From NCBI RefSeq assembly GCF_029589435.1, contig NZ_JARRAG010000002.1, positions 496,001 to 560,000 on the forward strand: a DNA stretch of 64,000 nt, given 5' to 3'. The first letter of the stretch is position 1, and the number at the start of each line of letters is the position of its first letter. This document shows, one piece after another, positions 1 to 64,000 of the stretch. The notes under the pieces were generated by a model. The model ran no database searches. It had not been told where the DNA came from and saw nothing but the letters and a program-made list of their open reading frames with translations. Origin of the DNA: Paludisphaera mucosa (GTDB taxonomy: Bacteria > Planctomycetota > Planctomycetia > Isosphaerales > Isosphaeraceae). The translations under genes were made by a program, and so were the position numbers.

Positions 1-1
1 C

Positions 2-52
2 GACGGCAAGATCCTGGTCCTGCCCTGCTTCCACGACTACTTATGCTGGTAG
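2..52 (+). CDS. C-terminal tail of a gene entering from the left edge (partial, unidentified)
   Basis: Sixteen codons are open from the window edge to a TAG stop and read DGKILVLPCFHDYLCW. The fragment is too short to assign a family. It converges with the S24-like regulator on the other strand. It could also be a chance open frame, because nothing upstream is visible. Confidence 0.35.
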   Translation, partial: DGKILVLPCFHDYLCW

Positions 53-75
53 TCGGAGGGCCGGGGCGGGTCGCC

Positions 76-888
76 TCAGTGGACGGCCTCGATCCAGAGG
101 ATGCGGCGGACCTGGACGACGGGGGACTTGCCGTCGGCGTCCAGCTCGATCCGCACGGCGCGTTCGCCGGAGTCCTCGGCGCGGAGCAAGGCGTGGTCGC
201 CGCGGTCCTGGAACCAGCGGACCATGGCGACGCCGTCGACCCAGGCGACGACCATGCGGCCGTCGAGCGAGGTCAGCGACTCCTCGTCGTCCTTCGCGAA
301 GGCGACCGAGGCGCCGCGGGCCAGCACCGGCTCCATGGCGTCGTCGGGGACCGCGAGGCAGCGGCCCTCGCGGCGGGCCTCGAGCCACTCGCGCTCGCCG
401 CGGCCGCGCTCGGCGCGGAGCGTGTCGTGGTCGTGACGCGACGCGGATCCCAGGCCCTTGACGTCGCGTTCGCCCGTGGTCAGCGAGCGCTCCGACTCCA
501 GGAACCGGGCGGTCGCCGAGCCCAGCTCCGGCGACGCCTCGCCTTCGAGGAGCTGCAAGGCCGTCCGCAGGAGCGCGCCGACCATCACCGTCGGCTGCGC
601 CGGGCCGTCGCCGCGGTCGTGGCGGGTGGAGGGGCGGAACTTGGGGCCCTTGCCGTGGAGCAGCCAGGTGGGCTCGACCGCCGTCAGCTCGATGATCTTG
701 AGCACGACCTCGGCCGGGACGGTGACGCCCCCTTCATAGTTATACCAGGTCCGCACGGGGATCCCGAGCCGACGCGCCATCTCGGGGCCGCCCCGCTCGC
801 CGAACAACTCCAGGCGCAGGATCGCGAGCCGCTCGGCCAGTTCGAGCTTGGCGCGCAACGAATCCGGAAGCGTCTTTCGCCGAGCCAT
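76..888 (-). CDS. S24/LexA-like transcriptional regulator with a degenerate peptidase centre
   Basis: A 270-residue protein. Residues 30-75 look like a helix-turn-helix of the Cro/CI type (MARRLGIPVRTWYNYEGG), and about 175-268 resemble the C-terminal S24/LexA domain. In that family the serine sits in a D-S-M-E-P motif; here the motif is DDAMEP, with Ala184 in the serine position. The general-base lysine position appears to be Arg224 (VAMVRW). So the fold seems kept while self-cleavage should be lost; this is inference from motif alignment by eye. A likely role is a repressor not released by autocleavage. The leader holds a promoter-like sequence and three short palindromes, which suggests autoregulation. 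Confidence 0.75.
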   Translation of the reverse strand: MARRKTLPDSLRAKLELAERLAILRLELFGERGGPEMARRLGIPVRTWYNYEGGVTVPAEVVLKIIELTAVEPTWLLHGKGPKFRPSTRHDRGDGPAQPTVMVGALLRTALQLLEGEASPELGSATARFLESERSLTTGERDVKGLGSASRHDHDTLRAERGRGEREWLEARREGRCLAVPDDAMEPVLARGASVAFAKDDEESLTSLDGRMVVAWVDGVAMVRWFQDRGDHALLRAEDSGERAVRIELDADGKSPVVQVRRILWIEAVH

Positions 889-899
889 GTCAGCCCCGT

Positions 900-929
900 C
901 CTAATCTTTAGGTCGACCATTCCTAGGAA
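900..929. promoter_or_regulatory. Cluster of short palindromes in the regulator leader (possible operator)
   Basis: Three palindromes lie side by side just upstream of the S24-like gene: CCTAA-tct-TTAGG (900-912), GGTCGACC (911-918) and TTCCTAGGAA (920-929). They sit between the predicted promoter and the start codon, where a self-regulating repressor could bind. The function is inferred; only the symmetry is seen. Confidence 0.4.
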
Positions 930-982
930 ATCGCCCGCGTCCCGCGACTCCCTATTCGCGCAGGACATTCGTCCGATAGCCT

Positions 983-1010
983 TTTATAGCAGTTAGACGA
1001 AAAAAATCAA
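983..1010 (-). promoter_or_regulatory. Sigma70-like promoter for the S24-like regulator
   Basis: Read on the minus strand, TTGATT, a 16-bp spacer and TATAAA (4/6 and 5/6 matches to consensus) lie in an A/T-rich pocket that stands out from the GC-rich surroundings. A transcript starting about 7 bp downstream would have a leader near 88 nt containing the palindromes. Confidence 0.5.
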
Positions 1011-1099
1011 TTGCGGAGACCCGACGTTGCAAAAGTTCAACATTCCTCACGACGGACGGGGGCTGAGGCCGTCGGCGAGGCGTCGGGCCGCCGGCGGGC

Positions 1100-1738
1100 T
1101 CATTCGTCGTCGTCGAGCTTGAGGTCCATGAGGAACTGGGCCACGGCGTCGTCCTCCTTGCCGGCGGGGGCGGCCTCGGCGGCGACGTCCACCGTCTCCT
1201 CGGCGGGCTTGGGCTTCTTGTCGGCCGACTTCTTGGAGGCCTTCGCGGGCGCGGGGGCCGGCTCGGGCTCGTCGTCGAGGGGGATGGCGTCGTCGAGCCC
1301 GGCGACGTCGACGTCGAAGCCGTCGTCGTCGGCGGCGTCGACGCTCACCTCGAAGTCGTCGGCCTCGTCCACCTCGACGGCGTCGACGACCGCATCCAGC
1401 TCGGCGGTGTCGCCGCTCGGGCCGTCGGCGGCGGCCGCGCCCGCCTTGAGGGGGTCGACCCGCAGCGCGACGCCGCCGATGCCGATGACGTCGCCCGCCT
1501 TGAGCGGCTGCTGGCCCAGCACGCGCTTGCCGTTCACGTAGGTGCCGTTGGAGCTGCCCAGGTCGCGGACCATCAGGCGGCCGTCGGCCTCGAAGACCTC
1601 GCAATGGCGCCGGCTCACCTGCGAGGAGCGGATCCGGATCACGCAATCGTCGTGACGGCCCACGCTGTTGACGCCGTCGATCAGCCTGAGGGCGGTGACG
1701 TCGCTCCGCCCCTTGACGACCTTGAGTGTGTAATTCAT
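1100..1738 (-). CDS. FHA-domain protein
   Basis: A 212-residue protein with a forkhead-associated phosphothreonine-binding domain at about residues 5-95. The key FHA residues are all present: GR at 27-28, SRRH at 42-45 and the NGTYVNG run at 64-70. The second half is a low-complexity acidic and alanine-rich tail ending in DLKLDDDE. FHA proteins read Ser/Thr phosphorylation from Hanks-type kinases, which are abundant in planctomycetes; the partner kinase is not in this window. No signal peptide or membrane segment is seen, so it should be cytoplasmic. The start is an ATG giving MNYTLKV, directly before the first FHA strand. Confidence 0.9.
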   Translation of the reverse strand: MNYTLKVVKGRSDVTALRLIDGVNSVGRHDDCVIRIRSSQVSRRHCEVFEADGRLMVRDLGSSNGTYVNGKRVLGQQPLKAGDVIGIGGVALRVDPLKAGAAAADGPSGDTAELDAVVDAVEVDEADDFEVSVDAADDDGFDVDVAGLDDAIPLDDEPEPAPAPAKASKKSADKKPKPAEETVDVAAEAAPAGKEDDAVAQFLMDLKLDDDE

Positions 1739-1924
1739 CGCGAATCGATCTCGGCTGCTGGACGGACCGCAAGGGGGGGGTCGCGAGGGCGGTCGGGGAG
1801 GACCGCCGGGGCGCTCGCGCCCATCTTAAAAGTACATCCTCGACGGCCGGCAAGCAAATGGAAAGCCTTCGGCCGGCCGCGGCGGCCGCGTGCGTCGCCT
1901 TTTTCGGGTTTCGGGGGAGACGGC

Positions 1925-1952
1925 TTGCAATCGCCGTCGACGTCTCTATACT
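1925..1952 (+). promoter_or_regulatory. Promoter for tRNA-Gly
   Basis: TTGCAA, a 16-bp spacer and TATACT (4/6 and 5/6 to consensus) end 77 nt before the tRNA. It is the only A/T-rich patch in this gap. Confidence 0.5.
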
Positions 1953-2028
1953 GAGTCTACCGCTCGACGAGGGGGCCCACGCGGCCCTTCCCCACCTCGC
2001 CGACGGCGCGGCCCTCCGGCCTCGATTC

Positions 2029-2100
2029 GCGGGAGTAGCTCAGGGGTAGAGCACCACGTTGCCAACGTGGTTGTCGTGGGTTCAAATCCCATCTCCCGCT
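2029..2100 (+). tRNA. tRNA-Gly (GCC)
   Basis: A 72-nt cloverleaf. The acceptor arm pairs GCGGGAG with CTCCCGC, and the discriminator is T. The D-arm contains AGCTCAGGGGTAGAGC. The anticodon arm is CCACG-TTGCCAA-CGTGG with anticodon GCC, and the T-arm carries GGTTCAAATCC. The 3' CCA is not encoded. It lies 103 nt upstream of the trigger-factor gene on the same strand. Confidence 0.97.
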
Positions 2101-2203
2101 CTCTGAATAGCCATCTGGGTTGGCCGTTTTCGCTCGAGCGCGTCGGGTGCGTGTTGGCGAGTCAAAGCCGCCCAGCCCGATTTGACCCGAGGAAACGCCT
2201 CTC

Positions 2204-3694
2204 ATGACACCTGGCGAAGACAACGAGCTGACCACGTCGACCAGCGTCGAAGAGCCCGAGGGCGAAGCGACTTCGGTCGAACCGGAGAAGCGGAAACTCG
2301 ATCTCGACGTCCAGGTCAAAGACGCCGGCGCCTGCAAGAAGCACATCACCATCACGATCCCTCGGGCGGAGATCGACCGCCAGTTCGAGGAATCGCTCGG
2401 GGCCCTGCAGAAAGAAGCGCAGGTCCCCGGCTTCCGCCCCGGGCGGGCCCCCAAGACGCTCGTCGTCAAGCGGTTCAAGAAGCAGGTGGCCGACCAGGTC
2501 AAGTCGACGCTCCTCATGGAGTCGCTCGAGCAGATCGACCGCGACTACCAGCTCAACCCGATCACCCAGCCCAAGCTGGACGTGGCCGCCATCGAGCTCC
2601 CCGAGGAGGGCCCCCTGGCCTTCGACATGGAGGTCGAGGTGCGGCCCGAATTCGCCGTCCCGAGCTACCAGGGCCTGAAGGTCAAGCGGCCCGTCCGGAC
2701 CGTGACCGACAAGGACGTCGACGTCCAGTACGAGCGGTTCCTGGAGCGCTACGCCCGGATCGTCCCCAAGCTCGAGGGCGGGGCCGAGATCGGCGACTAC
2801 CTGACCGCCGACCTGACCTTCCTCCGCGAGGACGGCGCGGTCATCAACGAGGTCAAGGAAGTCCAGTTCCGGCTCCAGCCCGAGCTGCGGTTCCAGGACG
2901 GCCGGATCCCCGCGATGGGCAAGGCCCTGGCCGGAATCAAGCCCGAGGAGACCCGCGAGGCCGACGCCGAGCTGGGCACCTCGGTCGCCGACCCCTCGCT
3001 GCGGGGCAAGGCGGTCAAGGTCAAGGCGACCGTCCACGACCTGAAGCAGGTGCAGCTGCCGGAAGTCCACCACGAGTTCCTCCAGGGGATCGGCTTCGAC
3101 AGCGTCGAAGAGCTGCGCGGGGCCGTCCGCGACGCCCTGGTCCGCCGCATCGAGGCCCAGCAGCGCCAGGCGGTCCGCCGCCAGGTGCTCGACGCCCTGA
3201 TCGAGGCCACCCCGTTCGAGCTGCCCCCCGACCTCGTCTCCCGCCAGGAGAAGGGGACCGCCTCCCGCCTGGTCATGGAGCTGCGCGAGGAAGGCTTCTC
3301 GCCCGAGGACATCCGCGCCCGCCAGGCCGAGATCCGCGCCAACGCCCACGAGATGACGCTCCGCTCCCTCAAGGAGTTCTTCATCCTCGCCAAGGTCGCC
3401 GAGGCCGAGGACATCAAGGTCGAGGACGAGGACCTGGAGCTGGAGATCGAGGCCATGGCCGAACGCTCCGGCGAGAGCGTCCGCCGCGTCCGCGCCCGGG
3501 TCGACAAGGAAGGCCTGGCCGACGCCATGGCCACCCAGATCCTCGAACGCCGCTCGCTCGACCACATCCTCAAGTCGATCGAGTACGAGGACGTCGCGGC
3601 GGACGAGCCCGACGTCGCCGTCGAGACCCTCGACGAGGCCGCCACCCCCGAAGCCGAAGCCCCCGAGGGCGACGAGGCGGCCGCCGCGGAGTAA
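2204..3694 (+). CDS. tig: Trigger factor (ribosome-associated chaperone)
   Basis: A 496-residue protein, longer than the roughly 430-residue E. coli protein. The ribosome-binding domain carries the family signature as GFRPGRAP at residues 76-83, after an acidic N-terminal extension of about 38 residues. A PPIase/FKBP-like domain follows at about 192-282, then the helical C-terminal chaperone arms. The tail is a Glu/Ala-rich extension. GAGGA ten bases upstream supports the ATG. It sits ahead of two clpP genes, the widespread tig-clpP arrangement that couples folding of nascent chains with proteolysis. Confidence 0.95.
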   Translation: MTPGEDNELTTSTSVEEPEGEATSVEPEKRKLDLDVQVKDAGACKKHITITIPRAEIDRQFEESLGALQKEAQVPGFRPGRAPKTLVVKRFKKQVADQVKSTLLMESLEQIDRDYQLNPITQPKLDVAAIELPEEGPLAFDMEVEVRPEFAVPSYQGLKVKRPVRTVTDKDVDVQYERFLERYARIVPKLEGGAEIGDYLTADLTFLREDGAVINEVKEVQFRLQPELRFQDGRIPAMGKALAGIKPEETREADAELGTSVADPSLRGKAVKVKATVHDLKQVQLPEVHHEFLQGIGFDSVEELRGAVRDALVRRIEAQQRQAVRRQVLDALIEATPFELPPDLVSRQEKGTASRLVMELREEGFSPEDIRARQAEIRANAHEMTLRSLKEFFILAKVAEAEDIKVEDEDLELEIEAMAERSGESVRRVRARVDKEGLADAMATQILERRSLDHILKSIEYEDVAADEPDVAVETLDEAATPEAEAPEGDEAAAAE

Positions 3695-3824
3695 TCCGGC
3701 GTCCCCCCCTTGAATTTCGGTCGCGCCGGCCTCCAATATTCCCACGGGTCGGCGCGACCGACTCCATTCGACTCGCCCACGACCTCGTAGCAAGCAAGCA
3801 GCCGACTGCGAAAGGGATCGCCCC

Positions 3825-4484
3825 ATGCCCTTCGACCACCCGCTCGCGGAGCCGAAGCTTCAGCGCTATCGCGACTACGCCCGCCAGAGGCAGATGACCC
3901 TCGGCGACCTCCTGCTGGAGAACCGGATCGTCTTCCTGGAAGGCGTGATCGACGACGGCGTGGCCAACAACGCCGTCATGAAGTTCCTGTACCTCCAGTA
4001 CGAGAACCGGACCCAGGGGATCAGCTTCTACATCAACAGCCCCGGCGGCAGCGTCAGCAGCACGCTGGCGATCTACGACACGATGCAGTTCATCGAGTGC
4101 CAGATCGCCACCTACTGCATCGGCCTGGCCGCCTCGGGCGCCGCCGTCCTGCTGGCCGGCGGCAGCAAGGGGCGGCGGTTCTCGCTGCCCCACTCGAAGA
4201 TCATGATCCACCAGCCCTACGGCCAGGTCGGCGGCCAGGTCTCGGACATCGAGATCCAGGCCGAGGAGATCATCAAGAGCCGCCACGTCATCAACGAGAT
4301 CCTCGCCCGCCACACCGGCCAGCCCATCGAGCGGATCGCCAAGGACACCGAGCGCGACCGCTACCTGACCGCGACCCAGGCCAAGGAGTACGGCCTGGTC
4401 GACGAGGTCGTGGGCCGGATCGGCGGCCTCAAGGGCGCCGACGGGGGCGTCGCGCCCCCGACCCCGACCCCCGGCGGCTATTGA
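3825..4484 (+). CDS. clpP: ATP-dependent Clp protease proteolytic subunit (first copy)
   Basis: A 219-residue S14 serine peptidase. The catalytic triad is complete: Ser104 (AASGAAV), His129 (IMIHQP) and Asp178 (ERDRYL). It differs from the neighbouring copy in having AASGA where classical ClpP has ASMG, so the two are diverged paralogues that could form a mixed ClpP1P2 barrel. The C-terminus is a short Pro/Gly-rich tail. It lies 130 nt after tig and 70 nt before the second clpP. No clpX follows, so the ATPase partner must be encoded elsewhere. Confidence 0.95.
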   Translation: MPFDHPLAEPKLQRYRDYARQRQMTLGDLLLENRIVFLEGVIDDGVANNAVMKFLYLQYENRTQGISFYINSPGGSVSSTLAIYDTMQFIECQIATYCIGLAASGAAVLLAGGSKGRRFSLPHSKIMIHQPYGQVGGQVSDIEIQAEEIIKSRHVINEILARHTGQPIERIAKDTERDRYLTATQAKEYGLVDEVVGRIGGLKGADGGVAPPTPTPGGY

Positions 4485-4554
4485 TCCCCCCGAATCCACC
4501 GCTGCGGAACGGAAGGCCGGCTCGCATCCCGACTGATAGAGAGGCTCATCACCG

Positions 4555-5175
4555 ATGCCACTGGTTCCCATCGTCATCGAACGTAGCGGTCGCGAAGAGC
4601 GAGCGATGGATATCTATTCCCGCTTGCTCCAGGACCGAATCATCATCCTGGGGACCGCCATCGACGACAACGTCGCCAACCTGGTGGTCGCCCAGATGCT
4701 CGTCCTGGCCCATCAAGACGCCAAGGCCGACATCCACCTGTATATCAACAGCCCCGGCGGCAGCGTGACCGCCGGCATGGCGATCTACGACACGATGCAG
4801 TGGGTCCCCTGCGACGTCGCCACCTACTGCATGGGCCAGTGCGCCAGCATGGGCTCGCTCCTGATGACCGCCGGCGCCAAGGGCAAGCGCTACGCCCTGC
4901 CCAACAGCCGGATCATGATCCACCAGCCGCTCGCCGGCATGGAAGGCACCGCCACCGAGATCCTGATCCATGCGGAGGAGTTCATCCGCATGAAAAAGGC
5001 CCTCAACGACATCTACCGCAAGCACACCGGCCAGAGCCTCGAACGCCTCCAGGAAGACACCGACCGCGACCGCTTCATGTCCCCCGAGGAGGCCAAGGAC
5101 TACGGCCTCATCGACCATGTCGTCGACCGCGCCCCCGTCTTTCCGGCCCCGACCGGCAACCCCGAGAAGATCTGA
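4555..5175 (+). CDS. clpP: ATP-dependent Clp protease proteolytic subunit (second copy)
   Basis: A 206-residue ClpP of canonical type with Ser98 (CASMGS), His123 (IMIHQP) and Asp172 (DRDRFM). Spacing in the triad and total length match standard ClpP, and this copy keeps the usual QCASMG context. With the upstream paralogue it probably makes the tetradecameric chamber fed by ClpX or ClpA; the adaptor ClpS is encoded about 21 kb further on. The gene is followed by a strong hairpin terminator, marking the end of the tig-clpP-clpP unit. Confidence 0.96.
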
Positions 5176-5221
5176 GCCCCGCCCCCCGCGCCGGGCCTTT
5201 CCCGATCGCCGAAATCCTCGT

Positions 5222-5251
5222 CGCCGCGTCCGTCCCGGGCGCGGCGTTTTT
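5222..5251 (+). terminator. Rho-independent terminator after clpP
   Basis: CGCCGCG (5222-5228) pairs perfectly with CGCGGCG (5240-5246) around an 11-nt loop that can extend by CCG/CGG, and is followed by TTTTT. It lies 47 nt after the clpP stop. Confidence 0.8.
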
Positions 5252-5301
5252 CATGCGCCCCGGTCGCGGCCCCTCTCTCGCCCTTCCTCCCGAAATCGCC
5301 T

Positions 5302-5330
5302 TTGGATACGGCTCGCGGCCCCTTTATACT
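5302..5330 (+). promoter_or_regulatory. Promoter-like sequence for the tandem paralogue pair
   Basis: TTGGAT, a 17-bp spacer and TATACT (-10 box 5/6 to consensus, -35 box only 3/6). It lies just downstream of the clpP terminator and 47 nt before the next start codon. Confidence 0.4.
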
Positions 5331-5376
5331 ACATCTGTAAGAACAGAGGAGGGGTCGGGCGAAGGAGGGGCGCACC

Positions 5377-5946
5377 ATGATCGATCCCGCACGTTGGCTG
5401 CCTGATCTTGAGCCCGGCGGGCGGCCGGCGCTCCTCATCGCGATGCTCCTCTCGGCATTTCTCCTGGGCGCCGTCTTCGTCGCCGCGCGTCGCCCGAACT
5501 CCAGGCTCGGCCCCTTGCCCCTGTCGGCCAGCCCGCATCTCCGGGACGTCGTCGAGCCGATCGTGCTCGTCGAGTCGATCTCGATCGACGACGGCGGCAG
5601 CCGAGGAGCCTCCTTTCGCGACGCGCGGGGCAAGGACTGCGACTTCTGCCTCGTCGATTACGGGCTCCAGGATTGGGGCAAGGCCGTGCGTCCTGATGCG
5701 ATCGCCTTCGACGCCTGGGGGGACGGCGACCCGGTCCCCGTCCGAGGGCCCGACGAGCGCGCGTTGCTCGGCTTGCTCGAACGGTGGGCGGCTACCGCCC
5801 CTCTCGCCATCCCGGTCAAAAGCCTCTCCGATCGACACGAGCGCGGCGAGATCAGCACTCAGGCATTTCGAAACGCGTTGACCGAGGACCAGGTGAAGTA
5901 CGCGCGCGTGATGGCGATCCTACGGGTCCTCCGCAACCGGAACTGA
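5377..5946 (+). CDS. Membrane-anchored hypothetical protein, tandem paralogue A
   Basis: A 189-residue protein with one N-terminal membrane segment (about residues 17-36) and an extracytoplasmic or periplasmic remainder. It shares with the next gene an L-P-L-S-A-S-P block, a (L/F)LRDVVEPI block, a FRDARG-type strand and a DERALLGLLERWAA helix, so the two are clearly duplicates. I do not recognise the family. GGAGGGG upstream supports the ATG. The downstream paralogue starts 10 nt after the stop, so the pair is probably cotranscribed. Confidence 0.75.
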   Translation: MIDPARWLPDLEPGGRPALLIAMLLSAFLLGAVFVAARRPNSRLGPLPLSASPHLRDVVEPIVLVESISIDDGGSRGASFRDARGKDCDFCLVDYGLQDWGKAVRPDAIAFDAWGDGDPVPVRGPDERALLGLLERWAATAPLAIPVKSLSDRHERGEISTQAFRNALTEDQVKYARVMAILRVLRNRN

Positions 5947-5956
5947 GGGCTGCCCA

Positions 5957-6505
5957 ATGAAGGCTTCACGCGGTCGAGGCTTCATCGTGGGCTCGGTCGC
6001 TCTCCTGGCCGCCTGCGTCCTCGCAACTGTATGCTTCATGAGGTCTGGCCGCAGGCCGCTGCACCCTTCCGCCCGCCCCCTGCCCCTCTCCGCCAGCCCC
6101 TTCCTCCGCGATGTGGTCGAGCCGATCGCGATCGTCCAAGCCCTGCCGTTCAGCGACGGCGGCAGCGTCGGCGTGCAGTACCGCGACGCCCGGGGCGTCG
6201 AACGGAGCTTCTGCCTGGTCTCCTTCGCCCTCGACTTCGACGATCCCCCGCGGCCGTCCGAAGTCGCATTCGGCTCGGTGTTCCCCTCGCGCGTCACGAC
6301 GCCGGTCGGGTCGGACGACGAACGCGCCCTGCTCGGGCTACTGGAGAGGTGGGCGGCGGCCGATCCCGAGGGGCGAGAACTGGACCGCCAATCGCATCGG
6401 ATTTCGCGCCGCGAGATCTCCTACGGCGACCTGTCCGCCGACGCCGGCTTCAAGCTCGTCGTCAGGTCGATCCTGCGGAAACTCCGAGCCCGAAACGAAA
6501 AATGA
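5957..6505 (+). CDS. Membrane-anchored hypothetical protein, tandem paralogue B
   Basis: A 182-residue paralogue of the upstream gene with the same order of conserved blocks (PLPLSASPFLRDVVEPI, then DDERALLGLLERWAA). The N-terminal hydrophobic segment (9-28) contains LLAAC at 16-20, which fits a lipobox, but the hydrophobic stretch continues past the Cys, so a plain membrane anchor is equally likely. The function is unknown. It is convergent with the NUDIX gene, with a large imperfect hairpin between them. Confidence 0.75.
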   Translation: MKASRGRGFIVGSVALLAACVLATVCFMRSGRRPLHPSARPLPLSASPFLRDVVEPIAIVQALPFSDGGSVGVQYRDARGVERSFCLVSFALDFDDPPRPSEVAFGSVFPSRVTTPVGSDDERALLGLLERWAAADPEGRELDRQSHRISRREISYGDLSADAGFKLVVRSILRKLRARNEK

Positions 6506-6565
6506 GGCTGCCCGGATGCGGCCCTGTCAACCGGCTTGGTTCGTCCGGTTTCCTTGCGTTTCCCC

Positions 6566-6616
6566 CGCGTTTTCGGCCCTCGGCTTCGGCCTGCGAAGGG
6601 CCAAACAACGCGAAAA
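6566..6616. terminator. Imperfect hairpin between convergent genes (possible bidirectional terminator)
   Basis: CGCGTTTTCGGCCCT pairs imperfectly with AAGGGCCAAACAACGCG around a loop of about 15 nt. The outer arms carry a T run on one side and AAAA on the other. Its place between the converging paralogue B and NUDIX genes fits termination in both directions. Confidence 0.45.
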
Positions 6617-6634
6617 TCCCACCAATTCCGAAAG

Positions 6635-7051
6635 CTACGGCGATCCGGATTCGGCGACGAGCTGGGCGAGGATGGCGTCGTTCGCCTCGGGGAAGCGGTA
6701 GCCGGCCAGGCCTTTCGCGGGGACCCAGATGCAGGCGTGTTCGGGGGCGGGCTCGGCGACGGGGTCGGCGGGCGTGCAGTCGAAGAAGTGGAGTCGGACG
6801 CGGCCGTGGGGGTAGGCGTGCTCGACGACGCTCCGCAGGCGGGTCGCGACGACGGCCAGGCCGGTCTCTTCGAGGCATTCGCGGACGGTGGCCTGCTCCG
6901 GGGTCTCGCCCGGCTCGACCTTGCCGCCGGGGAACTCCCAGTAGCCGGCGTAGACCGTCCCCGGGGGGCGGCGGCGGATCAGGAAGCGATCGCCCCGGCG
7001 GATGACGCCGATCCCCCCCAGGATGAGGGCGTCCCCGCCGTCGGCGGCCAT
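6635..7051 (-). CDS. NUDIX hydrolase, MutT type
   Basis: A 138-residue protein, the normal length for MutT-like nucleoside triphosphate pyrophosphohydrolases. The Nudix box spans residues 43-65 and matches GX5EX7REUXEEXGU, with Glu58, Glu61 and Glu62 as metal ligands. A WEFPGGK strand precedes it, as in MutT. Such enzymes hydrolyse oxidised or non-canonical nucleotides; the exact substrate cannot be read from sequence. Its ATG follows the fabI stop codon after a single base, so translation is probably coupled to fabI. Confidence 0.9.
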   Translation of the reverse strand: MAADGGDALILGGIGVIRRGDRFLIRRRPPGTVYAGYWEFPGGKVEPGETPEQATVRECLEETGLAVVATRLRSVVEHAYPHGRVRLHFFDCTPADPVAEPAPEHACIWVPAKGLAGYRFPEANDAILAQLVAESGSP

Positions 7052-7052
7052 G

Positions 7053-7853
7053 TCAGACCTTGCCCTTGGCGAGGGCGCGGCCGGGCGAGCCCATGACGTT
7101 GTAGCCGCAGTCGACGTGGAGGATCTCGCCGGTGATGCCGCTGGACAGGTCGGAGAGCATGAACATGCCCGCCGCGCCGACTTCCTCTCGGGTGATGTTC
7201 CGCTGCATCGGGGCGACGGCGTCGTAGAGGCCCGACAGGTCGTCGAAGTCGCCCACGGCCGAGGCGGCGAGGGTCTTCACCGGGCCGGCGGAGACGGCGT
7301 TGACCCGGATGTTCTTGGGGCCGAGGTCGTAGGCCAGGTACTTCACCGAGGCGTCGAGCGCGGCCTTGCAGACGCCCATCATGTTGTAGCCGGGGACCAC
7401 CTTCTCGCCGCCGTAGTAGGTCAGCGTCAGGATCGATCCGCCGTCGGGCATGACCTTCGAGGCGTAGCGGGAGACGGCGGCCAGGCTGTAGGCGCTGATC
7501 TCCATGGCCGTCTTGAAGCCCTCGCGGCTGGCGTCGACGAACGCGCACTTGATGTCGTCGAGCGGGGCGAAGGCGATCGAGTGCAGGACGAAGTCGAGCT
7601 TGCCGTAGGTCTCGCCGGCCTGCTCGAAGACGCGGGCGATGTCCTCGTCCTTCTGGACGTCGCACGAGGCGATCAGCTTGGCGCCGATCGGCTCGGCGAG
7701 CTTCCGCACCCGCCGCTCCATCTTGTCGCCGGGCAGGTGCGTGAAGCCGACCTCCGCGCCCTCGTCGAGGAGCTTGCGCGTGACGGCCCAGGCGATGCTG
7801 AAATCGTTGGCGACTCCCAGCACCACGCCCTTCTTCCCGGTGAACAATCCCAT
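7053..7853 (-). CDS. fabI: Enoyl-[acyl-carrier-protein] reductase (NADH), FabI
   Basis: A 266-residue SDR enzyme for the last reduction in each fatty-acid elongation cycle. The FabI active site is present at the same numbers as in the E. coli enzyme: Tyr146, Tyr156 and Lys163 in the Y-X6-K pattern (YNMMGVCK). The N-terminal nucleotide-binding loop has [10 protein letters not shown]. The frame stays open 31 codons further upstream, but the ATG at 7853 is preceded by AGGGAG and gives the standard FabI N-terminus (MGLFTGKKG). Cotranscribed with the NUDIX gene. Confidence 0.95.
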
Positions 7854-7933
7854 CGTTTCTCCCTTTCGGACGCCTCTCGGCTTTTCCACGAATTGCAGGC
7901 CGCCCCGATTCATCGACCGGGGCGCAGTCCTGT

Positions 7934-7962
7934 ACAATACCCGCACGAGGATGGACGCTCAA
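7934..7962 (-). promoter_or_regulatory. Promoter-like sequence for fabI
   Basis: Read on the minus strand: TTGAGC, a 17-bp spacer and TATTGT (4/6 and 4/6). It would give a leader of about 75 nt. It lies in the gap shared with the divergent glycosyltransferase gene. Confidence 0.4.
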
Positions 7963-8006
7963 CGTCCAGTTTACCCGCGCGACGCCGCGACGAGACGAGG
8001 GGCGAG

Positions 8007-9554
8007 TTGGAAACGGAACCGTCCGAACCCGTCGTGCCGACCGCGCCGCCCGGGGCCGCCGCGCCGCCGCGACGCCCGGTCCTGGAGCGGATCGTCCGGA
8101 TCGGCGTGCTGGTCGGCCTGGCGATGCGGATCTGGGAATACTCCGACCTGCGATCGCTCTACATCGACGAGGCCGCGCTGCTGACGAACCTCGTCGACGT
8201 GCCGGTCTTCGACTTCGGGCACATCCTCAAGCAGGACCAGCTGGCGCCGCCGGGCTTCCTCGTCGTCGAACGGCTGCTGGTGCGGCTGCCGATCCCCGTC
8301 GAGGCGTCGGGCCGGCTCTTCCCCCTGCTCTGCGGGCTGGCGAGCATGCTGCTGATCGCCCCCCTCGCCCGCCGCTACCTCGACCGGCTCGCCGTCCCGA
8401 TCGCCGTGTGGATGCTCGCGCTGGCCGACCACCTGATCTACTACTCGGCCGAGATCAAGCCGTACACGTGCGACCTGATCGGGGCGATGGCGACGCTGCT
8501 TTTGGCCGTCCCCCCCGGCTCGGCGGGGCCGTCGCGGCGTCGCCTGGCGGCGCTGGCGGCCTGGGGGGTCGTCGCCCCCTGGTTCTCGTTCCCCGTCGTC
8601 TTCGTGCTGGCGGGCGTGGGCCTGCACCTCATCGTCCGGGCCTGGCGGGCCGACGGCGCGCGGGGCGCGGCGCGGGCGGTCGCCGTCTGCGGGGGATGGT
8701 TCATAAGCTTCCTGGGCTGCTTCTTCGTCTCGCGGGCGATCGTGAGCAAGGGGGACTTCCTCTGGACCTGGTGGAACTTCTCGTTCCTCCCGATCCCGCC
8801 CCGGAGCTGGGTCGACGCCCGGTTCACGATCGAGACCGTCGCCAACGTCTTCATCAACCCCGGCAGCGTGCTGACGCCCTTCGGCTTCATCAGCACGGCG
8901 ATCCTGGCCTCGGCCCTGGCGTTCGCGGGGGCCTTCTCGCTGGGGAGACGCTGGCGCGGGGGGCTGTTCGTGCTGCTGACTCCCCTGCTCTTGCACCTGG
9001 CGGCGTCGGCCCTGCGGCAGTACCCGTTCCACGGCCGGCTGATCCTGTCGCTGGTGCCGACCTACCACCTGCTATTGGCCGAAGGCATGGCGGCCGTCGG
9101 CCGGGCGTCGCGGCCCTGGGCCACGCTCGTGCTGGCCCTGGCGTTCGTCGGCGGCCAGGCGGGCGACATCTTCTGGAACCAGATGGTCATGCCCAGGTCG
9201 CGGTCGCGGCCGTTCGACACCCACGGCGACCTCAAAAATGACCTTCTGGACGACCTGGACTTCCGGCGCAAGATCAAGCCGAAGACTCCGGAGGCCGTCC
9301 CTCTCGGCCTTCACGAGCCCGGGCGATCGTCCTTCTCCCCCCCGTGGGAGAAGGTTGCCGGAGGCCGGATGAGGGGCTCGTCATCCGACGCCGACCTTCT
9401 CACAGCCCAGGGCCGCACCGGCTTCGAGGTTCGAGGATCCGGGATTGGGATCCCCCTCATCCGGCCCTGCGGGCCACCTTCTACCACCAGGGGAGAAGGA
9501 CGATCGGCCACGGCCTCGACGCTCGTACCATCCCATCCGGCGACGGCAGGATGA
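8007..9554 (+). CDS. GT-C membrane glycosyltransferase (PMT/ArnT-like) with a repeat-encoded C-terminus
   Basis: A 515-residue polytopic membrane protein. After the first hydrophobic helix comes YIDEAALLTNL, the acidic loop motif (Asp-Glu) characteristic of GT-C enzymes that use polyprenyl-phosphate sugars; about ten hydrophobic segments follow. No ATG fits; TTG at 8007 with GAGGGG just upstream is the best start. The last 75 or so codons run through a 183-bp palindromic element before the stop, so the true family C-terminus is probably near residue 435. The stop overlaps the start of the next GT-C gene (ATGA). The donor and acceptor are unknown. Confidence 0.75.
   Translation: METEPSEPVVPTAPPGAAAPPRRPVLERIVRIGVLVGLAMRIWEYSDLRSLYIDEAALLTNLVDVPVFDFGHILKQDQLAPPGFLVVERLLVRLPIPVEASGRLFPLLCGLASMLLIAPLARRYLDRLAVPIAVWMLALADHLIYYSAEIKPYTCDLIGAMATLLLAVPPGSAGPSRRRLAALAAWGVVAPWFSFPVVFVLAGVGLHLIVRAWRADGARGAARAVAVCGGWFISFLGCFFVSRAIVSKGDFLWTWWNFSFLPIPPRSWVDARFTIETVANVFINPGSVLTPFGFISTAILASALAFAGAFSLGRRWRGGLFVLLTPLLLHLAASALRQYPFHGRLILSLVPTYHLLLAEGMAAVGRASRPWATLVLALAFVGGQAGDIFWNQMVMPRSRSRPFDTHGDLKNDLLDDLDFRRKIKPKTPEAVPLGLHEPGRSSFSPPWEKVAGGRMRGSSSDADLLTAQGRTGFEVRGSGIGIPLIRPCGPPSTTRGEGRSATASTLVPSHPATAG
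9324..9506. repeat. Dispersed palindromic element, copy 1 (183 bp)
   Basis: The ends are a perfect 17-bp inverted repeat, CGATCGTCCTTCTCCCC against its complement. The left end is itself a hairpin (CCTTCTCCC/GGGAGAAGG). Inside are GCCGGATGAGGGG and its inverted partner CCCCTCATCCGGC, flanking a middle of about 80 bp. The same plan is seen in the elements at 17496 and 32428 and in the minimal hairpin at 50541. It encodes no protein of its own but is read through by the upstream glycosyltransferase frame. Confidence 0.85.
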
Positions 9555-11008
9555 CCTTCGAATCCCGGCGCGTCGGGGGCTGGGTCGCGATCCTGGGGAC
9601 CTTGCTCGTCGCGGCGGGCTTGCGGATCTACGACCTCGGTGCGGCGAGCTTCTGGTACGACGAGGTCGTGACGATGCGGCTGGCGGAGACGCCGACGCCG
9701 GCGGCGATGCTGCGGCTGCTGTCCGAGATCGACGCCACCCGCGCGCCGCTGCATCCGCTGCTGCTCCAAGGCTGGCTGAGGGCGTTCGGGAACTCGGAGG
9801 CGTCGGGGCGGGCCCTGAGCGTCCTCTTCGGGCTGGGGACCGTCGCGTTGCTCGCGCCGCTCGGCCGCCTGGCCTTCGACCGAACCACCGGCCGATGGGC
9901 GACCTGGCTGGGGGTGGTCAGCCCGCTGCTCGTGTACTACTCGCGCGAGGTCCGGATGTACGCCCTGCTCGTCTTCCTGACGACGCTCGCCTGGACGCTG
10001 CTGTTCGCCTTGCGGGCGTCGACGACGCGGGCGAAGACGATCGGCTACGCGGTTTGTTGCGGGGCCCTGTTGTTCACGCACCCCCTGGGGCTGCTCATGT
10101 GGGGGACGCTGGCCAAGGCCTCGGCGCTCGACGCCCGGGGGTTCTTCGGCTCGCGGCGGGCCTGGGCGGCGGTGCACTTCGGGGTGCTGGCGGCCGCGGC
10201 CCCATGGCTCGTCCGCTACTTCGACCACGCGCCCGAGTTCCTCACCGGGACGCTGCCGATCAGGTTCCTGCTGGGGACGCCCATCGGCTTCCTGGGGGGC
10301 AATTTCCTGACGCTTGCAGCGATGACGGGCCTGATCGCGTACGGGCTGACGCATCGCCCAAGGGACCCGGACCGGCCCATGGGCGTCTGGGTCGCGCCGG
10401 CCGGCCTGACGCTCTGGCTGGTCCTGCCGCCGACGATCCTCTACGCCTATTCCGCGGTCGCGAACCCGATCTTCGGTCCGTCGCGATACACGCTCTTCTG
10501 CGCGCCGGCGTTCCTGGTCCTGATCGCGCAGGGGCTGGCCCGGCTGCCCGTCGGGGGCCGCTGGGCGGCCGCCGCGGGGATGTCGGCCCTGGCGTTCGCG
10601 ACGCTCCCCGGCCTGGCCTACGACCCCGACGCCAGGGCCGACTGGCGGGGCTTCGCCGCGCGACTCGCGTCCGACGTGCAACGCGACCCGGGCTTGCGGC
10701 CGATCGTGTTCGTCGCCTCGGCGTCGCGCCCGAACGTCGAGGTCGAGACGGCCCGCTATTACCTCGGCCGGCTCGGCCCGGTCGTCGACTTCGCGACGTT
10801 CGAGGCTCGTCTCCACGACCGCGAAGGCCGCACGGCCTACCTGGCCGCGGGGGCCCGGTCGCTCGCCGGGCTCGACCCCAGCTTCGCGGCCCGCGTCACG
10901 GCCGCGGAGCCGGCCTGGACGCGGGGGCCGCTGGTGTTCCGCCTGCGGGCGGGGGCGCCGGCGCCGTCTCCGGGGACGCCTCCAGGACCGGGAACGCCAG
11001 GCCGTTGA
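9551..11008 (+). CDS. GT-C membrane glycosyltransferase (PMT/ArnT-like), second copy
   Basis: A 485-residue polytopic membrane protein of the same superfamily as the preceding gene. The first loop carries WYDEVVTMRLAE, the acidic GT-C motif, and YSREVRMYAL later in the chain resembles the conserved E-V/I-R-x-Y-A/P segment of the family. Eight to ten hydrophobic segments are followed by a soluble C-terminal domain of about 100 residues. The start ATG overlaps the preceding stop (ATGA), so the two enzymes are translationally coupled. The 3' end overlaps a convergent gene by 113 nt. Confidence 0.85.
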   Translation: MTFESRRVGGWVAILGTLLVAAGLRIYDLGAASFWYDEVVTMRLAETPTPAAMLRLLSEIDATRAPLHPLLLQGWLRAFGNSEASGRALSVLFGLGTVALLAPLGRLAFDRTTGRWATWLGVVSPLLVYYSREVRMYALLVFLTTLAWTLLFALRASTTRAKTIGYAVCCGALLFTHPLGLLMWGTLAKASALDARGFFGSRRAWAAVHFGVLAAAAPWLVRYFDHAPEFLTGTLPIRFLLGTPIGFLGGNFLTLAAMTGLIAYGLTHRPRDPDRPMGVWVAPAGLTLWLVLPPTILYAYSAVANPIFGPSRYTLFCAPAFLVLIAQGLARLPVGGRWAAAAGMSALAFATLPGLAYDPDARADWRGFAARLASDVQRDPGLRPIVFVASASRPNVEVETARYYLGRLGPVVDFATFEARLHDREGRTAYLAAGARSLAGLDPSFAARVTAAEPAWTRGPLVFRLRAGAPAPSPGTPPGPGTPGR

Positions 11009-12188
11009 GCTCCTGCGAGAAGGCCGAGCGCGCCTGGCCCAGGGCGCGGGCGGTGGCGGCCCCCATGCGCAGGCTGCGCTCGCGCATCTCGCCGGCCACG
11101 GCGCCGAGGCCGAGGGACTCGGCGATCTTGAAGACCGACTGGACCTGCGGATCCTGGCCGATGTCGGCCGCCGCGCCCGGGTCGACCTCCTCGGGCCGGA
11201 CGGTCGCGTTCCGCGAGCCGTAAAGGACCCACCCCTGCGGGCCGCGGACCCAGAGGGCGACGTCGACCTGGACGCGGCTGAGGTCGGGGGCCATGTCCAT
11301 CCGCGTGACGACGGCCCCGGCCCCCCCCTTCGCGGCGATCTTCGCCAGCGCCGGGGCGAGCGGGTCGACGGCCGCGGCGTCGGGGTCGAGCAGCTTGCCG
11401 ATCTCGCCGAGCGCCGAGCCGAGGTCGAGCGGGGCGTCGAGCGGCCGGCCGCCGTCGGCCGGGTCGGGGAGCAGCAGGTTGTTGTATCGCAGGAACCGGC
11501 GGCCGGCGTCGACCGAGACCTCGGTGGCCGCCCGGCGAGCGAGCCATTTCGCCTCGGGCTCGGCGACGATCGGCATGAGCTTGTCGAGCGGCGGGACCTC
11601 GTCGCCGTCGGCCGTGAAGCCCCGGCCCTCGATCGCGTCCTGGACCTCGCCGGGCGGCCGGTCCTCGGCGTCCGGCAGGCCGCAGAGCCAGGCCAGGGCG
11701 AGCATGCGCCGGCTGGCGTCGGAGTTCCGCTCGGCCGAGCGGCAGCCGTCGCGGGCGATGCGCACCGAGAGCAAGGGGGCGTCGAGCCCATTGGGATCGT
11801 CCAGACGCTTCAGCTCGCCGTCGATCCAGGTCGCGACGCGATCGCCGCCGGCCTTCCCCCGCTCGTCGCGCCAGGCTTCGAGTCGCTTCCGGCGCTCGGC
11901 GAGGGCCGGCTTGCGCATGGTCTCGGCGTTGCGGATCCACCTCGCGGCCAGCTCGGGGACGTGGGCCTGGGCCCAGTCGCGGCGGACGAGCATGTCGAAC
12001 CCGACGCGCGGCCCGGCGGCGGGCGACGTCACCAGGCCGAGCAGGACCTTGCCGTCGCGGAGCGTCACGCGGTCGGCGACCGTCAGGGCCGGCGGGGCGG
12101 CCTCGGGCCTCGCCGCTCGGGGCTTCTTCGCCTCTTGCAAGGGCGGGGCGATCGCCAGGCAGGCCGCCGACAGCACGACGCTGAGCAT
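10896..12188 (-). CDS. Secreted hypothetical protein
   Basis: A 430-residue protein with a cleavable-looking signal peptide (MLSVVLSAACLAIAPP), followed by a basic, Ala-rich domain and a Pro/Ala-rich tail. A segment near residue 45 (VTLRDGKVLLGLV) resembles short beta elements seen in planctomycete proteins. I do not recognise the family. The start at 12188 is supported by AGGTGG upstream and by the signal peptide; an open frame continues further upstream but lies antisense to pxpB. Its last 113 nt overlap the 3' end of the convergent glycosyltransferase gene. Confidence 0.75.
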   Translation of the reverse strand: MLSVVLSAACLAIAPPLQEAKKPRAARPEAAPPALTVADRVTLRDGKVLLGLVTSPAAGPRVGFDMLVRRDWAQAHVPELAARWIRNAETMRKPALAERRKRLEAWRDERGKAGGDRVATWIDGELKRLDDPNGLDAPLLSVRIARDGCRSAERNSDASRRMLALAWLCGLPDAEDRPPGEVQDAIEGRGFTADGDEVPPLDKLMPIVAEPEAKWLARRAATEVSVDAGRRFLRYNNLLLPDPADGGRPLDAPLDLGSALGEIGKLLDPDAAAVDPLAPALAKIAAKGGAGAVVTRMDMAPDLSRVQVDVALWVRGPQGWVLYGSRNATVRPEEVDPGAAADIGQDPQVQSVFKIAESLGLGAVAGEMRERSLRMGAATARALGQARSAFSQELNGLAFPVLEASPETAPAPPPAGGTPAAPASRPAPRP

Positions 12189-12311
12189 GATCCACCTCGT
12201 CGGGATTTCCCGGTCGACTTCAAGCGAGGGGCGGTTCGCCCCTATTATAGAGCGGTCCGCCCGCCGCAAGGGGGCCTGTTGCAATTCCGGAGCCGCGGGG
12301 CGATCGAAGCC

Positions 12312-12971
12312 ATGCCGACCCACCTGGAGCCGCTGGGCGACCGGGCCTTCCTGGCCCGGTTCGACGCCGAGGACGACGCCCGCCGCTGGGCCGTCGCCGT
12401 CCGTGCGCGGGGCTTCTCCGGGGTCGTCGACGTCGTGCTCGCCTACCGCTCGACGGCCGTGATCGCCGACCCCGAGGCCTGCGACCTCGACGAACTCGGG
12501 CGTGCGCTCGGGGAGCTGGCGCCGGTCGACGTCGGCGCGGTCGGGGGCGTGCGTCACGTCCTGCCGGTCCTCTACGACGGGCCCGACCTCGACGAGGCGG
12601 CGGGTCGGCTGGGGATGGACCGGGACGAGCTGGTCGCGCGGCATTCGGGGCCCGACTACCGGGTCTTCGCCGTCGGCTTCCTGCCGGGCTTCCCGTATGC
12701 CGGCTACCTCCCCGACGAGCTTCGCGGGCTGGCCCGCCGCGACGAGCCCCGGCTGCGGGTGGCGGCGGGGTCGGTGGCGATCGTGGGGCGGCAGACCGGC
12801 GTCTACCCGATCGCGTCGCCCGGCGGCTGGCATCTCCTCGGCCGCACGCCGCTGCGGATCGCCGACGCCGAGGCCGGCCGGTTCCCCATCCGCGCCGGCG
12901 ACCGCATCCAATTCCGGCCCGTCGACCGCGAGGAGTTCGAAGCGAGGTCCGATGAACGCCTCGAACGCTGA
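12312..12971 (+). CDS. pxpB: 5-oxoprolinase subunit B (KipI family)
   Basis: A 219-residue KipI/allophanate-hydrolase subunit 1 type protein. The family signatures GFLPGFPYAGYLP (mid-chain) and SPGGWHLLGRTP (C-terminal third) are present. With PxpA and PxpC it forms the ATP-dependent prokaryotic 5-oxoprolinase, converting 5-oxo-L-proline (pyroglutamate) to glutamate in the cytoplasm. The ATG at 12312 gives MPTHLEPLGDRAFL, the usual KipI N-terminus. The 3' end overlaps pxpA by 20 nt, so translation is coupled. Confidence 0.94.
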   Translation: MPTHLEPLGDRAFLARFDAEDDARRWAVAVRARGFSGVVDVVLAYRSTAVIADPEACDLDELGRALGELAPVDVGAVGGVRHVLPVLYDGPDLDEAAGRLGMDRDELVARHSGPDYRVFAVGFLPGFPYAGYLPDELRGLARRDEPRLRVAAGSVAIVGRQTGVYPIASPGGWHLLGRTPLRIADAEAGRFPIRAGDRIQFRPVDREEFEARSDERLER

Positions 12972-13686
12972 ACCCCGGTCGATCGACGTGAACGCCGACC
13001 TCGGCGAGGGCTTCCCCCACGACGCCGCGCTCCTGGAACGGGTGACCTCCGCGAGCATCTCGTGCGGCGCCCACGCCGGCGATCCGGAATCGATCCGTTG
13101 CACCTTGCGCGAGGCCCTCGCCCGCGGCGTCGTCGTCGGGGCCCACCCCGGCTATCCCGATCGCGAGGGCTTCGGCCGCCGCGACAGGGACCTCGACGCC
13201 CAAATGGTCGAACGCCTGATCTGCGATCAGGTCGCCGACCTGCGGCGGCTCGCCGACGAGGCCGGCGTCGAGATCCGCTTCCTCAAGCCCCACGGGGCCC
13301 TGTACAACCAGGCCCAGAGCCGGGAGGCGACCGCGCGGGGCGTCGTCGCGGCGGCCGTCGCCCTGGGCCTGCCGCTGCTCGGCCAGCCGGGGACGCTCCC
13401 GGAAACGCTCGCGCGGTCGGCGGGCGTCGTTTACATCCCCGAGGGCTTCCCCGACCGCCGCTACCGCGCCGACGGCTCCCTGACGCCCCGCGCCGAGCCC
13501 GGGGCCGTCCTCGAAAGTCCGGACGAGCTGGCCGCGAACGTCCGGCGGCTAGCCGCGGGCGGCCTCGTGCAGACGCTCTGCATCCACGGCGACGAGGCCG
13601 AAGCCCTCGCCAACGCGTCGCGGCTCCGCGCGATCCTGGACGACCTGGGGATCGCGGTCCGGCCGTTCGTGCCGGGGCGATCGTGA
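12952..13686 (+). CDS. pxpA: 5-oxoprolinase subunit A (LamB/YcsF family)
   Basis: A 244-residue LamB/YcsF protein with the hallmark segments DVNADLGEGFP at the N-terminus, SISCGAHAGDP, GAHPGYPDREGFGRR and KPHGALYN, all at the expected order and spacing. It is the catalytic subunit for pyroglutamate ring opening together with PxpB and PxpC. The stop overlaps the GTG start of pxpC (GTGA). The length is typical for the family. Confidence 0.95.
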   Translation: MNASNAEPRSIDVNADLGEGFPHDAALLERVTSASISCGAHAGDPESIRCTLREALARGVVVGAHPGYPDREGFGRRDRDLDAQMVERLICDQVADLRRLADEAGVEIRFLKPHGALYNQAQSREATARGVVAAAVALGLPLLGQPGTLPETLARSAGVVYIPEGFPDRRYRADGSLTPRAEPGAVLESPDELAANVRRLAAGGLVQTLCIHGDEAEALANASRLRAILDDLGIAVRPFVPGRS

Positions 13687-14621
13687 GCACCGGACGCATG
13701 GGCCTGCTCGCGGTCGACCCAGGATTCTTCACGACGGTGCAGGACCTGGGCCGGCCCGGCGCGCGAGAATTCGGGGTGCCGCTGGGCGGGGCCTGCGATC
13801 GCGAGTCGCTGGCGGTCGCGAACGCGCTGGCGGGGAATTCCGCCGACTGCGCCGCGCTGGAGCTGACGCTCCGCGGCGGCCTGTTCGAGGCCCGGTGCGA
13901 CCTGGGGATCGCCCTGGCGGGGGCGGCGATGGCGGCGACGATCGTCGGCGAGGACGGCCGGCGTTCGATCGCGGTGCCGTCGAGCGCCTGGCTGCGCGAG
14001 GGCGGGCGGATCGAGCTGGGCCGCGCCGGTCGCGGCGCGCGGACGTACCTGGCGACGCCCGGCGGCTTTCAGACGGACTCCTGGCTCGGCAGCCGTTCGG
14101 CCGAGCGTCCCGTCCGCGCGGGGGACGTGCTGCCCGCCGGGCCGAGCCGCCTGGCCGCTCGCAGGCCGGCGGACGTCGGCGCGGCCGAGGCCGTCGCGGA
14201 GCTGCGCGTCCTCCCCGGCCCGGACTGGGCGCTGCTGGACGACCCCGACGCCTGGATGCACGCGTCGTTTCGGATCGGCGTGCAGAGCAATCGCATGGGG
14301 ATGCGGCTGGAGGGGGGGCCCGTCGCGGTCGTCCCGACGCCGGAACGGCTCTCCGCGGCCGTGACGCCGGGGGCGATCCAGGCGGCCGGAGGGCGGCTGA
14401 TCGTGCTGGGCGTCGCCTGCGGCACGATGGGGGGCTATCCCCATGTCGCGCAAGTGGTTTCGGCCGATCTCGACCGCCTGGGGAGGCTCCGGCCGGGCGA
14501 CGCGGTCGGGTTCCGGGCCGTGTCGCTGGCGGACGCGCGCCGGCTCGATCGGGAGGCGCGTGAGGCCCTGCACGCCCGGACCTTGCGGATCGCCGCGGCG
14601 GCCCGCGACGGGCCGAGTTGA
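13683..14621 (+). CDS. pxpC: 5-oxoprolinase subunit C (KipA family)
   Basis: A 312-residue biotin-dependent-carboxylase-like KipA protein. The N-terminal signature TVQDLGRPGAREFGVPLGGACD and the C-terminal GGYPHVAQVVSADLDRLG segment are both clear. I chose the GTG that overlaps the pxpA stop because a four-base overlap is the usual coupling pattern; an ATG five codons later (13698) is the alternative. The B-A-C order and the overlaps mark a single operon, and no pyroglutamate transporter is adjacent. Confidence 0.93.
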   Translation: MSTGRMGLLAVDPGFFTTVQDLGRPGAREFGVPLGGACDRESLAVANALAGNSADCAALELTLRGGLFEARCDLGIALAGAAMAATIVGEDGRRSIAVPSSAWLREGGRIELGRAGRGARTYLATPGGFQTDSWLGSRSAERPVRAGDVLPAGPSRLAARRPADVGAAEAVAELRVLPGPDWALLDDPDAWMHASFRIGVQSNRMGMRLEGGPVAVVPTPERLSAAVTPGAIQAAGGRLIVLGVACGTMGGYPHVAQVVSADLDRLGRLRPGDAVGFRAVSLADARRLDREAREALHARTLRIAAAARDGPS

Positions 14622-14700
14622 GCTTGCCCGAGGGGGCCGATTGGGGTACACCACGGCCTCTCCACGTCGCCTTTTGGGTGTCCCAGGCAGGGGTCGTTCG

Positions 14701-15762
14701 ATGTCGCATGCTCGCCGAGGCCGGCGCGTCCTGGCGGTGATGGCCTGCACGGCCGTCGCGGCCGCGGGTGCAGGCTGCCACTCGCCGTTCCACCGCCCCA
14801 CCGACGTCCCGCACGCGGCCTCGCCCACGCCCTCGGCCCCGGCGGCGCCCGTCGCCAGCGTCGAACGCGCGGCGGTCCCCGAGCTGGCCCCGGGCGTCGC
14901 CGCGACGACCCCGCCGCTCCCCTCGCGATCGCTCCCGAACACCCCGACGCCCCCGGCCTACGCCCCGGTCGAGGCCGTCGCGACGACCGCGGTCGAGCCG
15001 GCCCCCACGCCGCTCCTCGACGCCGCCCTGCGTCGGGCCGAGGCCTCCGAGGAGGCCGAACGCCGGGCCGTCGAGATCGCCACGGCCCCCCCGCCCAAGC
15101 CGCCGCGCGAGCCCGAACCGGAAGCGCCCAAGATCCCGTTCCCCCCGGCCGCCGAGGCCGAGCCGGCGCCCGCCGAGGCCGCCCCCGAAACGCCGAAGCC
15201 GCCGGCCGAGGCGCCCAGGGAGGCGCCGAAGTCCGACCCGGCCGTCGAGACCGCCTCGGCCGAGGCGGCCGACGCGGCCGACGCCACCCCGCCGCAGCCG
15301 ACGCTCCCGTCGGAACTCGCGGCCGGGCCGATCGCGGAGGCCGACGAGCCCGAGGCTCCCGAGGAGCCGGCGCTGACGATCGACGCGGTGCGGCTCTGCC
15401 GCAAGATCCACGGCTTCGGCTCGTTCGAGCCGCTCGACGCCCAGGCCCTCAGGCCCGGCCGCTCGGCCCTGGTCTACTGCGAGCTGGGCGGGCTGGAATA
15501 CCGGGCCGACGGCGACGAGTTCGTCTCCCACGTCGCGACCCGGGTGGAGCTGGTCCGGGCGGGCGGGGACGACAAGGTTTGGGAAGTGGCGGGCGAGGCC
15601 GAGGACCGCTGCCGGACCCGGCGCCGCGATTCCTACGTCGGCACCCTCGTCACGCTGCCCGAGACCCTCGCCCCGGGCGCGTACACCCTCCGCCTCTATC
15701 AGGCCGACGCGACCTCCGGGCGGACCGCCGCCGCCGAGATCCCCGTCACGATCGCCCGCTGA
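14701..15762 (+). CDS. Proline/alanine/glutamate-rich lipoprotein
   Basis: A 353-residue protein. A basic N-terminus and hydrophobic stretch end in AAGAGC, so Cys26 is a likely lipidation site. Residues 30-225 are low-complexity Pro/Ala/Glu and should be an extended linker. The globular part is the last 125 residues or so, with regular beta-strand spacing and TLRLYQADATSGRTAA near the end. I do not recognise this domain. It probably projects from a membrane on a long stalk. It begins 79 nt after pxpC but is not functionally related to it in any visible way. Confidence 0.75.
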   Translation: MSHARRGRRVLAVMACTAVAAAGAGCHSPFHRPTDVPHAASPTPSAPAAPVASVERAAVPELAPGVAATTPPLPSRSLPNTPTPPAYAPVEAVATTAVEPAPTPLLDAALRRAEASEEAERRAVEIATAPPPKPPREPEPEAPKIPFPPAAEAEPAPAEAAPETPKPPAEAPREAPKSDPAVETASAEAADAADATPPQPTLPSELAAGPIAEADEPEAPEEPALTIDAVRLCRKIHGFGSFEPLDAQALRPGRSALVYCELGGLEYRADGDEFVSHVATRVELVRAGGDDKVWEVAGEAEDRCRTRRRDSYVGTLVTLPETLAPGAYTLRLYQADATSGRTAAAEIPVTIAR

Positions 15763-15874
15763 GACCGTTTCCCCCATGCGGTCGGGGTTTGCGCGCCTTG
15801 TCAAAGCCGCCTGCGCGGACGACAATAGATGGACGGGTACGCACTTCGCCCGCCGTTTCAGGGGGGATGCCACG

Positions 15875-17458
15875 ATGACGACCGCGATCCGACCTCGCGC
15901 CCTGGCGCTCGGCCTCCTTGCGTCCGCGGCGGCGCTGCTCGGCCCCTCGCCGGCCGCCCCCGCCCGCACAGCCCAGGATCCCACCGCGGACGGCGCCGTG
16001 ATGGAAGAGCCCGTCCAGGGCGAGGTCATGGAAGTCGACCCCAACGCCCCCCAGCGCAAGCGGACGCGGAACCGCGGCGGCGCGCGCAAGGCCGCCGCGA
16101 AGTCGGCGACCGCCAAGCCGGCCGACGCCGCGAAGGCCGACGCCGCGAAGGCCGACGCTCCGAAGGCCGACGCCCCCAAGGCCGCCGAGACCAAGCCCGG
16201 CGAGCCTTCGTTCGCGCGCGACGTCGCCCCGATCCTGGTCGCCAACTGCGTCGGCTGCCACACCAGCCCGAACGGCAACGGCTTCAAGCGCGGCAAGCTC
16301 GACATGGGTTCGTTCGAGAAGTTCATGAAGGGGGGCGCGAGCGGCCCCGCCGCGGTCGCGGGCAAGGCCGACGACAGCCACCTGATCCTGCGGGTCAAGG
16401 GCGAGGAAGAGCCGCGGATGCCCCCCAACAACGACGCCCGCCTCGGCGAGCCGGCGATCGCCGCGTTCGAGAACTGGGTCAAGGCCGGCGCGAAGCTCGA
16501 CGCGGGCCTCGACCCCAAGGTGCCGTTCAAGACCTACGCCGCCTCGCTCCAGGACGTCTCCAAGGCCAAGCTCGCCCAGCTCAGCCCCGAGGAGCGCGAC
16601 GCCAAGGTCAAGGCGGCCGGGCTCGACCGCTGGAAGAAGGCCAACCCGGCCCTCAAGCCCGAGATGGAGACGTCCGAGCACTTCGCCCTCTTCAGCACGC
16701 TCCCGAAGGACCACGCGACCGCCGCCCTCAAGTCGATCGAGGCCCAGCTCGCCGCGATCCGCCGCGTGCTCGGGACCGAGATGACCGAGTGGCCGGAGAA
16801 GGTCAGCTTCTACGTCTTCTCGGAGCGCAAGGACTACGTCGAGTTCGTCCGCACGGTCAAGCCGCGCGAGGTCGACGATCTGGAGGAAGGCGACGCCGAC
16901 CTCAAGACGCCCCAGCCCTACGTCGTGATCGTCGCCCCGCACGACTCGCCGGCCGACGCCTCGGCCGCGGCCCCCAAGCGGAAGGCCCGCGGCCGTCGCG
17001 ACGCCGAGACCGCCGACGGCCGACGCACCCTGACGGGCCTGCTGATCGAGAACCTGGGCAAGGGCGCGGTGCTGGCGACCGGCTCGTCCCCGCGGTGGCT
17101 CGCCGAAGGCCTGGGCGGCTATCTCGCCAGCGGCCTCGAGCGCCGCAGCGGCCACTTCGTGAAGCTCCGCCGCGTGGCCCTCGACGCCTTCCGCCTGGGC
17201 TGGCCCACCAAGGCCGGCGACGTCCTCGGCGGCGGCGAAGGGGTCTCGCCCGAGGAGTTCCGGGGCGTCAGCTTCGGCCTGGTCGAATGCCTGAACTCCC
17301 CCAAGTACCGCCCCCTCTTCCCCCAGTTCCTCAAGGAGATGAGCAAGGGGGGAGAGAAGCTCGACGACGCCATCAAGGAGGTCTACGGCGCCGACCGAGA
17401 GAGCTTCCTGACCGAGACCGGCGAGTGGATCGCCGCCACCTACGGCGGCGACGAGTGA
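15875..17458 (+). CDS. Exported planctomycete-type cytochrome c fused to a degenerate peptidase-like domain
   Basis: A 527-residue protein. A signal peptide (about 1-32) is followed by a basic linker with KADA repeats (about 84-103). A haem c domain begins at FARDVAPILVANCVGCH (C125, C128, H129), with RMPP giving Met182 as likely second ligand, as in planctomycete cytochrome c modules. The rest resembles DUF1570/gluzincin-like proteins: WLAEGLGGYL matches the conserved glutamate segment, but the HExxH that should precede it is absent (IENLGKG instead). So electron transfer or haem sensing is plausible and proteolysis is not. GGGGGG upstream supports the ATG. Confidence 0.8.
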   Translation: MTTAIRPRALALGLLASAAALLGPSPAAPARTAQDPTADGAVMEEPVQGEVMEVDPNAPQRKRTRNRGGARKAAAKSATAKPADAAKADAAKADAPKADAPKAAETKPGEPSFARDVAPILVANCVGCHTSPNGNGFKRGKLDMGSFEKFMKGGASGPAAVAGKADDSHLILRVKGEEEPRMPPNNDARLGEPAIAAFENWVKAGAKLDAGLDPKVPFKTYAASLQDVSKAKLAQLSPEERDAKVKAAGLDRWKKANPALKPEMETSEHFALFSTLPKDHATAALKSIEAQLAAIRRVLGTEMTEWPEKVSFYVFSERKDYVEFVRTVKPREVDDLEEGDADLKTPQPYVVIVAPHDSPADASAAAPKRKARGRRDAETADGRRTLTGLLIENLGKGAVLATGSSPRWLAEGLGGYLASGLERRSGHFVKLRRVALDAFRLGWPTKAGDVLGGGEGVSPEEFRGVSFGLVECLNSPKYRPLFPQFLKEMSKGGEKLDDAIKEVYGADRESFLTETGEWIAATYGGDE

Positions 17459-17495
17459 CCTCCTGAGGCCCTACCACGGAGCGGGGCTCGCCGAA

Positions 17496-17668
17496 TCATC
17501 CTTCTCCCCTCGTGGGAGAAGGTGGCCGGAGGCCGGATGAGGGGCTCGTCATCCGACGCCGAGCTTCTCGCAGTCCAGTCCGCAACGGCCTCGAGGATCG
17601 AGACCCGTATTGAGGTCCCCCTCATCCGGCCCTTCGGGCTACCTTCTCCCACCAGGGGAGAAGGATGA
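17496..17668. repeat. Dispersed palindromic element, copy 2 (173 bp)
   Basis: Perfect 15-bp terminal inverted repeats (TCATCCTTCTCCCCT and complement). It has the same inner plan as copy 1: a left hairpin, GCCGGATGAGGGG, a variable middle, CCCCTCATCCGGC and a right hairpin. The outermost few bases differ from copy 1 (TCAT in place of CGATCGT). It begins 37 nt after the cytochrome c gene. Confidence 0.85.
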
Positions 17669-18024
17669 GGGCGCACCGCGACGCCCCGGCCCGTTTTTTC
17701 GCAATTCCCCGTTCGTGATCGGCGATCGCGGCCCATTGTCTTCTAAAGCCCCCGCGTTCGAGAGGTGTTGACGAGGAGCCGAGGCCGACGATGCGACGAC
17801 CGAATTCCGATTTTGAAAAAGAGCGACCGAAGCCAATTTCGGCCGCGGAAATTCTGAATTAAATACCATTATACCAAAGACTTACGGAAATTCATAACGA
17901 CTTACAAGCCGGCGAGCGAACCCGATCCGAAGCCGATCCGAAGCCGATACGAACCCAGGGGCGACGGCCCGCGGCTCGGCCCCGTCCGGTCGCTCCCGAG
18001 AGTCCCTGAGAGGTCCCCGCGAAC
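17669..18024. other. Intergenic region before the ribokinase gene, partly A/T-rich
   Basis: No gene is seen. Bases 17800-17905 are distinctly A/T-rich, with ATTAAATACCATTATACC, and could hold the ribokinase promoter, but I find no -35/-10 pair with good spacing. The rest is ordinary GC-rich sequence. Confidence 0.4.
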
Positions 18025-18954
18025 ATGGCCCGAATCGTCGTCTTCGGCTCGTCCAACACCGACATGACCGTCCGCGTCGCCCGCCTTCCCGCCCCGGGCG
18101 AGACGGTGCTGGGCGACGGGTTCGCCGCGACGCCGGGCGGCAAGGGGGCGAACCAGGCCGTCGCCGCCCGCCGCGCCGGGGCCGAGGTCGTCTTCGTCGC
18201 GGCCGTCGGCGACGACGACCTGGGCCGGCGGGCCCTCGACGGCTACCGCCGCGAGGGGATCGACGTCGCCCACGCCAGGGTGGTCGCGGGCGTCGCCTCG
18301 GGCGTGGCCCTCATCTCGGTGGCCGACGACGGCGAGAACATGATCGCGGTGGCCTCGGGGGCCAACATGAGCCTCGCGCCCGAGGACGTCGCCGCGCTCC
18401 CCGACGCCCTCTTCCGACCCGGCGACCTGCTCCTGACCGGCCTGGAGATCCCCCGGCCGACCGCGCTCGCCGCCATGCGGCGGGGGCGGGCCGCCGGCAT
18501 GACCGTGATCCTCAACCCGGCCCCCGCGCCCAGGCCCGGCGACCCGGCGACCGAGGAGCTGCTGGCGGCGGCCGACGTCGTCACCCCCAACCGGATCGAG
18601 GCCCGCGCCCTGGCCGGGACCGAGCGCGACGCCGGCCCGCTCGCCAACGCCGAGCGTATCCGGACCAAGGGCCCGAAGACCGTGATCGTCACCCTGGGAC
18701 GGGAGGGCTGCCTGGCGACGACGGGGGCCGAGGTCTACGAGATCCCCTCGCGCAAGGTCGACGCCGTCGACGCCGTGGGGGCGGGCGACGCCTTCAACGG
18801 CGCTCTGGCCGCGGTCCTCGCCGAGGGCCGGCCCCTGGGCGAGGCCCTCGCCTGGGCGACGGCCGCCGCGGCCCTGGCGGTCACCCGGCCCGGGGCCCAG
18901 GCGGCGCTGCCGACCCGCGAGGCCATCGACCGCTTCGTCCACGTCGAGGACTGA
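18025..18954 (+). CDS. rbsK: Ribokinase (PfkB family)
   Basis: A 309-residue PfkB-family sugar kinase. The substrate loop GGKGANQAVAA (38-48) and the C-terminal ATP/catalytic motif DAVGAGDAFNGA (249-260, catalytic base Asp255) are typical of ribokinase. It phosphorylates ribose at O5 using ATP in the cytoplasm. No ribose transporter or regulator lies beside it. It ends convergently with the DUF1080 gene after a 39-nt gap. A different pentose or hexose substrate cannot be excluded. Confidence 0.88.
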   Translation: MARIVVFGSSNTDMTVRVARLPAPGETVLGDGFAATPGGKGANQAVAARRAGAEVVFVAAVGDDDLGRRALDGYRREGIDVAHARVVAGVASGVALISVADDGENMIAVASGANMSLAPEDVAALPDALFRPGDLLLTGLEIPRPTALAAMRRGRAAGMTVILNPAPAPRPGDPATEELLAAADVVTPNRIEARALAGTERDAGPLANAERIRTKGPKTVIVTLGREGCLATTGAEVYEIPSRKVDAVDAVGAGDAFNGALAAVLAEGRPLGEALAWATAAAALAVTRPGAQAALPTREAIDRFVHVED

Positions 18955-18993
18955 GCCCGGCGCGGGCCCGGCCCCTTCCCCGGCGGGTCCGGG

Positions 18994-19800
18994 TCACTTC
19001 TTGACGAGAGGCAGGATCTCGATCTTGCGGAAGTGGACCTCGGCGCCTTCCGACTGGAAGGTGAGCTTGCCCTTGGTCACGCTCGACTTGACCCCGACGT
19101 TCACGACCTTGCCGTTGAGGATGTTGGTGATCGAGTCGCCGTCGCAGACGACCTCCAGGGTGTTCCACTCGCCCAGCGGCTTCTCGACGTCCTTCGGCCC
19201 GCGGTAGCCCACCACGTCCTTCCAGGCCGGGTCGCGGCCCCACCAGTTGATCCGCCCGCCGTTGAAGGTGCGGACGACCGCGCCGGCACCGTCCGGCTGG
19301 TAGTACCACTGGCCGTCTTCCCCCTTGCGGACCTCGCTCGTCAGGCTCATCCGCGTCCCCTCCGGCTGCGCCACGACGAGGAGGTCGCCGGTGCCGCCTT
19401 CGATGAGCTGGCATTCCATCGACTGCATCCAGTGCCCGCTGATGACCGAGTCGCCGCCGAAGCAATGCAGCAGGACGCCCGAGTCGCGGGCGTTCTCGAC
19501 GCGGGGCGGCCAGGTCTTCGTCCCCCAGCGGAACTCGGCGATCAGTCGATAGTTCGAGTACTCCTCGCGGGTGACGACCCCGCCCCACTCCTTCCCGGAG
19601 ATCTGCAGCACGCCGTCGACGACCGTGAAGACCTTGTCGGGGTCCTCGTACTTGTGGTCGTGCAGATAGGTGTAGAACCCGGTCAGGTCCTTGCCGTTGA
19701 ACCGGAGCAGCGGCGCGGGGTCGGCGGCGGCGGCCGCGGGGACGAGGTTCAGGGCCAGGACGAGAGCCGTCAGGGCCGCAAGGGATCGGGTCGTGGGCAT
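18994..19800 (-). CDS. Secreted DUF1080 (3-keto-disaccharide hydrolase type) protein
   Basis: A 268-residue protein with a signal peptide (about 1-26) and a concanavalin-like beta-sandwich of the DUF1080 family: FNGKDLTGFYTY near the mature N-terminus, RDSGVLLHCFG and GEWNTLEVVCDGDSITNILNGK are all typical. DUF1080 proteins are abundant in planctomycetes, and characterised members act on 3-keto-glycosides. It should be exported. A small gene starts 300 nt upstream on the same strand and may share its transcript. Confidence 0.88.
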   Translation of the reverse strand: MPTTRSLAALTALVLALNLVPAAAAADPAPLLRFNGKDLTGFYTYLHDHKYEDPDKVFTVVDGVLQISGKEWGGVVTREEYSNYRLIAEFRWGTKTWPPRVENARDSGVLLHCFGGDSVISGHWMQSMECQLIEGGTGDLLVVAQPEGTRMSLTSEVRKGEDGQWYYQPDGAGAVVRTFNGGRINWWGRDPAWKDVVGYRGPKDVEKPLGEWNTLEVVCDGDSITNILNGKVVNVGVKSSVTKGKLTFQSEGAEVHFRKIEILPLVKK

Positions 19801-19830
19801 GTCGGGGGTCGCCTTTCAGGGGGGGTTGGA

Positions 19831-20109
19831 TCAACCTCGCCAGCGGTGGACGCGGCCGCCGAGCTTGCGGCAGACGTCCTCGGCGCGGACGCGGACGGCC
19901 TCGTCGGGGCAGCTCGCCGAGAGGATCATCCCCCGTTTCCGCTCCATCCGGTCGGGGTCGACGACGCCGATCCGGTCGCCCGGGATCCCCAGCGTCGTCA
20001 GGATCTGGATCGCCAGGTTGCCCTCGGCGGCGTTGTCGAAGTGGACGACCAGCCGGAGCGGCGATTCCGGGCTCAAGACCGCGCCGGGGCGGATCAGGGG
20101 AGTTTCCAT
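19831..20109 (-). CDS. Small conserved-looking hypothetical protein
   Basis: A 92-residue protein: a short N-terminal arm, then a mixed alpha/beta domain (LRLVVHFDNAAEGNLAIQIL) that looks like a ferredoxin-like or SPOR-size fold, ending in a basic KLGGRVHRWRG. I do not recognise the family. The ATG at 20109 is favoured because the upstream part of the frame is Pro/Arg-rich filler; an ATG at 20157 is the alternative. It lies 30 nt upstream of the DUF1080 gene. Confidence 0.6.
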   Translation of the reverse strand: METPLIRPGAVLSPESPLRLVVHFDNAAEGNLAIQILTTLGIPGDRIGVVDPDRMERKRGMILSASCPDEAVRVRAEDVCRKLGGRVHRWRG

Positions 20110-20520
20110 GGGTGAAGGCCGTGCGGGAGGTTGGGAGGGCGGGGGCGTTCGGACCATCGCGGGTTCATGCGACGCCGACGTCGGCGGGCCGCGACAGGGA
20201 CCAGTTTGACCGCGTCCGGGGCGGCCCGCAAGCGGGGGCTGATGAGGCCGATGATCGACCATCTCCACCACGCCGGGCGACCAGGGATAATTGGGCCCCC
20301 CCTACGGTGCGGATTCCAGCTCCATCGACTCCATGCAGGATGTCTGGGAAGATCGATCCCCGGACGGAACGATCTTGTGGCAGGCGTTCGACGCCATCCC
20401 CGACGTTCTACCGGGATCGACCCGTTGAATCGTCGGAACCTCGACCTCGACGGGAACGATGACGTTTCCAAGGAGCCCCGACGGCTCCCGCGTCCGGGCG
20501 GAGGGAGTGGGGTAGACCAC
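20110..20520. other. Intergenic region with one possible very small ORF
   Basis: Mostly featureless. On the plus strand an open frame from ATG 20333 to TGA 20428 encodes 31 residues (MQDVWEDRSPDGTILWQAFD and 11 more) with protein-like rather than Arg/Pro-biased composition. It has no clear ribosome-binding site. It could be a fragment of a lost gene or chance. Confidence 0.3.
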
Positions 20521-21558
20521 ATGAAGCGACGATTGGCGTGCGTGCGGACGGCCCCTCGACGGGGCCGGGGGGCCCGGGTGGAGATGCGCAACATCGCTCG
20601 ACGGGTCTCGCTCGCGGAGCCGCGGCTTCGATCATTCCTACCGGGGTCGGGGGCGGGCGACGCCGCCGAAGGGAGAAGCGTCGACTTCCACTTCCTGGAT
20701 TGCCCGCTGCCGCCGGTCCACCTTCCCGACGGCACCCGCCCCTTCATCGTCGACCCGCACATGGGCGACGACGGGAGAGGTGGGCACCTCCCCCTCGACG
20801 GCCCCGCCGATCCCCGGGCCGCGGGCCTGTGGGCGGATTGCCTGAACGCTCGGGCGCAGCGCGCCGGACTTGGACTGCAGCTGAGGACGCCCCGGTTCTT
20901 TGCCGAGGCGGTGATCCACCTCGACATGATGCGAAGCGGGTCGGAGCTGCAGGGGATCATGCAGCTCACGTACTTCCCCAGGGAGGACGATCGCCTCGGG
21001 GCGGAGGGCTTCCTCGCCGCGATGGGGCTCGACCGCCTGGGCGCATCCGAAAAATCCTCGCTTCCCGCCAGCACGGGCTCGACAGGGAGCGTGCTGCTGA
21101 CCGGGCTGCCGGCCCGGCCTTCCCTGCTCGACGGCTTCGTGGAAGGGCTCGAACGGCTCGGATGGACGTCGACCGACGTGGTGCTCAACTCGCAATTCTA
21201 CGCGGGCGACGGACCCGACAAGTTCGACGCGTTGAGGCCCCGACTCAACTCGTGGGGCCGGGCCTGGCATTGCTGGATCCCGGGATGGTACCGCGACGGT
21301 TTCGATCCCTTCCTCAGCCCGCCCGAGCCGCCGGCCGGCGAGGAATACCGCTATCCCGTGGCCGCCTACGTCAAAAGGAACACGACCGGCGAGGACCCGA
21401 GGATCCAGATCGACGTGGTGCACGTCCAGGAGGGCGCGTTCCTCGAGTTCCTGTCGGCCGAAGGCCCGGGGCGTGCGAAGCATTACGCCGACGCGGCCGG
21501 CGTCGAGGTCGAGGCGTGGACCGGGCCCCCGGCCGACCGTCGGCTTGGAGCCCGATGA
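20521..21558 (+). CDS. Hypothetical protein, unknown family
   Basis: A 345-residue protein without signal peptide or membrane segments. Composition and codon third-base bias look like a real gene. Visible landmarks are VDFHFLDCPLPPVHLPDGTRPF near residue 55, a central alpha/beta part, and WHCWIPGWYRDGFDPFLSPPEPP followed by a beta-rich C-terminus. I do not recognise the family. The start is uncertain: ATG 20521 has GGAGGGAG 13 nt upstream, and ATG 20584 has GGTGGAG directly upstream. Nothing in the neighbours suggests a pathway. Confidence 0.65.
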   Translation: MKRRLACVRTAPRRGRGARVEMRNIARRVSLAEPRLRSFLPGSGAGDAAEGRSVDFHFLDCPLPPVHLPDGTRPFIVDPHMGDDGRGGHLPLDGPADPRAAGLWADCLNARAQRAGLGLQLRTPRFFAEAVIHLDMMRSGSELQGIMQLTYFPREDDRLGAEGFLAAMGLDRLGASEKSSLPASTGSTGSVLLTGLPARPSLLDGFVEGLERLGWTSTDVVLNSQFYAGDGPDKFDALRPRLNSWGRAWHCWIPGWYRDGFDPFLSPPEPPAGEEYRYPVAAYVKRNTTGEDPRIQIDVVHVQEGAFLEFLSAEGPGRAKHYADAAGVEVEAWTGPPADRRLGAR

Positions 21559-21666
21559 GACCTGAAGCTTCCACATCGCGAGGGCCGACCGTCGCGCGCG
21601 GGCGTGGTCGACGGCGGCCGTCCGCTGGTACGATGGAGCGACCTCCGCCGGAAAGGTCGCCGCCCC

Positions 21667-22521
21667 ATGAAGGTCCCCCTCCTGCTCTGCCTGGTCCTGC
21701 TCGGTCGGGACGAGCCCCGCGTCCGCCCCGAGCCGCTCGGGCGGTTCGACGCCCGGCTCATCCCCGAGGCCTCGGGCGTCGTCCGCAGCCGGCGGCGGCC
21801 CGACGTCTTCTGGGTCCACAACGACTCCGGCAACGCCCCCGTCCTGTTCGCCGTGCGCAAGGACGGGAAGGTCCTCCGCGCGTTCGACGTGGCCGCGCCG
21901 AACCTCGACTGGGAGGACGTGGCGATCGACGACCGGGGCCGGCTCTACATCGGCGACATCGGCGACAACAAGGGGTTCCTGCGGCTGCGGGCGATCTACC
22001 GCGTCGACGAGCCCGACCCGTCGGGGCCGGCCGGCGGGCCGCTGAAGCCGACGGCCGCCACCTTCTACGCCCGGTCGGGCGACGACCGTTTCGACGCCGA
22101 GGGCCTGGTGATCGACGGCGACCGGGCCGTGATCGTGACCAAGCGGTTCGACGGCCGCGAGGCCGAACTGCGCGAGGTGGCGTTCACGCCCCCCGCCCCG
22201 CTCCTGCGGCCGACGAAGGCCCTCAAAATAGGCGTCCTGCCCGGCTTCGTCGACCCGGCCACCGGCGCGGACCTCTCGGCCGACGGCCGGCGGCTGGCCG
22301 TCTGCGGGATCCGGATCGTCCGGGTCTACGAGCGGCCGAATCCTCCCGCGTGGGACGACCTGCGGCTCGCGGCCGAGGTCCCGCTCGCGGGCGATTTGAA
22401 CGTCGAGGGGATCGCCTGGGACGACGGCGACCTGATCGTCGCCGGCGAGGGGGGCGGCCTCGACCGCCTGGCCGAGTCGACCTGGAAGGCCCGCCGCCCC
22501 GGCGCGAAGACGTCCCGTTGA
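21667..22521 (+). CDS. Secreted beta-propeller-like hypothetical protein
   Basis: A 284-residue protein with a short signal-like N-terminus (MKVPLLLCLVLLG). The repeated blade-like strands (VFWVHNDSGN, VLFAVRKDGKVLRAFDV, DWEDVAIDDRGRLYIGDIGDN, NVEGIAWDDGDLIVAGEGGG) resemble esterase-like or SMP-30-type propellers. In related exported proteins the HNDSGN and IGDIGDN strands recur; a catalytic role is not known to me. It ends 14 nt before the glycine-oxidase gene, so the two may be cotranscribed. Confidence 0.72.
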   Translation: MKVPLLLCLVLLGRDEPRVRPEPLGRFDARLIPEASGVVRSRRRPDVFWVHNDSGNAPVLFAVRKDGKVLRAFDVAAPNLDWEDVAIDDRGRLYIGDIGDNKGFLRLRAIYRVDEPDPSGPAGGPLKPTAATFYARSGDDRFDAEGLVIDGDRAVIVTKRFDGREAELREVAFTPPAPLLRPTKALKIGVLPGFVDPATGADLSADGRRLAVCGIRIVRVYERPNPPAWDDLRLAAEVPLAGDLNVEGIAWDDGDLIVAGEGGGLDRLAESTWKARRPGAKTSR

Positions 22522-22535
22522 GGAGGCGACCGAGG

Positions 22536-23684
22536 ATGGCCGAGCGGTATGACGTCGTCGTGGCGGGGGGTGGGGTCGTCGGCCTCTCGATCGCCTTCGC
22601 CCTGGCCCGCGCGGGGGTCTCGGTCGCGGTTTTGGACCGTCGCGAGGCCGGCCGCGAGGCGTCGTGGGCCGGCGCGGGGCTGCTCCCCGCCCAGAGCGAC
22701 CCCGACCGCCGGCCGTCGCACCCCACGCTCGCCCTGCGGGCCTGGAGCGCCCGGCTCTATCCCGAATGGTCGGCGATCCTCCGCGAGGAGACCGGGATCG
22801 ACAACGGCTACCGCCGCACCGGGGGCGTCGACGTCGCCGCGACCGAGGCCGAGGAGCACGCCCTGCGCACCACCGCCGGCCGCTGGCGCGTCGAGGGGAT
22901 CGCCTACGAGCGGCTGGCGCCCGGCGACTTCGGCCGGGTCGAGCCGGCCCTGAACCCGGGGCTGCGCCTCGCGTACTTCCTCCCCGACCGGGCCCAGGTC
23001 CGGAACCCCTGGCACCTCCGGGCGCTGGCGACGGCCGTCGCGAACCGCGGCGGGGTGATCGCGTCGCATCGGGGCGTCGAGGGCTTCGCGACCGTCGGCG
23101 ACCGCGTGACGGGCGTCCTCACGACCGAGGGCCCGATCGAGGCCGACCACGTGGTCGTCGCCGCCGGCGCGTGGTCGGGCGGCCTGCTCGAACGGATCGG
23201 CGTCCGCGCCCCCACGCCGCCGGTGAAGGGTCAGATCGTCCTGCTGAACGGCGGCCGGCCGCTGCTGCGGCGGATCGTCGAGTACGGCAAACACTACCTC
23301 GTCCCGCGCGACGACGGCCGGGTGCTGATCGGGGCGACCGAGGAGGACGCCGGCTTCGACGTCCTCCCCACGGCCGACGCCTTCCGGGGCCTGCTGGAGG
23401 TCGCCGGGGCCCTCTGCCCCGTGCTCCGCGACGCCGAGATCGAGGCCACCTGGGCCGGCCTCCGCCCCGGCAGCCTGGACACCCGGCCCTACATCGGCCC
23501 CGCGCCCGGCTTCCGCAACCTCGTGGTCGCCACCGGCCACAAACGCGCGGGCCTGCAACTCTCGCCCGCCACCGCCGAGCTGGTCGCCGACCTGATCCTG
23601 GGCCGGCCGCCCCGGATCGACCTCTCCTATTTCCGCATCGGCCGCGACCCCGCCCCGGCCGGCGACGACGTCTTCCGGTCGTGA
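22536..23684 (+). CDS. thiO: FAD-dependent glycine oxidase (ThiO-like, DAO family)
   Basis: A 382-residue DAO-family flavoprotein. The dinucleotide-binding GGGVVGLS sits at residues 11-18, and REASWAGAGLLPAQ follows as in ThiO. The C-terminal half has GPIEADHVVVAAGAWSG and ATGHKRAGLQLSPATAELVADLI, typical of glycine/D-amino-acid oxidases. ThiO makes the imino-acetate used for the thiazole ring of thiamine; no thiamine genes are adjacent, so another amine substrate is possible. GAGGAGG upstream supports the ATG. It converges on the DtxR-type gene with only 4 nt between stops. Confidence 0.85.
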   Translation: MAERYDVVVAGGGVVGLSIAFALARAGVSVAVLDRREAGREASWAGAGLLPAQSDPDRRPSHPTLALRAWSARLYPEWSAILREETGIDNGYRRTGGVDVAATEAEEHALRTTAGRWRVEGIAYERLAPGDFGRVEPALNPGLRLAYFLPDRAQVRNPWHLRALATAVANRGGVIASHRGVEGFATVGDRVTGVLTTEGPIEADHVVVAAGAWSGGLLERIGVRAPTPPVKGQIVLLNGGRPLLRRIVEYGKHYLVPRDDGRVLIGATEEDAGFDVLPTADAFRGLLEVAGALCPVLRDAEIEATWAGLRPGSLDTRPYIGPAPGFRNLVVATGHKRAGLQLSPATAELVADLILGRPPRIDLSYFRIGRDPAPAGDDVFRS

Positions 23685-23688
23685 CGGC

Positions 23689-24372
23689 TCAGCGGGCGTC
23701 GACGAGGACCTTCTCGGCGGCGGCGATGCCCAGGGCGACGTCGCGTTCGCCGAGGCGGCAGACGACGGCGCGGGCCTCGGGGCGGTTCTCGCGGAGGGTC
23801 CCCTCGGCGTGCAGGTCGAGGCCGCATTCGGTCAGGTAGCGGAGGAAGGCCGGGTCCTGGTCCATCACGCGGACGACCCGGAAGGTCGCGCCCGGACGGC
23901 AGCGCGCCAGCGGCACGCCCTTGGGCTCGTTCAGCGAGCCGTCGGCGGCGGGGATGGGGTCGCCGTGGGGGTCGACGGCGGGGTGGCCCAGGAACCGCTC
24001 CATGCGGTCGATCAGCCGCTCGGAGACGGCGTGCTCCATGTGCTCGGCCTCCTCGTGGACCTCGTCCCAGGTCATGTCGAGGGTCCGGGCGAGGAACAGC
24101 TCCAGCAGGCGGTGGCGGCGGATGACCATCAGGGCGAGCCGCTGGCCGGCCTCGGTGAGCCGGGCCCCCTCGTAAGGGGTGTAGGTCGCCAGCGACGCCT
24201 CCGACAGCGTCTTGAGCATGCCGGTGACGGTCCCCGGCGAGACCCCCATCGCCTGGGCCAGCTCGCCCGTGGCGACGGCGACGCCCGCCGGGTGCCGGTC
24301 GGAGATGAGGGCGATCGTCTTGACGTAGTTCTCGACGGTCAGGCTGGCCACGGCGGTCCTCGCCTCGCTCAC
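23689..24372 (-). CDS. DtxR/MntR-type metal-dependent transcriptional regulator
   Basis: A 227-residue protein. The winged helix-turn-helix (TGELAQAMGVSPGTVTGMLK) is at about 40-65; the dimerisation and metal-binding segment with LLELFLARTLDMTWDEVHEEAEHMEH follows, carrying the expected Glu/His ligands; an SH3-like FeoA-type domain is at the C-terminus. Such proteins repress metal uptake when loaded with Fe(II) or Mn(II). No ATG is available; the GTG at 24372 overlaps the rlmI stop (GTGA) and gives the standard N-terminus. It is last in a three-gene operon, and no metal transporter is nearby. Confidence 0.88.
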   Translation of the reverse strand: MSEARTAVASLTVENYVKTIALISDRHPAGVAVATGELAQAMGVSPGTVTGMLKTLSEASLATYTPYEGARLTEAGQRLALMVIRRHRLLELFLARTLDMTWDEVHEEAEHMEHAVSERLIDRMERFLGHPAVDPHGDPIPAADGSLNEPKGVPLARCRPGATFRVVRVMDQDPAFLRYLTECGLDLHAEGTLRENRPEARAVVCRLGERDVALGIAAAEKVLVDAR

Positions 24373-25721
24373 GGAGTCGGTTCGGAGGGTTCGTCGAAGT
24401 CCGCGGGCGATTCCCGGTCCCGCGACGCCGCGATCGGCTCGGGGAGCCGCTCGCCCATGCGGAGCCAGGCGACCTTCAGGTACGCGCCCTCGGGGGCGTC
24501 GAGCGCCACGGGGTGGTCGGCCGACGCGCCGGTCATGGCGAGGAGCTGCACGCTCCGGTTGGCCTTGCGCGAGGCGGCCTTCAGCAATTGCTGGAACTCG
24601 GCGGCGTCGAGCAGGCCCGAGCACGAGCAGGTGACCAGCAGCCCGCCGGGCTCGACCAGGCCCATGCCCAGGACGTTGAGGTCGAAGTACTTCCGCTTGC
24701 CGGCCGAGACGTCGTCGCGGTCGAGGATCAGCTTGGGGGGGTCGAGGACGACGACGCCGTACTCGCGGCCGTTGAGGCCCATCTGCCGCATGTAGCCGAA
24801 GGCGTCGGCGTGGACGACGTCGAGCCGGACGTTGTTGGCGTTGGCGTTCTCCTTCGCCAGCGCCACGGCCTTCTCGTCCAGGTCGATGCAGGTGACCTCG
24901 CGGGCCTCGCCGCGGATCAGGGCGTTGAGGCCGAACCCGCCGGTGTAGCAGCAGGCGTCGAGGACCGTCCGCCCCTTGCAGAACTTGGCCAGCTCGCGGC
25001 GGCTGTCGCGCTGGTCGCAGAAGAAGCCCGTCTTGTGCGACTCGGCGAAGTGGATGCGGTAGCGGACGCCGTGCTCGGCGATCGTGACCCGGGGCGGGAG
25101 CTGGGGGCTGGAGATCGGCCGGCCGGCGAAGTCCTCCTGGAGCGCGACCCGCTCGTCGACCCGGACGCGGAAGTGCTTGGTCCCCAGCCGCTCGGCCAGC
25201 AGGCCCAGGATCGGCCCGATCCGCTGGTACATGCCCAGGCTGAAGATCTCGGCCGAGAGCACGTCGTCGAAGCGGTCGACGATCAGGCCCGAGAGGCCGT
25301 CCCCCTCGGCGTGGAGGACGCGGTAGGCGTTGGACTCGCGCTCGACGCCGAGCTGGTCGACGCGGAGCTTCACGGCCTCGTCGATCCGCCGCGTCCAGAA
25401 GTCGACGCCCGGGGCCTGGGGCTCGCGCGAGAGCATCCGCAGGCTGATCTGCGACCGCGGGTTCCACAGGCCGTAGCCCAAAGGCGCGCCGTCGCGGTCG
25501 AGGACCTGCACGAGGTCGCCGAGCCGGGCGACGAGCGGCCCGGTCACGCCGTCGATCATCTTCCGGAAGATGAACGGGTGGTTGCCCGGCGAGCGGATCG
25601 CCACGGCCGGCAGCGGCATCTCGGGATCGAGCGAGCGGTCCGGGACCGGCATCGGCGGCGCGGGGGGCTCGGGGGGGCGGCCCTTGGGCTTCGGTCGGGG
25701 GCGGGGTGGGGGCTGGCTCAT
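24369..25721 (-). CDS. rlmI: 23S rRNA methyltransferase, RlmI/RlmK family
   Basis: A 450-residue class I SAM-dependent methyltransferase. After a Pro-rich N-terminal leader of about 50 residues come a PUA-like domain, the RlmI middle domain (HKTGFFCDQRDSR), the SAM motif VLDACCYTGGFGLNAL, the catalytic-region VVVLDPPKL and VTCSCSG with the conserved cysteine. It should methylate cytosine C5 in 23S rRNA. The ATG overlaps the stop of the upstream small gene (ATGA), and its own stop overlaps the regulator start. The frame is open further upstream, but that part is antisense-like filler. Confidence 0.9.
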   Translation of the reverse strand: MSQPPPRPRPKPKGRPPEPPAPPMPVPDRSLDPEMPLPAVAIRSPGNHPFIFRKMIDGVTGPLVARLGDLVQVLDRDGAPLGYGLWNPRSQISLRMLSREPQAPGVDFWTRRIDEAVKLRVDQLGVERESNAYRVLHAEGDGLSGLIVDRFDDVLSAEIFSLGMYQRIGPILGLLAERLGTKHFRVRVDERVALQEDFAGRPISSPQLPPRVTIAEHGVRYRIHFAESHKTGFFCDQRDSRRELAKFCKGRTVLDACCYTGGFGLNALIRGEAREVTCIDLDEKAVALAKENANANNVRLDVVHADAFGYMRQMGLNGREYGVVVLDPPKLILDRDDVSAGKRKYFDLNVLGMGLVEPGGLLVTCSCSGLLDAAEFQQLLKAASRKANRSVQLLAMTGASADHPVALDAPEGAYLKVAWLRMGERLPEPIAASRDRESPADFDEPSEPTP

Positions 25722-26044
25722 TCGTCGTCGTCCGCGTCGAGGTCGTCCAGGTCGTCGGGGCCGACCTCGCCCTTCCGCAGCAGGCGTCGCAGGCGGACCA
25801 GGAGCGACGTCGCATAGCGTTGGACGGACAGCTGTTGCGTCAGGACCTCCTCGTCGACGGCCGTCCGGGGGATGGCGGCCATCAGGCTGTGGGCCTGCAT
25901 GAGGGCGTCCCACCCGGCGTCGACCACCTTGGGGCCGAACGCGGGGTTCTCCCTCGCCATCCGCATGGCCTGCCGGGCCTTCTTGAGGGTCGCGTGCGCC
26001 TGCTTCAGCTGCCGAAGCGCCGTGCCCGGTGTCATCTCCGCCAT
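25718..26044 (-). CDS. Small hypothetical protein, first gene of the rlmI operon
   Basis: A 108-residue, mostly helical protein (LRQLKQAHATLKKARQAMRMA, and later LSVQRYATSLLVRLRRLLRKG) with an acidic tail DDLDDLDADDDE. I do not recognise the family. GGGAG ten bases upstream supports the ATG at 26044; ATG 26035 is possible. Its stop overlaps the rlmI start, which argues that it is translated. It is divergent from clpS across a 119-bp gap with TATACT and TATAAC -10-like boxes on opposite strands at 26110-26117. Confidence 0.7.
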   Translation of the reverse strand: MAEMTPGTALRQLKQAHATLKKARQAMRMARENPAFGPKVVDAGWDALMQAHSLMAAIPRTAVDEEVLTQQLSVQRYATSLLVRLRRLLRKGEVGPDDLDDLDADDDE

Positions 26045-26163
26045 CCGCGTCTCTCCCGTCCCGGCGAGGGGTCGCCGGCGCATTTCCGGTTCTTTTCTTG
26101 CGAGGAAATAGTATAACGAGTTTCCAGGGTTCGGTGCGCGAAAGCCTTCAGGAGCCAAGCACG

Positions 26164-26520
26164 ATGTCGGACGAGCAGGGAGAGGCCAGCGTCGCCGCCG
26201 AGCCGGAAGTCGCCGTCGCCGTCGCCGAGGAGCAGCAGACGCGGACGAAGAAGCTCCCGCCCTACAACGTGATCATCCTCAACGACGAGGAGCACACGTT
26301 CGAGTACGTGATCGACCTGCTCATCAGGCTCTTCGCCCACTCCAAGCCCGCCGCCGAGGCCCTCACCTGGCAGATCCACAACCGGGGCCGGGCCGTCGTC
26401 TACACCACCCACAAGGAGAAGGCCGAGCTCAAGCGCGAGCAGGTCGTCTCCTACGGCGCCGACCCCCGCATGAAGGAGTCCCGCGGCCCCCTGGGCTGCT
26501 ACATCGAGCCGGCTGAGTGA
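26164..26520 (+). CDS. clpS: ClpS, adaptor for the Clp protease
   Basis: A 118-residue protein with an unstructured Ala/Glu-rich N-terminal tail of about 28 residues and a ClpS core. The core keeps the N-degron pocket pattern YNVIILNDEEHTFEYVIDLL, and the later segment THKEKAELKREQV has the usual helix. ClpS delivers N-end-rule substrates to ClpA or ClpC bound to ClpP; both clpP genes are in this window, about 21 kb away. The start ATG is the first Met of the tail. Standalone transcription unit. Confidence 0.92.
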   Translation: MSDEQGEASVAAEPEVAVAVAEEQQTRTKKLPPYNVIILNDEEHTFEYVIDLLIRLFAHSKPAAEALTWQIHNRGRAVVYTTHKEKAELKREQVVSYGADPRMKESRGPLGCYIEPAE

Positions 26521-26660
26521 GTCCCGCGGCCCGCACGGTCGGCCTCGCGACGGCGGGGATCGCGGCCCCGGTCGCAACTCGTCAGCCCGATTCGAGACGA
26601 CGGCCCGATCCATCCGCCCCGGGCGGAGCCGGCCCGCGCCTCTCGACGCAGGGAGCGACG

Positions 26661-28436
26661 TCAGCCTCGCGATGAAGCGGGGTCCCGGTCGGCGCGAAGG
26701 AGGTCGCGTCGTCGCGGCGGCAGCGAGGGCTGGGTCGGGGACGCCAGCCACGCCCGCAGCTCGTCCGGCGGCCGGGGCGGGGACAGGTGGAACCCCTGGA
26801 CGCGGTCGCAGCCGCGGGCGGCCAGCCAGTCCAGGGCCTCGGGGTGTTCGACGCCCTCGGCGGTGACGATCAGGTCCAGGCTGCGGCCCAGGCCGAGGAC
26901 CGCCTCGGCGATGCCGGCGTCGGGGCGCGAGGCCGGCAGGCCCCGGACGACCGTCGGGTCGAGCTTCAGCTCGTCGACGCGAAGCTGCTTCAGGTGGGCC
27001 AGCGACGAGGAGCCGGAGCCGAAGTCGTCCAGGGCCGCCCGGACGCCTCGCGACCGGAAGCGGTCGAGGGCCGTCTTCACACGCGCCGGATCCTCCAGCA
27101 CGCCGCGCTCGCTCATTTCGAGGGTCAGGCCGCCCAGGGGTCCGGGCTCCTCGACCAGCAGCCTGAAGGCGGCCTCGACGAACGCCTCGTCGAGCAGGCT
27201 CGCGGTCGAGAGGTTCACGGAGACCGCCAGGTCCAGGCCCTGCCGCCGCCAGCCCCGCCGCCGCCGCAGGGCCTCGCCGAGCGCCCAGAGGTCCAACCGG
27301 GTCGAGAGGCCCTCGGCCTCGGCCAGCGGGACGAATTCGCCGGGCGGGATCAGCCCGCGTTCGGGATGGGGCCAGCGCGCCAGGGCCTCCACGGCGACCA
27401 CCTTGCGGGTCGCGAGGTCCAGGATCGGCTGGTAATGCAGCGTCAGGCCCCCGCCCCGGATCGCCGCCCGCAGTTCGGCCGCCGTCGAGGCCCGGCTCGA
27501 GGTCGCCTCCTGCCGATCGTCGGCGTAGAGGGCGGCCCCGGACCGGGAACGCTTGGCGGCGTACATCGCCACGTCGGCGTGCTGCAGCAGCGTCGCCGCG
27601 TCGCGGCCGTGCTCGGGGCAGAGCGCGATCCCGATGCTCGTCCCCACGTCGAACGTCCGGCCGTCGATCGGGATGGGACGCGCGACGGCCCGGAGGATCG
27701 TCGCGGCCGCGCGCTCGGCCGCCGGGCGATCGGCCCCCGAGAGCAGGATCCCGAACTCGTCGCCGCCGAGCCGGGCCACCAGGCCGCGGTCGCCGACGGC
27801 GTGCTTGAGGCGGGGCGCCGTGCGCCGCAGGACCTCGTCGCCGCAGCCGTGCCCGAAGGTGTCGTTGATCACCTTGAAGCGGTCCAGGTCGAGCAGCAGC
27901 AGGGCGAACCGCCGCCCCGTCGCCCCGGCCTCCTCGAGCGCCTGCTCGATCGTCCGCAGCAGCAGCGAGCGGTTGGGCAGCCCGGTCAGGGCGTCGTGCG
28001 TCGCCTGATAGGCCAGCCGCTCCTCGAACTGCTTGCGGTCGGTGATGTCGACCAGGACGTTCGAGGCGCCGACGAACCGGCCGTCCTCGTCGAGCATGGG
28101 GTTGGCGTGGGCGAGGGCCGAACGCAGGCGGCCGTCGGGCTGCTCGATGAGCACCTCCTGGCCGTTGAAGGGGCCCCGTTCGATGAGCGCCCGGGCCATC
28201 CAGCACTCGTCGTGGCGCATCGGCCGGCCGTCGGCGAAGAAGAGCTTGTACGACCCGCAATAGCGGTCGGACGAGTCGTTGATCCTGGGGACGCGGCCCC
28301 AGACGTCGATGGCGTTGCGGTTGCAATAGGTGATGAGCCCGTCGACGTCGCAGGTGTAGGCCGCGGCCGGCAGCGTGTCGAGCACCTGCACCAGGAAGGC
28401 CAGCGAGTGCCGAGGCGAATCGGTCGTGTGCAACAT
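26661..28436 (-). CDS. PAS-GGDEF-EAL cyclic-di-GMP signalling protein
   Basis: A 591-residue cytoplasmic protein. A PAS domain lies at about 12-130, GGDEF (intact, 224-228) and EAL (350-352) follow. The EAL half keeps the catalytic pattern: VEALARW, a conserved Asn in SVNLST, Glu in LEMSE, LDDFGSG and QGFHLS near the end. No RxxD inhibitory site is seen upstream of GGDEF. So both synthesis and hydrolysis of c-di-GMP are possible, with net activity set by the PAS input. No membrane segments. The start ATG gives MLHTTDSPRH. Confidence 0.93.
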   Translation of the reverse strand: MLHTTDSPRHSLAFLVQVLDTLPAAAYTCDVDGLITYCNRNAIDVWGRVPRINDSSDRYCGSYKLFFADGRPMRHDECWMARALIERGPFNGQEVLIEQPDGRLRSALAHANPMLDEDGRFVGASNVLVDITDRKQFEERLAYQATHDALTGLPNRSLLLRTIEQALEEAGATGRRFALLLLDLDRFKVINDTFGHGCGDEVLRRTAPRLKHAVGDRGLVARLGGDEFGILLSGADRPAAERAAATILRAVARPIPIDGRTFDVGTSIGIALCPEHGRDAATLLQHADVAMYAAKRSRSGAALYADDRQEATSSRASTAAELRAAIRGGGLTLHYQPILDLATRKVVAVEALARWPHPERGLIPPGEFVPLAEAEGLSTRLDLWALGEALRRRRGWRRQGLDLAVSVNLSTASLLDEAFVEAAFRLLVEEPGPLGGLTLEMSERGVLEDPARVKTALDRFRSRGVRAALDDFGSGSSSLAHLKQLRVDELKLDPTVVRGLPASRPDAGIAEAVLGLGRSLDLIVTAEGVEHPEALDWLAARGCDRVQGFHLSPPRPPDELRAWLASPTQPSLPPRRRDLLRADRDPASSRG

Positions 28437-28588
28437 GGTAGCGGACTGCTCCCGGGAGAGCCGTGGTGGGCGGCGACGTCGCCGCAGGCGGCCGAGGCGG
28501 CCGCGGTCGAGGCTTTCCGCCCCCTATCAGTCCCTAGGTCGCGCCTGCCGCCCTGTCCAGGGGGTCGTCGAGAAGGATCGGCCGGTCG

Positions 28589-29452
28589 TCAGCCGTCGAG
28601 CGCCGCCGGCACCCCGACCGTCACGTCGGGATATTGCAGCACGACGCCCAGCTCGGCCCTGAGTCGTCGGTTGGAGATCTTGCGGTCGACGACGTCGCGG
28701 GCGGCCTCGGGCGAGCCGGGGGCGGGGGGGATGAACGCAGGGGGCGGGGCGTTCAGGTGGGCGGCGACGACGCGGTAGTATTCCCGGCGGGGGACGGGGC
28801 GGTCGTCGCTGGCGAGGTACAAACGGCCGGGGGAGGCGGCGTCGAGCGCGGCGGTCGCGGCGCGGGCGGCGTCGTCGACGTGGATCAGGCTCAGCGTGCG
28901 CTCGGGATCGCCGGGGATCGGCTCGCCGCGCTCGATCAGGGTCCGGCGGATGATCCGCCCGGGGCCGTAGAGGCCGGAGCAGCGGAGGATCACCGTCGAG
29001 ACGCCCGACTCGCGGGCCCAGGCCGTCAGGACGCGTTCGGCGTCGAGGCAGATGCGGCCGGACTCGGTGATCGGCTCGGCGGGGGAATCCTCGTCGACCC
29101 AGCCGCCGTCGTCGTCGCCATAGACGCTCGTCGAGCCGACGTAGACCAGCCGCGCGACGCCGGCCGGGAGGTGTTCGAGGACGTTCCTCAGCCCGTCGAC
29201 GTAGACCGACCGCTTCGACGGTCCCGCGCCCCGGTCGTAACCCACGGCGTAGAGCACGCGGTCGACGGCCGGCAGCCCGGCGAGCGAGGCGGCGTCGAGC
29301 ACGTCGGCCCGGACCGGGCGGACGCCGAGCGCGGCGAGGCTCGCGGCCCCCTCGGCGGAGCGCGTCATGCCGAAGACGGCCTCGCCGCGGCCGACCCATT
29401 CGGAGGCGACCCGACGCCCCAGGTAGCCGCAGCCGACGACGAGCAGGCTCAC
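28589..29452 (-). CDS. NAD(P)-dependent epimerase/dehydratase-like SDR protein
   Basis: A 287-residue extended SDR of the YeeZ-like group. The nucleotide-binding loop is VVGCGYLGRRVA near the N-terminus, and VYVGSTSVYGDDDG marks the active-site strand; the canonical YxxxK is not obvious (ESGRICLDAER instead), so catalysis may be altered or lost. The GTG start overlaps the ruvX stop (GTGA), which couples the two. The substrate is unknown; a nucleotide sugar is possible given the mannose-1-phosphate guanylyltransferase two genes upstream. Confidence 0.82.
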   Translation of the reverse strand: MSLLVVGCGYLGRRVASEWVGRGEAVFGMTRSAEGAASLAALGVRPVRADVLDAASLAGLPAVDRVLYAVGYDRGAGPSKRSVYVDGLRNVLEHLPAGVARLVYVGSTSVYGDDDGGWVDEDSPAEPITESGRICLDAERVLTAWARESGVSTVILRCSGLYGPGRIIRRTLIERGEPIPGDPERTLSLIHVDDAARAATAALDAASPGRLYLASDDRPVPRREYYRVVAAHLNAPPPAFIPPAPGSPEAARDVVDRKISNRRLRAELGVVLQYPDVTVGVPAALDG

Positions 29453-29916
29453 GAAGGTTGGCCTTCCTCGTCGGTAAGCGACCGCATCGGGGCCTCGGCC
29501 TCCGGGCAGCCGGCGTCGAGGTAGTTCTGGAGCAGGATCCGGGCGGCGAGCATGTCGCGCATCCCCTTCCGCTTCTGCCGCGAGAAGCCGACCTCGATCA
29601 GGACGTCCTCGGCCAGCACGGTCGTGTACCGCTCGTCGTAGTAGACCACGGGCAGCCCCGTGACCTCGGCCAGCCAGGCGCCCCAGGCGCGGGCCCGGGC
29701 GGCGGACTCGCCCTCGCGGCCCGTGGTGTGGACGGGGAGGCCGATGACGATTCGCTCGATCTCGTCCTCCGCCGTCAGCTTCTTGTAGTGGCGGGCGTCC
29801 TGGGCGGGGTCGCGGCGCTCGTAGACCTCCAGCGGGGTGGCGATCGAGCGCATGGGGTCGCTGACGGCCGCGCCGACCCGCCTCAGCCCGAAATCGATCC
29901 CCAGCACCCGGCCCAT
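29449..29916 (-). CDS. ruvX: Putative Holliday junction resolvase / pre-16S rRNA nuclease, YqgF family
   Basis: A 155-residue RNase-H-fold protein. GIDFGLRRVGAAVSD at the N-terminus carries the first catalytic Asp, VIGLPVHTTGREGE is the family strand, and YYDERYTTVLAED plus the C-terminal DMLAARILLQNYLD give the remaining acidic residues. Family members process the 5' end of 16S rRNA or resolve recombination junctions. The ATG follows the manC-type stop by 17 nt. Length is normal. Confidence 0.9.
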   Translation of the reverse strand: MGRVLGIDFGLRRVGAAVSDPMRSIATPLEVYERRDPAQDARHYKKLTAEDEIERIVIGLPVHTTGREGESAARARAWGAWLAEVTGLPVVYYDERYTTVLAEDVLIEVGFSRQKRKGMRDMLAARILLQNYLDAGCPEAEAPMRSLTDEEGQPS

Positions 29917-29933
29917 GCGACGCCCCCCCAGGC

Positions 29934-31013
29934 TCAGAGGTACGACCCGTGGCCGCGTTCGTTCAGGCTCTCGACCACCGCCTTGAGCTTGTCGAGCTGG
30001 TCGCGGCGGGCCACGAGCGTCGCGCCGCCGGACTGGACGATGACGACGTCGTCGAGGCCGATGGTCGCGATCAGGCCGCCGTCGTCGGAGATGATGATGG
30101 AATTCTTCGTGTCGCGGGCGATCACGTCGCCCTGCAGGGCGTTGCCGTCGGCGTCGGCGGGGAGGAGCGGGCGGAGCGAGCGCCAGTCGCCGACGTCGTT
30201 CCAGTCGTAGACGACCTCGAGGACCTTGACGTCGGCGGCCTTCTCCATGACGGCCTTGTCGATCGGTGTCCGTTCCATCTCCGGGAACTCGGCGGCGAGG
30301 ACGTCCGGGCCGGCCTCGGTCCCCCAGGCCGCGCCCACGCGGTCGAGCGCCGCGCCCAGGAGCGGCTTGTGGCGGCGGATCTCCTGGAGGATCGTCGCGG
30401 CCCGCCACAGGAAGATGCCGGCGTTCCAGGCGAACGAGCCCGAGGCCAGGAACTGCTCGGCCGTGTCGCGGTCGGGCTTCTCGCGGAACTGGACGACGCG
30501 GTGGACGGCCACGCCGTCGCGGGTCTCGATCAGCTCGCCGCGCTGGATGTAGCCGTAGCCGGTCTCGGGGCGGGTCGGCTTGACGCCGAAGGTGACGAGC
30601 GAGGAGGGGGCGGCGTCGATGACGGCGACGGCCGCCTTGACGGTCTTCAGGAAGACGGCCTCGGGGCCGATGACGTGGTCGGCTGGCATGACGATCATCG
30701 AGCCCCGGGGATCCCGGGCGGCGACGATCTCGGCGGCCAGGCCGACGCAGGGCGCCGTGTCGCGCGGGCAGGGCTCGGCGATGACGTTCGACGCCGGGAG
30801 CTGGGGGAGCTGCGCGCGGGTGGCCTCGGCCTGGTCGGCCCCGGTGATGATGAGGATGCGTTCGGCGGGGACCAGGGGGGCGATCCGGGCCACCGTCTGC
30901 TGGAGCATGGTGGAGTCGCCGTGCAGGTTCAGCAGCTGTTTCGGCCGGTTGCGGCGGCTCTTGGGCCAGAACCGGGTCCCGCTTCCACCCGCCATGATGA
31001 TCGCGAAGAGCAT
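29934..31013 (-). CDS. manC: Mannose-1-phosphate guanylyltransferase
   Basis: A 359-residue nucleotidyltransferase making GDP-mannose from GTP and mannose-1-phosphate. The signature IIMAGGSGTRFWPKSRRNRPKQLL is at the N-terminus, FREKPD is mid-chain and NAGIFLWR and DWNDVGDW mark the sugar and metal sites. It lacks the extra phosphomannose-isomerase domain of bifunctional ManC, so it is the monofunctional type. It heads a run of four same-strand genes (manC, ruvX, SDR and, after a gap, PAS-GGDEF-EAL). Confidence 0.92.
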   Translation of the reverse strand: MLFAIIMAGGSGTRFWPKSRRNRPKQLLNLHGDSTMLQQTVARIAPLVPAERILIITGADQAEATRAQLPQLPASNVIAEPCPRDTAPCVGLAAEIVAARDPRGSMIVMPADHVIGPEAVFLKTVKAAVAVIDAAPSSLVTFGVKPTRPETGYGYIQRGELIETRDGVAVHRVVQFREKPDRDTAEQFLASGSFAWNAGIFLWRAATILQEIRRHKPLLGAALDRVGAAWGTEAGPDVLAAEFPEMERTPIDKAVMEKAADVKVLEVVYDWNDVGDWRSLRPLLPADADGNALQGDVIARDTKNSIIISDDGGLIATIGLDDVVIVQSGGATLVARRDQLDKLKAVVESLNERGHGSYL

Positions 31014-31168
31014 GTCTCACCCCTGCCGCGAGGCCCGAGCGCGCCCCCTGGCGGGGCGGCCGTCGGCCTCGGGACGTCCTGATCGGGACGGTCGACCTTA
31101 CGAATCCTTCCCTGGGATCATAACGATCCGGGGGGGTCGGCCGTAAGGGGGCGGGGCGGCGTCGGGGA

Positions 31169-31534
31169 TCAGTGGAAGCTCTTCAGGGCCGACGCCTCGT
31201 CGTCGTAGATGGCGAAGAGGGAGTCGAACCGGCCGATGTGGAACGTATCCCTCAGGATCGGCCCCAGGCCGCAGATCTTGAGCTGGCCCTTGGCGTTGCG
31301 GATCTCGCGGTCGAGGTGGGCGAGCTGCGCCAGCATCGTGCTGGAGACGTACTGGACGGCGTCGAAATCCAGCAGGATCTTGTTGTGGTTCAGGTCCTTG
31401 AGGATGGACTTCAACTCGAGCCCGATGTCGAGCACCAGGTCGGTGGCGTAGATCAGCTCGGAATCGACGAAGCCGACCAGCGCGACGCCGGCGACGTCCC
31501 GCAGGTGCAGATGCTTGAGTTGCGTGGCGGACAT
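31169..31534 (-). CDS. STAS-domain protein, anti-sigma factor antagonist type
   Basis: A 121-residue single STAS domain. The phospho-acceptor segment is AVQYVSSTMLAQL with Ser64/Ser65, as in SpoIIAA/RsbV-like antagonists. Such proteins bind an anti-sigma kinase when dephosphorylated; no kinase or sigma factor is adjacent. The ATG at 31534 has GGGTG upstream; a GTG three codons earlier (31543) is the alternative. Cytoplasmic, standalone and divergent from the DUF1345 gene. Confidence 0.88.
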   Translation of the reverse strand: MSATQLKHLHLRDVAGVALVGFVDSELIYATDLVLDIGLELKSILKDLNHNKILLDFDAVQYVSSTMLAQLAHLDREIRNAKGQLKICGLGPILRDTFHIGRFDSLFAIYDDEASALKSFH

Positions 31535-31717
31535 GGAGTTCACCCGCTTAAGCCGAATTGGAAAATGGGATGTACGTCGAAATCATACGCAACCCGGTCA
31601 AGACTTCCAGAAAGTCGACGGCCGGGTGAGCCTTGAGGAACCGAGAGGGACGCCGTAGATTCGAGCGGCCTCGACCCGCCGCCGTCGCGAGGGGCGACCT
31701 CCGGAGGACCCGCCGCG

Positions 31718-32371
31718 ATGAGGATGAACCTCCTGGCCTCCCTCAAGACCCAGCCCCGGCTGGTCACGGCGGTCGTGCTGGGCGTACTCCTGTGGTTCGT
31801 CCTGCCGGGCTGGCCGCCGTCGACGCGGCTGCTGGCCGCGTGGGACTGCTCGACGGGCCTCTACCTCGTGCTGGCGATGGGGATGATGGCCCGCTCGACC
31901 ATCGACCGGATCCGCGGCCGGGCCGAGTCGCAGGACGAGGGACAGCTGGTGATCCTGGGGCTCACCACGGTCACGGCGCTGGTCAGCCTGGGCGGCATCA
32001 TGTTCGAGCTGGCCACGGCCAAGTCGCTCGAAGGCCGCGACTCCTGGCGGCACGTCGCCCTCGCGGCGATGACCGTCGTCCTCTCCTGGACGTTCCTGCA
32101 CACCATGTTCGCCGTCCACTACGCCCACGAGTATTACAGCCCCGAAGGCGACGGCGCGTCCGAGGGGCTGGAATTCCCCGGCGACGACGACCCCGACTAC
32201 TGGGACTTCATGTACTACGCGTTCGTCATCGGGACCGCCTGCGCCACCGCCGACGTGAACGTCGCCTCCCGGTTGATGCGCAGGCTGACGGCGCTGCACT
32301 GCATCATCGCCTTCTTCTTCAACACCACCATCCTGGCCCTGATGGTCAATATCGGCGCCGGCTTCTTCTGA
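31718..32371 (+). CDS. DUF1345 membrane protein
   Basis: A 217-residue membrane protein with five hydrophobic segments. DUF1345 features are clear: WDCSTGLYLVLA near the first segments, FLHTMFAVHYAHEYY, and YWDFMYYAFVIGTACATADV near the C-terminus. The function of the family is not established. GGAGG ten bases before the ATG supports the start. The end is followed by a palindromic element and a convergent sialidase-like gene. Confidence 0.88.
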   Translation: MRMNLLASLKTQPRLVTAVVLGVLLWFVLPGWPPSTRLLAAWDCSTGLYLVLAMGMMARSTIDRIRGRAESQDEGQLVILGLTTVTALVSLGGIMFELATAKSLEGRDSWRHVALAAMTVVLSWTFLHTMFAVHYAHEYYSPEGDGASEGLEFPGDDDPDYWDFMYYAFVIGTACATADVNVASRLMRRLTALHCIIAFFFNTTILALMVNIGAGFF

Positions 32372-32427
32372 GGACGCCGAGGCGGCTCGGAGCCCGTCCC
32401 GAGAGGGCTCCGGCGAGCCGAGCAACG

Positions 32428-32598
32428 GCCTTCCCCCCTCGCGAGGGAAGATGGCACGAAGTGCCGGATGAGGGGGAAGACAAGCGAGTCGACCGTCGGC
32501 GTATCATCCGGCCGGGTTGCGGATCCCGACGGCCGCAGTGCTCGCCCCCCCTCATCCGACCCCTGCGGGGTCTGCCTTCCCCCGCGAGGGGGGAAGGC
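32428..32598. repeat. Dispersed palindromic element, copy 3 (171 bp, diverged subtype)
   Basis: The ends are near-perfect inverted repeats (CCTTCCCCCCTCGCG-type, one mismatch in 22 bp). The inner GCCGGATGAGGGGG and CCCCCCTCATCCGAC boxes match copies 1 and 2, but the terminal hairpins read CTTCCC...GGGAAG in place of CTTCTCC...GGAGAAG. It lies between the 3' ends of two convergent genes. Confidence 0.8.
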
Positions 32599-32633
32599 GT
32601 CGGAAGACCTACGAGTTGGCCTCCCGAGGCGGC

Positions 32634-33716
32634 TCAGCGGGCCGCCTTGATCCAGTCCTCGTCGAAGATCGCCCGGTTGACGACCGACCGGCGCTCCGAC
32701 GTGTAGACGAGGTGGATGGAGCCGTCCTTGGCCTGCAAGGCCATGGGGTAGCCGAAGTCGCCCTCGCCCTCGACGACGTTCCGGCGCACGGGCCACGAGC
32801 GGTCCAGGTCGGGCGAGAGGGCGACGGTCAGCGGCGTGCGCCGGCTCATGCTGTCGTTGAAGAACAGGAGCAGGTTCCCCTTGCGGGTCCTGAGCAGGTC
32901 GACGGCCGCGTTGGGGTTCGGGAAGGCCGAGTCGCGGCCCTCGGACCAGGTCCGGCCGCCGTCGCGGGACTCGGAACGGACGACATACCCGACGGTGTCG
33001 GGCTTGTAGTCGCCCGCGCGCCGGCAATAGGCGACGACGTTCCCCGGCGACAGTTCCTCGGGGGCGGGCTGCAGGTTCCCCTTGGGCGAGATGATCCGGC
33101 CCGTCGGCGTCCAGGCCTTCGTCCTGGGGTCGTAGCGCAGGAAGAACGAGTACGTGTCCGCGCCGGTGAACTCGGTGTCGGCGCCGGTCTCGTGGTAGAG
33201 CGGCAGCAGATACTCGCCGCTGCTCAGGACGATCGGCCGGTTGCGGACGAGGGTCCCCTCTTCCAGCACCAGGAGCGAGGAGTCCGACCAGGTCTCGGCG
33301 GTGTCGGACGAGACCTTGGCCGCGACCCGCGAGTTCGACCAGGTGTCGCCGAAGCGGACGACGTAGAAGAGCCAGACCAGGCCGTCTGGGGCCTCCCAGA
33401 CGACGGCGTTGCCGACCGAATGGAAGGGGTCGTGCGCGATCCGCTTCGGGGCCGTCCAGGCGGTCTCGCCCTTCTTGAGCCGCGAGCCGAAGACGCCGGT
33501 GTCGGTGGCGTACTCGCCCTCGCCGCCGTAATACACGAGGTAGAAGTCGCCGTTCGACAGCTCGGTGAGCCCGGCGGGGTGCTTGTACGGGCCCGTCTTG
33601 ACCTCGGGCCCGAAAATCCGCTCGATGCGCAGGTCGCCCGCGCGGGCCCCGGCCCCGCCGAACAGCCCCGCCAGCGCCGCGCCGAGGAGCAGATGGATCG
33701 TCGTCGATCGCCGCAT
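32634..33716 (-). CDS. Secreted sialidase-like (BNR/Asp-box) protein
   Basis: A 360-residue protein with a signal peptide ending near ARAG (residue 27). The six-bladed sialidase-type propeller is indicated by the Asp-box SRDGGRTW and a degenerate SPDLDRSW, and by RNRPIVLSSGEYLLPLYHET, similar to exo-alpha-sialidase family proteins. The arginine triad cannot be assigned by eye, so the substrate is open; many planctomycete members are of unknown specificity. It is divergent from the six-hairpin glycosidase-like gene, which fits a shared glycan-degrading role. Confidence 0.82.
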   Translation of the reverse strand: MRRSTTIHLLLGAALAGLFGGAGARAGDLRIERIFGPEVKTGPYKHPAGLTELSNGDFYLVYYGGEGEYATDTGVFGSRLKKGETAWTAPKRIAHDPFHSVGNAVVWEAPDGLVWLFYVVRFGDTWSNSRVAAKVSSDTAETWSDSSLLVLEEGTLVRNRPIVLSSGEYLLPLYHETGADTEFTGADTYSFFLRYDPRTKAWTPTGRIISPKGNLQPAPEELSPGNVVAYCRRAGDYKPDTVGYVVRSESRDGGRTWSEGRDSAFPNPNAAVDLLRTRKGNLLLFFNDSMSRRTPLTVALSPDLDRSWPVRRNVVEGEGDFGYPMALQAKDGSIHLVYTSERRSVVNRAIFDEDWIKAAR

Positions 33717-33884
33717 GAGTCCCGCCTTTTCCGATGTCGTCTCCGCGTCCCGAACGGCCGAGCCTCATCGTGGCAGCGCGGGAGGCGGGACGCAAGCGCG
33801 AGGCCGCCGCGCCCTGGAATCGGCCGGGGGAGGCGTGATATACCGAAGTCCCACGAACGACCTCACCCACCCCGGGACGCCCCC

Positions 33885-36068
33885 ATGAGCCGCCGAACCC
33901 TCCTCGCACTCGCCCTCGCCTTGCTCGCGGGCCCGGCCGCCTCCGCGGCCGGCGGCGAGCCCCCCGCCCCCGCCGACGACTTCCCGCGGTTCGTCGTCCC
34001 CGGCGAGGACGCCGCCATGGCGCGGATGCAGGAGCTGTTCCGGCTGCACCACGGCCGGGCGGCCACCGACTGCACCCTCTGGGACGCCTGGCTGCCGCAC
34101 GCGACGCTCTGGCCGGCCGTCGGGTCGCCCCCCTCGTCGCGGGCGGCGCGCGACTATTACCGCAACGCCTTCCTGACCCGGCGGATCGACGACGAGGGCT
34201 ACGTCGCGATGCAGCAGCACCGCGGCCTGGCGCACAGCGACGGCTGGCCTTTCCCCACGATTCAGCAGGCCGGCGGCGTCGGCTGGTACTTCTCGACGGC
34301 CGGCGAGACCTACCTGATGGAGTACTTCCCGACGAAGGCCCTGGCGAACGCCGACGGCTGGGAGATCCGCGGCGCGGTCGTCGAGGGGATCGACCCCGAG
34401 CGCGGGCTCAAACTCCGGATCACCGAGGACGCCGCCTCGATCGCCACGCCCGCGTTCGCCTGCAAGACGCTCGTCGCCCCCTACGTCCGCCTGGAATGGG
34501 GCGCAGAAGGCCTCAAGGCCGACGCCCGGCCGTCGCTCTCGTGGCTCGTCCAGGGCGAGGCCGACTGGAAGGCCGACCGCCGCATCGCGATGGCCGCCCC
34601 CCCGGCCACGGGCGCCCAGGCCTTCGCGAACGTGCCGCTCTACCGCCAGCCGGGCTACCTGGACGCGGCCGCCCTGACCCGCGTCCGGTTCCAGCTCGAC
34701 GCGGCGAAGGGGGCGACCGTGACCCTCAAGTCGATCATCTCGGCGATCGACACCCGGCATCCGATCACCAACATCAACTTCGTCCGCGGGACGTCCGAGT
34801 ACTTCGACTGGACGACCGACCTGCCCTTCCTGAGGGCGATCGTCGGCCGGATGCGCGGGTCGCTGCGGTACGCGCTCCGGGAGTTCGGCGTCGAGGAGCA
34901 CCACCTGGTCCGCGTCCCCTGGGCCGGCCACGACGGCCGGACGGGGCTGGCGTTCGGGCCCGGCGGCGAGAAGACGCTGCTGCACGGCACGGGGGTCGGC
35001 AACAACTACTGGGACCTGCTCCCCTTCGGCGGCGACGACGGCCTGGCCACCATCTACCTGTACGACGCCCTCCGCCTCTTCGCCGACGTCGAGGCCGCGA
35101 TCGCCGCCCATCCCGAGTGGGCGATCCCGGCCGACGGCGGACCCTTCCCGCCCGAGGCCCTGCGGACGCTCGCCGCGGCGGTGAAGGCGAAGTTCGGCGC
35201 GACCTTCTGGGAGGCCGCGACGGGCCGGTTCGCCGGCTGGCGAGACCGCGACGGCAAGGCGTACGACTACGGCTTCGTGTTCGTGAACACCGAGGCCGTC
35301 GCCTACGGCCTGGCGACCGACGAGCAGGCCCGCGCGGTCTTCGACTGGCTCGACGGCCGCCGCGTCGTCGCCGGCGACACGTCGCAGGGCGAGGATATCT
35401 ACCATTGGCGGTTCGGCCCCCGATCGACGACCCGCCGCAACGTCGAGACGTACACCTGGGTCTGGTCGAACCCCGAGGGAATCCCCTGGGGCGGGCAGGT
35501 CCAGGACGGCGGCGCGGTCCTCGGCTTCTCGTACTTCGACGTCATGGGCAGGCTCCGCACGCTGGGCCCCGACGACGCCTGGAAGCGGCTGCGGACGATC
35601 CTCGACTGGTTCGGAGAGGTCCAGTCCGAAGGGGGCTATCGCGCCTACTACGCCAAGCCCGGCCGGGGGACGCTCCAGGGGGGCGGGCCGGCGGGGGGCC
35701 TCGGCCTCGACCAGGAATTCATGGAGAGCGTGCTCGTGCCCCAGGTCATGCTCTACGGCTTCCTCGGCGTCGAGCCCAGGCCCGGCGGGCTGAAGATCGA
35801 CCCCAGGCTGCCGTCGACCTGGCCATCGCTGACCATCACCCGCGTCCAGGCCCAGGGCCACGTCCTCGACCTCGCCGCCGAGCCCGACGTCGTCCGCCTC
35901 ACCGCCCGCGTCGTCGACGGCTCCGAGTTCTCGGTCTGGCTCCCCGAAGGCCGTTGGGAAGTGACCTCCGAAGGAGCCGCGCCCCGCGCTTTCACCTCGA
36001 AAGGCGAGCCGCAGAAGCTCAAGTTCGGCGAAGGTGCGACCTACCAGTTCCGCCGCCTGAAGGACTGA
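33885..36068 (+). CDS. Secreted six-hairpin (alpha/alpha)6 glycosidase-like protein
   Basis: A 727-residue protein. The signal peptide is about 1-22. An N-terminal domain leads into a helical barrel: FDWTTDLPFLRA, WAGHDGRTGL, GTGVGNNYWDLLPFGGDDG and the later GLGLDQEFMESVL are typical of glycoside hydrolases with an (alpha/alpha)6 toroid such as GH65, GH78 or GH63. A C-terminal beta-sandwich resembles GH65/GH78 tails. The exact family is not certain. The ATG at 33885 fits the signal peptide; open frame further upstream lies antisense to the sialidase gene. The EEP gene starts 15 nt after its stop. Confidence 0.82.
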   Translation: MSRRTLLALALALLAGPAASAAGGEPPAPADDFPRFVVPGEDAAMARMQELFRLHHGRAATDCTLWDAWLPHATLWPAVGSPPSSRAARDYYRNAFLTRRIDDEGYVAMQQHRGLAHSDGWPFPTIQQAGGVGWYFSTAGETYLMEYFPTKALANADGWEIRGAVVEGIDPERGLKLRITEDAASIATPAFACKTLVAPYVRLEWGAEGLKADARPSLSWLVQGEADWKADRRIAMAAPPATGAQAFANVPLYRQPGYLDAAALTRVRFQLDAAKGATVTLKSIISAIDTRHPITNINFVRGTSEYFDWTTDLPFLRAIVGRMRGSLRYALREFGVEEHHLVRVPWAGHDGRTGLAFGPGGEKTLLHGTGVGNNYWDLLPFGGDDGLATIYLYDALRLFADVEAAIAAHPEWAIPADGGPFPPEALRTLAAAVKAKFGATFWEAATGRFAGWRDRDGKAYDYGFVFVNTEAVAYGLATDEQARAVFDWLDGRRVVAGDTSQGEDIYHWRFGPRSTTRRNVETYTWVWSNPEGIPWGGQVQDGGAVLGFSYFDVMGRLRTLGPDDAWKRLRTILDWFGEVQSEGGYRAYYAKPGRGTLQGGGPAGGLGLDQEFMESVLVPQVMLYGFLGVEPRPGGLKIDPRLPSTWPSLTITRVQAQGHVLDLAAEPDVVRLTARVVDGSEFSVWLPEGRWEVTSEGAAPRAFTSKGEPQKLKFGEGATYQFRRLKD

Positions 36069-36083
36069 CGAGGGACGAAGACG

Positions 36084-36986
36084 ATGCGCAGACTCCGCCT
36101 CCTGCCCCCGATCCTCGCGGCCTTGCTCGCGGCCCCCTCGTCGGCCCGCGGCGAGGACGGCGCGCGCGTGGTCCGCGTCCTGACCTGGAACATCTGGCGC
36201 GGCGGCGAGCGGGCCATGGACGAGGCGGCGGCCGAGGCGAAGCTCGCCAAGCAGAAGCGCGTGGCGGACGTCATCCGGGCGAGCGGGGCCGACGTGGTGG
36301 CAATGGTCGAGACCTACGGCAGCGGCGAGGCGATCGCCCGCGAGCTGGGGTTCCACTTCCGGCCCCGGGGGACGAACGTCTCGCTCCTCAGCCGCTGGCC
36401 GATCGGCCGCGACCTCTCGGTGTATAAGCCGTTCCACTGCGTCGGCGCGATGATCGAGCCCCCGGGCGGGCCGCCGATCGCCGTCTACTCGGTCTGGATC
36501 CACTACGTCGACGACGTCTGGACCGATCCGAAATCGCGCGACGGCCGCTCGGCCGAGAAGCTCGTCGCCGACGACGGCGCGAGCCGGGTCGTCGAGGTCC
36601 GCGCGATCCTCGACGGGGTCGCCGAGAAGACGGCCGAAGCGCCGGGCGTCGCGACGATCGTGGCCGGCGACTTCAACAGCAACTCGCACCTGGACTACGC
36701 CGAGACTGCGCGCGACCAGTACGGGATGGTCGTCCCCTGGCCGGTGACGAAGGCGGTCGCCGACGCGGGGTTCCGGGACGCCTACCGCGTCTGCAACCCG
36801 GCGGTCGATCGCGCGAAGGATCGCACCTGGTCGCCCCGGTTCCCGGAGCAGATCCAGGATCGGATCGACTTCGTGTTCTGGAAGGGGGACGCGATCTTCC
36901 CCCTCTCGGCCAGGCGGATCGACCAGTCGGAGGGGGCCTGGCCCTCGGACCACGCGGCCGTCCTGGTCGAGTTCGAACGCCGCTGA
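36084..36986 (+). CDS. Secreted endonuclease/exonuclease/phosphatase (EEP) family hydrolase
   Basis: A 300-residue protein with a signal peptide (about 1-24). EEP active-site motifs are all present: LTWNIW, the metal Glu in MVETYG, GDFNSNSH, DRIDFVF and the final SDHAAV catalytic His. The family includes nucleases, sphingomyelinases and inositol phosphatases, and export makes a phosphodiesterase on external substrates likely. Close spacing puts it in one operon with the glycosidase-like gene. Confidence 0.9.
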   Translation: MRRLRLLPPILAALLAAPSSARGEDGARVVRVLTWNIWRGGERAMDEAAAEAKLAKQKRVADVIRASGADVVAMVETYGSGEAIARELGFHFRPRGTNVSLLSRWPIGRDLSVYKPFHCVGAMIEPPGGPPIAVYSVWIHYVDDVWTDPKSRDGRSAEKLVADDGASRVVEVRAILDGVAEKTAEAPGVATIVAGDFNSNSHLDYAETARDQYGMVVPWPVTKAVADAGFRDAYRVCNPAVDRAKDRTWSPRFPEQIQDRIDFVFWKGDAIFPLSARRIDQSEGAWPSDHAAVLVEFERR

Positions 36987-37101
36987 AGCGGGGCCGGGGC
37001 CGGGCGGTCGGGGCTTGCCGGCGACGGCCGACGATTGCGACGATGGACCCCACGCCAGACGCTTCGACGACGAACGGAGGCCCTGCAGGGGGTTGCACCG
37101 C

Positions 37102-38049
37102 ATGTCCGAGACCTCGACCGATCCCGAGCCCCAGAAGGACGACGAGCACGCGGCGGCCGAATGGCTGTTCCAGGACGACCCGGGGACGGCCAAGGGCCCG
37201 CAGCCGACCGTCGTGGCCCCGGGGGGCGAGAGCTTCGACCTGGCGGACTCGGACACCCCCGTGCCCGCGCCCCGCGGCGTCGCGCCGCCCCCGTCTTCGG
37301 AGTGGGAGATGGCCGCCGAGTCCGCCTACGCCGCCAAGGCCGAGGCGCGCGCGAAGCCGGCGGGGAAGCCCGAGCCGGCCGGCCGCGAACGCCCTGCGGC
37401 GCGGCGGCTCGACGCCGCGCCGGCCGTCGACCACGCGTGGTCGCGGGGCGCGGAGTGGGGGCCGACGATCGTCGCGATGATCGCCTGGGCGGCCGCCGCC
37501 TGGTTCGCGATCTACGTCTGCATCGCCTCGGAGATGTACGCCGCGGCGCTCGCGGCCTTCGCGATCGGCACGGTCGTCGGCCTGGCCCTCTTCTACCCGA
37601 TCATCATCACCCTGGAACGACCGATCCGGATGACCCCCGAGCAGGCGCTCCGGGACTACTTCTACGCCCTGTCGCACCACTTCCCGCACTACAAGCGGAT
37701 GTGGCTCTTGCTCAGCAACGCGGGCCGGACGACGTCCAAGTTCGCCTCGTACGAGGGCTTCAAGCGGTACTGGAAGGCGAAGCTCAAGCAGCTCCGCGTC
37801 GGCCGCGTCAAGGGCTCGGCCCCGCTGGTGTTCGTCCCGGCCGAGTTCAAGTCCGAGAAGAGCGGGGGCAAGGCGACGATCGACGCGACCTGGACGATCC
37901 GGGTCTTCGTCCGCGGCCGCCGCGAGCAGGGCCCGATCTGGTCGTTCCCCATGGAGGGGACCTTCGCCAAGGGCCCCGACAACATGTGGTACCTCGACGA
38001 GGGGACCCTGGCCGAACGCGCCGCCAGGCCGGCCGTCGACGCCGGCTGA
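37102..38049 (+). CDS. Two-TM membrane protein with a C-terminal soluble domain
   Basis: A 315-residue protein. The first 110 residues are disordered and rich in Pro, Ala and Glu; two membrane segments lie at about 121-141 and 146-170; the remaining 145 residues are basic and soluble (YKRMWLLLSNAGRTTSKFASYEGFKRYWKAKLKQL). I do not recognise the family. CAGGGGG upstream supports the ATG. It converges on the TIGR03067-type gene with 22 nt between stops. Confidence 0.72.
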   Translation: MSETSTDPEPQKDDEHAAAEWLFQDDPGTAKGPQPTVVAPGGESFDLADSDTPVPAPRGVAPPPSSEWEMAAESAYAAKAEARAKPAGKPEPAGRERPAARRLDAAPAVDHAWSRGAEWGPTIVAMIAWAAAAWFAIYVCIASEMYAAALAAFAIGTVVGLALFYPIIITLERPIRMTPEQALRDYFYALSHHFPHYKRMWLLLSNAGRTTSKFASYEGFKRYWKAKLKQLRVGRVKGSAPLVFVPAEFKSEKSGGKATIDATWTIRVFVRGRREQGPIWSFPMEGTFAKGPDNMWYLDEGTLAERAARPAVDAG

Positions 38050-38071
38050 GCCCCCGCGCCGAGGCGTCGGA

Positions 38072-39418
38072 TCAGAGCTTCCGGTAGGTCTTGAGCGCCC
38101 CGCCGCCGCCGCCCATGACCATCGACGTCGGGCTGATCGACTGGAGCCGGTTGACGTACGAGTATCCGAGCATGTTCGGGTCGTTCGTGCCCGAGACCCG
38201 GCCCGAGAAGACGCCGTCGGCGTAGGTCCAGGCGCCGCCGTACGAGATGACCGACGGCGAGAACAGCCGGGGCCGCGAGAGCGTGCGGGTCGACGAGAAC
38301 GTGCCGTCGGGGCGGAGGACGGTCACCAGGGTCCCGCGCGAGTCGGTGATCGACCACGAGCCGGCGAGCATCTCGCGGATCTGCTCCTCGCGCATCGCCT
38401 TCAGCTCCGCCGGCGTGGGCGTCGGGGCCGCGGGGGTCGCGGCGATCGGGGCCGGGGCGGCGACGCGTTCGGGCTTCACGGTCCTCATGGTGTAGAGGAT
38501 GTGCCCCGAGCCCGTCGGGGCCTCGAACGTGGCGGGGCGCCCCATGTCCTCCGTCTTCGCGACGCAGACCAGGAGCTTGTCGTCGTCGAAGGTGTAGATC
38601 CCCTTGAGGATCGAGTCGGTCTCGGTGACGAGGTCGATCTCCTTGGGGGTGGTCGCCGGGTCGAGCCGGTAGGCCCAGAGCCGCTTGGCGTCGTTGAGGG
38701 GCGAGACGACCGAGACGCCCCGCGAGCCGATCCGCACGCGGCCGTTCTCGGCGATCTTCTGGCGGATCAGCGACGCGCCCAGCGACTCGCCGTCGTCGCG
38801 GATCGAGACGATGTCCCACAGGCCCGCCATGATCCCGCGGTCGCGGGCGATCTCGGCCGGCGTGGCCCGGTTGCGGCCGGGCGCCGCCGGGGTCGCCGGG
38901 ACGGGGACCTCGTCCTTGACGTCGACGGTCTCTTCCAGCTCCGCCGCCGCGACGGTCGCCGCGGGCCCGGAGGCGTGGTCGAGCCGCAGGAGGATCCGCG
39001 ACGAGCCGACCTTCGACTCGAACTCGGTCGGCCGGACGGGGTCGCGGCCGTCGGTGAAGCAGACCCAGAGCTGCTCGCCCTCGATCTTGTAGATGCCCGG
39101 CATCGTCCGCTCGTCGGACGAGATCAGGTTGATCTCGCGCGGCTGCTTGCCCGGGTTGAGCGTGAAGCCGACCACCTGCTTCTCGCCGGTGTCGGGGATG
39201 ACGTGCGTGATCGTCCGCGAGGTGACGACGACCCGACCGTCCTTGACCATCCGCCGGCGGACCAGGTCCAGGCCGATCTCGTCGCCGTCGTCGGTCGCGG
39301 CGACGATCGTCCAGGCCCCGGCGAGCAGTTGGCGGGCCCTCCGCAACTCCGTCTCGGTCGGCCGATCGTCCTGGATCAGACCGGCCCCGGCGGCCGCCAG
39401 CAAGAGCGAAAGCAACAT
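38072..39418 (-). CDS. Secreted TIGR03067-type protein with duplicated domain
   Basis: A 448-residue exported protein. After the signal peptide (MLLSLLLAAAGAGLIQ) there are two copies of the planctomycete TIGR03067-type lipocalin-like domain, each beginning with L-x-G-x-W-x-I-V-x-(A/S)-x-x-D-D-G-(D/E) and ending in a GIYxxx(G/D)(D/E)xLxVC strand, then a shorter third beta domain. The function is unknown. I chose ATG 39418 (GAAGGGG seven bases upstream) over ATG 39454, which has no ribosome-binding site. Confidence 0.82.
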   Translation of the reverse strand: MLLSLLLAAAGAGLIQDDRPTETELRRARQLLAGAWTIVAATDDGDEIGLDLVRRRMVKDGRVVVTSRTITHVIPDTGEKQVVGFTLNPGKQPREINLISSDERTMPGIYKIEGEQLWVCFTDGRDPVRPTEFESKVGSSRILLRLDHASGPAATVAAAELEETVDVKDEVPVPATPAAPGRNRATPAEIARDRGIMAGLWDIVSIRDDGESLGASLIRQKIAENGRVRIGSRGVSVVSPLNDAKRLWAYRLDPATTPKEIDLVTETDSILKGIYTFDDDKLLVCVAKTEDMGRPATFEAPTGSGHILYTMRTVKPERVAAPAPIAATPAAPTPTPAELKAMREEQIREMLAGSWSITDSRGTLVTVLRPDGTFSSTRTLSRPRLFSPSVISYGGAWTYADGVFSGRVSGTNDPNMLGYSYVNRLQSISPTSMVMGGGGGALKTYRKL

Positions 39419-39524
39419 CGCAAGCCCCTTCGAGAATCCGTCCCGGCGTCCCATTCATCAAGGCGCAGCCATCGCGCCCATGCGTGCCTTATTCCAGAAC
39501 CCGGCCCGGCTGGCAAGGGCAAAC

Positions 39525-41207
39525 TCAGAGCCCGTCGCCGGCGCGCCACCACTTCCAGCGGAAGACGACGCAGGCGACGCCCGCGAAGATCAGGGCAAGG
39601 ATCGGGCCGACGAGCAGGAAGACGAGCCAGACCGGAGCGTCGGCGCCGCCGGGGAAGTCGGCGAGGGGGGGCGTGACGACGTCGATGCGGTCGCCGCCCC
39701 AGCCGCCGGCCTGGTAGGCGTGCATGGGGACGCTGGCGGCGGCGGCGTACGGGCTCAGCACCGTCATGGCCGCGAGCCGGCCGGGGGAGAGCCGCAGGTC
39801 GCCGGCCACGCCCTGCAGGTACCAGCGGACGCCGATCGGCAGCACGAACAGGGCGAGCAGGGTCAGGTACGACAGGACCATCGCCGTCGCCGTCCGCCGC
39901 GCCAGGGCCGAGCACATCAGGCCGACCGCCGACGTCGTCAGGCAGGTCGCCGCGATGATCAGCAGGAAGACGATCAGGGTCCAGAACCGGTTCCGCAGCT
40001 CGGGGAGCAAGATATAGGCGAGGAGGATCTGCTCGGTCAGCAGGAACGTCAAAACGGTCGAGACCCGGAGCGCCGCCAGCAGCTTGGCGAGCACGATCCG
40101 GCTGGGGGTCAGCAGGGTCGTCAGCAGCAGCGCCAGCGTCTGCCGCTCGCGCTCCTGGGTGACGCTCCCCGCCGAGAAGACCGGGCCGACCAACAGGTTG
40201 AACGTCACGACGTACGCCACGTAGTACGACGCCAGGTCCGACCGCAGGAACAGCAGGCCGGCCATCAGCGGGATCGACAGCAGCATGCTCACCTGGATCA
40301 CCACCCGGAGCATCAGCGTCCCCTGGCTGAAGATCTCGCTGCGCAGCTCCTTGTCGAGGACCGGGTTGGTCCCGTCGGGCATGAGGTCGGTCCGCTTCGC
40401 CGGCGCGAACAGCTTGTCGGGGAACGCGTCGCGGTCGATGACGACGCCGATGGCGTACTTCATCTCCTCCTCCTCGTCGACGACGCCCCCGCCCTGCCCC
40501 CCCAGGTCGGTCGGCCGCAGCAGGCGGGCGTTGACGACGATCCCCACGACGGTCCAGATCATCAGACAGCACGGCGGCAGGACCGCCACCGACGCGAAGT
40601 CGCGCGTCGAGGGGTCGTCGGCGCGGGTCAGGGCCACGCAGATCGCCGCCAGCGGCAGGACCACGAGATAGCTGACCACCAGCGCCGAGCTGGTCCGGTT
40701 GAAGCCGCTGGAGCAGGCGATGCTCAGCAACCCGAACGTCCCCGCCGCCAGGATCAGGACGATGTAGCTCCGCGCGATCTCCGACAGCAGCAGGCCCCCC
40801 AGCAGGTAGCAGAGGATCATCAGCGGCAGGCTGGAGACGATCAGGATCACCAGGTAGGTGAGCGAGCTGAGCAGCTTGCCGATCAGGATCGTGTGCGGCT
40901 TGAGCGGGCTGACCAGGAGCATCTCGTACGTCTTCCGCTCCTTCTCGCCGGTGATGCTCCCGGCCGCGAAGGTGGGCGCCAGCAGGGCGACCAGGCAGAA
41001 CTGGCCCAGGAAGAAGATGTCGTACAGCCGCTTCGCCACCCCCGGCCCGACCATCCGCGCCCCGTCGTCGCCCCCCGCCGGCCAGTAGAAATAGACCAGC
41101 GCCCCCAGCGCCGCGACGTAGGCGAACTGGAGCACGAACGATCGCGGCGACCGCAGCGTCGTCATCAGCTCGCGGTTGAGGACGGGGTTCTCGCGCATCC
41201 ACATCAT
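39525..41207 (-). CDS. ABC-2 type permease with two fused homologous halves
   Basis: A 560-residue membrane protein. Two halves repeat the same plan: E/T-NPVL-x-x-EL at residues 6-12 and 280-286, and GSITGEKERKTYEMLLVSPL (83-102) against GSVTQERERQTLALLLTTLL (347-366). Each is followed by several hydrophobic segments. So this is a tandem fusion of two ABC-2 permease modules, which normally work as separate subunits. An ATP-binding partner is not next to it in this window. The start is uncertain: ATG 41207 gives the usual MxxENPVL; ATG 41252 is possible. Confidence 0.85.
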   Translation of the reverse strand: MMWMRENPVLNRELMTTLRSPRSFVLQFAYVAALGALVYFYWPAGGDDGARMVGPGVAKRLYDIFFLGQFCLVALLAPTFAAGSITGEKERKTYEMLLVSPLKPHTILIGKLLSSLTYLVILIVSSLPLMILCYLLGGLLLSEIARSYIVLILAAGTFGLLSIACSSGFNRTSSALVVSYLVVLPLAAICVALTRADDPSTRDFASVAVLPPCCLMIWTVVGIVVNARLLRPTDLGGQGGGVVDEEEEMKYAIGVVIDRDAFPDKLFAPAKRTDLMPDGTNPVLDKELRSEIFSQGTLMLRVVIQVSMLLSIPLMAGLLFLRSDLASYYVAYVVTFNLLVGPVFSAGSVTQERERQTLALLLTTLLTPSRIVLAKLLAALRVSTVLTFLLTEQILLAYILLPELRNRFWTLIVFLLIIAATCLTTSAVGLMCSALARRTATAMVLSYLTLLALFVLPIGVRWYLQGVAGDLRLSPGRLAAMTVLSPYAAAASVPMHAYQAGGWGGDRIDVVTPPLADFPGGADAPVWLVFLLVGPILALIFAGVACVVFRWKWWRAGDGL

Positions 41208-41613
41208 GCCGGGGCTCGCCGCGAAGGGTGTAGGACGGACGTCGGACCGCATCCAGGTTAACGTCCGCCCCGGCCCCTGACGAGTCACCCGGCCTTCATT
41301 TCGGCCACTTCGCGAAGGGTGCCGATCGCCTTCCGAGGTCTAGGGGGAGCGACGCTCCGCCCCCCCGTTGGGAGCCGAGATCGGACGTGCGCCGTGCGAG
41401 CCGGGAGGCCCCTTGAAGGACGTGCCCCGCCGAGAAAGCGGGCTCCCGTCTCAATAAATACGGAGACATCGATTAGGCTCAAGGCCCCAACGGACGGTTC
41501 CCCTCTCGAGATGCCAGGGATCGCGTCCAGGCGGGGCTTCGGACGCCCTGCGATCCTGGGTCCGCTTCCGCAGCCGTCATCGGACGCCCCTCGACACGAA
41601 CACCGAGGTCCCC
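41208..41613. other. Intergenic region between divergent genes
   Basis: No gene is seen. It contains a small inverted repeat GTCTC-aataaatacg-GAGAC at 41448-41467 in a locally A/T-richer patch, possibly regulatory for the DUF1559 gene. No convincing promoter was found. Confidence 0.35.
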
Positions 41614-42567
41614 ATGATCGCCGACGACGCCAACCGAGTGAACCATCGTGGCCTCACCCTGATCGAACTTGCGGTCGTCGTCGGCGTCGTGGCGGTCCTC
41701 GCGGCGCTGATCCTGCAGGCCGTGACGGCCGCCCGGGAGGCGTCTCGGCGGGTCTCCTGCCTGAGCAACCTGAAGCAGATCGGGCTCGCCCTGAACGCCT
41801 ACGCGTCGATCGAGCGAAGCCTGCCGAACAGCGGCGGCGCCTTGAGCCCGCATGTGCTGCTCCTGCCCTACCTGGAGCAGTTGCAACTCTACAACGGCAT
41901 CAACCTGGTGGGCCCTGGCCCTGGCAAGCCCGGATCGGGCGCGGCCGCGGTCCTCTCTTGGGCCGCGAGCAACGCGACGGCCGAGCGGATCACGCTGACG
42001 GCCTACGTGTGCCCGTCGAACGCCTCGGATAGGAGGCGGGCCCGCCTGAGCTACCCCGGAAACGGCGGCGACGGCTATGGTCGGCCGGATTCCCAGGGGG
42101 TCTTCGCGTCCGGGGCGGTGCCGGCCCCCTCCCTCGCCGGCATCGCCGACGGCCTGAGCCAGACGATCGCGATCTCGGAATGGGTCGCCGGAGATGGGTC
42201 GATGGAGCGGAACCGCAACGTGTTCCGGGCGACTCGTTCCCCGGCCCCGCTGCTCGATTTCCTCGCGAGGTGCCGGGACGCGGACTACCGCACGCTCCCC
42301 ATGGACCTCCCCGGCAAGGGGACCGACTGGACGAACGCCAGTCTCGGGTACGCCGCTTACAATCACCTGGCCCCCCCGAACGCCCTCTCCTGCACCAACG
42401 CGGGAATCGTCGCGTGGTCGGCTCTTACGGCGGGCAGCCTGCACGCCGGCGGGGCGCACACGCTCTTCGTCGACGGCCATGCGGCCTTCGCGAAAGAGTC
42501 CGTCTCGGAGAGCGTCTGGCGAGCCCTGGGGAGCGCCGCGGGCGGAGAGCCCGCGACGCTCGACTGA
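41614..42567 (+). CDS. DUF1559 prepilin-like protein
   Basis: A 317-residue protein of the large planctomycete DUF1559 family. It has a type IV pilin-like N-terminus with HRGLTLIEL (the peptidase and methylation site) followed by a hydrophobic helix, AREASRRVSCLSNLKQIGLAL (the family hallmark), and a C-terminal HTLFVDGHAAF segment. Family members are probably processed by prepilin peptidase and form or decorate pseudopilus-like structures. It stands alone on the plus strand and converges on the GH51 gene with 23 nt between them. Confidence 0.92.
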   Translation: MIADDANRVNHRGLTLIELAVVVGVVAVLAALILQAVTAAREASRRVSCLSNLKQIGLALNAYASIERSLPNSGGALSPHVLLLPYLEQLQLYNGINLVGPGPGKPGSGAAAVLSWAASNATAERITLTAYVCPSNASDRRRARLSYPGNGGDGYGRPDSQGVFASGAVPAPSLAGIADGLSQTIAISEWVAGDGSMERNRNVFRATRSPAPLLDFLARCRDADYRTLPMDLPGKGTDWTNASLGYAAYNHLAPPNALSCTNAGIVAWSALTAGSLHAGGAHTLFVDGHAAFAKESVSESVWRALGSAAGGEPATLD

Positions 42568-42590
42568 GCCCTCTCGGGACGCGACGGCGC

Positions 42591-44165
42591 TCAGGCCAGG
42601 ACGACGTCGAACCGGGTCACCGACGCCGGGTCGAGGACGACGCGGAGCGAGGCCCCCTTGAGGTCGGTCTCGGAGGTCTTGGGGGTCACGACGTCGGGCT
42701 TCTCGAAGGTGTTGTGGGCGTTCAGCTCGGAGTGAGCCAAAACGGTCTTGCGGACCGAGGCGGCCTCGGCCCCCTTGAGGCGGATCTCGGTCTCGACGGG
42801 CTCGGTCGCGTGCGAGTGGACCAGGGTGATCGTGAGCCGTTTGGCGTCGGCCTTCGAGGCCGAGCCGGCGACGCGGAAGATCTTCTCGTCGCGCGCGCCG
42901 ATCTTGAACGCGACGTCGGGCGATTGGGCGACCAGGCGGACGCACGTCGCGCCGTGGTGCGGGCGGTACATCTCGAAGACGTGGAAGTTCGGCGTGCAGA
43001 CGAACTTGTCGCCGTCGGCGAGGAACAGCGAGTGGATGTTGTTGATGAGCTGGGCCACGTTCGCCATGTCGACCTTGTCGGCGTGGCGGTTGAAGACGTC
43101 GAGCGTCAGCGCGGCGACGAGGGCGTCGCGCAGGCAGCCCATCTGCTCGAACAGGTGTTTGGGATTGCCGGTCCCCTCGGGGTGCCAGCAGCCCCACTCG
43201 TCGACGATCAGCTTGACCTTGCGCTCGCGGTCGAACTCGCCCATCGCCGCCCACTGCTCGCGGATCAGGGTCTCCATGTAGTTCGCCTTGTGGAGCATCT
43301 CATACCACTGGTCGCCGCTGAACTTCAGGGCGTGGCCGGTGGTGCCGCAGTAGTAGTGGGCGGCGAAGGCCTGGAGCGGGGCGCGGGCTCCGTCGACCCA
43401 CTTGGCGAAGAAGCGGCGCGTCCAGTCGAGGTCGTTGCTGTTGGGGCCGGCGGCGGTCAGGTAGAGCTTCACCCCGTACCCGGGGACCCACTCGGTGAAC
43501 CGCCGATACTCCTCGCAGTAGTCCTCGGGGGTGAACTTGCCGCCGCAGCCCCAGCTCTCGTTGCCGACGCCCCAGTAGGCGATCTTGAACGGTTCGGGGT
43601 CGCCGTTGGCGACGCGCTCGTCGGCCAGCGAGGTCGAGCCGGCGGGGCCGTTGCAGTACTCGACCCAGTTCTGGAACTCGGTGGGCGAGCCGGCGCCGAC
43701 GTTGGCCGCGAAGTAGGGCTCGTCGCCGCAGAGCCGGCAGAACTGCATGAACTCGCGGGTGCCGAACGAGTTCGGCTCGGTGACCTCCTTCCAGCGGCCG
43801 AAGCGGCGGGGCCGCTTCTCGGCCGGGCCGATGCCGTCGCGCCAGTGGTACGAGTCGGCGAAGCAGCCGCCGGGCCAGCGGATGACGACCTTGCCCAGCC
43901 GGTGCATGTGGTCGACCAGCTTCTTGCGGATCCCGCCCACGTTCTCGACCTTGGAGTCGGGGCCGACCCAGATCCCGTCGTAGATCACCCCGCCGATGTG
44001 CTCGGTGAAGTGGCTGTAGATCTCGGGCCGGATCCGCCCGATCGGCTCGTCCAGGAGGACGTCCACCGTCGCGCCGGCCGCCGCCGCCCTCGACGCGCCC
44101 GCGAGCCCCGCCGCGCCCAGGCCCAGCGCCCCTGCGGCGCCCAGGAATCCTCGTCGATCGATCAT
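42591..44165 (-). CDS. Alpha-N-arabinofuranosidase, GH51, Tat-exported
   Basis: A 524-residue GH51 enzyme. A twin-arginine signal peptide (DRRGFLG, residues 3-9, followed by a hydrophobic stretch to about 30) implies export in folded form. The catalytic barrel has Glu203 (GVGNES, acid/base) and Glu323 (VDEWG, nucleophile); the C-terminal beta domain ends in TRFDVVLA. It should release arabinofuranose from plant-type polysaccharide side chains. It is the last of three same-strand genes with a sugar porter and a PfkB kinase upstream. Confidence 0.92.
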   Translation of the reverse strand: MIDRRGFLGAAGALGLGAAGLAGASRAAAAGATVDVLLDEPIGRIRPEIYSHFTEHIGGVIYDGIWVGPDSKVENVGGIRKKLVDHMHRLGKVVIRWPGGCFADSYHWRDGIGPAEKRPRRFGRWKEVTEPNSFGTREFMQFCRLCGDEPYFAANVGAGSPTEFQNWVEYCNGPAGSTSLADERVANGDPEPFKIAYWGVGNESWGCGGKFTPEDYCEEYRRFTEWVPGYGVKLYLTAAGPNSNDLDWTRRFFAKWVDGARAPLQAFAAHYYCGTTGHALKFSGDQWYEMLHKANYMETLIREQWAAMGEFDRERKVKLIVDEWGCWHPEGTGNPKHLFEQMGCLRDALVAALTLDVFNRHADKVDMANVAQLINNIHSLFLADGDKFVCTPNFHVFEMYRPHHGATCVRLVAQSPDVAFKIGARDEKIFRVAGSASKADAKRLTITLVHSHATEPVETEIRLKGAEAASVRKTVLAHSELNAHNTFEKPDVVTPKTSETDLKGASLRVVLDPASVTRFDVVLA

Positions 44166-44188
44166 CGTCGCGCTCACTCTCTTCGTGA

Positions 44189-45592
44189 TTACGAAAGGCC
44201 CAGCTTCTTCTGCAGTTCCTCGAGCGGCACGCCCTTGGTCTCGGGCATGACGAAGAGGACCCAGAGGAGCTGGAGGACCATCATCGCCGCGTAGAAGGCG
44301 AACGCGTGTCCGCCGGATTTCTCGGCGATCATGGGGAAGGTCTGGGTGATGGCCAGGGCCCCGACCCAGTGGGTGACGCACCCCAGCGCCTGGCCCTTGG
44401 CCCGGACGCGGTTGGGGAAGACCTCGCTGATGTAGACCCAGATCACCGCCCCCTGGCCGAACGCGTGCGACGCGATGAAGACCAGCAGGCCGCCCAGCAC
44501 GATCCAGGCCCCGTAGCCCGAGAAGCTCGACCCGTAGGCGTAGAACGCCCCGGCGATGACGCTCAGGCTGAGGATGTAGCCGATCGAGCCGACGAGCATC
44601 AGCGCTCGGCGGCCGAAGCGGTCGATGATCGTCATCGCCAGCATCGTGAAGACCAGGTTCACGGCGCCGATCGCCACCGCCCCCAGCAGGGCGGCCTTCT
44701 TCCCGGCGCCGGCCATCTCGATGACCGTCGGGGCGTAGTACATCACCGCGTTGATCCCCGAGAGCTGGTTGAACGCCGCGACCGCCACGGCCAGCAGGAT
44801 CGGCTTGCGGTAGGCCCGCTGGAAGAGGGCGTCGTCGTCCTTGACGCCCGAGTCCCGGAGCGACTCCTGGATGTCGGCCAGCTCGACCTCGACCGCCTCG
44901 TCGGCGCCGATCGCCGTCAGCACCCGGCGGGCCTCGTCGATCCGCCCCTTGGCGACCAGCCAGCGCGGGCTCTCGGGGATCAGGAAGGCCAGCGCGAAGA
45001 ACAAGGCCGAGGGGAAGACCTGCACGCCGAGCATCCAGCGCCAGTCGTTCTCGCCCAGGCCCATCCGGTCGATGACGTAGTTCGACAGGTAGGCGAGCAG
45101 GATCCCGAGCACGATGTTGAACTGCACGGTCGCCACCAGCCGGCCTCGATACCGCGCCGGGGCGATCTCGGCGATGTACAGGGGGGCGATCACCGACGCC
45201 GCGCCGACCGCCACGCCGCCCAGGATGCGGAACGCCAGGAGCGACCACCAGTCCCACGCCAGCGCGCAGCCCAGGGCCGAGACGAGGTAGGCGACCGCCA
45301 GCACGGCCAGCATGGGCCGGCGGCCCCAGACGTCGGCCGGCTTGCCCGCCACCAGCGACCCCAGCACCGTGCCCAGCGGGGCGCTGGCGATCGTGAAGCC
45401 GAGCGTCAGGCCGGTCAGGCCGAAGACCCGCGTCAGGGCGTCGGTCGTCCCCGACATGATGGCCACGTCGAACCCGAACAGCAGGCCCCCGAGGCTGGCG
45501 ACGAACGTGCTGAAGAGCAAGAGCCCCGAGAGCGACCGGACCCCGGCCGCGCCCGGGTCGACGGGCGTCGAGCGATCGAAAGAGACGTCCAC
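44189..45592 (-). CDS. MFS sugar porter
   Basis: A 467-residue transporter with 12 hydrophobic segments. Sugar porter family signatures are clear: GRRPML after segment 2, IPESPRWL between segments 6 and 7, DRFGRRALM after segment 8 and PETKGVPLEEL after segment 12. Proton symport of a hexose or pentose into the cytoplasm is likely. No ATG fits; the GTG at 45592 has GGAGG six bases upstream. It lies 29 nt after the PfkB gene and 23 nt before the GH51 gene, so the three are one operon. Confidence 0.92.
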   Translation of the reverse strand: MDVSFDRSTPVDPGAAGVRSLSGLLLFSTFVASLGGLLFGFDVAIMSGTTDALTRVFGLTGLTLGFTIASAPLGTVLGSLVAGKPADVWGRRPMLAVLAVAYLVSALGCALAWDWWSLLAFRILGGVAVGAASVIAPLYIAEIAPARYRGRLVATVQFNIVLGILLAYLSNYVIDRMGLGENDWRWMLGVQVFPSALFFALAFLIPESPRWLVAKGRIDEARRVLTAIGADEAVEVELADIQESLRDSGVKDDDALFQRAYRKPILLAVAVAAFNQLSGINAVMYYAPTVIEMAGAGKKAALLGAVAIGAVNLVFTMLAMTIIDRFGRRALMLVGSIGYILSLSVIAGAFYAYGSSFSGYGAWIVLGGLLVFIASHAFGQGAVIWVYISEVFPNRVRAKGQALGCVTHWVGALAITQTFPMIAEKSGGHAFAFYAAMMVLQLLWVLFVMPETKGVPLEELQKKLGLS

Positions 45593-45621
45593 GCGAACCT
45601 CCAAGGCACGGCCCGGCCGAT

Positions 45622-46500
45622 TCAGAACCCGCTGAGGAGCGACGCGGGGAGCGCGGGCGTCCCCCCCGGCCGGGTGCATACGAAGGCGGCCACGGCGTTG
45701 GCCCGCCGGTTGATCTCGTCGAGCGGCCGGCCCGCAAGCAGGCCCATCGTCAGCGTCGCCGTGAACGCGTCGCCGGCCCCGATCGTGTCGACGACCTCGA
45801 CCTCCAGCCCCGGGTGGTCGGACCAGCGGCCCTCGGCGAACAGCAGGCTGCCGGCGATCCCCCGCGTAACGGCGACGCAGGCCAGGCCGAACCGATCCGC
45901 GAGCGACTCGACGACGGCCTCGGCGGGTCCGGCGACGCCGAACATGTCGGCCAGCACGACCAGCTCCTGGTCGTTGAGCTTGAACACGCTCGCCATCTCC
46001 AGCGACCGCGCGACCACATCGCGGTCGACGAACGGCGGCCGCAGGTTGACGTCGAAGATCCGCAATGCGTCGGGACGCGCCGCGGCGACGATCCGCGCGA
46101 TCGCGTCGCGCGATTTCGAGGCCCGCTGGGCGAGGCTGCCGAAGCAGACGGCGTGGGCCTCGGCCGCGCGCGCCGTCGCCGTCGGGCCGGCCTCGATGCG
46201 GTCCCAGGCCACGCCCTCGTGGATCGTGTAGCGCGGCTGGCCCGTCGCGTCGACCTCGACCGAGACGGTGCCGGTCGGGGCCTCGGGGTCGACCTCGACG
46301 GTGTCCGTCGGCAGGCCCAGTCCCCGGAACCGCTCCAGCACCTCGCGCCCCAGGTCGTCGTCGCCGACCCGCGAGACGATCCGCGCATCGGCCCCGAGCG
46401 ACCGGCAGTGGTAGGCGAAGTTGGCGGGCGCGCCGCCGAGCTGCTTGCCGCCGGGCAGCAGATCCCAGAGCACCTCGCCGACGGCCAGGACCTTGAACAT
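45622..46500 (-). CDS. PfkB-family carbohydrate kinase (fructokinase-like)
   Basis: A 292-residue kinase. GGAPANFAYHCRSLGADA near the N-terminus and DTIGAGDAFTATLTMGLL near the C-terminus are the two PfkB signatures; the GEVLWDLLPGG start is typical of fructokinases. It should phosphorylate the sugar brought in by the downstream porter. The ATG at 46500 has GGAGG nine bases upstream; the ATG at 46506 is too close to it. First gene of the porter/GH51 operon. Confidence 0.88.
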   Translation of the reverse strand: MFKVLAVGEVLWDLLPGGKQLGGAPANFAYHCRSLGADARIVSRVGDDDLGREVLERFRGLGLPTDTVEVDPEAPTGTVSVEVDATGQPRYTIHEGVAWDRIEAGPTATARAAEAHAVCFGSLAQRASKSRDAIARIVAAARPDALRIFDVNLRPPFVDRDVVARSLEMASVFKLNDQELVVLADMFGVAGPAEAVVESLADRFGLACVAVTRGIAGSLLFAEGRWSDHPGLEVEVVDTIGAGDAFTATLTMGLLAGRPLDEINRRANAVAAFVCTRPGGTPALPASLLSGF

Positions 46501-46712
46501 CCTCATCAGCCTCCGGCCGACCGCGCGGTCGCGGGCCCACGACGACCGCACGATCGCCGGCGTGATACGCGACCCTCTTCGAACGCGAAAGGGGACGCCG
46601 GGCGGGCCCTGCGGCCGCCTCGTCCACGCGTCCCCTGGAGGCTAACACAGCCCGAAAGTCGAGTCGAGCGGCCAGCCGCCCCCGGCCGCGAATCGACCGA
46701 CCGGCCCGCCGG

Positions 46713-48272
46713 TCACCCGCCGCGCGGGACGCGGACGACGGCGACGGAGTGGCGGGCGAGCTTCGATTCGCAGCGAGCGTCGGACGAGCCGAGGTCGCGC
46801 CGCCGCCAGCAGTCGCGAATCGTCCGCGCGCCGTCGACGCCCAGCTCGGGCCACGATGCGGCGACGGTCCGCTCGGATTCGGACAGGTTGAACAGGCCGA
46901 CCGCGAGGCCGCCGTCGGCGAGCGGCTTCGCCAGCACCAGCTCGTCGTCGGTGCGCCGGACGACCCGCGCCTGGCGGCCCAGTTCGTCCTGATCGATGGC
47001 GATCAGCTCGTCGTTGCCCAGGACGTTCAGGGTCTGCTCGTCCATCCGCGTGACGTCGCCCGAGTAGAACAAGGGGGCCGCCATCAGGCACCAGAGCGAC
47101 ATGTAGCTGTACTGCTCCTCGACCGTCAGCGGCGCCTTGCGGGGAGGACGCGTGAAGTCGCCGGCGTCGCCGACGATCCCGATCAGGATGTAGTCCGGGT
47201 CGTTCCAGCGCCCGGGGCCGGCGTGCTCGGCGTGCTTCGCGTTGGACAGCCCGATCGCGTAGAAGCCGGGCAGCCGCGAGCCCGGCTCGAGCCCGAGGTC
47301 GCCGGTGGTGCGCCACGACTGGCCGCCGACCGAGGCGCCCCAGGTCCAGACGTCGGCCACGCCGTACTGGCAGAGGTTCAGGACGATGTCGCGGTCCTGC
47401 TTCGCCAAGAGCTCGCCCATCAGGCGATACGGCTTCTGGTGTTTCTCCAGCCCCGGGCCGACGGCCACCTGCTCGCAGGAGCACCAGTCGTACTTGAGGA
47501 AGTCGAAGCCCCAGGCGGCGAACTCCGCGGCGTCGGCCGCCTCGTGGCCGAACGAGCCGGCGAACCCCGCGCAGGTCAGCGGGCCGGGCGAGGAATAGAG
47601 CCCCGCCTTGAGGCCGAGCGCGTGCACCGAGTCGGCCAACCCCTTCATGTCGGGGAAGCGCCGGTTGGGGCGAATGGCCGCGGCGGGGTCGGCGGAGTCG
47701 CCGCGAAGGTCGGGGTCGGCCGAGCCGGGCTTGACCATCCAGCAGTCGTCGACGTTCACGTACTCGTAGCCGTGGTCGGCCAGGCCGCTGTCGATCATGG
47801 CCTTCGCCGCGGCGAGCATGTCCTTCTGGGTGATCCGGTCGGCCCACGTGTACCAGTCGTTGAAGCCCATCGGCGGCGTCAGCGCGATCGTGGGCCCGAC
47901 GGCCAGCGCGAGCGACCGCGACGCCTCGCCGTGTCGGTTCCGCGCCGTGATCTTCAGGGGGTGGCGGCCCTCGCGCGACGGGGCCTTGCCGCGGATGACG
48001 CCCGCGGCGGCGTCGAACGTCAAGCCTTCGGTGAGGCCCTCGACGGCGAAGGCGATCGGCCGCTCGCCCGTGCAGGCGATGCGGTGGATGACCTCGCGGC
48101 CGGGGCGGACACCGTACACGGCCGGCCCGTTCAGGCGGGGGGCGAGGGTCGCGGGCGGGGTCCAGAGGTTGGAACGGCCGGGTTCCTGCGAGCGTGCGTC
48201 GGCCGGGGCCAGGACGCCCAGGAACGCCGCCAGCGCGACCGCGGCCGCGCTTCGTCTCGTACGGTCTTGCAC
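46713..48272 (-). CDS. Secreted alpha-galactosidase, GH27, with an N-terminal Ig-like domain
   Basis: A 519-residue exported enzyme. A signal peptide (about 1-28) is followed by a putative Ig domain of the He_PIG type (about 55-125), then a GH27 barrel: TPPMGFNDWYTW (132-143), nucleophile Asp262 in KYDWC, acid/base Asp325 in SWRTTGD and the WNDPD signature at 356-360. A C-terminal beta domain follows. It should cleave terminal alpha-galactosides. The GTG at 48272 has GAGGA upstream. It lies upstream of the PfkB-porter-GH51 group on the same strand but across a 212-nt gap, so probably has its own promoter. Confidence 0.92.
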   Translation of the reverse strand: MQDRTRRSAAAVALAAFLGVLAPADARSQEPGRSNLWTPPATLAPRLNGPAVYGVRPGREVIHRIACTGERPIAFAVEGLTEGLTFDAAAGVIRGKAPSREGRHPLKITARNRHGEASRSLALAVGPTIALTPPMGFNDWYTWADRITQKDMLAAAKAMIDSGLADHGYEYVNVDDCWMVKPGSADPDLRGDSADPAAAIRPNRRFPDMKGLADSVHALGLKAGLYSSPGPLTCAGFAGSFGHEAADAAEFAAWGFDFLKYDWCSCEQVAVGPGLEKHQKPYRLMGELLAKQDRDIVLNLCQYGVADVWTWGASVGGQSWRTTGDLGLEPGSRLPGFYAIGLSNAKHAEHAGPGRWNDPDYILIGIVGDAGDFTRPPRKAPLTVEEQYSYMSLWCLMAAPLFYSGDVTRMDEQTLNVLGNDELIAIDQDELGRQARVVRRTDDELVLAKPLADGGLAVGLFNLSESERTVAASWPELGVDGARTIRDCWRRRDLGSSDARCESKLARHSVAVVRVPRGG

Positions 48273-48361
48273 GGGGTGGGTCCTCTGCTTCGAGGGGGGT
48301 GGCGAGGACCTCAGCGTATGTCGCCCCGTGGCCGATGTCGATGGGTGGCCGCCTCCGCCCG

Positions 48362-48757
48362 TCAGGCCGGCGGATCCGTCGGGCCGCCGCGCTCGACCAG
48401 GATGAGGCGGTTGCCGTCCGGGTCGTAGGCGTACGCCTCGCGGCCGTGCGACGTCTCGAACGCCGGGCTCGCGGAGCCGCCCAGCCGCCCCACCTCGGCC
48501 GCCGCGCGTTCGACGCTCGGCACGGCGAGCACGAGGCTCAGGCCGCCCCGCCGATCGGTCGGATTCCGGAAGTCGCCCCCCCCGCCCCGCCTGGGACGGA
48601 AGATCCCCAGGTGCAGCCCCGGCATCCGGAACGCCCCGTAGACGTCGCCGAGCCGCTCGTCGGGCTCGCGGCCGAAGAGGCCGGAATAGAAGGCGATCGA
48701 CCGCTCGAAGTCCTCGGACCCGATCGCCGTGTACGCCTCGGCCCGCTCGATCGCCAT
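48362..48757 (-). CDS. VOC-family (glyoxalase/bleomycin-resistance-like) protein
   Basis: A 131-residue protein with one VOC double module: SEDFERSIAFYSGLFG in the first betaalphabetabetabeta unit and YAYDPDGNRLILVE in the second. VOC proteins bind a metal and a small substrate; several are dioxygenases, isomerases or resistance proteins. The substrate cannot be read here. ATG 48757 is preferred; a GTG directly before it is an alternative. It lies 89 nt upstream of the alpha-galactosidase on the same strand. Confidence 0.85.
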   Translation of the reverse strand: MAIERAEAYTAIGSEDFERSIAFYSGLFGREPDERLGDVYGAFRMPGLHLGIFRPRRGGGGDFRNPTDRRGGLSLVLAVPSVERAAAEVGRLGGSASPAFETSHGREAYAYDPDGNRLILVERGGPTDPPA

Positions 48758-48934
48758 CACGCCCCCGATCCCGTTCGACGGCCCCCGCGAGCCCCGCCCG
48801 CGGGGACGCCCCAGCATAGCGGCCCCGGCCCGCCGGCGTCGACGCGCGCCCCGCGGCGTCGCCTTCGATCAGAATTACTCGGATTCCCTGATATCTTGAT
48901 CTCAACGACTCTCGAAATCAGTCGTAAGAATTCC

Positions 48935-48962
48935 TTGACATGGGCGAGGAGCCGGCCATAAT
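48935..48962 (+). promoter_or_regulatory. Strong sigma70-like promoter for the lipoprotein/DUF1559 pair
   Basis: A perfect TTGACA box, a 16-bp spacer and CATAAT (5/6), in the most A/T-rich part of this divergent 419-bp gap. A transcript from here would have a leader of about 210 nt before the lipoprotein start. The remainder of the gap holds nothing recognisable. Confidence 0.65.
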
Positions 48963-49176
48963 CACGATCGTGTTTTCAGTTTTTCCCGACAACACAGAAA
49001 TCTTTATCCGTCCCTCGATCGCGGCCGCCCCTCGGCGGTTGGCCCGAGATCGTCACGGGTTCCGATCCCGCAGGCGGCGACCGGAGGCCTCGGATCTCGG
49101 TCCGCGCATCGGTCGCCGGGCCGCCGAACGACGGCGGTCCGGGGCCGTCGAGCTCATCAGGGAGATTCAACGACCC

Positions 49177-49395
49177 ATGTCCAGACACCGTTTCAGCCTT
49201 GCGTGCGCCGCGGCGCTGGTCGCCGTCTCGATCCCGATCGGCTGCGAGAACGGCAACCCCGACAGGACGGGCGTCGCCGACGCCGGCATCGGCGCGGCGG
49301 GCGTCAACGCCCCCGACGCCCCCAGGTCGCAGGAGGAATCGCGCAAGAAGCAGATGGAGCAGGAAGCGGCCTTCCAGAAGACGCGCCACAAGTGA
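49177..49395 (+). CDS. Small lipoprotein
   Basis: A 72-residue protein with a signal peptide ending in SIPIGC, so Cys23 is the likely lipidated residue. The mature part is about 50 residues, hydrophilic and Lys/Glu/Gln-rich at the end (EESRKKQMEQEAAFQKTR). Small lipoproteins of this kind are often next to DUF1559 genes in planctomycetes. AGGGAG upstream supports the ATG. The DUF1559 gene starts 62 nt after its stop. Confidence 0.78.
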   Translation: MSRHRFSLACAAALVAVSIPIGCENGNPDRTGVADAGIGAAGVNAPDAPRSQEESRKKQMEQEAAFQKTRHK

Positions 49396-49457
49396 CGCCG
49401 GCCGGCCCTTCGGAATTTTTCGCCTCGTCGATTTCATCCCGCACAGGAACCTCTCTC

Positions 49458-50486
49458 ATGTCCCACGAAAAACGCCGTGCGTTCACCCTGATCGAGCTGC
49501 TGGTGGTGATCGCGATCATCGCGGTCCTGATCGCCCTGCTGCTGCCGGCGGTCCAGTCGGCCCGCGAGGCCGCCCGCCGCTCGCAGTGCGTCAACAACCT
49601 GAAGCAACTCGGCCTGGCCGTCGAGAATTACGAGGGCTCCAACGGGGCGCTCCCGCCGACGGGCCTCAGCCCCTGGCCCGGCTCGGACGTCCTGGACGCG
49701 CACTTCTCGATGAAGCTCCGGATCCTGCCGTTCATGGAGCAGCAGGCGCTCTTCAACGCCTGCAACATCGTCCTCTCGTCCTACGTCGACACCGGCCGCA
49801 CCGAGAACTGGACGGTCGGCCACACGCGGGTCGCGGGCCTCGTCTGCCCCTCGGACCAGAACGACGGCTGGGACGACCAGGTCGCGGCCAGCTATGCGAA
49901 CAACCTGGGGCGCAACCGCTATTACAACGACTGGGCGTCGGACGGCCCCTCGTGGTGGCTGGGCAGCGACGGCGGCCTGAACAAGATCGTCACGCTGGCC
50001 AAGATCGTCGACGGCACGAGCACCACGGCCATCTTCAGCGAGGTCCTCAAGGGGACCGGCAGGGGCATCGGCTCGGGCAGCAGGGACGGCCGCCACATGC
50101 TGTACCAGGCGCCGAACCTGGGCATCCGCGACTTCGCCGGCGACGTCGACGCCAATTTCAAGCTCTTCCAGGCCTGCCGCAACCAGGGCACCGTGCGCGC
50201 CTGGGACTACAAGGGCGAGCGCTGGATCCAGGGCGACGCCGCCCGGGGCGGCGGCTATCACCACATCGCCACCCCGAATCAGAAGTCGTGCGCCCTGGAC
50301 GGCAACTGGGGGCCCAACCGCAACGCCGACTCGATCATCGCCCCGTCGTCCAACCACAACGGCGGCGTGAACATGCTGTTCCTCGACGGGTCCGTCAAGT
50401 TCATCAAGGACTCGATCAACTACCAGACCTGGGCCGCGCTCGGCACCCGCGAGGGGGGCGAGGTCATCAGCGGCGACAGCCTCTGA
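49458..50486 (+). CDS. DUF1559 prepilin-like protein
   Basis: A 342-residue DUF1559 protein. The canonical prepilin N-terminus RRAFTLIELLVVIAIIAVL is followed by the family signature AREAARRSQCVNNLKQLGLA and a C-terminal GGVNMLFLDGSVKFIKDSI. It is more typical than the copy at 41614, with the textbook FTLIE cleavage site. It probably forms a pseudopilin-like surface structure; no secretion-ATPase or prepilin peptidase gene is in the window. A minimal palindromic hairpin lies 54 nt after the stop. Confidence 0.94.
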   Translation: MSHEKRRAFTLIELLVVIAIIAVLIALLLPAVQSAREAARRSQCVNNLKQLGLAVENYEGSNGALPPTGLSPWPGSDVLDAHFSMKLRILPFMEQQALFNACNIVLSSYVDTGRTENWTVGHTRVAGLVCPSDQNDGWDDQVAASYANNLGRNRYYNDWASDGPSWWLGSDGGLNKIVTLAKIVDGTSTTAIFSEVLKGTGRGIGSGSRDGRHMLYQAPNLGIRDFAGDVDANFKLFQACRNQGTVRAWDYKGERWIQGDAARGGGYHHIATPNQKSCALDGNWGPNRNADSIIAPSSNHNGGVNMLFLDGSVKFIKDSINYQTWAALGTREGGEVISGDSL

Positions 50487-50540
50487 TCGCCCCTCTCGGC
50501 CCGCGGGACGCCCCGTCGAAGGGTCGTTCGCGGGCGCGGG

Positions 50541-50578
50541 CGATCGTCCTTCTCCCCCCGTGGGAGAAGGACGATTCG
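50541..50578. repeat. Minimal copy of the palindromic element (38-bp hairpin)
   Basis: ATCGTCCTTCTCCC (50543-50556) pairs perfectly over 14 bp with GGGAGAAGGACGAT (50562-50575) around a 5-nt loop. The sequence equals the two ends of copy 1 joined without the interior. It has no T tract, so it is not a classical terminator. Confidence 0.8.
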
Positions 50579-50977
50579 CGCCGCCCCCCACTCCGCCCGC
50601 GCCGTTCCTCGGCGCCCCCATGGAACGCAGCCTTGACCTGACCGGGGGGGGCGACGCACCGCCCTCCTCGGCCCCCACCGCGGACGTCCCGACCCCGATG
50701 GCCGCCCGACGCGCCCTCCCTATCGCAGGGGGCCGATCCGCCGATTTTTATCCTCGCATAATCATTTCTCGCTTTGACAAGCGAAATAACCGCCCTACTG
50801 CTTTAGGTACGGGTAGGCGGCCGCGAACCCACGCCGGCTTCCGAGGACCCGTCGACTCGCTGGACGACCGCACACAAACGGGCCGGTCCACGGTCGAGGG
50901 ACGCTGGCGACGTTTGCCACGCGTTTTTTGGCCTCCGCTTTCGAATTCCCCCACAACTCGGGGGATCAAGGCCCGAC
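50579..50977. other. Intergenic region before the first LEPR-XLL/MBG gene
   Basis: No gene is seen. An A/T-rich patch at 50740-50810 holds TTGACA (50774-50779) inside CGCTTTGACAAGCG, but no good -10 box stands at the right distance (TACTGC after 16 bp), so I do not call a promoter. Confidence 0.35.
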
Positions 50978-51670
50978 ATGGACACCCGTATCTTCCCGAG
51001 TCGCTCGCGGCACGCCCGGCGGCAGCAGCACGGCAAGCACAACCGATTCAAGCTGGCCTGCGAAACCCTCGAGGGCCGGCAGCTCCTCGCCACCACCCTC
51101 GGCGCCCTCGACATCGACATCACCTACGGCCAGACCCTGGGCGCGGTGGTCAACGGGGGCATGACGCACGCCGAAGCCACCATCAACGGGGTGGGTGCGA
51201 CCGGCACGTGGAGTTTCTCCGCCGCCAGCAACGGCGCCGACCTCACGGACGTCGTGCTGCGGGGCGGCAGCCACACCACGGACATTAATGCGACCTTCCT
51301 CCCGGACGACATCGTCACGTACACCGACACTTACACCGCGTCGGAGGTGGACGTCGAGGTCGCGAAGGCCAGGATCGCCGTCGTAGCCGACAGCCCCGCA
51401 GACATCACCTACGGCACCGCGCGTCCCACGTCCCTGACCAACACGTTCTATGCCGAACTCTGGAGGAACCCAGAGAACGGCGATGAGTCCTTCGTGCTTC
51501 TGGACTCGCCGACCGACCTGGCTCCAATCGCCTACGCCAGCGCGCTGGGCGACGATCCTGCCGCCTCCATCAACGCCTTCCCCGGCGCCATCCTGCCAGC
51601 CGGCGAATACGAAGTCGGCCCGACAGACATCCAATTCGTCGCTGACAGACTCCGCGTAACGACTTCCTGA
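50978..51670 (+). CDS. N-terminal part of a LEPR-XLL/MBG surface protein (frame-disrupted)
   Basis: 230 residues up to a stop. The basic N-terminus followed by RFKLACETLEGRQLLATT is the LEPR-XLL-type sequence that planctomycetes use on large exported surface proteins. Behind it come two MBG-like beta segments (DIDITYGQTLG, ADITYGTARPT). The natural continuation, NDFLNNFDVVYYGPGLLTV, lies in the next frame and is joined by a frameshift within 51646-51667, so this and the following frame are one gene of about 940 codons. This could be a real mutation or an assembly error; no homopolymer or slippery site is visible. Confidence 0.75.
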   Translation: MDTRIFPSRSRHARRQQHGKHNRFKLACETLEGRQLLATTLGALDIDITYGQTLGAVVNGGMTHAEATINGVGATGTWSFSAASNGADLTDVVLRGGSHTTDINATFLPDDIVTYTDTYTASEVDVEVAKARIAVVADSPADITYGTARPTSLTNTFYAELWRNPENGDESFVLLDSPTDLAPIAYASALGDDPAASINAFPGAILPAGEYEVGPTDIQFVADRLRVTTS

Positions 51671-51726
51671 ACAACTTCGACGTCGTCTACTACGGCCCCG
51701 GGCTTCTGACCGTCGACAGGGCCGCG

Positions 51727-53776
51727 CTGACCATCACGGCCGACAGCACGAGCAAGACCTACGGCGACGGGATGGACTTCAACGGGGATGAGTTCGCGAC
51801 AAGCAGCCTGGTCGAAGGCGACAGTGTGGATTGGGTGCACCTGACCAGCGACGGCGCGGCGCCGACGTCCCCGGTCGCCGGCTCGCCCTACGACATCGTG
51901 GCCGACGATGCGTTCGGCTCCGGACTGGTCAACTACGACATCACGTACGTCGACGGCAAGCTGACCGTGAAGCAGGCCGAGCTGATGATCACGGCCGGCA
52001 GCACGACCAAGATCTACGGCCAGACGGTGAACTTCACCGGGACCGAGTTCTCGACCGACGGCCTGTTTCAAGGCGATGGCGTGAGCAGTGTGACGCTCGC
52101 CAGCGACGGTGCGGCGGCGACGGCCCAGGTCGGCGGCTCGCCCTACGCCATCGCGGCCAGCAATGCGCAGGGGAACGGCCTGGGCAACTACCACATCTCC
52201 TACACCGACGGCTCGCTGGCCGTGGACCAGAAGCTGCTCACCATCACGGCCGAAAGCACCAGCAAGGCCTACGGCCAGGCGGTGATCTTCGCCGGGACCG
52301 AGTTCTCGACCGACGGACTGGTCAACGGCGACTCCGCGGGGCTGGTGAGTCTGGCCAGCGACGGCGCGGGCGCGACGGCGCAGGTCGACGGCTCGCCCTA
52401 CGACATCGTGGCCTCCGCCGCGACAGGCGCCAGGATGGCCAACTACGACATCATGTACGTCGACGGCCAACTCACCATCGGCCAGGCCACGCTGACCATC
52501 ACGGCCGACGACGCGAGCAAGACCTACGGAACCTGGGTGAACTTCGCCGAGAACGGGTTCACGTCCACAGGCCTGATCAACGGCGACACCGTGGACCGCG
52601 TGCACATGATCAGCGACGGCCAGCCGGAGTACGCGCAGGTCTCCGGCTCGCCCTACCACATCGAGGTCGTCGACTTGGCGGGGTCCGGCCTGAGGAACTA
52701 CATTATCTCCTACGTCGATGGCCTGCTGACCGTGAACAAGGCCGACCTGACGATCAAGGCCAACGACGCGAGCAAGATCTACGGCCAGGAGGCGAACTTC
52801 GACGAGTCCGGGTTCTCGACCGACGGACTGGTCAACGGCGACGATGTGTTCAGCGTGGCCTTGAACAGCGCCGGTGCGGCGGCGACGGCCAAGGTCGTCG
52901 GCTCGCCTTACGCCATCGTGGCCAGCGCCGCGGATGGGTTCGGGCTGGACAACTACAACATCTCCTACGCCGGCGGCGAGCTGACCGTGTCCAAGGCCGA
53001 TCTGATGATCACGGCCGCCAGCACGACCAAGACCTACGGCCAGACCGTGACCTTCGCCGGGACCGAGTTCGCGACCAGCAGCCTGGTTGAAGGCGACAGC
53101 GTGAGCGGCGTGACGCTCGTCAGCGACGGTGCGGCGGCGACGGCCCAGGTCGGCAACTCGCCCTACGCCATCGGGGCCAGCGCCGCGGTGGGAAGCGGCC
53201 TGGAAAACTACAACATCTCCTTCACCACCGGCTCGCTGAACATCAACAAGGCTGTGCTGAACGTCAGGGCCAACGACGCGAGCAAGACCTACGGCGACGC
53301 GGTGATCTTCGCCGGGACCGAGTTCACGGCCAGCGGCCTGGTGAACAGCGACCACGTGACCCGCGTGGCCTTGTCTAGCATCGGTGCCGCGGCGAGCGTC
53401 CACGTCGGCACCAAGCCTTACGTCATCGTGGCCGACGCTGCGGAAGGCGCCGGCCTGGACAACTACGACATCAGGTACGGCGGCGGCGAGCTGATCGTCA
53501 ACAAGGCCAGGCTGATCATCACGGCCAACAACACGACCATGATCCTCGGGGGGCCGGTCCCGACCCTGTCGGCCTACTACACCGGCTTCGTGAACGGTGA
53601 TAATAGGTCGAACCTTGGCAGTCTGAACACGCTCACCTTGACCCCCGGCAACACGTCGGTCGTGGGCAACACCGCCATCACGACGAACGGCGGCGTAACG
53701 TCGTCCGATTACACGATCGTCTACGACCCCGGCACGCTGACCGTCACCCCCTTCAAGCCGATCGTCATCGGCCTCC
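51727..53776 (+). repeat. Tandem array of eight MBG-type repeats, exact 255-bp period
   Basis: The repeat-opening codon of each unit (L-T-I-T-A-type strand) falls at 51727, 51982, 52237, 52492, 52747, 53002, 53257 and 53512, exactly 255 bp (85 residues) apart each time. Each unit opens with (L/M)-x-I-x-A, then S-K-x-Y-G, and closes with NY-x-I-x-Y-x-x-G-x-L-x-V. Unit 8 is divergent (MILGGPVPTLSAYYTGF). No unit has gained or lost a codon, unusual for an old array. Confidence 0.9.
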
Positions 53777-53796
53777 CGCCGTCGAAGAAGAAGTGA
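51772..53796 (+). CDS. C-terminal MBG-repeat part of the frame-disrupted surface protein
   Basis: 674 residues from the first Met; the frame itself is open from 51646. It is built almost wholly of MBG-type beta repeats of 85 residues. The Met falls inside repeat 1 and has no ribosome-binding site, so independent translation is unlikely and the true start is that of the preceding fragment. The C-terminus is basic (PPSKKK), with no cell-wall anchor or DUF4214. MBG domains occur in large bacterial adhesin-like or surface proteins; the ligand is unknown. Confidence 0.75.
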   Translation: MDFNGDEFATSSLVEGDSVDWVHLTSDGAAPTSPVAGSPYDIVADDAFGSGLVNYDITYVDGKLTVKQAELMITAGSTTKIYGQTVNFTGTEFSTDGLFQGDGVSSVTLASDGAAATAQVGGSPYAIAASNAQGNGLGNYHISYTDGSLAVDQKLLTITAESTSKAYGQAVIFAGTEFSTDGLVNGDSAGLVSLASDGAGATAQVDGSPYDIVASAATGARMANYDIMYVDGQLTIGQATLTITADDASKTYGTWVNFAENGFTSTGLINGDTVDRVHMISDGQPEYAQVSGSPYHIEVVDLAGSGLRNYIISYVDGLLTVNKADLTIKANDASKIYGQEANFDESGFSTDGLVNGDDVFSVALNSAGAAATAKVVGSPYAIVASAADGFGLDNYNISYAGGELTVSKADLMITAASTTKTYGQTVTFAGTEFATSSLVEGDSVSGVTLVSDGAAATAQVGNSPYAIGASAAVGSGLENYNISFTTGSLNINKAVLNVRANDASKTYGDAVIFAGTEFTASGLVNSDHVTRVALSSIGAAASVHVGTKPYVIVADAAEGAGLDNYDIRYGGGELIVNKARLIITANNTTMILGGPVPTLSAYYTGFVNGDNRSNLGSLNTLTLTPGNTSVVGNTAITTNGGVTSSDYTIVYDPGTLTVTPFKPIVIGLPPSKKK

Positions 53797-53969
53797 CGAC
53801 GGCCGCGGCGCGTGGTTGCTAACCGCGTCCTACCCCCCTGGACGCCCCGGGTTCGCCCGGGGCGTCCGGGTTCGTGCGACGATCGGCTTCGCCTAGAGAC
53901 ATCGCCGCTCACATCGAACGTGCCCGTCTCGGCCGGCCCAGGCTCACCACTCCTCCACCAAGGAAGAAA

Positions 53970-55337
53970 ATGCTGCGCGCAGCCACGCGGCGCGAACACA
54001 GGATGTTGTTCAAGCCGGCTTGCGAATCCCTCGAAGGGCGGCAGCTCCTGAATGGGACCCCGTCGTCGCTGCAGATCGGCACGGTCCAGGACACCCTGAC
54101 CTACGGCACGACGCTGGGTTTCGCGACCAACCCGACGACGGTCCTGGACGCCGACGGCCAAGCCGTCCCGGGCGTCTTCCGGTTCGCCGACGCAACGAAC
54201 GACGTCACCGAGACCGTGCTCGACGTCGGCCACTACGATCTGACGGTCACCTTCACCCCGGTTGACGCGGCCGACTACGAGAGCGTCGTCACGACGGCGT
54301 CCATCGACGTCGTCCAGGCACATCTGCAGATCCGGGCCCTCGACGCGACCCGGGTCTACGGCCAGGCCGACCCCGACCTGACCAGCGCGATCTTCATCGC
54401 CCAGGGCTCCGGCTGGGTGGAAGCCGACCCGCCCTGGACCGCCGACGGCGCCGCCGCCACGACCAGTTCCGCGGGCGTCTACGCCATCCATCCGACGGAA
54501 ATCACCGAGCCTGCGTTCCTGCGCAACTACGACATCGACTACGTCGACGGCAGGCTGACGATCACCAGGGCGATCCCGGCCCTCGCCTGGTCCAACCCCG
54601 CCGACATCGTCCAGGGGGCCCCCCTCGGCGCGAAGCAGCTCGACGCGACCGCGTCCGTCCCGGGCGTCTTCACCTACACCCCGGCCGCGGGCACGGTCCT
54701 GAACGCCGGCGCGGGCCAGGCGCTCACGGTCGCCTTCACCCCGTCCGACCCGTCGAATTTCATCGCGGTCGGGACGTCGGTCCGGATCAACGTCGCGGCG
54801 GCGCCCCCCGCCTCGGCCCGCGAGGCCTACGACAGGACGTTCATCATCACCATCTACCGCGAGATGCTCGGCCGCAGCCCGGAGCCGGCCGACCTGACCT
54901 ACTGGGTCGCTCGCCTGTCGTCCGGCATCTCGACATACGCGACGGCCCAGGCGATCTGGGGCTCGGCCGAGCGCCGGCTGCTGGTGCAGCAGCACCGGGC
55001 GCCGGCGGTCGGCTTCTCCGCCGCGCTGAACGCTTCGCTCCAGGCGGCCAAGGCCGCGGCGGGCGTCGTCCCCGCCCAGCCGACGCCCCGCCGGCGGGAC
55101 GTCGGCTTCGTGACCACCCTCTACCGCGCGATGCTCGGTCGCGAGCCGGAGCCCGCCGGCCTGGCCTACTGGGTCGATCGTCTCCTGGCCGGCGCCTCGG
55201 CGTACCGGGTGGCCCAGGGGATCTGGAACTCGCCCGAGCGACGGCTCCTGGTTCGTCTGCACCAGGCGCCCGCGGTCGGCTACTCCGCGGCGCTGAACGA
55301 TGCGCTCCGGGCGGCCCGGCGCGCGGGCATCGCCTGA
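53970..55337 (+). CDS. LEPR-XLL surface protein with MBG-like and two DUF4214 domains
   Basis: A 455-residue protein. The N-terminus has KPACESLEGRQLLNGT (LEPR-XLL-type export motif). Residues 30-275 hold MBG/Ig-like beta segments (LQIRALDATRVYGQADP; NYDIDYVDGRLTI). The C-terminus has two DUF4214 modules, FIITIYREMLGRSPEPADLTYWVARL (from about 291) and FVTTLYRAMLGREPEPAGLAYWVDRL (from about 380), sequences often found in surface or S-layer-linked proteins. AGGAAG five bases upstream supports the ATG. It follows the disrupted MBG gene by 173 nt and is intact. Confidence 0.85.
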   Translation: MLRAATRREHRMLFKPACESLEGRQLLNGTPSSLQIGTVQDTLTYGTTLGFATNPTTVLDADGQAVPGVFRFADATNDVTETVLDVGHYDLTVTFTPVDAADYESVVTTASIDVVQAHLQIRALDATRVYGQADPDLTSAIFIAQGSGWVEADPPWTADGAAATTSSAGVYAIHPTEITEPAFLRNYDIDYVDGRLTITRAIPALAWSNPADIVQGAPLGAKQLDATASVPGVFTYTPAAGTVLNAGAGQALTVAFTPSDPSNFIAVGTSVRINVAAAPPASAREAYDRTFIITIYREMLGRSPEPADLTYWVARLSSGISTYATAQAIWGSAERRLLVQQHRAPAVGFSAALNASLQAAKAAAGVVPAQPTPRRRDVGFVTTLYRAMLGREPEPAGLAYWVDRLLAGASAYRVAQGIWNSPERRLLVRLHQAPAVGYSAALNDALRAARRAGIA

Positions 55338-55363
55338 GGGCCCCACGCCGCGGCGTCGCGGGC

Positions 55364-56410
55364 TCACTTCTGGAGCGTCGCCCGCCATTCCTCGCCCAGC
55401 TCCGCCTTGGACTTGCCGGTCGACTCCTTGAAGAGGTCGTCGGAGTAGTCGCCCCGGCGCATGGCCCGGTTGAGCTTGAGGACGAATTCCTTGTCGTACT
55501 TGCGATTGATGTAGTCGAGGAACCGGGCCGTGACGCGGTAGCTCTGGTCGTAGCGGGCGGTCCTGGGATTGAGGCCGCCGATGTTCTGGGGCTCGTAGAG
55601 GATGAAGCGGACGTAGTCGGCGACGCCTTCGACGAGCCATCCGGGGTTGCCGCGGCCGCGATAGCGCTGGACGACGTGGGTCGTCTCGTGGATCATCGCG
55701 CCGACGTCGTCCGGGTGGTCCTGGAACCACTTCACCGAGCCGGTGATCCGGTTCCCGGAGGCGAAGGCCGGGACGTCGATCCCATCCTTGAGCGACAAGC
55801 GGATGACCCGGGCGGCCCGAAATCCGTCGCTGCGCAGGGCCTCGTTGATGAGGCCGTAGGACCGCTCGCACGCCTTCGCGGCGTTCTCGGCCCAGCCCCG
55901 CATCGCCGGCGCGTCGACCTCGTCGACGACGACCTCGACCGGGTAGGCGAACCGCTTCAGCGCCGGCTCCGAATCGACGACGATCTCGCGGACGGCCAGC
56001 GGCCCCTTGGCGTCCTTCCCCGGCAGGACGCGGATCGCCCTGAGCGCCCGCCCGGGCTCGGCCTTCGCGAGCCCGTCGCCGAACCCCGCCAGCCGCTCGA
56101 ACGACTTGCCGTCGGACGAACCTTCGAGCGACCCGACGTCGAGCCGGCCCGCGCCGTCCGGCCCGCCGGTCCGGACCTCGACCGATTTGACGAGGACCGG
56201 CTCGTCGAACACGAGCGAGACGGAGTCGTTCTCGCCGGGCGTCGCCGAGGTCGCGTAGGACGTCGCGTCGTCGCCGTCGAAGGCGTACTGGCGGATGCGG
56301 TCGCCGGCGGTGCCGAGCGTCGAATCGACGACGGCCGCCACCGGATCGCCTCCCGAGGCGGATGCCGGCAAAATGATGATCCATGAGAGCAGCGGCGCGA
56401 GGCGGTGCAT
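55364..56410 (-). CDS. Secreted metallopeptidase-like protein, discoidin plus BSP (basic secretory protein) domain
   Basis: A 348-residue protein. A signal peptide (about 1-21) precedes an F5/8-type-C/discoidin-like beta domain (about 35-150), then a BSP domain: the zinc motif HETTH at 241-245, PGWLVEGVADYVRF with the third ligand Glu/Asp, and a helical C-terminus. BSP-family proteins are putative extracellular zinc peptidases also found in plants. It converges on the DUF4214 gene with 26 nt between stops. Confidence 0.87.
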   Translation of the reverse strand: MHRLAPLLSWIIILPASASGGDPVAAVVDSTLGTAGDRIRQYAFDGDDATSYATSATPGENDSVSLVFDEPVLVKSVEVRTGGPDGAGRLDVGSLEGSSDGKSFERLAGFGDGLAKAEPGRALRAIRVLPGKDAKGPLAVREIVVDSEPALKRFAYPVEVVVDEVDAPAMRGWAENAAKACERSYGLINEALRSDGFRAARVIRLSLKDGIDVPAFASGNRITGSVKWFQDHPDDVGAMIHETTHVVQRYRGRGNPGWLVEGVADYVRFILYEPQNIGGLNPRTARYDQSYRVTARFLDYINRKYDKEFVLKLNRAMRRGDYSDDLFKESTGKSKAELGEEWRATLQK

Positions 56411-56602
56411 CGGCGGTCCTTCGGTCGCGGCGACCGGGCGGGAGGGGCGTGGTGCGATCGACGGTACGAAGTCCTTAAGATACCCGCGACGAAGGATATG
56501 CCCAACGGGTGTGGAGCGGGTTCTCCCCATCCGCCGGCGATCCGCGCATCATGCGGGAACCCCCGGACTGGTCGCCGCGAGCCCGAGCGACGAGGAGAAG
56601 CC

Positions 56603-57270
56603 ATGCCCCGATGCAACCGCGTCACGCCGACCGGCGCGATCGTCGCCGTCCCGGAACGGGGACCTTCCTCGGGAATCGGGGGGTCCTCCACGACGACCGG
56701 GGCCGCATCCGCCGCCCCTGGCAGCTCCGGCGTTGGATCCTCTGCGTGCTGGAATTCCGGGGGCGGCGGCGGGCAGTCATGACCCCGAATCGTTACACGG
56801 AGCTGTTCTTCCTCGACGAGGCGACCGGCCTGGCCGCAGGCCACCGCCCCTGCGCGGAGTGCCGACGCGCCCGGTTCCTGGCCTTCCGCGACGCCTGGGC
56901 GCCCGGCGACGGCGCTCGCCCCCGCGCCACGGCGATCGACGGCCGCCTGCACGCCGAGCGGGTCGGCCCCGGCCGCGCGAAGCGGACGTTCGAGGCCGAC
57001 CTCGACGCCTTGCTGGACGGCGTCTTCGTCACGGTCGAGGAATCCCCCCACCTCGTCCTGGGAGACACCCTCCTCGCCTGGACCCCGGGCGGCTATGCGG
57101 GACGCCGCCCTCGCCCTCGGGGCGTGCGCCTCCCGGTCCTGACGCCCTCCTCCACCGTGGTCGCGATCCGGTCGGGATACGTCCCGGACATCCACCCGTC
57201 GGCCGGGAACCATTCAGCGCCCGACGTCGGCAGGCCCCGAATATCGCGACGGGGCTCGACGTCCTCCTGA
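56603..57270 (+). pseudogene. Conserved hypothetical gene disrupted by a -1 frameshift
   Basis: The 5' part, with GAGGAG directly upstream, reads MPRCNRVTPTGAIVAVPERG and then leaves frame in a run of four Gs (near 56656-56662). One more G would continue it as TFLGNRGVLHDDRGRIRRPW, then TELFFLDEATGLAAGHRPCAECRRARF, a pattern I recall from a widespread uncharacterised family with a CxxC-type motif and a conserved YTELFFLDEA block. The last 80 residues are less typical. Either a recent loss of function or a homopolymer error in the assembly. No function is assigned to the family. Confidence 0.6.
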
Positions 57271-57316
57271 TGGAAGCGACGCCTCGCGCCTCGATCGCGG
57301 ACCGGGAGGGACCATC

Positions 57317-58201
57317 ATGCCGACCTCGAACGAGTCCCCACGACGCCCACCGCGACTCCGTGTGCGGATGAGCCTTCAGGCCGCGCTCGGCCTGGTCCTG
57401 CTGGCGGCCGCCTGGCTCGGTTGGATCGCCCACGGCGCCCGCATCCAGCGCGACGCCGTCCGGGACGTCGAGCGGAACGGCGGCGGGGTCCTGTACGATT
57501 GGCAGGCCGCACATCGGGTCGCCGACGTCGGCGGCGAGCCCATCTTCCCGAGATGGCTGACCGACCACCTCGGGGTCGACGTCTTCTCCGACGCCGTCTA
57601 TTGCGCCTCTTGCTCGCGGCAGACCGTGGACGCGCATCTGGTCCCGATCGGACGGCTGACGCGGCTCAGGCGGCTGGATCTCTCGGGTTCGGGGGTGACC
57701 GACGCGGGCCTCGCGGCGCTGGAGGGATTGCAGCGACTCGGATACCTCGAACTCGGCGGGACCGACATTGGGGACGCGGGTCTCATGCACGTTGGACGCC
57801 TGGCGGCCCTTGAGGAGCTCTATCTCAACGGGACGAAGGTCGGGGACGCCGGACTGGCCCACCTGAAGGGCCTCGGCGAGCTGCGCACGCTCTACCTCGG
57901 CGGCACCCGGGTGACCGACGCCGGGTTGGCCGAAATGAAGGGCCTGCCCAACTTGCGAGCCCTGGTCCTCTTGAGAACCCGCATCACGGAGGCGGGCCTC
58001 CTCCATTTGAAGTCGTATCCCAGGCTCGAATGGCTCGTCCTCGGGAACCTGCGGATCGGCGACGCCGGGCTGGCTCATCTCAAAAACATGAGGAATCTGC
58101 GCCACCTGGCATTCGACGATGAGGTCGTCGAATCCGGGATCTCGCCGACCGCCGTCGAGGAGCTGCGCGTCGCGCTGCCGAAGCTGAAGATCAACTACTG
58201 A
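57317..58201 (+). CDS. Membrane-anchored leucine-rich-repeat protein
   Basis: A 294-residue protein. One membrane segment (about 19-38) is followed by an IQRDAVRDVERNGGGVLYDWQ linker common to planctomycete LRR proteins. Seven LRRs of 24 residues run from about 114 to 275 with consensus L-x-x-L-x-x-L-x-L-x-x-T-x-(I/V)-(G/T)-D-A-G-L-x-x-(L/M)-K-G. It probably faces the periplasm or paryphoplasm and mediates protein contact. The partner is unknown. It ends 33 nt before the convergent giant TPR gene. Confidence 0.88.
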   Translation: MPTSNESPRRPPRLRVRMSLQAALGLVLLAAAWLGWIAHGARIQRDAVRDVERNGGGVLYDWQAAHRVADVGGEPIFPRWLTDHLGVDVFSDAVYCASCSRQTVDAHLVPIGRLTRLRRLDLSGSGVTDAGLAALEGLQRLGYLELGGTDIGDAGLMHVGRLAALEELYLNGTKVGDAGLAHLKGLGELRTLYLGGTRVTDAGLAEMKGLPNLRALVLLRTRITEAGLLHLKSYPRLEWLVLGNLRIGDAGLAHLKNMRNLRHLAFDDEVVESGISPTAVEELRVALPKLKINY

Positions 58202-58234
58202 ACATCCGCCTGCAGGCGCGGCCCGGGCGGTCGC

Positions 58235-61200
58235 TCAGGCCCGCCCGGCCACGCGCGGCGGCTGGAGTTCGAGGCCCACCCGGACCAGCGGCCGGCGCCA
58301 GACCGGGACGTGGGCGGCCAGGCGTCGGCCCACGCGACGGCAGGCCCGCATCGCCAGGGCCCGGTCGACCGGATCGACGAGCGAGGATCGGCCCAGCTCG
58401 CGGAGCCGTCTGAGGCCGGACCCCGCGGCGATGACGCGAGCGCCGGGATCGGCCCGCTCGACTTCGAGGAGGATCGTCGCCAGGCCGTGGACATACGCGT
58501 GCAGGCCGTTGAAATCGGGAGCCCCCGGGACGGCGAGCCAGGCGGCCGCGGCGGCCGCATCGCCCTCGCAGAGCGCGTCCAGCGCCAGCCAGGCGGCGTG
58601 CCAGGGGCGTCGGCCGTCTTCGGGCAGGTCCATCGCGGCGCGATCGATGCGGTTGGCCTGGACGTCGCGTCCGAGCGACCGCTGGGCGAGCGCCAGGGCG
58701 ACGAGCATCCAGGGCTTGACGCCCTGGCGGTTGGTCCAATCCTCCAGCCAGCGCACCACGGCGCGGGGCCGCGAGGCCCGCCCCAGCGCGTAGCCGACCA
58801 TGCCCCAGCAGTCGGCATGGGCGCGGAGCGCGGCGCGATGCCTCCACACCGTGAGCCGGAGCAAAGCCCCGGAACGGGCTTCGCCCAGGACCTTGACGTG
58901 GGCCTCCAGGGCCCGGCGGGCCGCCTCGCCCCCGGTGGGGAGGAGCCGGCGCAGCGTGCGGCCGACGCGCCAGGCCCGCAGGGCCCCGCGCCGGGACGCC
59001 CACATCTCGCCCACGTTCGGGGCGGCGCCGGGCCGGGCGAGGGCGGCCTGGAAAGCCCGGTCGGCCGCCCGCCTCCAGCCGGCGGCGACGAGCGCCGCGT
59101 CGGCCGCCCGCCAGGGCCATTCCGAGCCGGGGTCGGCCGCGACGCAGAGCCTCTCCAGGGCTTCGATCGCGGCGGGCCGGTCCTTGCGGGCTGCATGGAG
59201 CTGGACCTCGCGGGCGACGACGTAGGCCGGGTATTCGTACTCGGGCGCCATCAGGGGCCGGAGCGCCTCCTCGGCGGCGTCGAGACGGCCGTCGGCCAGC
59301 TCCAGGGTGAAGAGGTTCAGGGCCGCGAAGTCGTACGCGGGGTCGATCGCCAGGGCGCGGCGGAATCCCTCCTTGGCCCCGGCGCGGTCGCCGTTCCGGA
59401 GCCGGGCCTCGCCGAGCGCGCCGAGGCTGTAAGGATCGCCCGAGTCGAGCCGCGCGAGCTGCTCGGCAGCCTCCAGGTAGGCCGGCGCGTCGCCGTCCTC
59501 GCGGGCCCATTCGGCCAGTCGACGCCAGCCCCAGGCGTAGTCGGGCTCCTCCTCGACGATCGGCCGCATCCGGGCCCGGGCCCCGGCGCGGTCGCCCCGG
59601 CGGGCGGCGACCCAGGCGGCCCGTCCCCGCAGGTTCGACGGCGGCCGGTCGCCCCAACCCGGCGGTGCGCAGGCGGCCTCGGCCTCGTCGAAGCGGCCCG
59701 CCTCGGCCAGGATCTCGGCCCTGCGGTCGTGCACCACGTCGTCGCGGGGCGCCAGCGCGGCCGCCCGATCGAGGGCGGCGAGACGTTCGTCGAGCGTCTC
59801 GGGACGGTCTTCGAGGGCTCCCTCCAACGCCTTCCAGGCCCGCGCGTCGCCGGCGCGGGCCGCGACGACCTCGCGGGCGAGCGCGACCGCCGCGTCGGGC
59901 GAGCCGACCTCCTTCGACCACGCGGCGAAGGCGCGCCAGGCCCACGCGTAGCCGGGGTCGAGCCGCAGCGCGACGGCGATCCGATCCCGCGCCGCGTCCT
60001 TCTCGCCCAGGCTCCAGAGCGCGTCGGCGAGATAGCCGTTGACCTGGGCGTCCAGCGGCGCCGAGGCGACGGCCCGTTCCAGCACGCCGCGCGACTCTTC
60101 GAACAGCTTCTCCCCCTCCAGCGACTGCGCCAGCTGGCAGGCGGCCCGGCCCCATCCCGGGCTGATCTGCAGGGCCCGCCGAAGCGCGGCGCGCTCGCCC
60201 TCGACGTCGCCCCGGACGCGGAGGACGGCGGAGAGGTCGAGGTGGATCCGGGGGAGGAGCGGGAACCGCTCGGCGGCCCGTCGCGCCAGGCCCTCGGCCT
60301 CGTCCAGCTCGCCGCGGCCGACGCGCTCGTCGATCAGGGCGGACCAGGCGTGCCAGAGGTCGGGACGCGCCTCCCACGCGGCGACGAGCGTGGCGAGCAG
60401 GCCGTCCGATCCGAGATGCCCCCGCGCGTATCGGGCGAAGACGAGCAGGCCGTCGCCGAAGATGACCTGGCGCTCCAGCTCGGCGGCGACGAAGGCGATC
60501 GCGTCGAGGCGGTCGGCCTGGGAGTCGCAGATCGCGATCAGGCGAGCGACGGCGTCCTCGTTGTCGACGTCGCGGCGGACCGCCTCGCGGTAGGCCGCGC
60601 GGGCCTCGGCGGGCCGGCCGGCGTCCTCGTGGATCCGGCCGCGGATCCCGGCCTCGTACGTCGAGTCGGGTTCGAGGGCCGCGGCGACCGCCATCTCCGC
60701 CGCCGCCTGGTCATGGCGGCCGGTCCGGCTCAACAACATCGCCATCTCGCGACGCCCCCAGGCGGATGCCGGGTGGATCTCCAGCAGTCGGCGGAGGGCC
60801 GGCTCGGCCACCTCCGGGCCCTCGCCCCGCGCCTGCTCGACGAGCGCCTGATGCAGCGCGTAGTTGTGCGGCGACCGGCCGCAGGCGGACTCCAGGTGGG
60901 CGTAGGATGCGGCGCGGCCCTCGGTCTCGGCGAGCAGCCCGGCCGCCGCCCTGTTGGCGTCGAGGGCCGCCGGCTCGGCGCGGAGCACGTCTCGCCAGAG
61001 GGCCAGCGAGCCGGGGAGGTCGCCGCGCGCCGAGGCCAGCGCCGCCGCGGCGCGGAGCCAGTCGCCCCGGCGGCAATGAGGGCGGGCCGCCTCGACCCGG
61101 GCCGAGGCGCGCTCGAACTCGCCGGCCGCCGCGTCGGCCTCGGCGGCGTACAGCAGCAGCTCGCCGTCGTCGGGGCGGAACCTCAGCGCCTCGTCGAGCA

Positions 61201-63274
61201 CGGCCTGGGCCTCGGCGGACCGGTCCAGCATCGCCAGCGCGGCGTGCAGGGTCCGCGCCGGCGCCGACGACCGCGCGCCGTAGCGGCGGGAGCGGTCGTG
61301 CAGCAGGGCCAGCGGCTCCTCCTGGCGGCGCAGCATTCGGGCCGCGCCGAAGTAGGCCCGCGCCAGCCATTCGTCCTTGTCGCTCAGGCACGAGGCGAAC
61401 CGGTGCAGCTCCAGGGCCTCGTCGCGGCGGCCCGCGTTCCAGGCGAGCCGGGCCAGGATGGAGATCGAGGCCGCGTCGGTCGGCCGGGCCCGCATCGCCC
61501 GGGCGACCATCCGCCCCGCGGCCTCCTGATCGCGGGCGTCGGCCAGCAGCTCCTCGGCGAACTGGCGGAACAGGATCGGGTCGGCCGTCGGCGCGGCGCA
61601 GGCCTCGCGGTAGAGGGCCAGGCGGTCGTCGCGCCGGCCCAGTTCGCGCAGGCAGGAGAGGTGGAAGAGCCGCAGGTTCACGTCGTCGGGGAACTGCGCG
61701 CGCATCGCCGCCACCACTTCCAGGTTGGTCGGCCCGTCGGCGTCGTAGAGGGCGAGGTGGCGGCGGGCCTGGTGCGTGAGCCGGTGGTCCGGCGCCTCGG
61801 CGCGCATCGCCGCCAGCTCGGCCGCGGCCGCATCGCGGTCGTGCCCCCGCAGGGCGACCTGGATGCGGTGCAGGCGGTCGAACAGCCCCGCGTCGGGGAG
61901 GTCGACGCCGTCGAGCAGCTCGGCGCGTGCGGAGGGGACCATGGCCATGCCCCGCGGGCCGACGGATCGGTACCGTTCGAGGAACGGCCCGGCCAGGGCC
62001 TCGCCCTCGTGCGGAAGGGTCGGGTCGCGGATCAGGAGCGTCGCGCGGCGGGCGTCGTAGCCGATGACCGCCTGGAGGTGCGCGCTCTGGGGCTCGACGG
62101 TCGTCAGGGTGAACGGCACGCCCCGGTCGAGCAGCGCGACGGCCGCGTCCCAGGTCACGGTGAACTCGCGCGCCCGCCAGCCGTTCGCCCCGGCCCACGA
62201 CCGCTCGCGATGGTCGGGCGTGCCGTCATAGCAGATCGCCTCGGCGACCTCCAGGTGGTCGGCCTCGCGGCCCCAGAACCGGGCCAGCGCCGCCAGGGTC
62301 GCCGGCGCGCAGGTCTGGTGGTGCTGGCGGACGAACCGGACGCCCAGCCGGACGCGGCGGTCGTCCTCGGCGGCCTGCATTCGGTCGGCGACCTCCCGGA
62401 AGAAGCCCTCGCCGGCCTCCCGCGCGTACGTCACGGCCGCCGCCACGTCCCCAAGGCGGTAGGCCGCGTCCGAGCGGCGGGCCGCCAGCCAGCGACGGGT
62501 CGTCGCGTCCATCATCGGCGAGAGCGCCTCGTAGCGGTCGAGGCTCGCCATCGACTCCGCGTGGAGCCCGGCCTCGAACTGGAAGCCCGCGAGCTGCCCG
62601 ACGATCACGCCCGAATTCATGCGACGGTCGGCCTCGGCCAGGAACTCCAGGGCTTCGGCCTCGCGGTCGAGCAGTTGCAGCAGGTGGGCCGTCGACTGCA
62701 CGGCCGGCCGATACCAGGTCGAGAGCGCCAGGGCCTCGCGGGCGGCGGCCAGGGCCTCCTCGTAACGGTCCTCCATCTCCAGTAGGCTCGCCCGCTCGAC
62801 CCGGAGCCAGGCGCGGCCGGGCGTGATCCGCTCGGCCTCGGCCAGCCGGAGTTCGGCGCGTTCGAAGTCGCGGAGCCCGCCGAGGGCCATGGCGTGCGTG
62901 GCCTCCCAGTCGGCGCGGATCTCGTCCGGGGCGGCGTCCAGCGGCCCGACGCGACCCAGGAACCGCCAGGCCGCCAGCGGGCCGCGGCGGCCCAGCATCG
63001 CCCGCGCCCGGTAGTAGAGAGCCTCGGGGTCGCGGGGGTCGTCCCGCCAGGCGCGCAGGGGGAGCGCCAGCCCCAGGCGGACCGCCCCGAGCTGCCAGGC
63101 CAGGCGTCCGGCGAGCACCTTCGCCGACGCGCCCGGCCACCGCGTCATCGGGCCCAGGCCCCGGGCGACCTCGAAGGCGCCCAGGTAGTCGCCGGCCTCG
63201 TATAGCTCGCGGATCCGCCCCAGATCGGCCGGGGCCGCCGCGACGGCCCCGTGTCCCTCGATCGTCGCCGACAT
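58235..63274 (-). CDS. Giant TPR protein with an embedded C39-type cysteine peptidase domain
   Basis: A 1679-residue protein with no signal peptide or membrane segment. TPR-like helical repeats fill residues 20-300 and 470-1600. Between them, about 308-450 form a C39/papain-like domain: Gln317, Cys322 (HHQTCAPATLAALARFWG), His399 (SAHLQAVIGYDA) and Asp417 (LLIRDPTLP), the full oxyanion Gln plus Cys-His-Asp set at proper spacing. C39 domains usually trim double-glycine leaders on ABC exporters; a soluble TPR-flanked form suggests a scaffold-recruited protease or a non-proteolytic binding module. A small membrane protein gene lies 141 nt upstream on the same strand and may be cotranscribed. Confidence 0.88.
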   Translation of the reverse strand: MSATIEGHGAVAAAPADLGRIRELYEAGDYLGAFEVARGLGPMTRWPGASAKVLAGRLAWQLGAVRLGLALPLRAWRDDPRDPEALYYRARAMLGRRGPLAAWRFLGRVGPLDAAPDEIRADWEATHAMALGGLRDFERAELRLAEAERITPGRAWLRVERASLLEMEDRYEEALAAAREALALSTWYRPAVQSTAHLLQLLDREAEALEFLAEADRRMNSGVIVGQLAGFQFEAGLHAESMASLDRYEALSPMMDATTRRWLAARRSDAAYRLGDVAAAVTYAREAGEGFFREVADRMQAAEDDRRVRLGVRFVRQHHQTCAPATLAALARFWGREADHLEVAEAICYDGTPDHRERSWAGANGWRAREFTVTWDAAVALLDRGVPFTLTTVEPQSAHLQAVIGYDARRATLLIRDPTLPHEGEALAGPFLERYRSVGPRGMAMVPSARAELLDGVDLPDAGLFDRLHRIQVALRGHDRDAAAAELAAMRAEAPDHRLTHQARRHLALYDADGPTNLEVVAAMRAQFPDDVNLRLFHLSCLRELGRRDDRLALYREACAAPTADPILFRQFAEELLADARDQEAAGRMVARAMRARPTDAASISILARLAWNAGRRDEALELHRFASCLSDKDEWLARAYFGAARMLRRQEEPLALLHDRSRRYGARSSAPARTLHAALAMLDRSAEAQAVLDEALRFRPDDGELLLYAAEADAAAGEFERASARVEAARPHCRRGDWLRAAAALASARGDLPGSLALWRDVLRAEPAALDANRAAAGLLAETEGRAASYAHLESACGRSPHNYALHQALVEQARGEGPEVAEPALRRLLEIHPASAWGRREMAMLLSRTGRHDQAAAEMAVAAALEPDSTYEAGIRGRIHEDAGRPAEARAAYREAVRRDVDNEDAVARLIAICDSQADRLDAIAFVAAELERQVIFGDGLLVFARYARGHLGSDGLLATLVAAWEARPDLWHAWSALIDERVGRGELDEAEGLARRAAERFPLLPRIHLDLSAVLRVRGDVEGERAALRRALQISPGWGRAACQLAQSLEGEKLFEESRGVLERAVASAPLDAQVNGYLADALWSLGEKDAARDRIAVALRLDPGYAWAWRAFAAWSKEVGSPDAAVALAREVVAARAGDARAWKALEGALEDRPETLDERLAALDRAAALAPRDDVVHDRRAEILAEAGRFDEAEAACAPPGWGDRPPSNLRGRAAWVAARRGDRAGARARMRPIVEEEPDYAWGWRRLAEWAREDGDAPAYLEAAEQLARLDSGDPYSLGALGEARLRNGDRAGAKEGFRRALAIDPAYDFAALNLFTLELADGRLDAAEEALRPLMAPEYEYPAYVVAREVQLHAARKDRPAAIEALERLCVAADPGSEWPWRAADAALVAAGWRRAADRAFQAALARPGAAPNVGEMWASRRGALRAWRVGRTLRRLLPTGGEAARRALEAHVKVLGEARSGALLRLTVWRHRAALRAHADCWGMVGYALGRASRPRAVVRWLEDWTNRQGVKPWMLVALALAQRSLGRDVQANRIDRAAMDLPEDGRRPWHAAWLALDALCEGDAAAAAAWLAVPGAPDFNGLHAYVHGLATILLEVERADPGARVIAAGSGLRRLRELGRSSLVDPVDRALAMRACRRVGRRLAAHVPVWRRPLVRVGLELQPPRVAGRA

Positions 63275-63415
63275 CGTCCCCTTCCCCCCGCCCCGGCCAG
63301 CCGCGCGGGCGTCCGTCGCCCCGAAGCATGACTATACGCCGGACACGCGAGCGTGCGACCGGGTTCTCGGGATTCGTCGGGGTTCGATTCAGGAGGGCCG
63401 GTGCGGGCGGGGCGC

Positions 63416-63895
63416 TCAGGCCAGGCCGAGCTCGGGCTTCTCGGTTTCGAGCCGGCCGAGCAGCAGGTGCGTGTACCGCTCGAGCGAGGGCTCCTTGACG
63501 CAGGAGACGATCTTCCACATCTTGAAATCGGCCATGCTGATGTAGTTTCCCGCCGATCGGCTCATGATGACCAGCTCGGCGATCTCGATCGCGCCGTTTT
63601 GCGAGATGCCGTTGCTCTGGAGGGTGTGGATCAAGGCCGAGCGGTTGTTCCGCTGCATCTCCGCCCGCTGCTTGTCGTGGTAGTCCTTGACCGCCTGGGC
63701 ACCGATGATCACCGGGGGCGCCAGGAACGTGGCCGCCCCGATCCCCATCGCCAGGCCCACGGCCCTGGGCCGGCTCGTACCGCGGTTCGTCGCCTCGTCG
63801 TAGCACCCCTTGACGGTGTTGTTCTTGAGCTGGAACTGGGCGATCTTCTTGTAGTTCTTGAAGCCCTGGGCGAGGGAATTCAGCATGCTCGGCAT
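63416..63895 (-). CDS. Small one-TM membrane protein upstream of the TPR-C39 gene
   Basis: A 159-residue protein. A basic amphipathic N-terminus (FKNYKKIAQFQLKNNTVKG), one membrane segment at about 45-68, a charged helical stretch (KDYHDKQRAEMQRNN) and a C-terminal helical domain. I do not recognise the family. GGGAGG eight bases before the ATG at 63895 supports the start; the frame is open further upstream as filler. Its position suggests a membrane partner for the TPR-C39 protein, but this is inference from order alone. The last 105 bases of the window hold nothing I can assign. Confidence 0.7.
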   Translation of the reverse strand: MPSMLNSLAQGFKNYKKIAQFQLKNNTVKGCYDEATNRGTSRPRAVGLAMGIGAATFLAPPVIIGAQAVKDYHDKQRAEMQRNNRSALIHTLQSNGISQNGAIEIAELVIMSRSAGNYISMADFKMWKIVSCVKEPSLERYTHLLLGRLETEKPELGLA

Positions 63896-64000
63896 GGTCG
63901 GGACCTCCCGAATTGCGAGGACGGGGACGGGACGCGACGGTCGCCGGGTGCGTCGCGGTCGATCCCGCGTCGTCGCCCGGCCCCATCCTGAACGCACCGG

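Follow-up and report, generated by a model that had tools for sequence, protein, structure and literature searches.

A gene in the window, as we call the whole 64,000-nucleotide stretch of Paludisphaera mucosa DNA analysed here, most plausibly encodes a stand-alone cytosolic C39-type cysteine peptidase built into a giant TPR scaffold (P0001), a reading to which we assign a probability of roughly 0.55. C39 peptidases are known as the leader-cutting end of peptide exporters. The preference for a peptidase over a transferase draws on family resemblance, and the protein is possibly membrane-tethered.

Layout of the giant protein

The length and position that the sequence-only reading had assigned to the protein (1,679 residues; 58235-63274, minus strand) are borne out by the open reading frame (ORF), whose features are listed in Table 1. 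An HMM search, suggested earlier as a check on the middle domain, matched Peptidase_C39_2 (PF13529) on residues 311-418 (Pfam; E 4.3e-10, 40.7 bits against a cut-off of 24), and the scaffold scored 46.4 bits with PF13529 in a scan of its own genome. The same genome holds one PF03412 domain and two further PF13529 domains (sites G000:C2:2597008-2597391, which is L001, G000:C7:9338-9700, and G000:C4:111530-111967).

Table 1. Features of the scaffold gene and of the small ORF upstream of it, in window coordinates
Feature	Residues	Position	Strand	Basis or remark
Giant TPR-C39-TPR protein (P0001)	1679 aa, stop included	58235..63274	minus	full-length relatives exist
N-terminal helical/TPR-like arm	about 14-300	62375..63235	minus	TPR above cut-off in L049, L053
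C39-like peptidase domain	about 306-448	61931..62359	minus	PF13529 match, fold model, conservation
Gln317 codon, candidate oxyanion-hole residue	317	62324..62326	minus	Q in 51/51 rows outside f3
Cys322 codon, candidate nucleophile	322	62309..62311	minus	C in 51/51 outside f3, 0/5 in f3
His399 codon, candidate catalytic base	399	62078..62080	minus	H in 50/50 readable outside f3 (one truncated), 0/5 in f3
Asp417 codon, third residue	417	62024..62026	minus	D 47, E 3 of 50 readable outside f3; D 5/5 in f3
Long C-terminal TPR array	about 470-1400	59075..61867	minus	Pfam/NCBIfam scans, arm identities
Basic C-terminal tail, one Trp here; proposed membrane-contact tail	last 30	58238..58327	minus	family composition
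Small ORF (P0002), one hydrophobic stretch; not part of the system	159 aa	63416..63895	minus	relatives comparison

TPR arrays had been proposed on both sides of the peptidase domain. The C-terminal array is clear, with a TPR_19 match at E 3.4e-18 and the best TPR stretches of the protein in the Pfam scan. On the N-terminal side, residues 1-300 of P0001 gave TPR models below threshold (best E 0.0073), and the claim stands through relatives, whose N-terminal arms pass the TPR cut-offs (TPR_8 at 41.6 bits in L049 and TPR_19 at 32.6 bits in L053); we therefore take the arm of P0001 to be a diverged TPR arm. The two planctomycete families are on average 45% identical in this arm. The earlier statements that the protein lacks an ABC transporter and a signal peptide agree with the scans, since Pfam gave no ABC transporter match in P0001 and a Kyte-Doolittle scan found neither a transmembrane stretch nor a hydrophobic stretch at the N-terminus. 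PADLOC returned no family at E ≤ 0.01 for P0001, for the small upstream ORF, or for two neighbours from other loci.

Members of the scaffold family are mostly 1,600-2,000 residues long and share a common layout. Across 15 intact proteins, conservation is highest in the C39 domain (mean 0.75 versus 0.53 elsewhere), and within the f1 family its mean identity is 84%, against 65% and 62% for the flanking arms. Elsewhere in the window, a long ORF on the plus strand (51772-53796) consists, by eye, of repeated units and is preceded by a shorter, similar ORF.

Predicted fold of the C39-like domain

An AlphaFold2 model of residues 285-470, built from a 16-sequence alignment, reached a mean pLDDT of 85.7 and a pTM of 0.83. 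At E ≤ 0.001, Foldseek matched this model to 28 PDB chains, and the ten top-ranked were all PCAT1 or ComA. In VIA-align 2, where rows no more than 1 apart count as tied, the top row was PeiR, an endoisopeptidase (Z 16.2), followed by LahT (6mpz_A; Z 15.4, rmsd 2.4, 132 aligned), staphopain and ComA (15.2), PCAT1 (15.1), and 3erv, a putative C39-like peptidase (Z 14.8, rmsd 2.4, 144 residues). The model thus supports a papain-like fold with C39 nearest by Foldseek, while VIA, with its scores nearly tied, separates C39 from no other papain-like enzyme. The C39-like peptidase with a papain-like fold that had been proposed from the letters of the DNA is in line with the predicted model and with its matches to PCAT1, ComA, and LahT. 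Without structure, a sequence-only search found no PDB chain below E 0.04, the best being an unrelated glutathione transferase (E 0.041); the domain profile compared with ComA gave E 0.18, and the family Cys, His, and Asp aligned with the CGP, H, and DP of ComA, which we count as supporting only.

The first alternative to be weighed is that the domain, papain-like in fold, acts as an acyl- or amide-transferase (compare phytochelatin synthase, BtrH, and CtaG), with the TPR scaffold presenting a peptide or carrier for modification. Such enzymes use the same fold and triad, chains of the phytochelatin synthase Alr0975 and of CtaG are also among the Foldseek and VIA matches, and no peptide substrate gene was found nearby. 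However, C39 peptidases outrank transferases in Foldseek, the Pfam match is to Peptidase_C39_2, and no biosynthetic neighbour gene occupies a constant place, so that we consider a transferase unlikely.

Conservation of the active-site residues

The positions proposed earlier for Gln317, Cys322, His399, and Asp417 are correct and lie in conserved columns of the family, as counted in an alignment of 56 proteins (51 outside the planctomycete family f3 and 5 from f3, with L046 left out as a duplicate of L034; Table 1). Judged from this alignment, Gln, Cys, and His are invariant and an Asp or Glu is kept in every readable member outside f3, across several phyla. The expectation that Cys, His, and Asp would be conserved in orthologues thus holds for all readable members outside f3, with the third residue D or E, and fails for f3, where Cys and His are gone in all five readable copies and the Asp is kept in all five. 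Among seven loci from the phylum of the Opitutia locus, one of which is the seed again, Cys and His were present in 7/7, the third residue was D in five and E in two, and the Gln was present in six and unreadable in one. The active site is also intact in L052, from a Gemmataceae metagenome-assembled genome (MAG). A divergent planctomycete branch (L079 and L082-L087) has an altered active-site setting (TCxPAS, HDP) in which the catalytic residues are kept.

In its above-cut-off match, its papain-like fold, and the order of Cys, His, and Asp, the scaffold resembles Peptidase_C39_2, and the predicted model of P0001 shows the traits of PF13529 membership, with Cys, His, and Asp set in a papain-like fold. 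The corresponding residues of the exporter peptidase LahT are described as Gln21 (role debated), Cys27, His101, and Asp117 (PMC6363468); by comparison with that description, the spacing in the scaffold is 5 rather than 6 residues from Gln to Cys and 18 rather than 16 from His to Asp.

A planctomycete lineage without the active site

The f3 domain still aligns with the rest of the family (hhalign probability 100%, E 7e-41) after the loss of Cys and His, and from its residues it is a pseudo-peptidase; the scaffold can therefore persist without catalysis. The five readable f3 domains sit in ORFs of 1,973-2,056 codons that share homology with the scaffold throughout and are not part of an ABC exporter. 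A model built from these 5 sequences (pLDDT 69.6, which is moderate; pTM 0.60) had two PDB matches at E ≤ 0.001, namely, the PCAT1 peptidase domain and then the C39-like domain (CLD) of HlyB (3zua, E 8.5e-4). In this moderate-confidence model, the f3 domain has what defines a CLD, a C39 fold without the catalytic Cys. The HlyB domain likewise lacks the catalytic Cys, but it sits in an ABC exporter whereas the f3 domain sits in a TPR scaffold, and the two losses look separate (the tree covers the scaffold family only).

These observations bear on the possibility that the domain serves the scaffold chiefly as a peptide binder, that catalysis is incidental, and that f3 shows its real role. The persistence and best structural matches of the f3 domain speak for it, as does the HlyB C39-like domain, which is described as recruiting cargo without cleaving it (PMC6363468, PMC8277102). 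Two observations point the other way: (i) Gln, Cys, and His are invariant in all rows outside f3 that could be read (50-51), which binding alone would presumably not need, and (ii) f3 is nested among active members in the midpoint-rooted tree (support 1.00 for f3 and 0.91 for the node that unites it with active members; support is lower at deeper nodes). Because f3 branches among active members, the loss of its active site looks secondary, and we regard a module that mainly binds as quite unlikely for the family as a whole.

Distribution and gene tree

Profile searches with residues 14-478 (E ≤ 1e-20, seed genomes included) found the scaffold in 32 of 392 Planctomycetota genomes (a few of the matches being contig-edge fragments), 7 of 288 in Verrucomicrobiota (the phylum of the Opitutia locus), 4 of 398 in Pseudomonadota (to which the Pseudomonas locus belongs), 3 of 199 in Acidobacteriota, and 1 of 194 in Cyanobacteria (the phylum of the Pseudanabaena locus). 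In a search of 59 relatives, five of the 37 genomes from the family to which the window belongs carry the scaffold at full length (the window genome G000, G002, G004, G005, and G028), and all six f3 genomes carry long copies, one of which is truncated at the end of its contig; the remaining matches in these relatives reflect partial TPR similarity. No scaffold was found in G001 and G003, which belong to the same genus as the window. A pattern scan of named genomes yielded 13 loci, including those of Pseudomonas nitroreducens TX1, Burkholderia sp. WAC0059, and Pseudanabaena sp. FACHB-1998, as well as two Acidobacteria MAGs, one Opitutia MAG, and one Gemmataceae MAG. A full scaffold copy is also present in L051, a MAG labelled Bordetella parapertussis, although the label may be wrong.

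The gene tree (53 rows, midpoint-rooted, with several weak nodes; L054, L057, and L078 were excluded for short coverage) mixes phyla. This mixing, together with the patchy distribution, suits horizontal transfer of the scaffold gene. A tblastn search of plasmids and phages at E 1e-5 gave no scaffold match.

Gene neighbourhood

The small ORF with one hydrophobic stretch that the sequence-only reading placed next to the scaffold is real: it ends 141 nt upstream of the giant ORF, is co-directional with it, and has homologues that are 61-65% identical, and it matched nothing in Pfam or NCBIfam at E ≤ 1. The linkage that had been drawn between the two genes was not kept. The small gene occurs in 3 of the 59 relatives, all in the window's genus (the window genome, G002, and G003); in G002 the homologue lies ~2.06 Mb away from the scaffold, G003 has a homologue but no scaffold match, and conversely G004, G005, G028, and the six f3 genomes carry the scaffold without the small gene. 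A two-gene system of the scaffold and a small one-transmembrane protein, suggested by their adjacency in the window genome, is refuted by this distribution as a conserved system and highly improbable overall, and the adjacency may reflect a recent local link.

Neighbouring genes were clustered over 43 stretches, comprising 42 loci and the window's end, which L032 overlaps; the genes came from a home-made codon-usage caller, which mis-called the strand in L111. Ten clusters included at least three loci. Two are genus synteny (L032, L033, and L034), three are common to L038, L039, and L040 only, and four cross lineages (L032/L033/L034/L123; L032/L033/L048/L054; L032/L034/L108/window; and L038/L039/L054) with varying distance and strand. 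In the second of these four, L048 and L054 each carry the neighbour close to the scaffold, at 137 and 640 nt, respectively, but on the other strand. The sole same-strand adjacent cluster is a gene of 130-142 aa that precedes the scaffold in five f3 loci (L037-L041), which in the sixth f3 genome lies on a different contig from the scaffold. Its homologues are present, mostly as single copies, in 51 of the 59 relatives (e.g., G000:C2:2877028-2877381) and are not next to the scaffold in any of the five f1 carriers; we therefore rejected it as a dedicated partner. The L038 member, the one scanned, had no Pfam match. Across the 43 stretches, no same-strand adjacent neighbour family is shared between lineages.

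A Pfam scan of 30 neighbours gave a mixed, mostly housekeeping set, with 9 of the 30 lacking a match; the 20 close neighbours in other loci include SelA, phosphofructokinase, RsmI, RecJ, and glycogen synthase, and 5 had no Pfam match. One of the 30 (L053:6038-7801, plus strand) is probably a shadow ORF, since a later caller preferred the opposite strand. The scaffolds of two Acidobacteria MAGs are each preceded by a small co-directional gene, at a distance of 13 nt in one (L049:7478-7981) and 73 nt in the other (L050:7445-7951); the L049 gene has a Pfam match to DUF6016, which we take to be cupin-like. In Pseudanabaena (L058), the scaffold lies between a DUF1822/HisKA gene (6444-7772) and a CHAT-domain gene (13444-15252), all on the same strand. 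With no neighbour keeping its position from one lineage to the next, the scaffold gene behaves as a unit of its own. Small ORFs with a double-glycine motif were sought as well, with no strict match in the window and one unconvincing match in 33 neighbourhoods, a comparison of little power because shuffled controls also gave 0.

Composition of the C-terminal tail

A feature new here is that the last 30 residues of the family are rich in Trp and Arg and poor in acidic residues. Compared with 322 control tails from neighbour genes, 40 family tails have more Trp (6.8% versus 1.4%) and Lys/Arg (19% versus 13%), less Asp/Glu (3% versus 12%), and a higher net charge (+4.8 versus +0.3). At least one Trp is present in 39/40 family tails and 114/322 control tails (Fisher p 3e-15, ignoring relatedness). 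The 40 tails include 5 from f3 and two from members (L055 and L058) that have a strongly hydrophobic terminal segment in place of the Trp/Arg tail; the count excludes L111 (strand mis-called), L107 (cut off where its contig ends), and L032 (a copy of the window). An amphipathic helix was considered and rejected: the composition favours it, but the ordering is no better than in shuffled tails, with a mean shuffle p of 0.40 for 38 family tails (the 40 minus L055 and L058) and 0.42 for 120 control tails. We propose that the tail makes contact with a membrane; the shuffles, which show no helical order beyond what the composition gives, speak against this.

Comparison with known systems

The C39 domains of PCAT/AMS exporters (PCAT1, ComA, and LahT; PF03412) are the best solved-structure matches of the scaffold by Foldseek and are near the top in VIA. 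Unlike these exporters, the scaffold has no ABC transporter fusion or transmembrane region and no convincing local double-glycine substrate. A 2023 classification describes C39_2 as single-domain, transporter-associated peptidases (PMC10318531); this trait belongs to that description and is not a Pfam criterion, and the scaffold departs from it in that its domain is inside a giant TPR protein with no constant neighbour. PA2778 family cysteine peptidase (NF033920), a C39 peptidase by name, matched P0001 below threshold (37 bits against a cut-off of 150), with its best-scoring stretch on residues 764-869, in the TPR part and outside the peptidase domain. TPR-CHAT/Csx29, the type III-E CRISPR protease (PMC10028731), is likewise a bacterial cysteine protease joined to TPRs, but its protease is of the CHAT family and it has CRISPR partner genes, whereas the scaffold carries a papain-like domain and matched no PADLOC model. 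In narrow word searches of open-licence PMC papers, none of the matches listed described a protein of this kind, which is weak evidence of absence, and the excerpted text of PMC10318531, PMC11002830, PMC3720943, PMC4631099, and PMC10028731 does not describe one.

Proposed mechanism and meaning

In the stand-alone peptidase reading that we prefer, the TPR arms would hold a protein or peptide substrate, the C39 domain would cleave the substrate held in this way, and the C-terminal tail would tether the protein to the inner side of the membrane. In f3, by analogy with the C39-like domain of HlyB, the domain may have turned into a substrate-binding module that does not cleave. More broadly, and only tentatively, the family could represent a class of C39 peptidases, so far undescribed and spread horizontally, that work inside the cell while tethered to the membrane: a TPR superhelix would capture the substrate, the C39 domain would cut it, and a Trp/Arg tail would anchor the protein; one planctomycete family would then have converted its cutter into a CLD-like holder, independently repeating the C39-to-CLD change of toxin exporters.

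That several phyla share a conserved, exporter-free C39 domain carried by a giant TPR scaffold suggests an intracellular proteolytic (or acyl-transfer) role. The active members and the f3 pseudo-peptidase together form a natural experiment in which binding and cutting are separable and can be tested.
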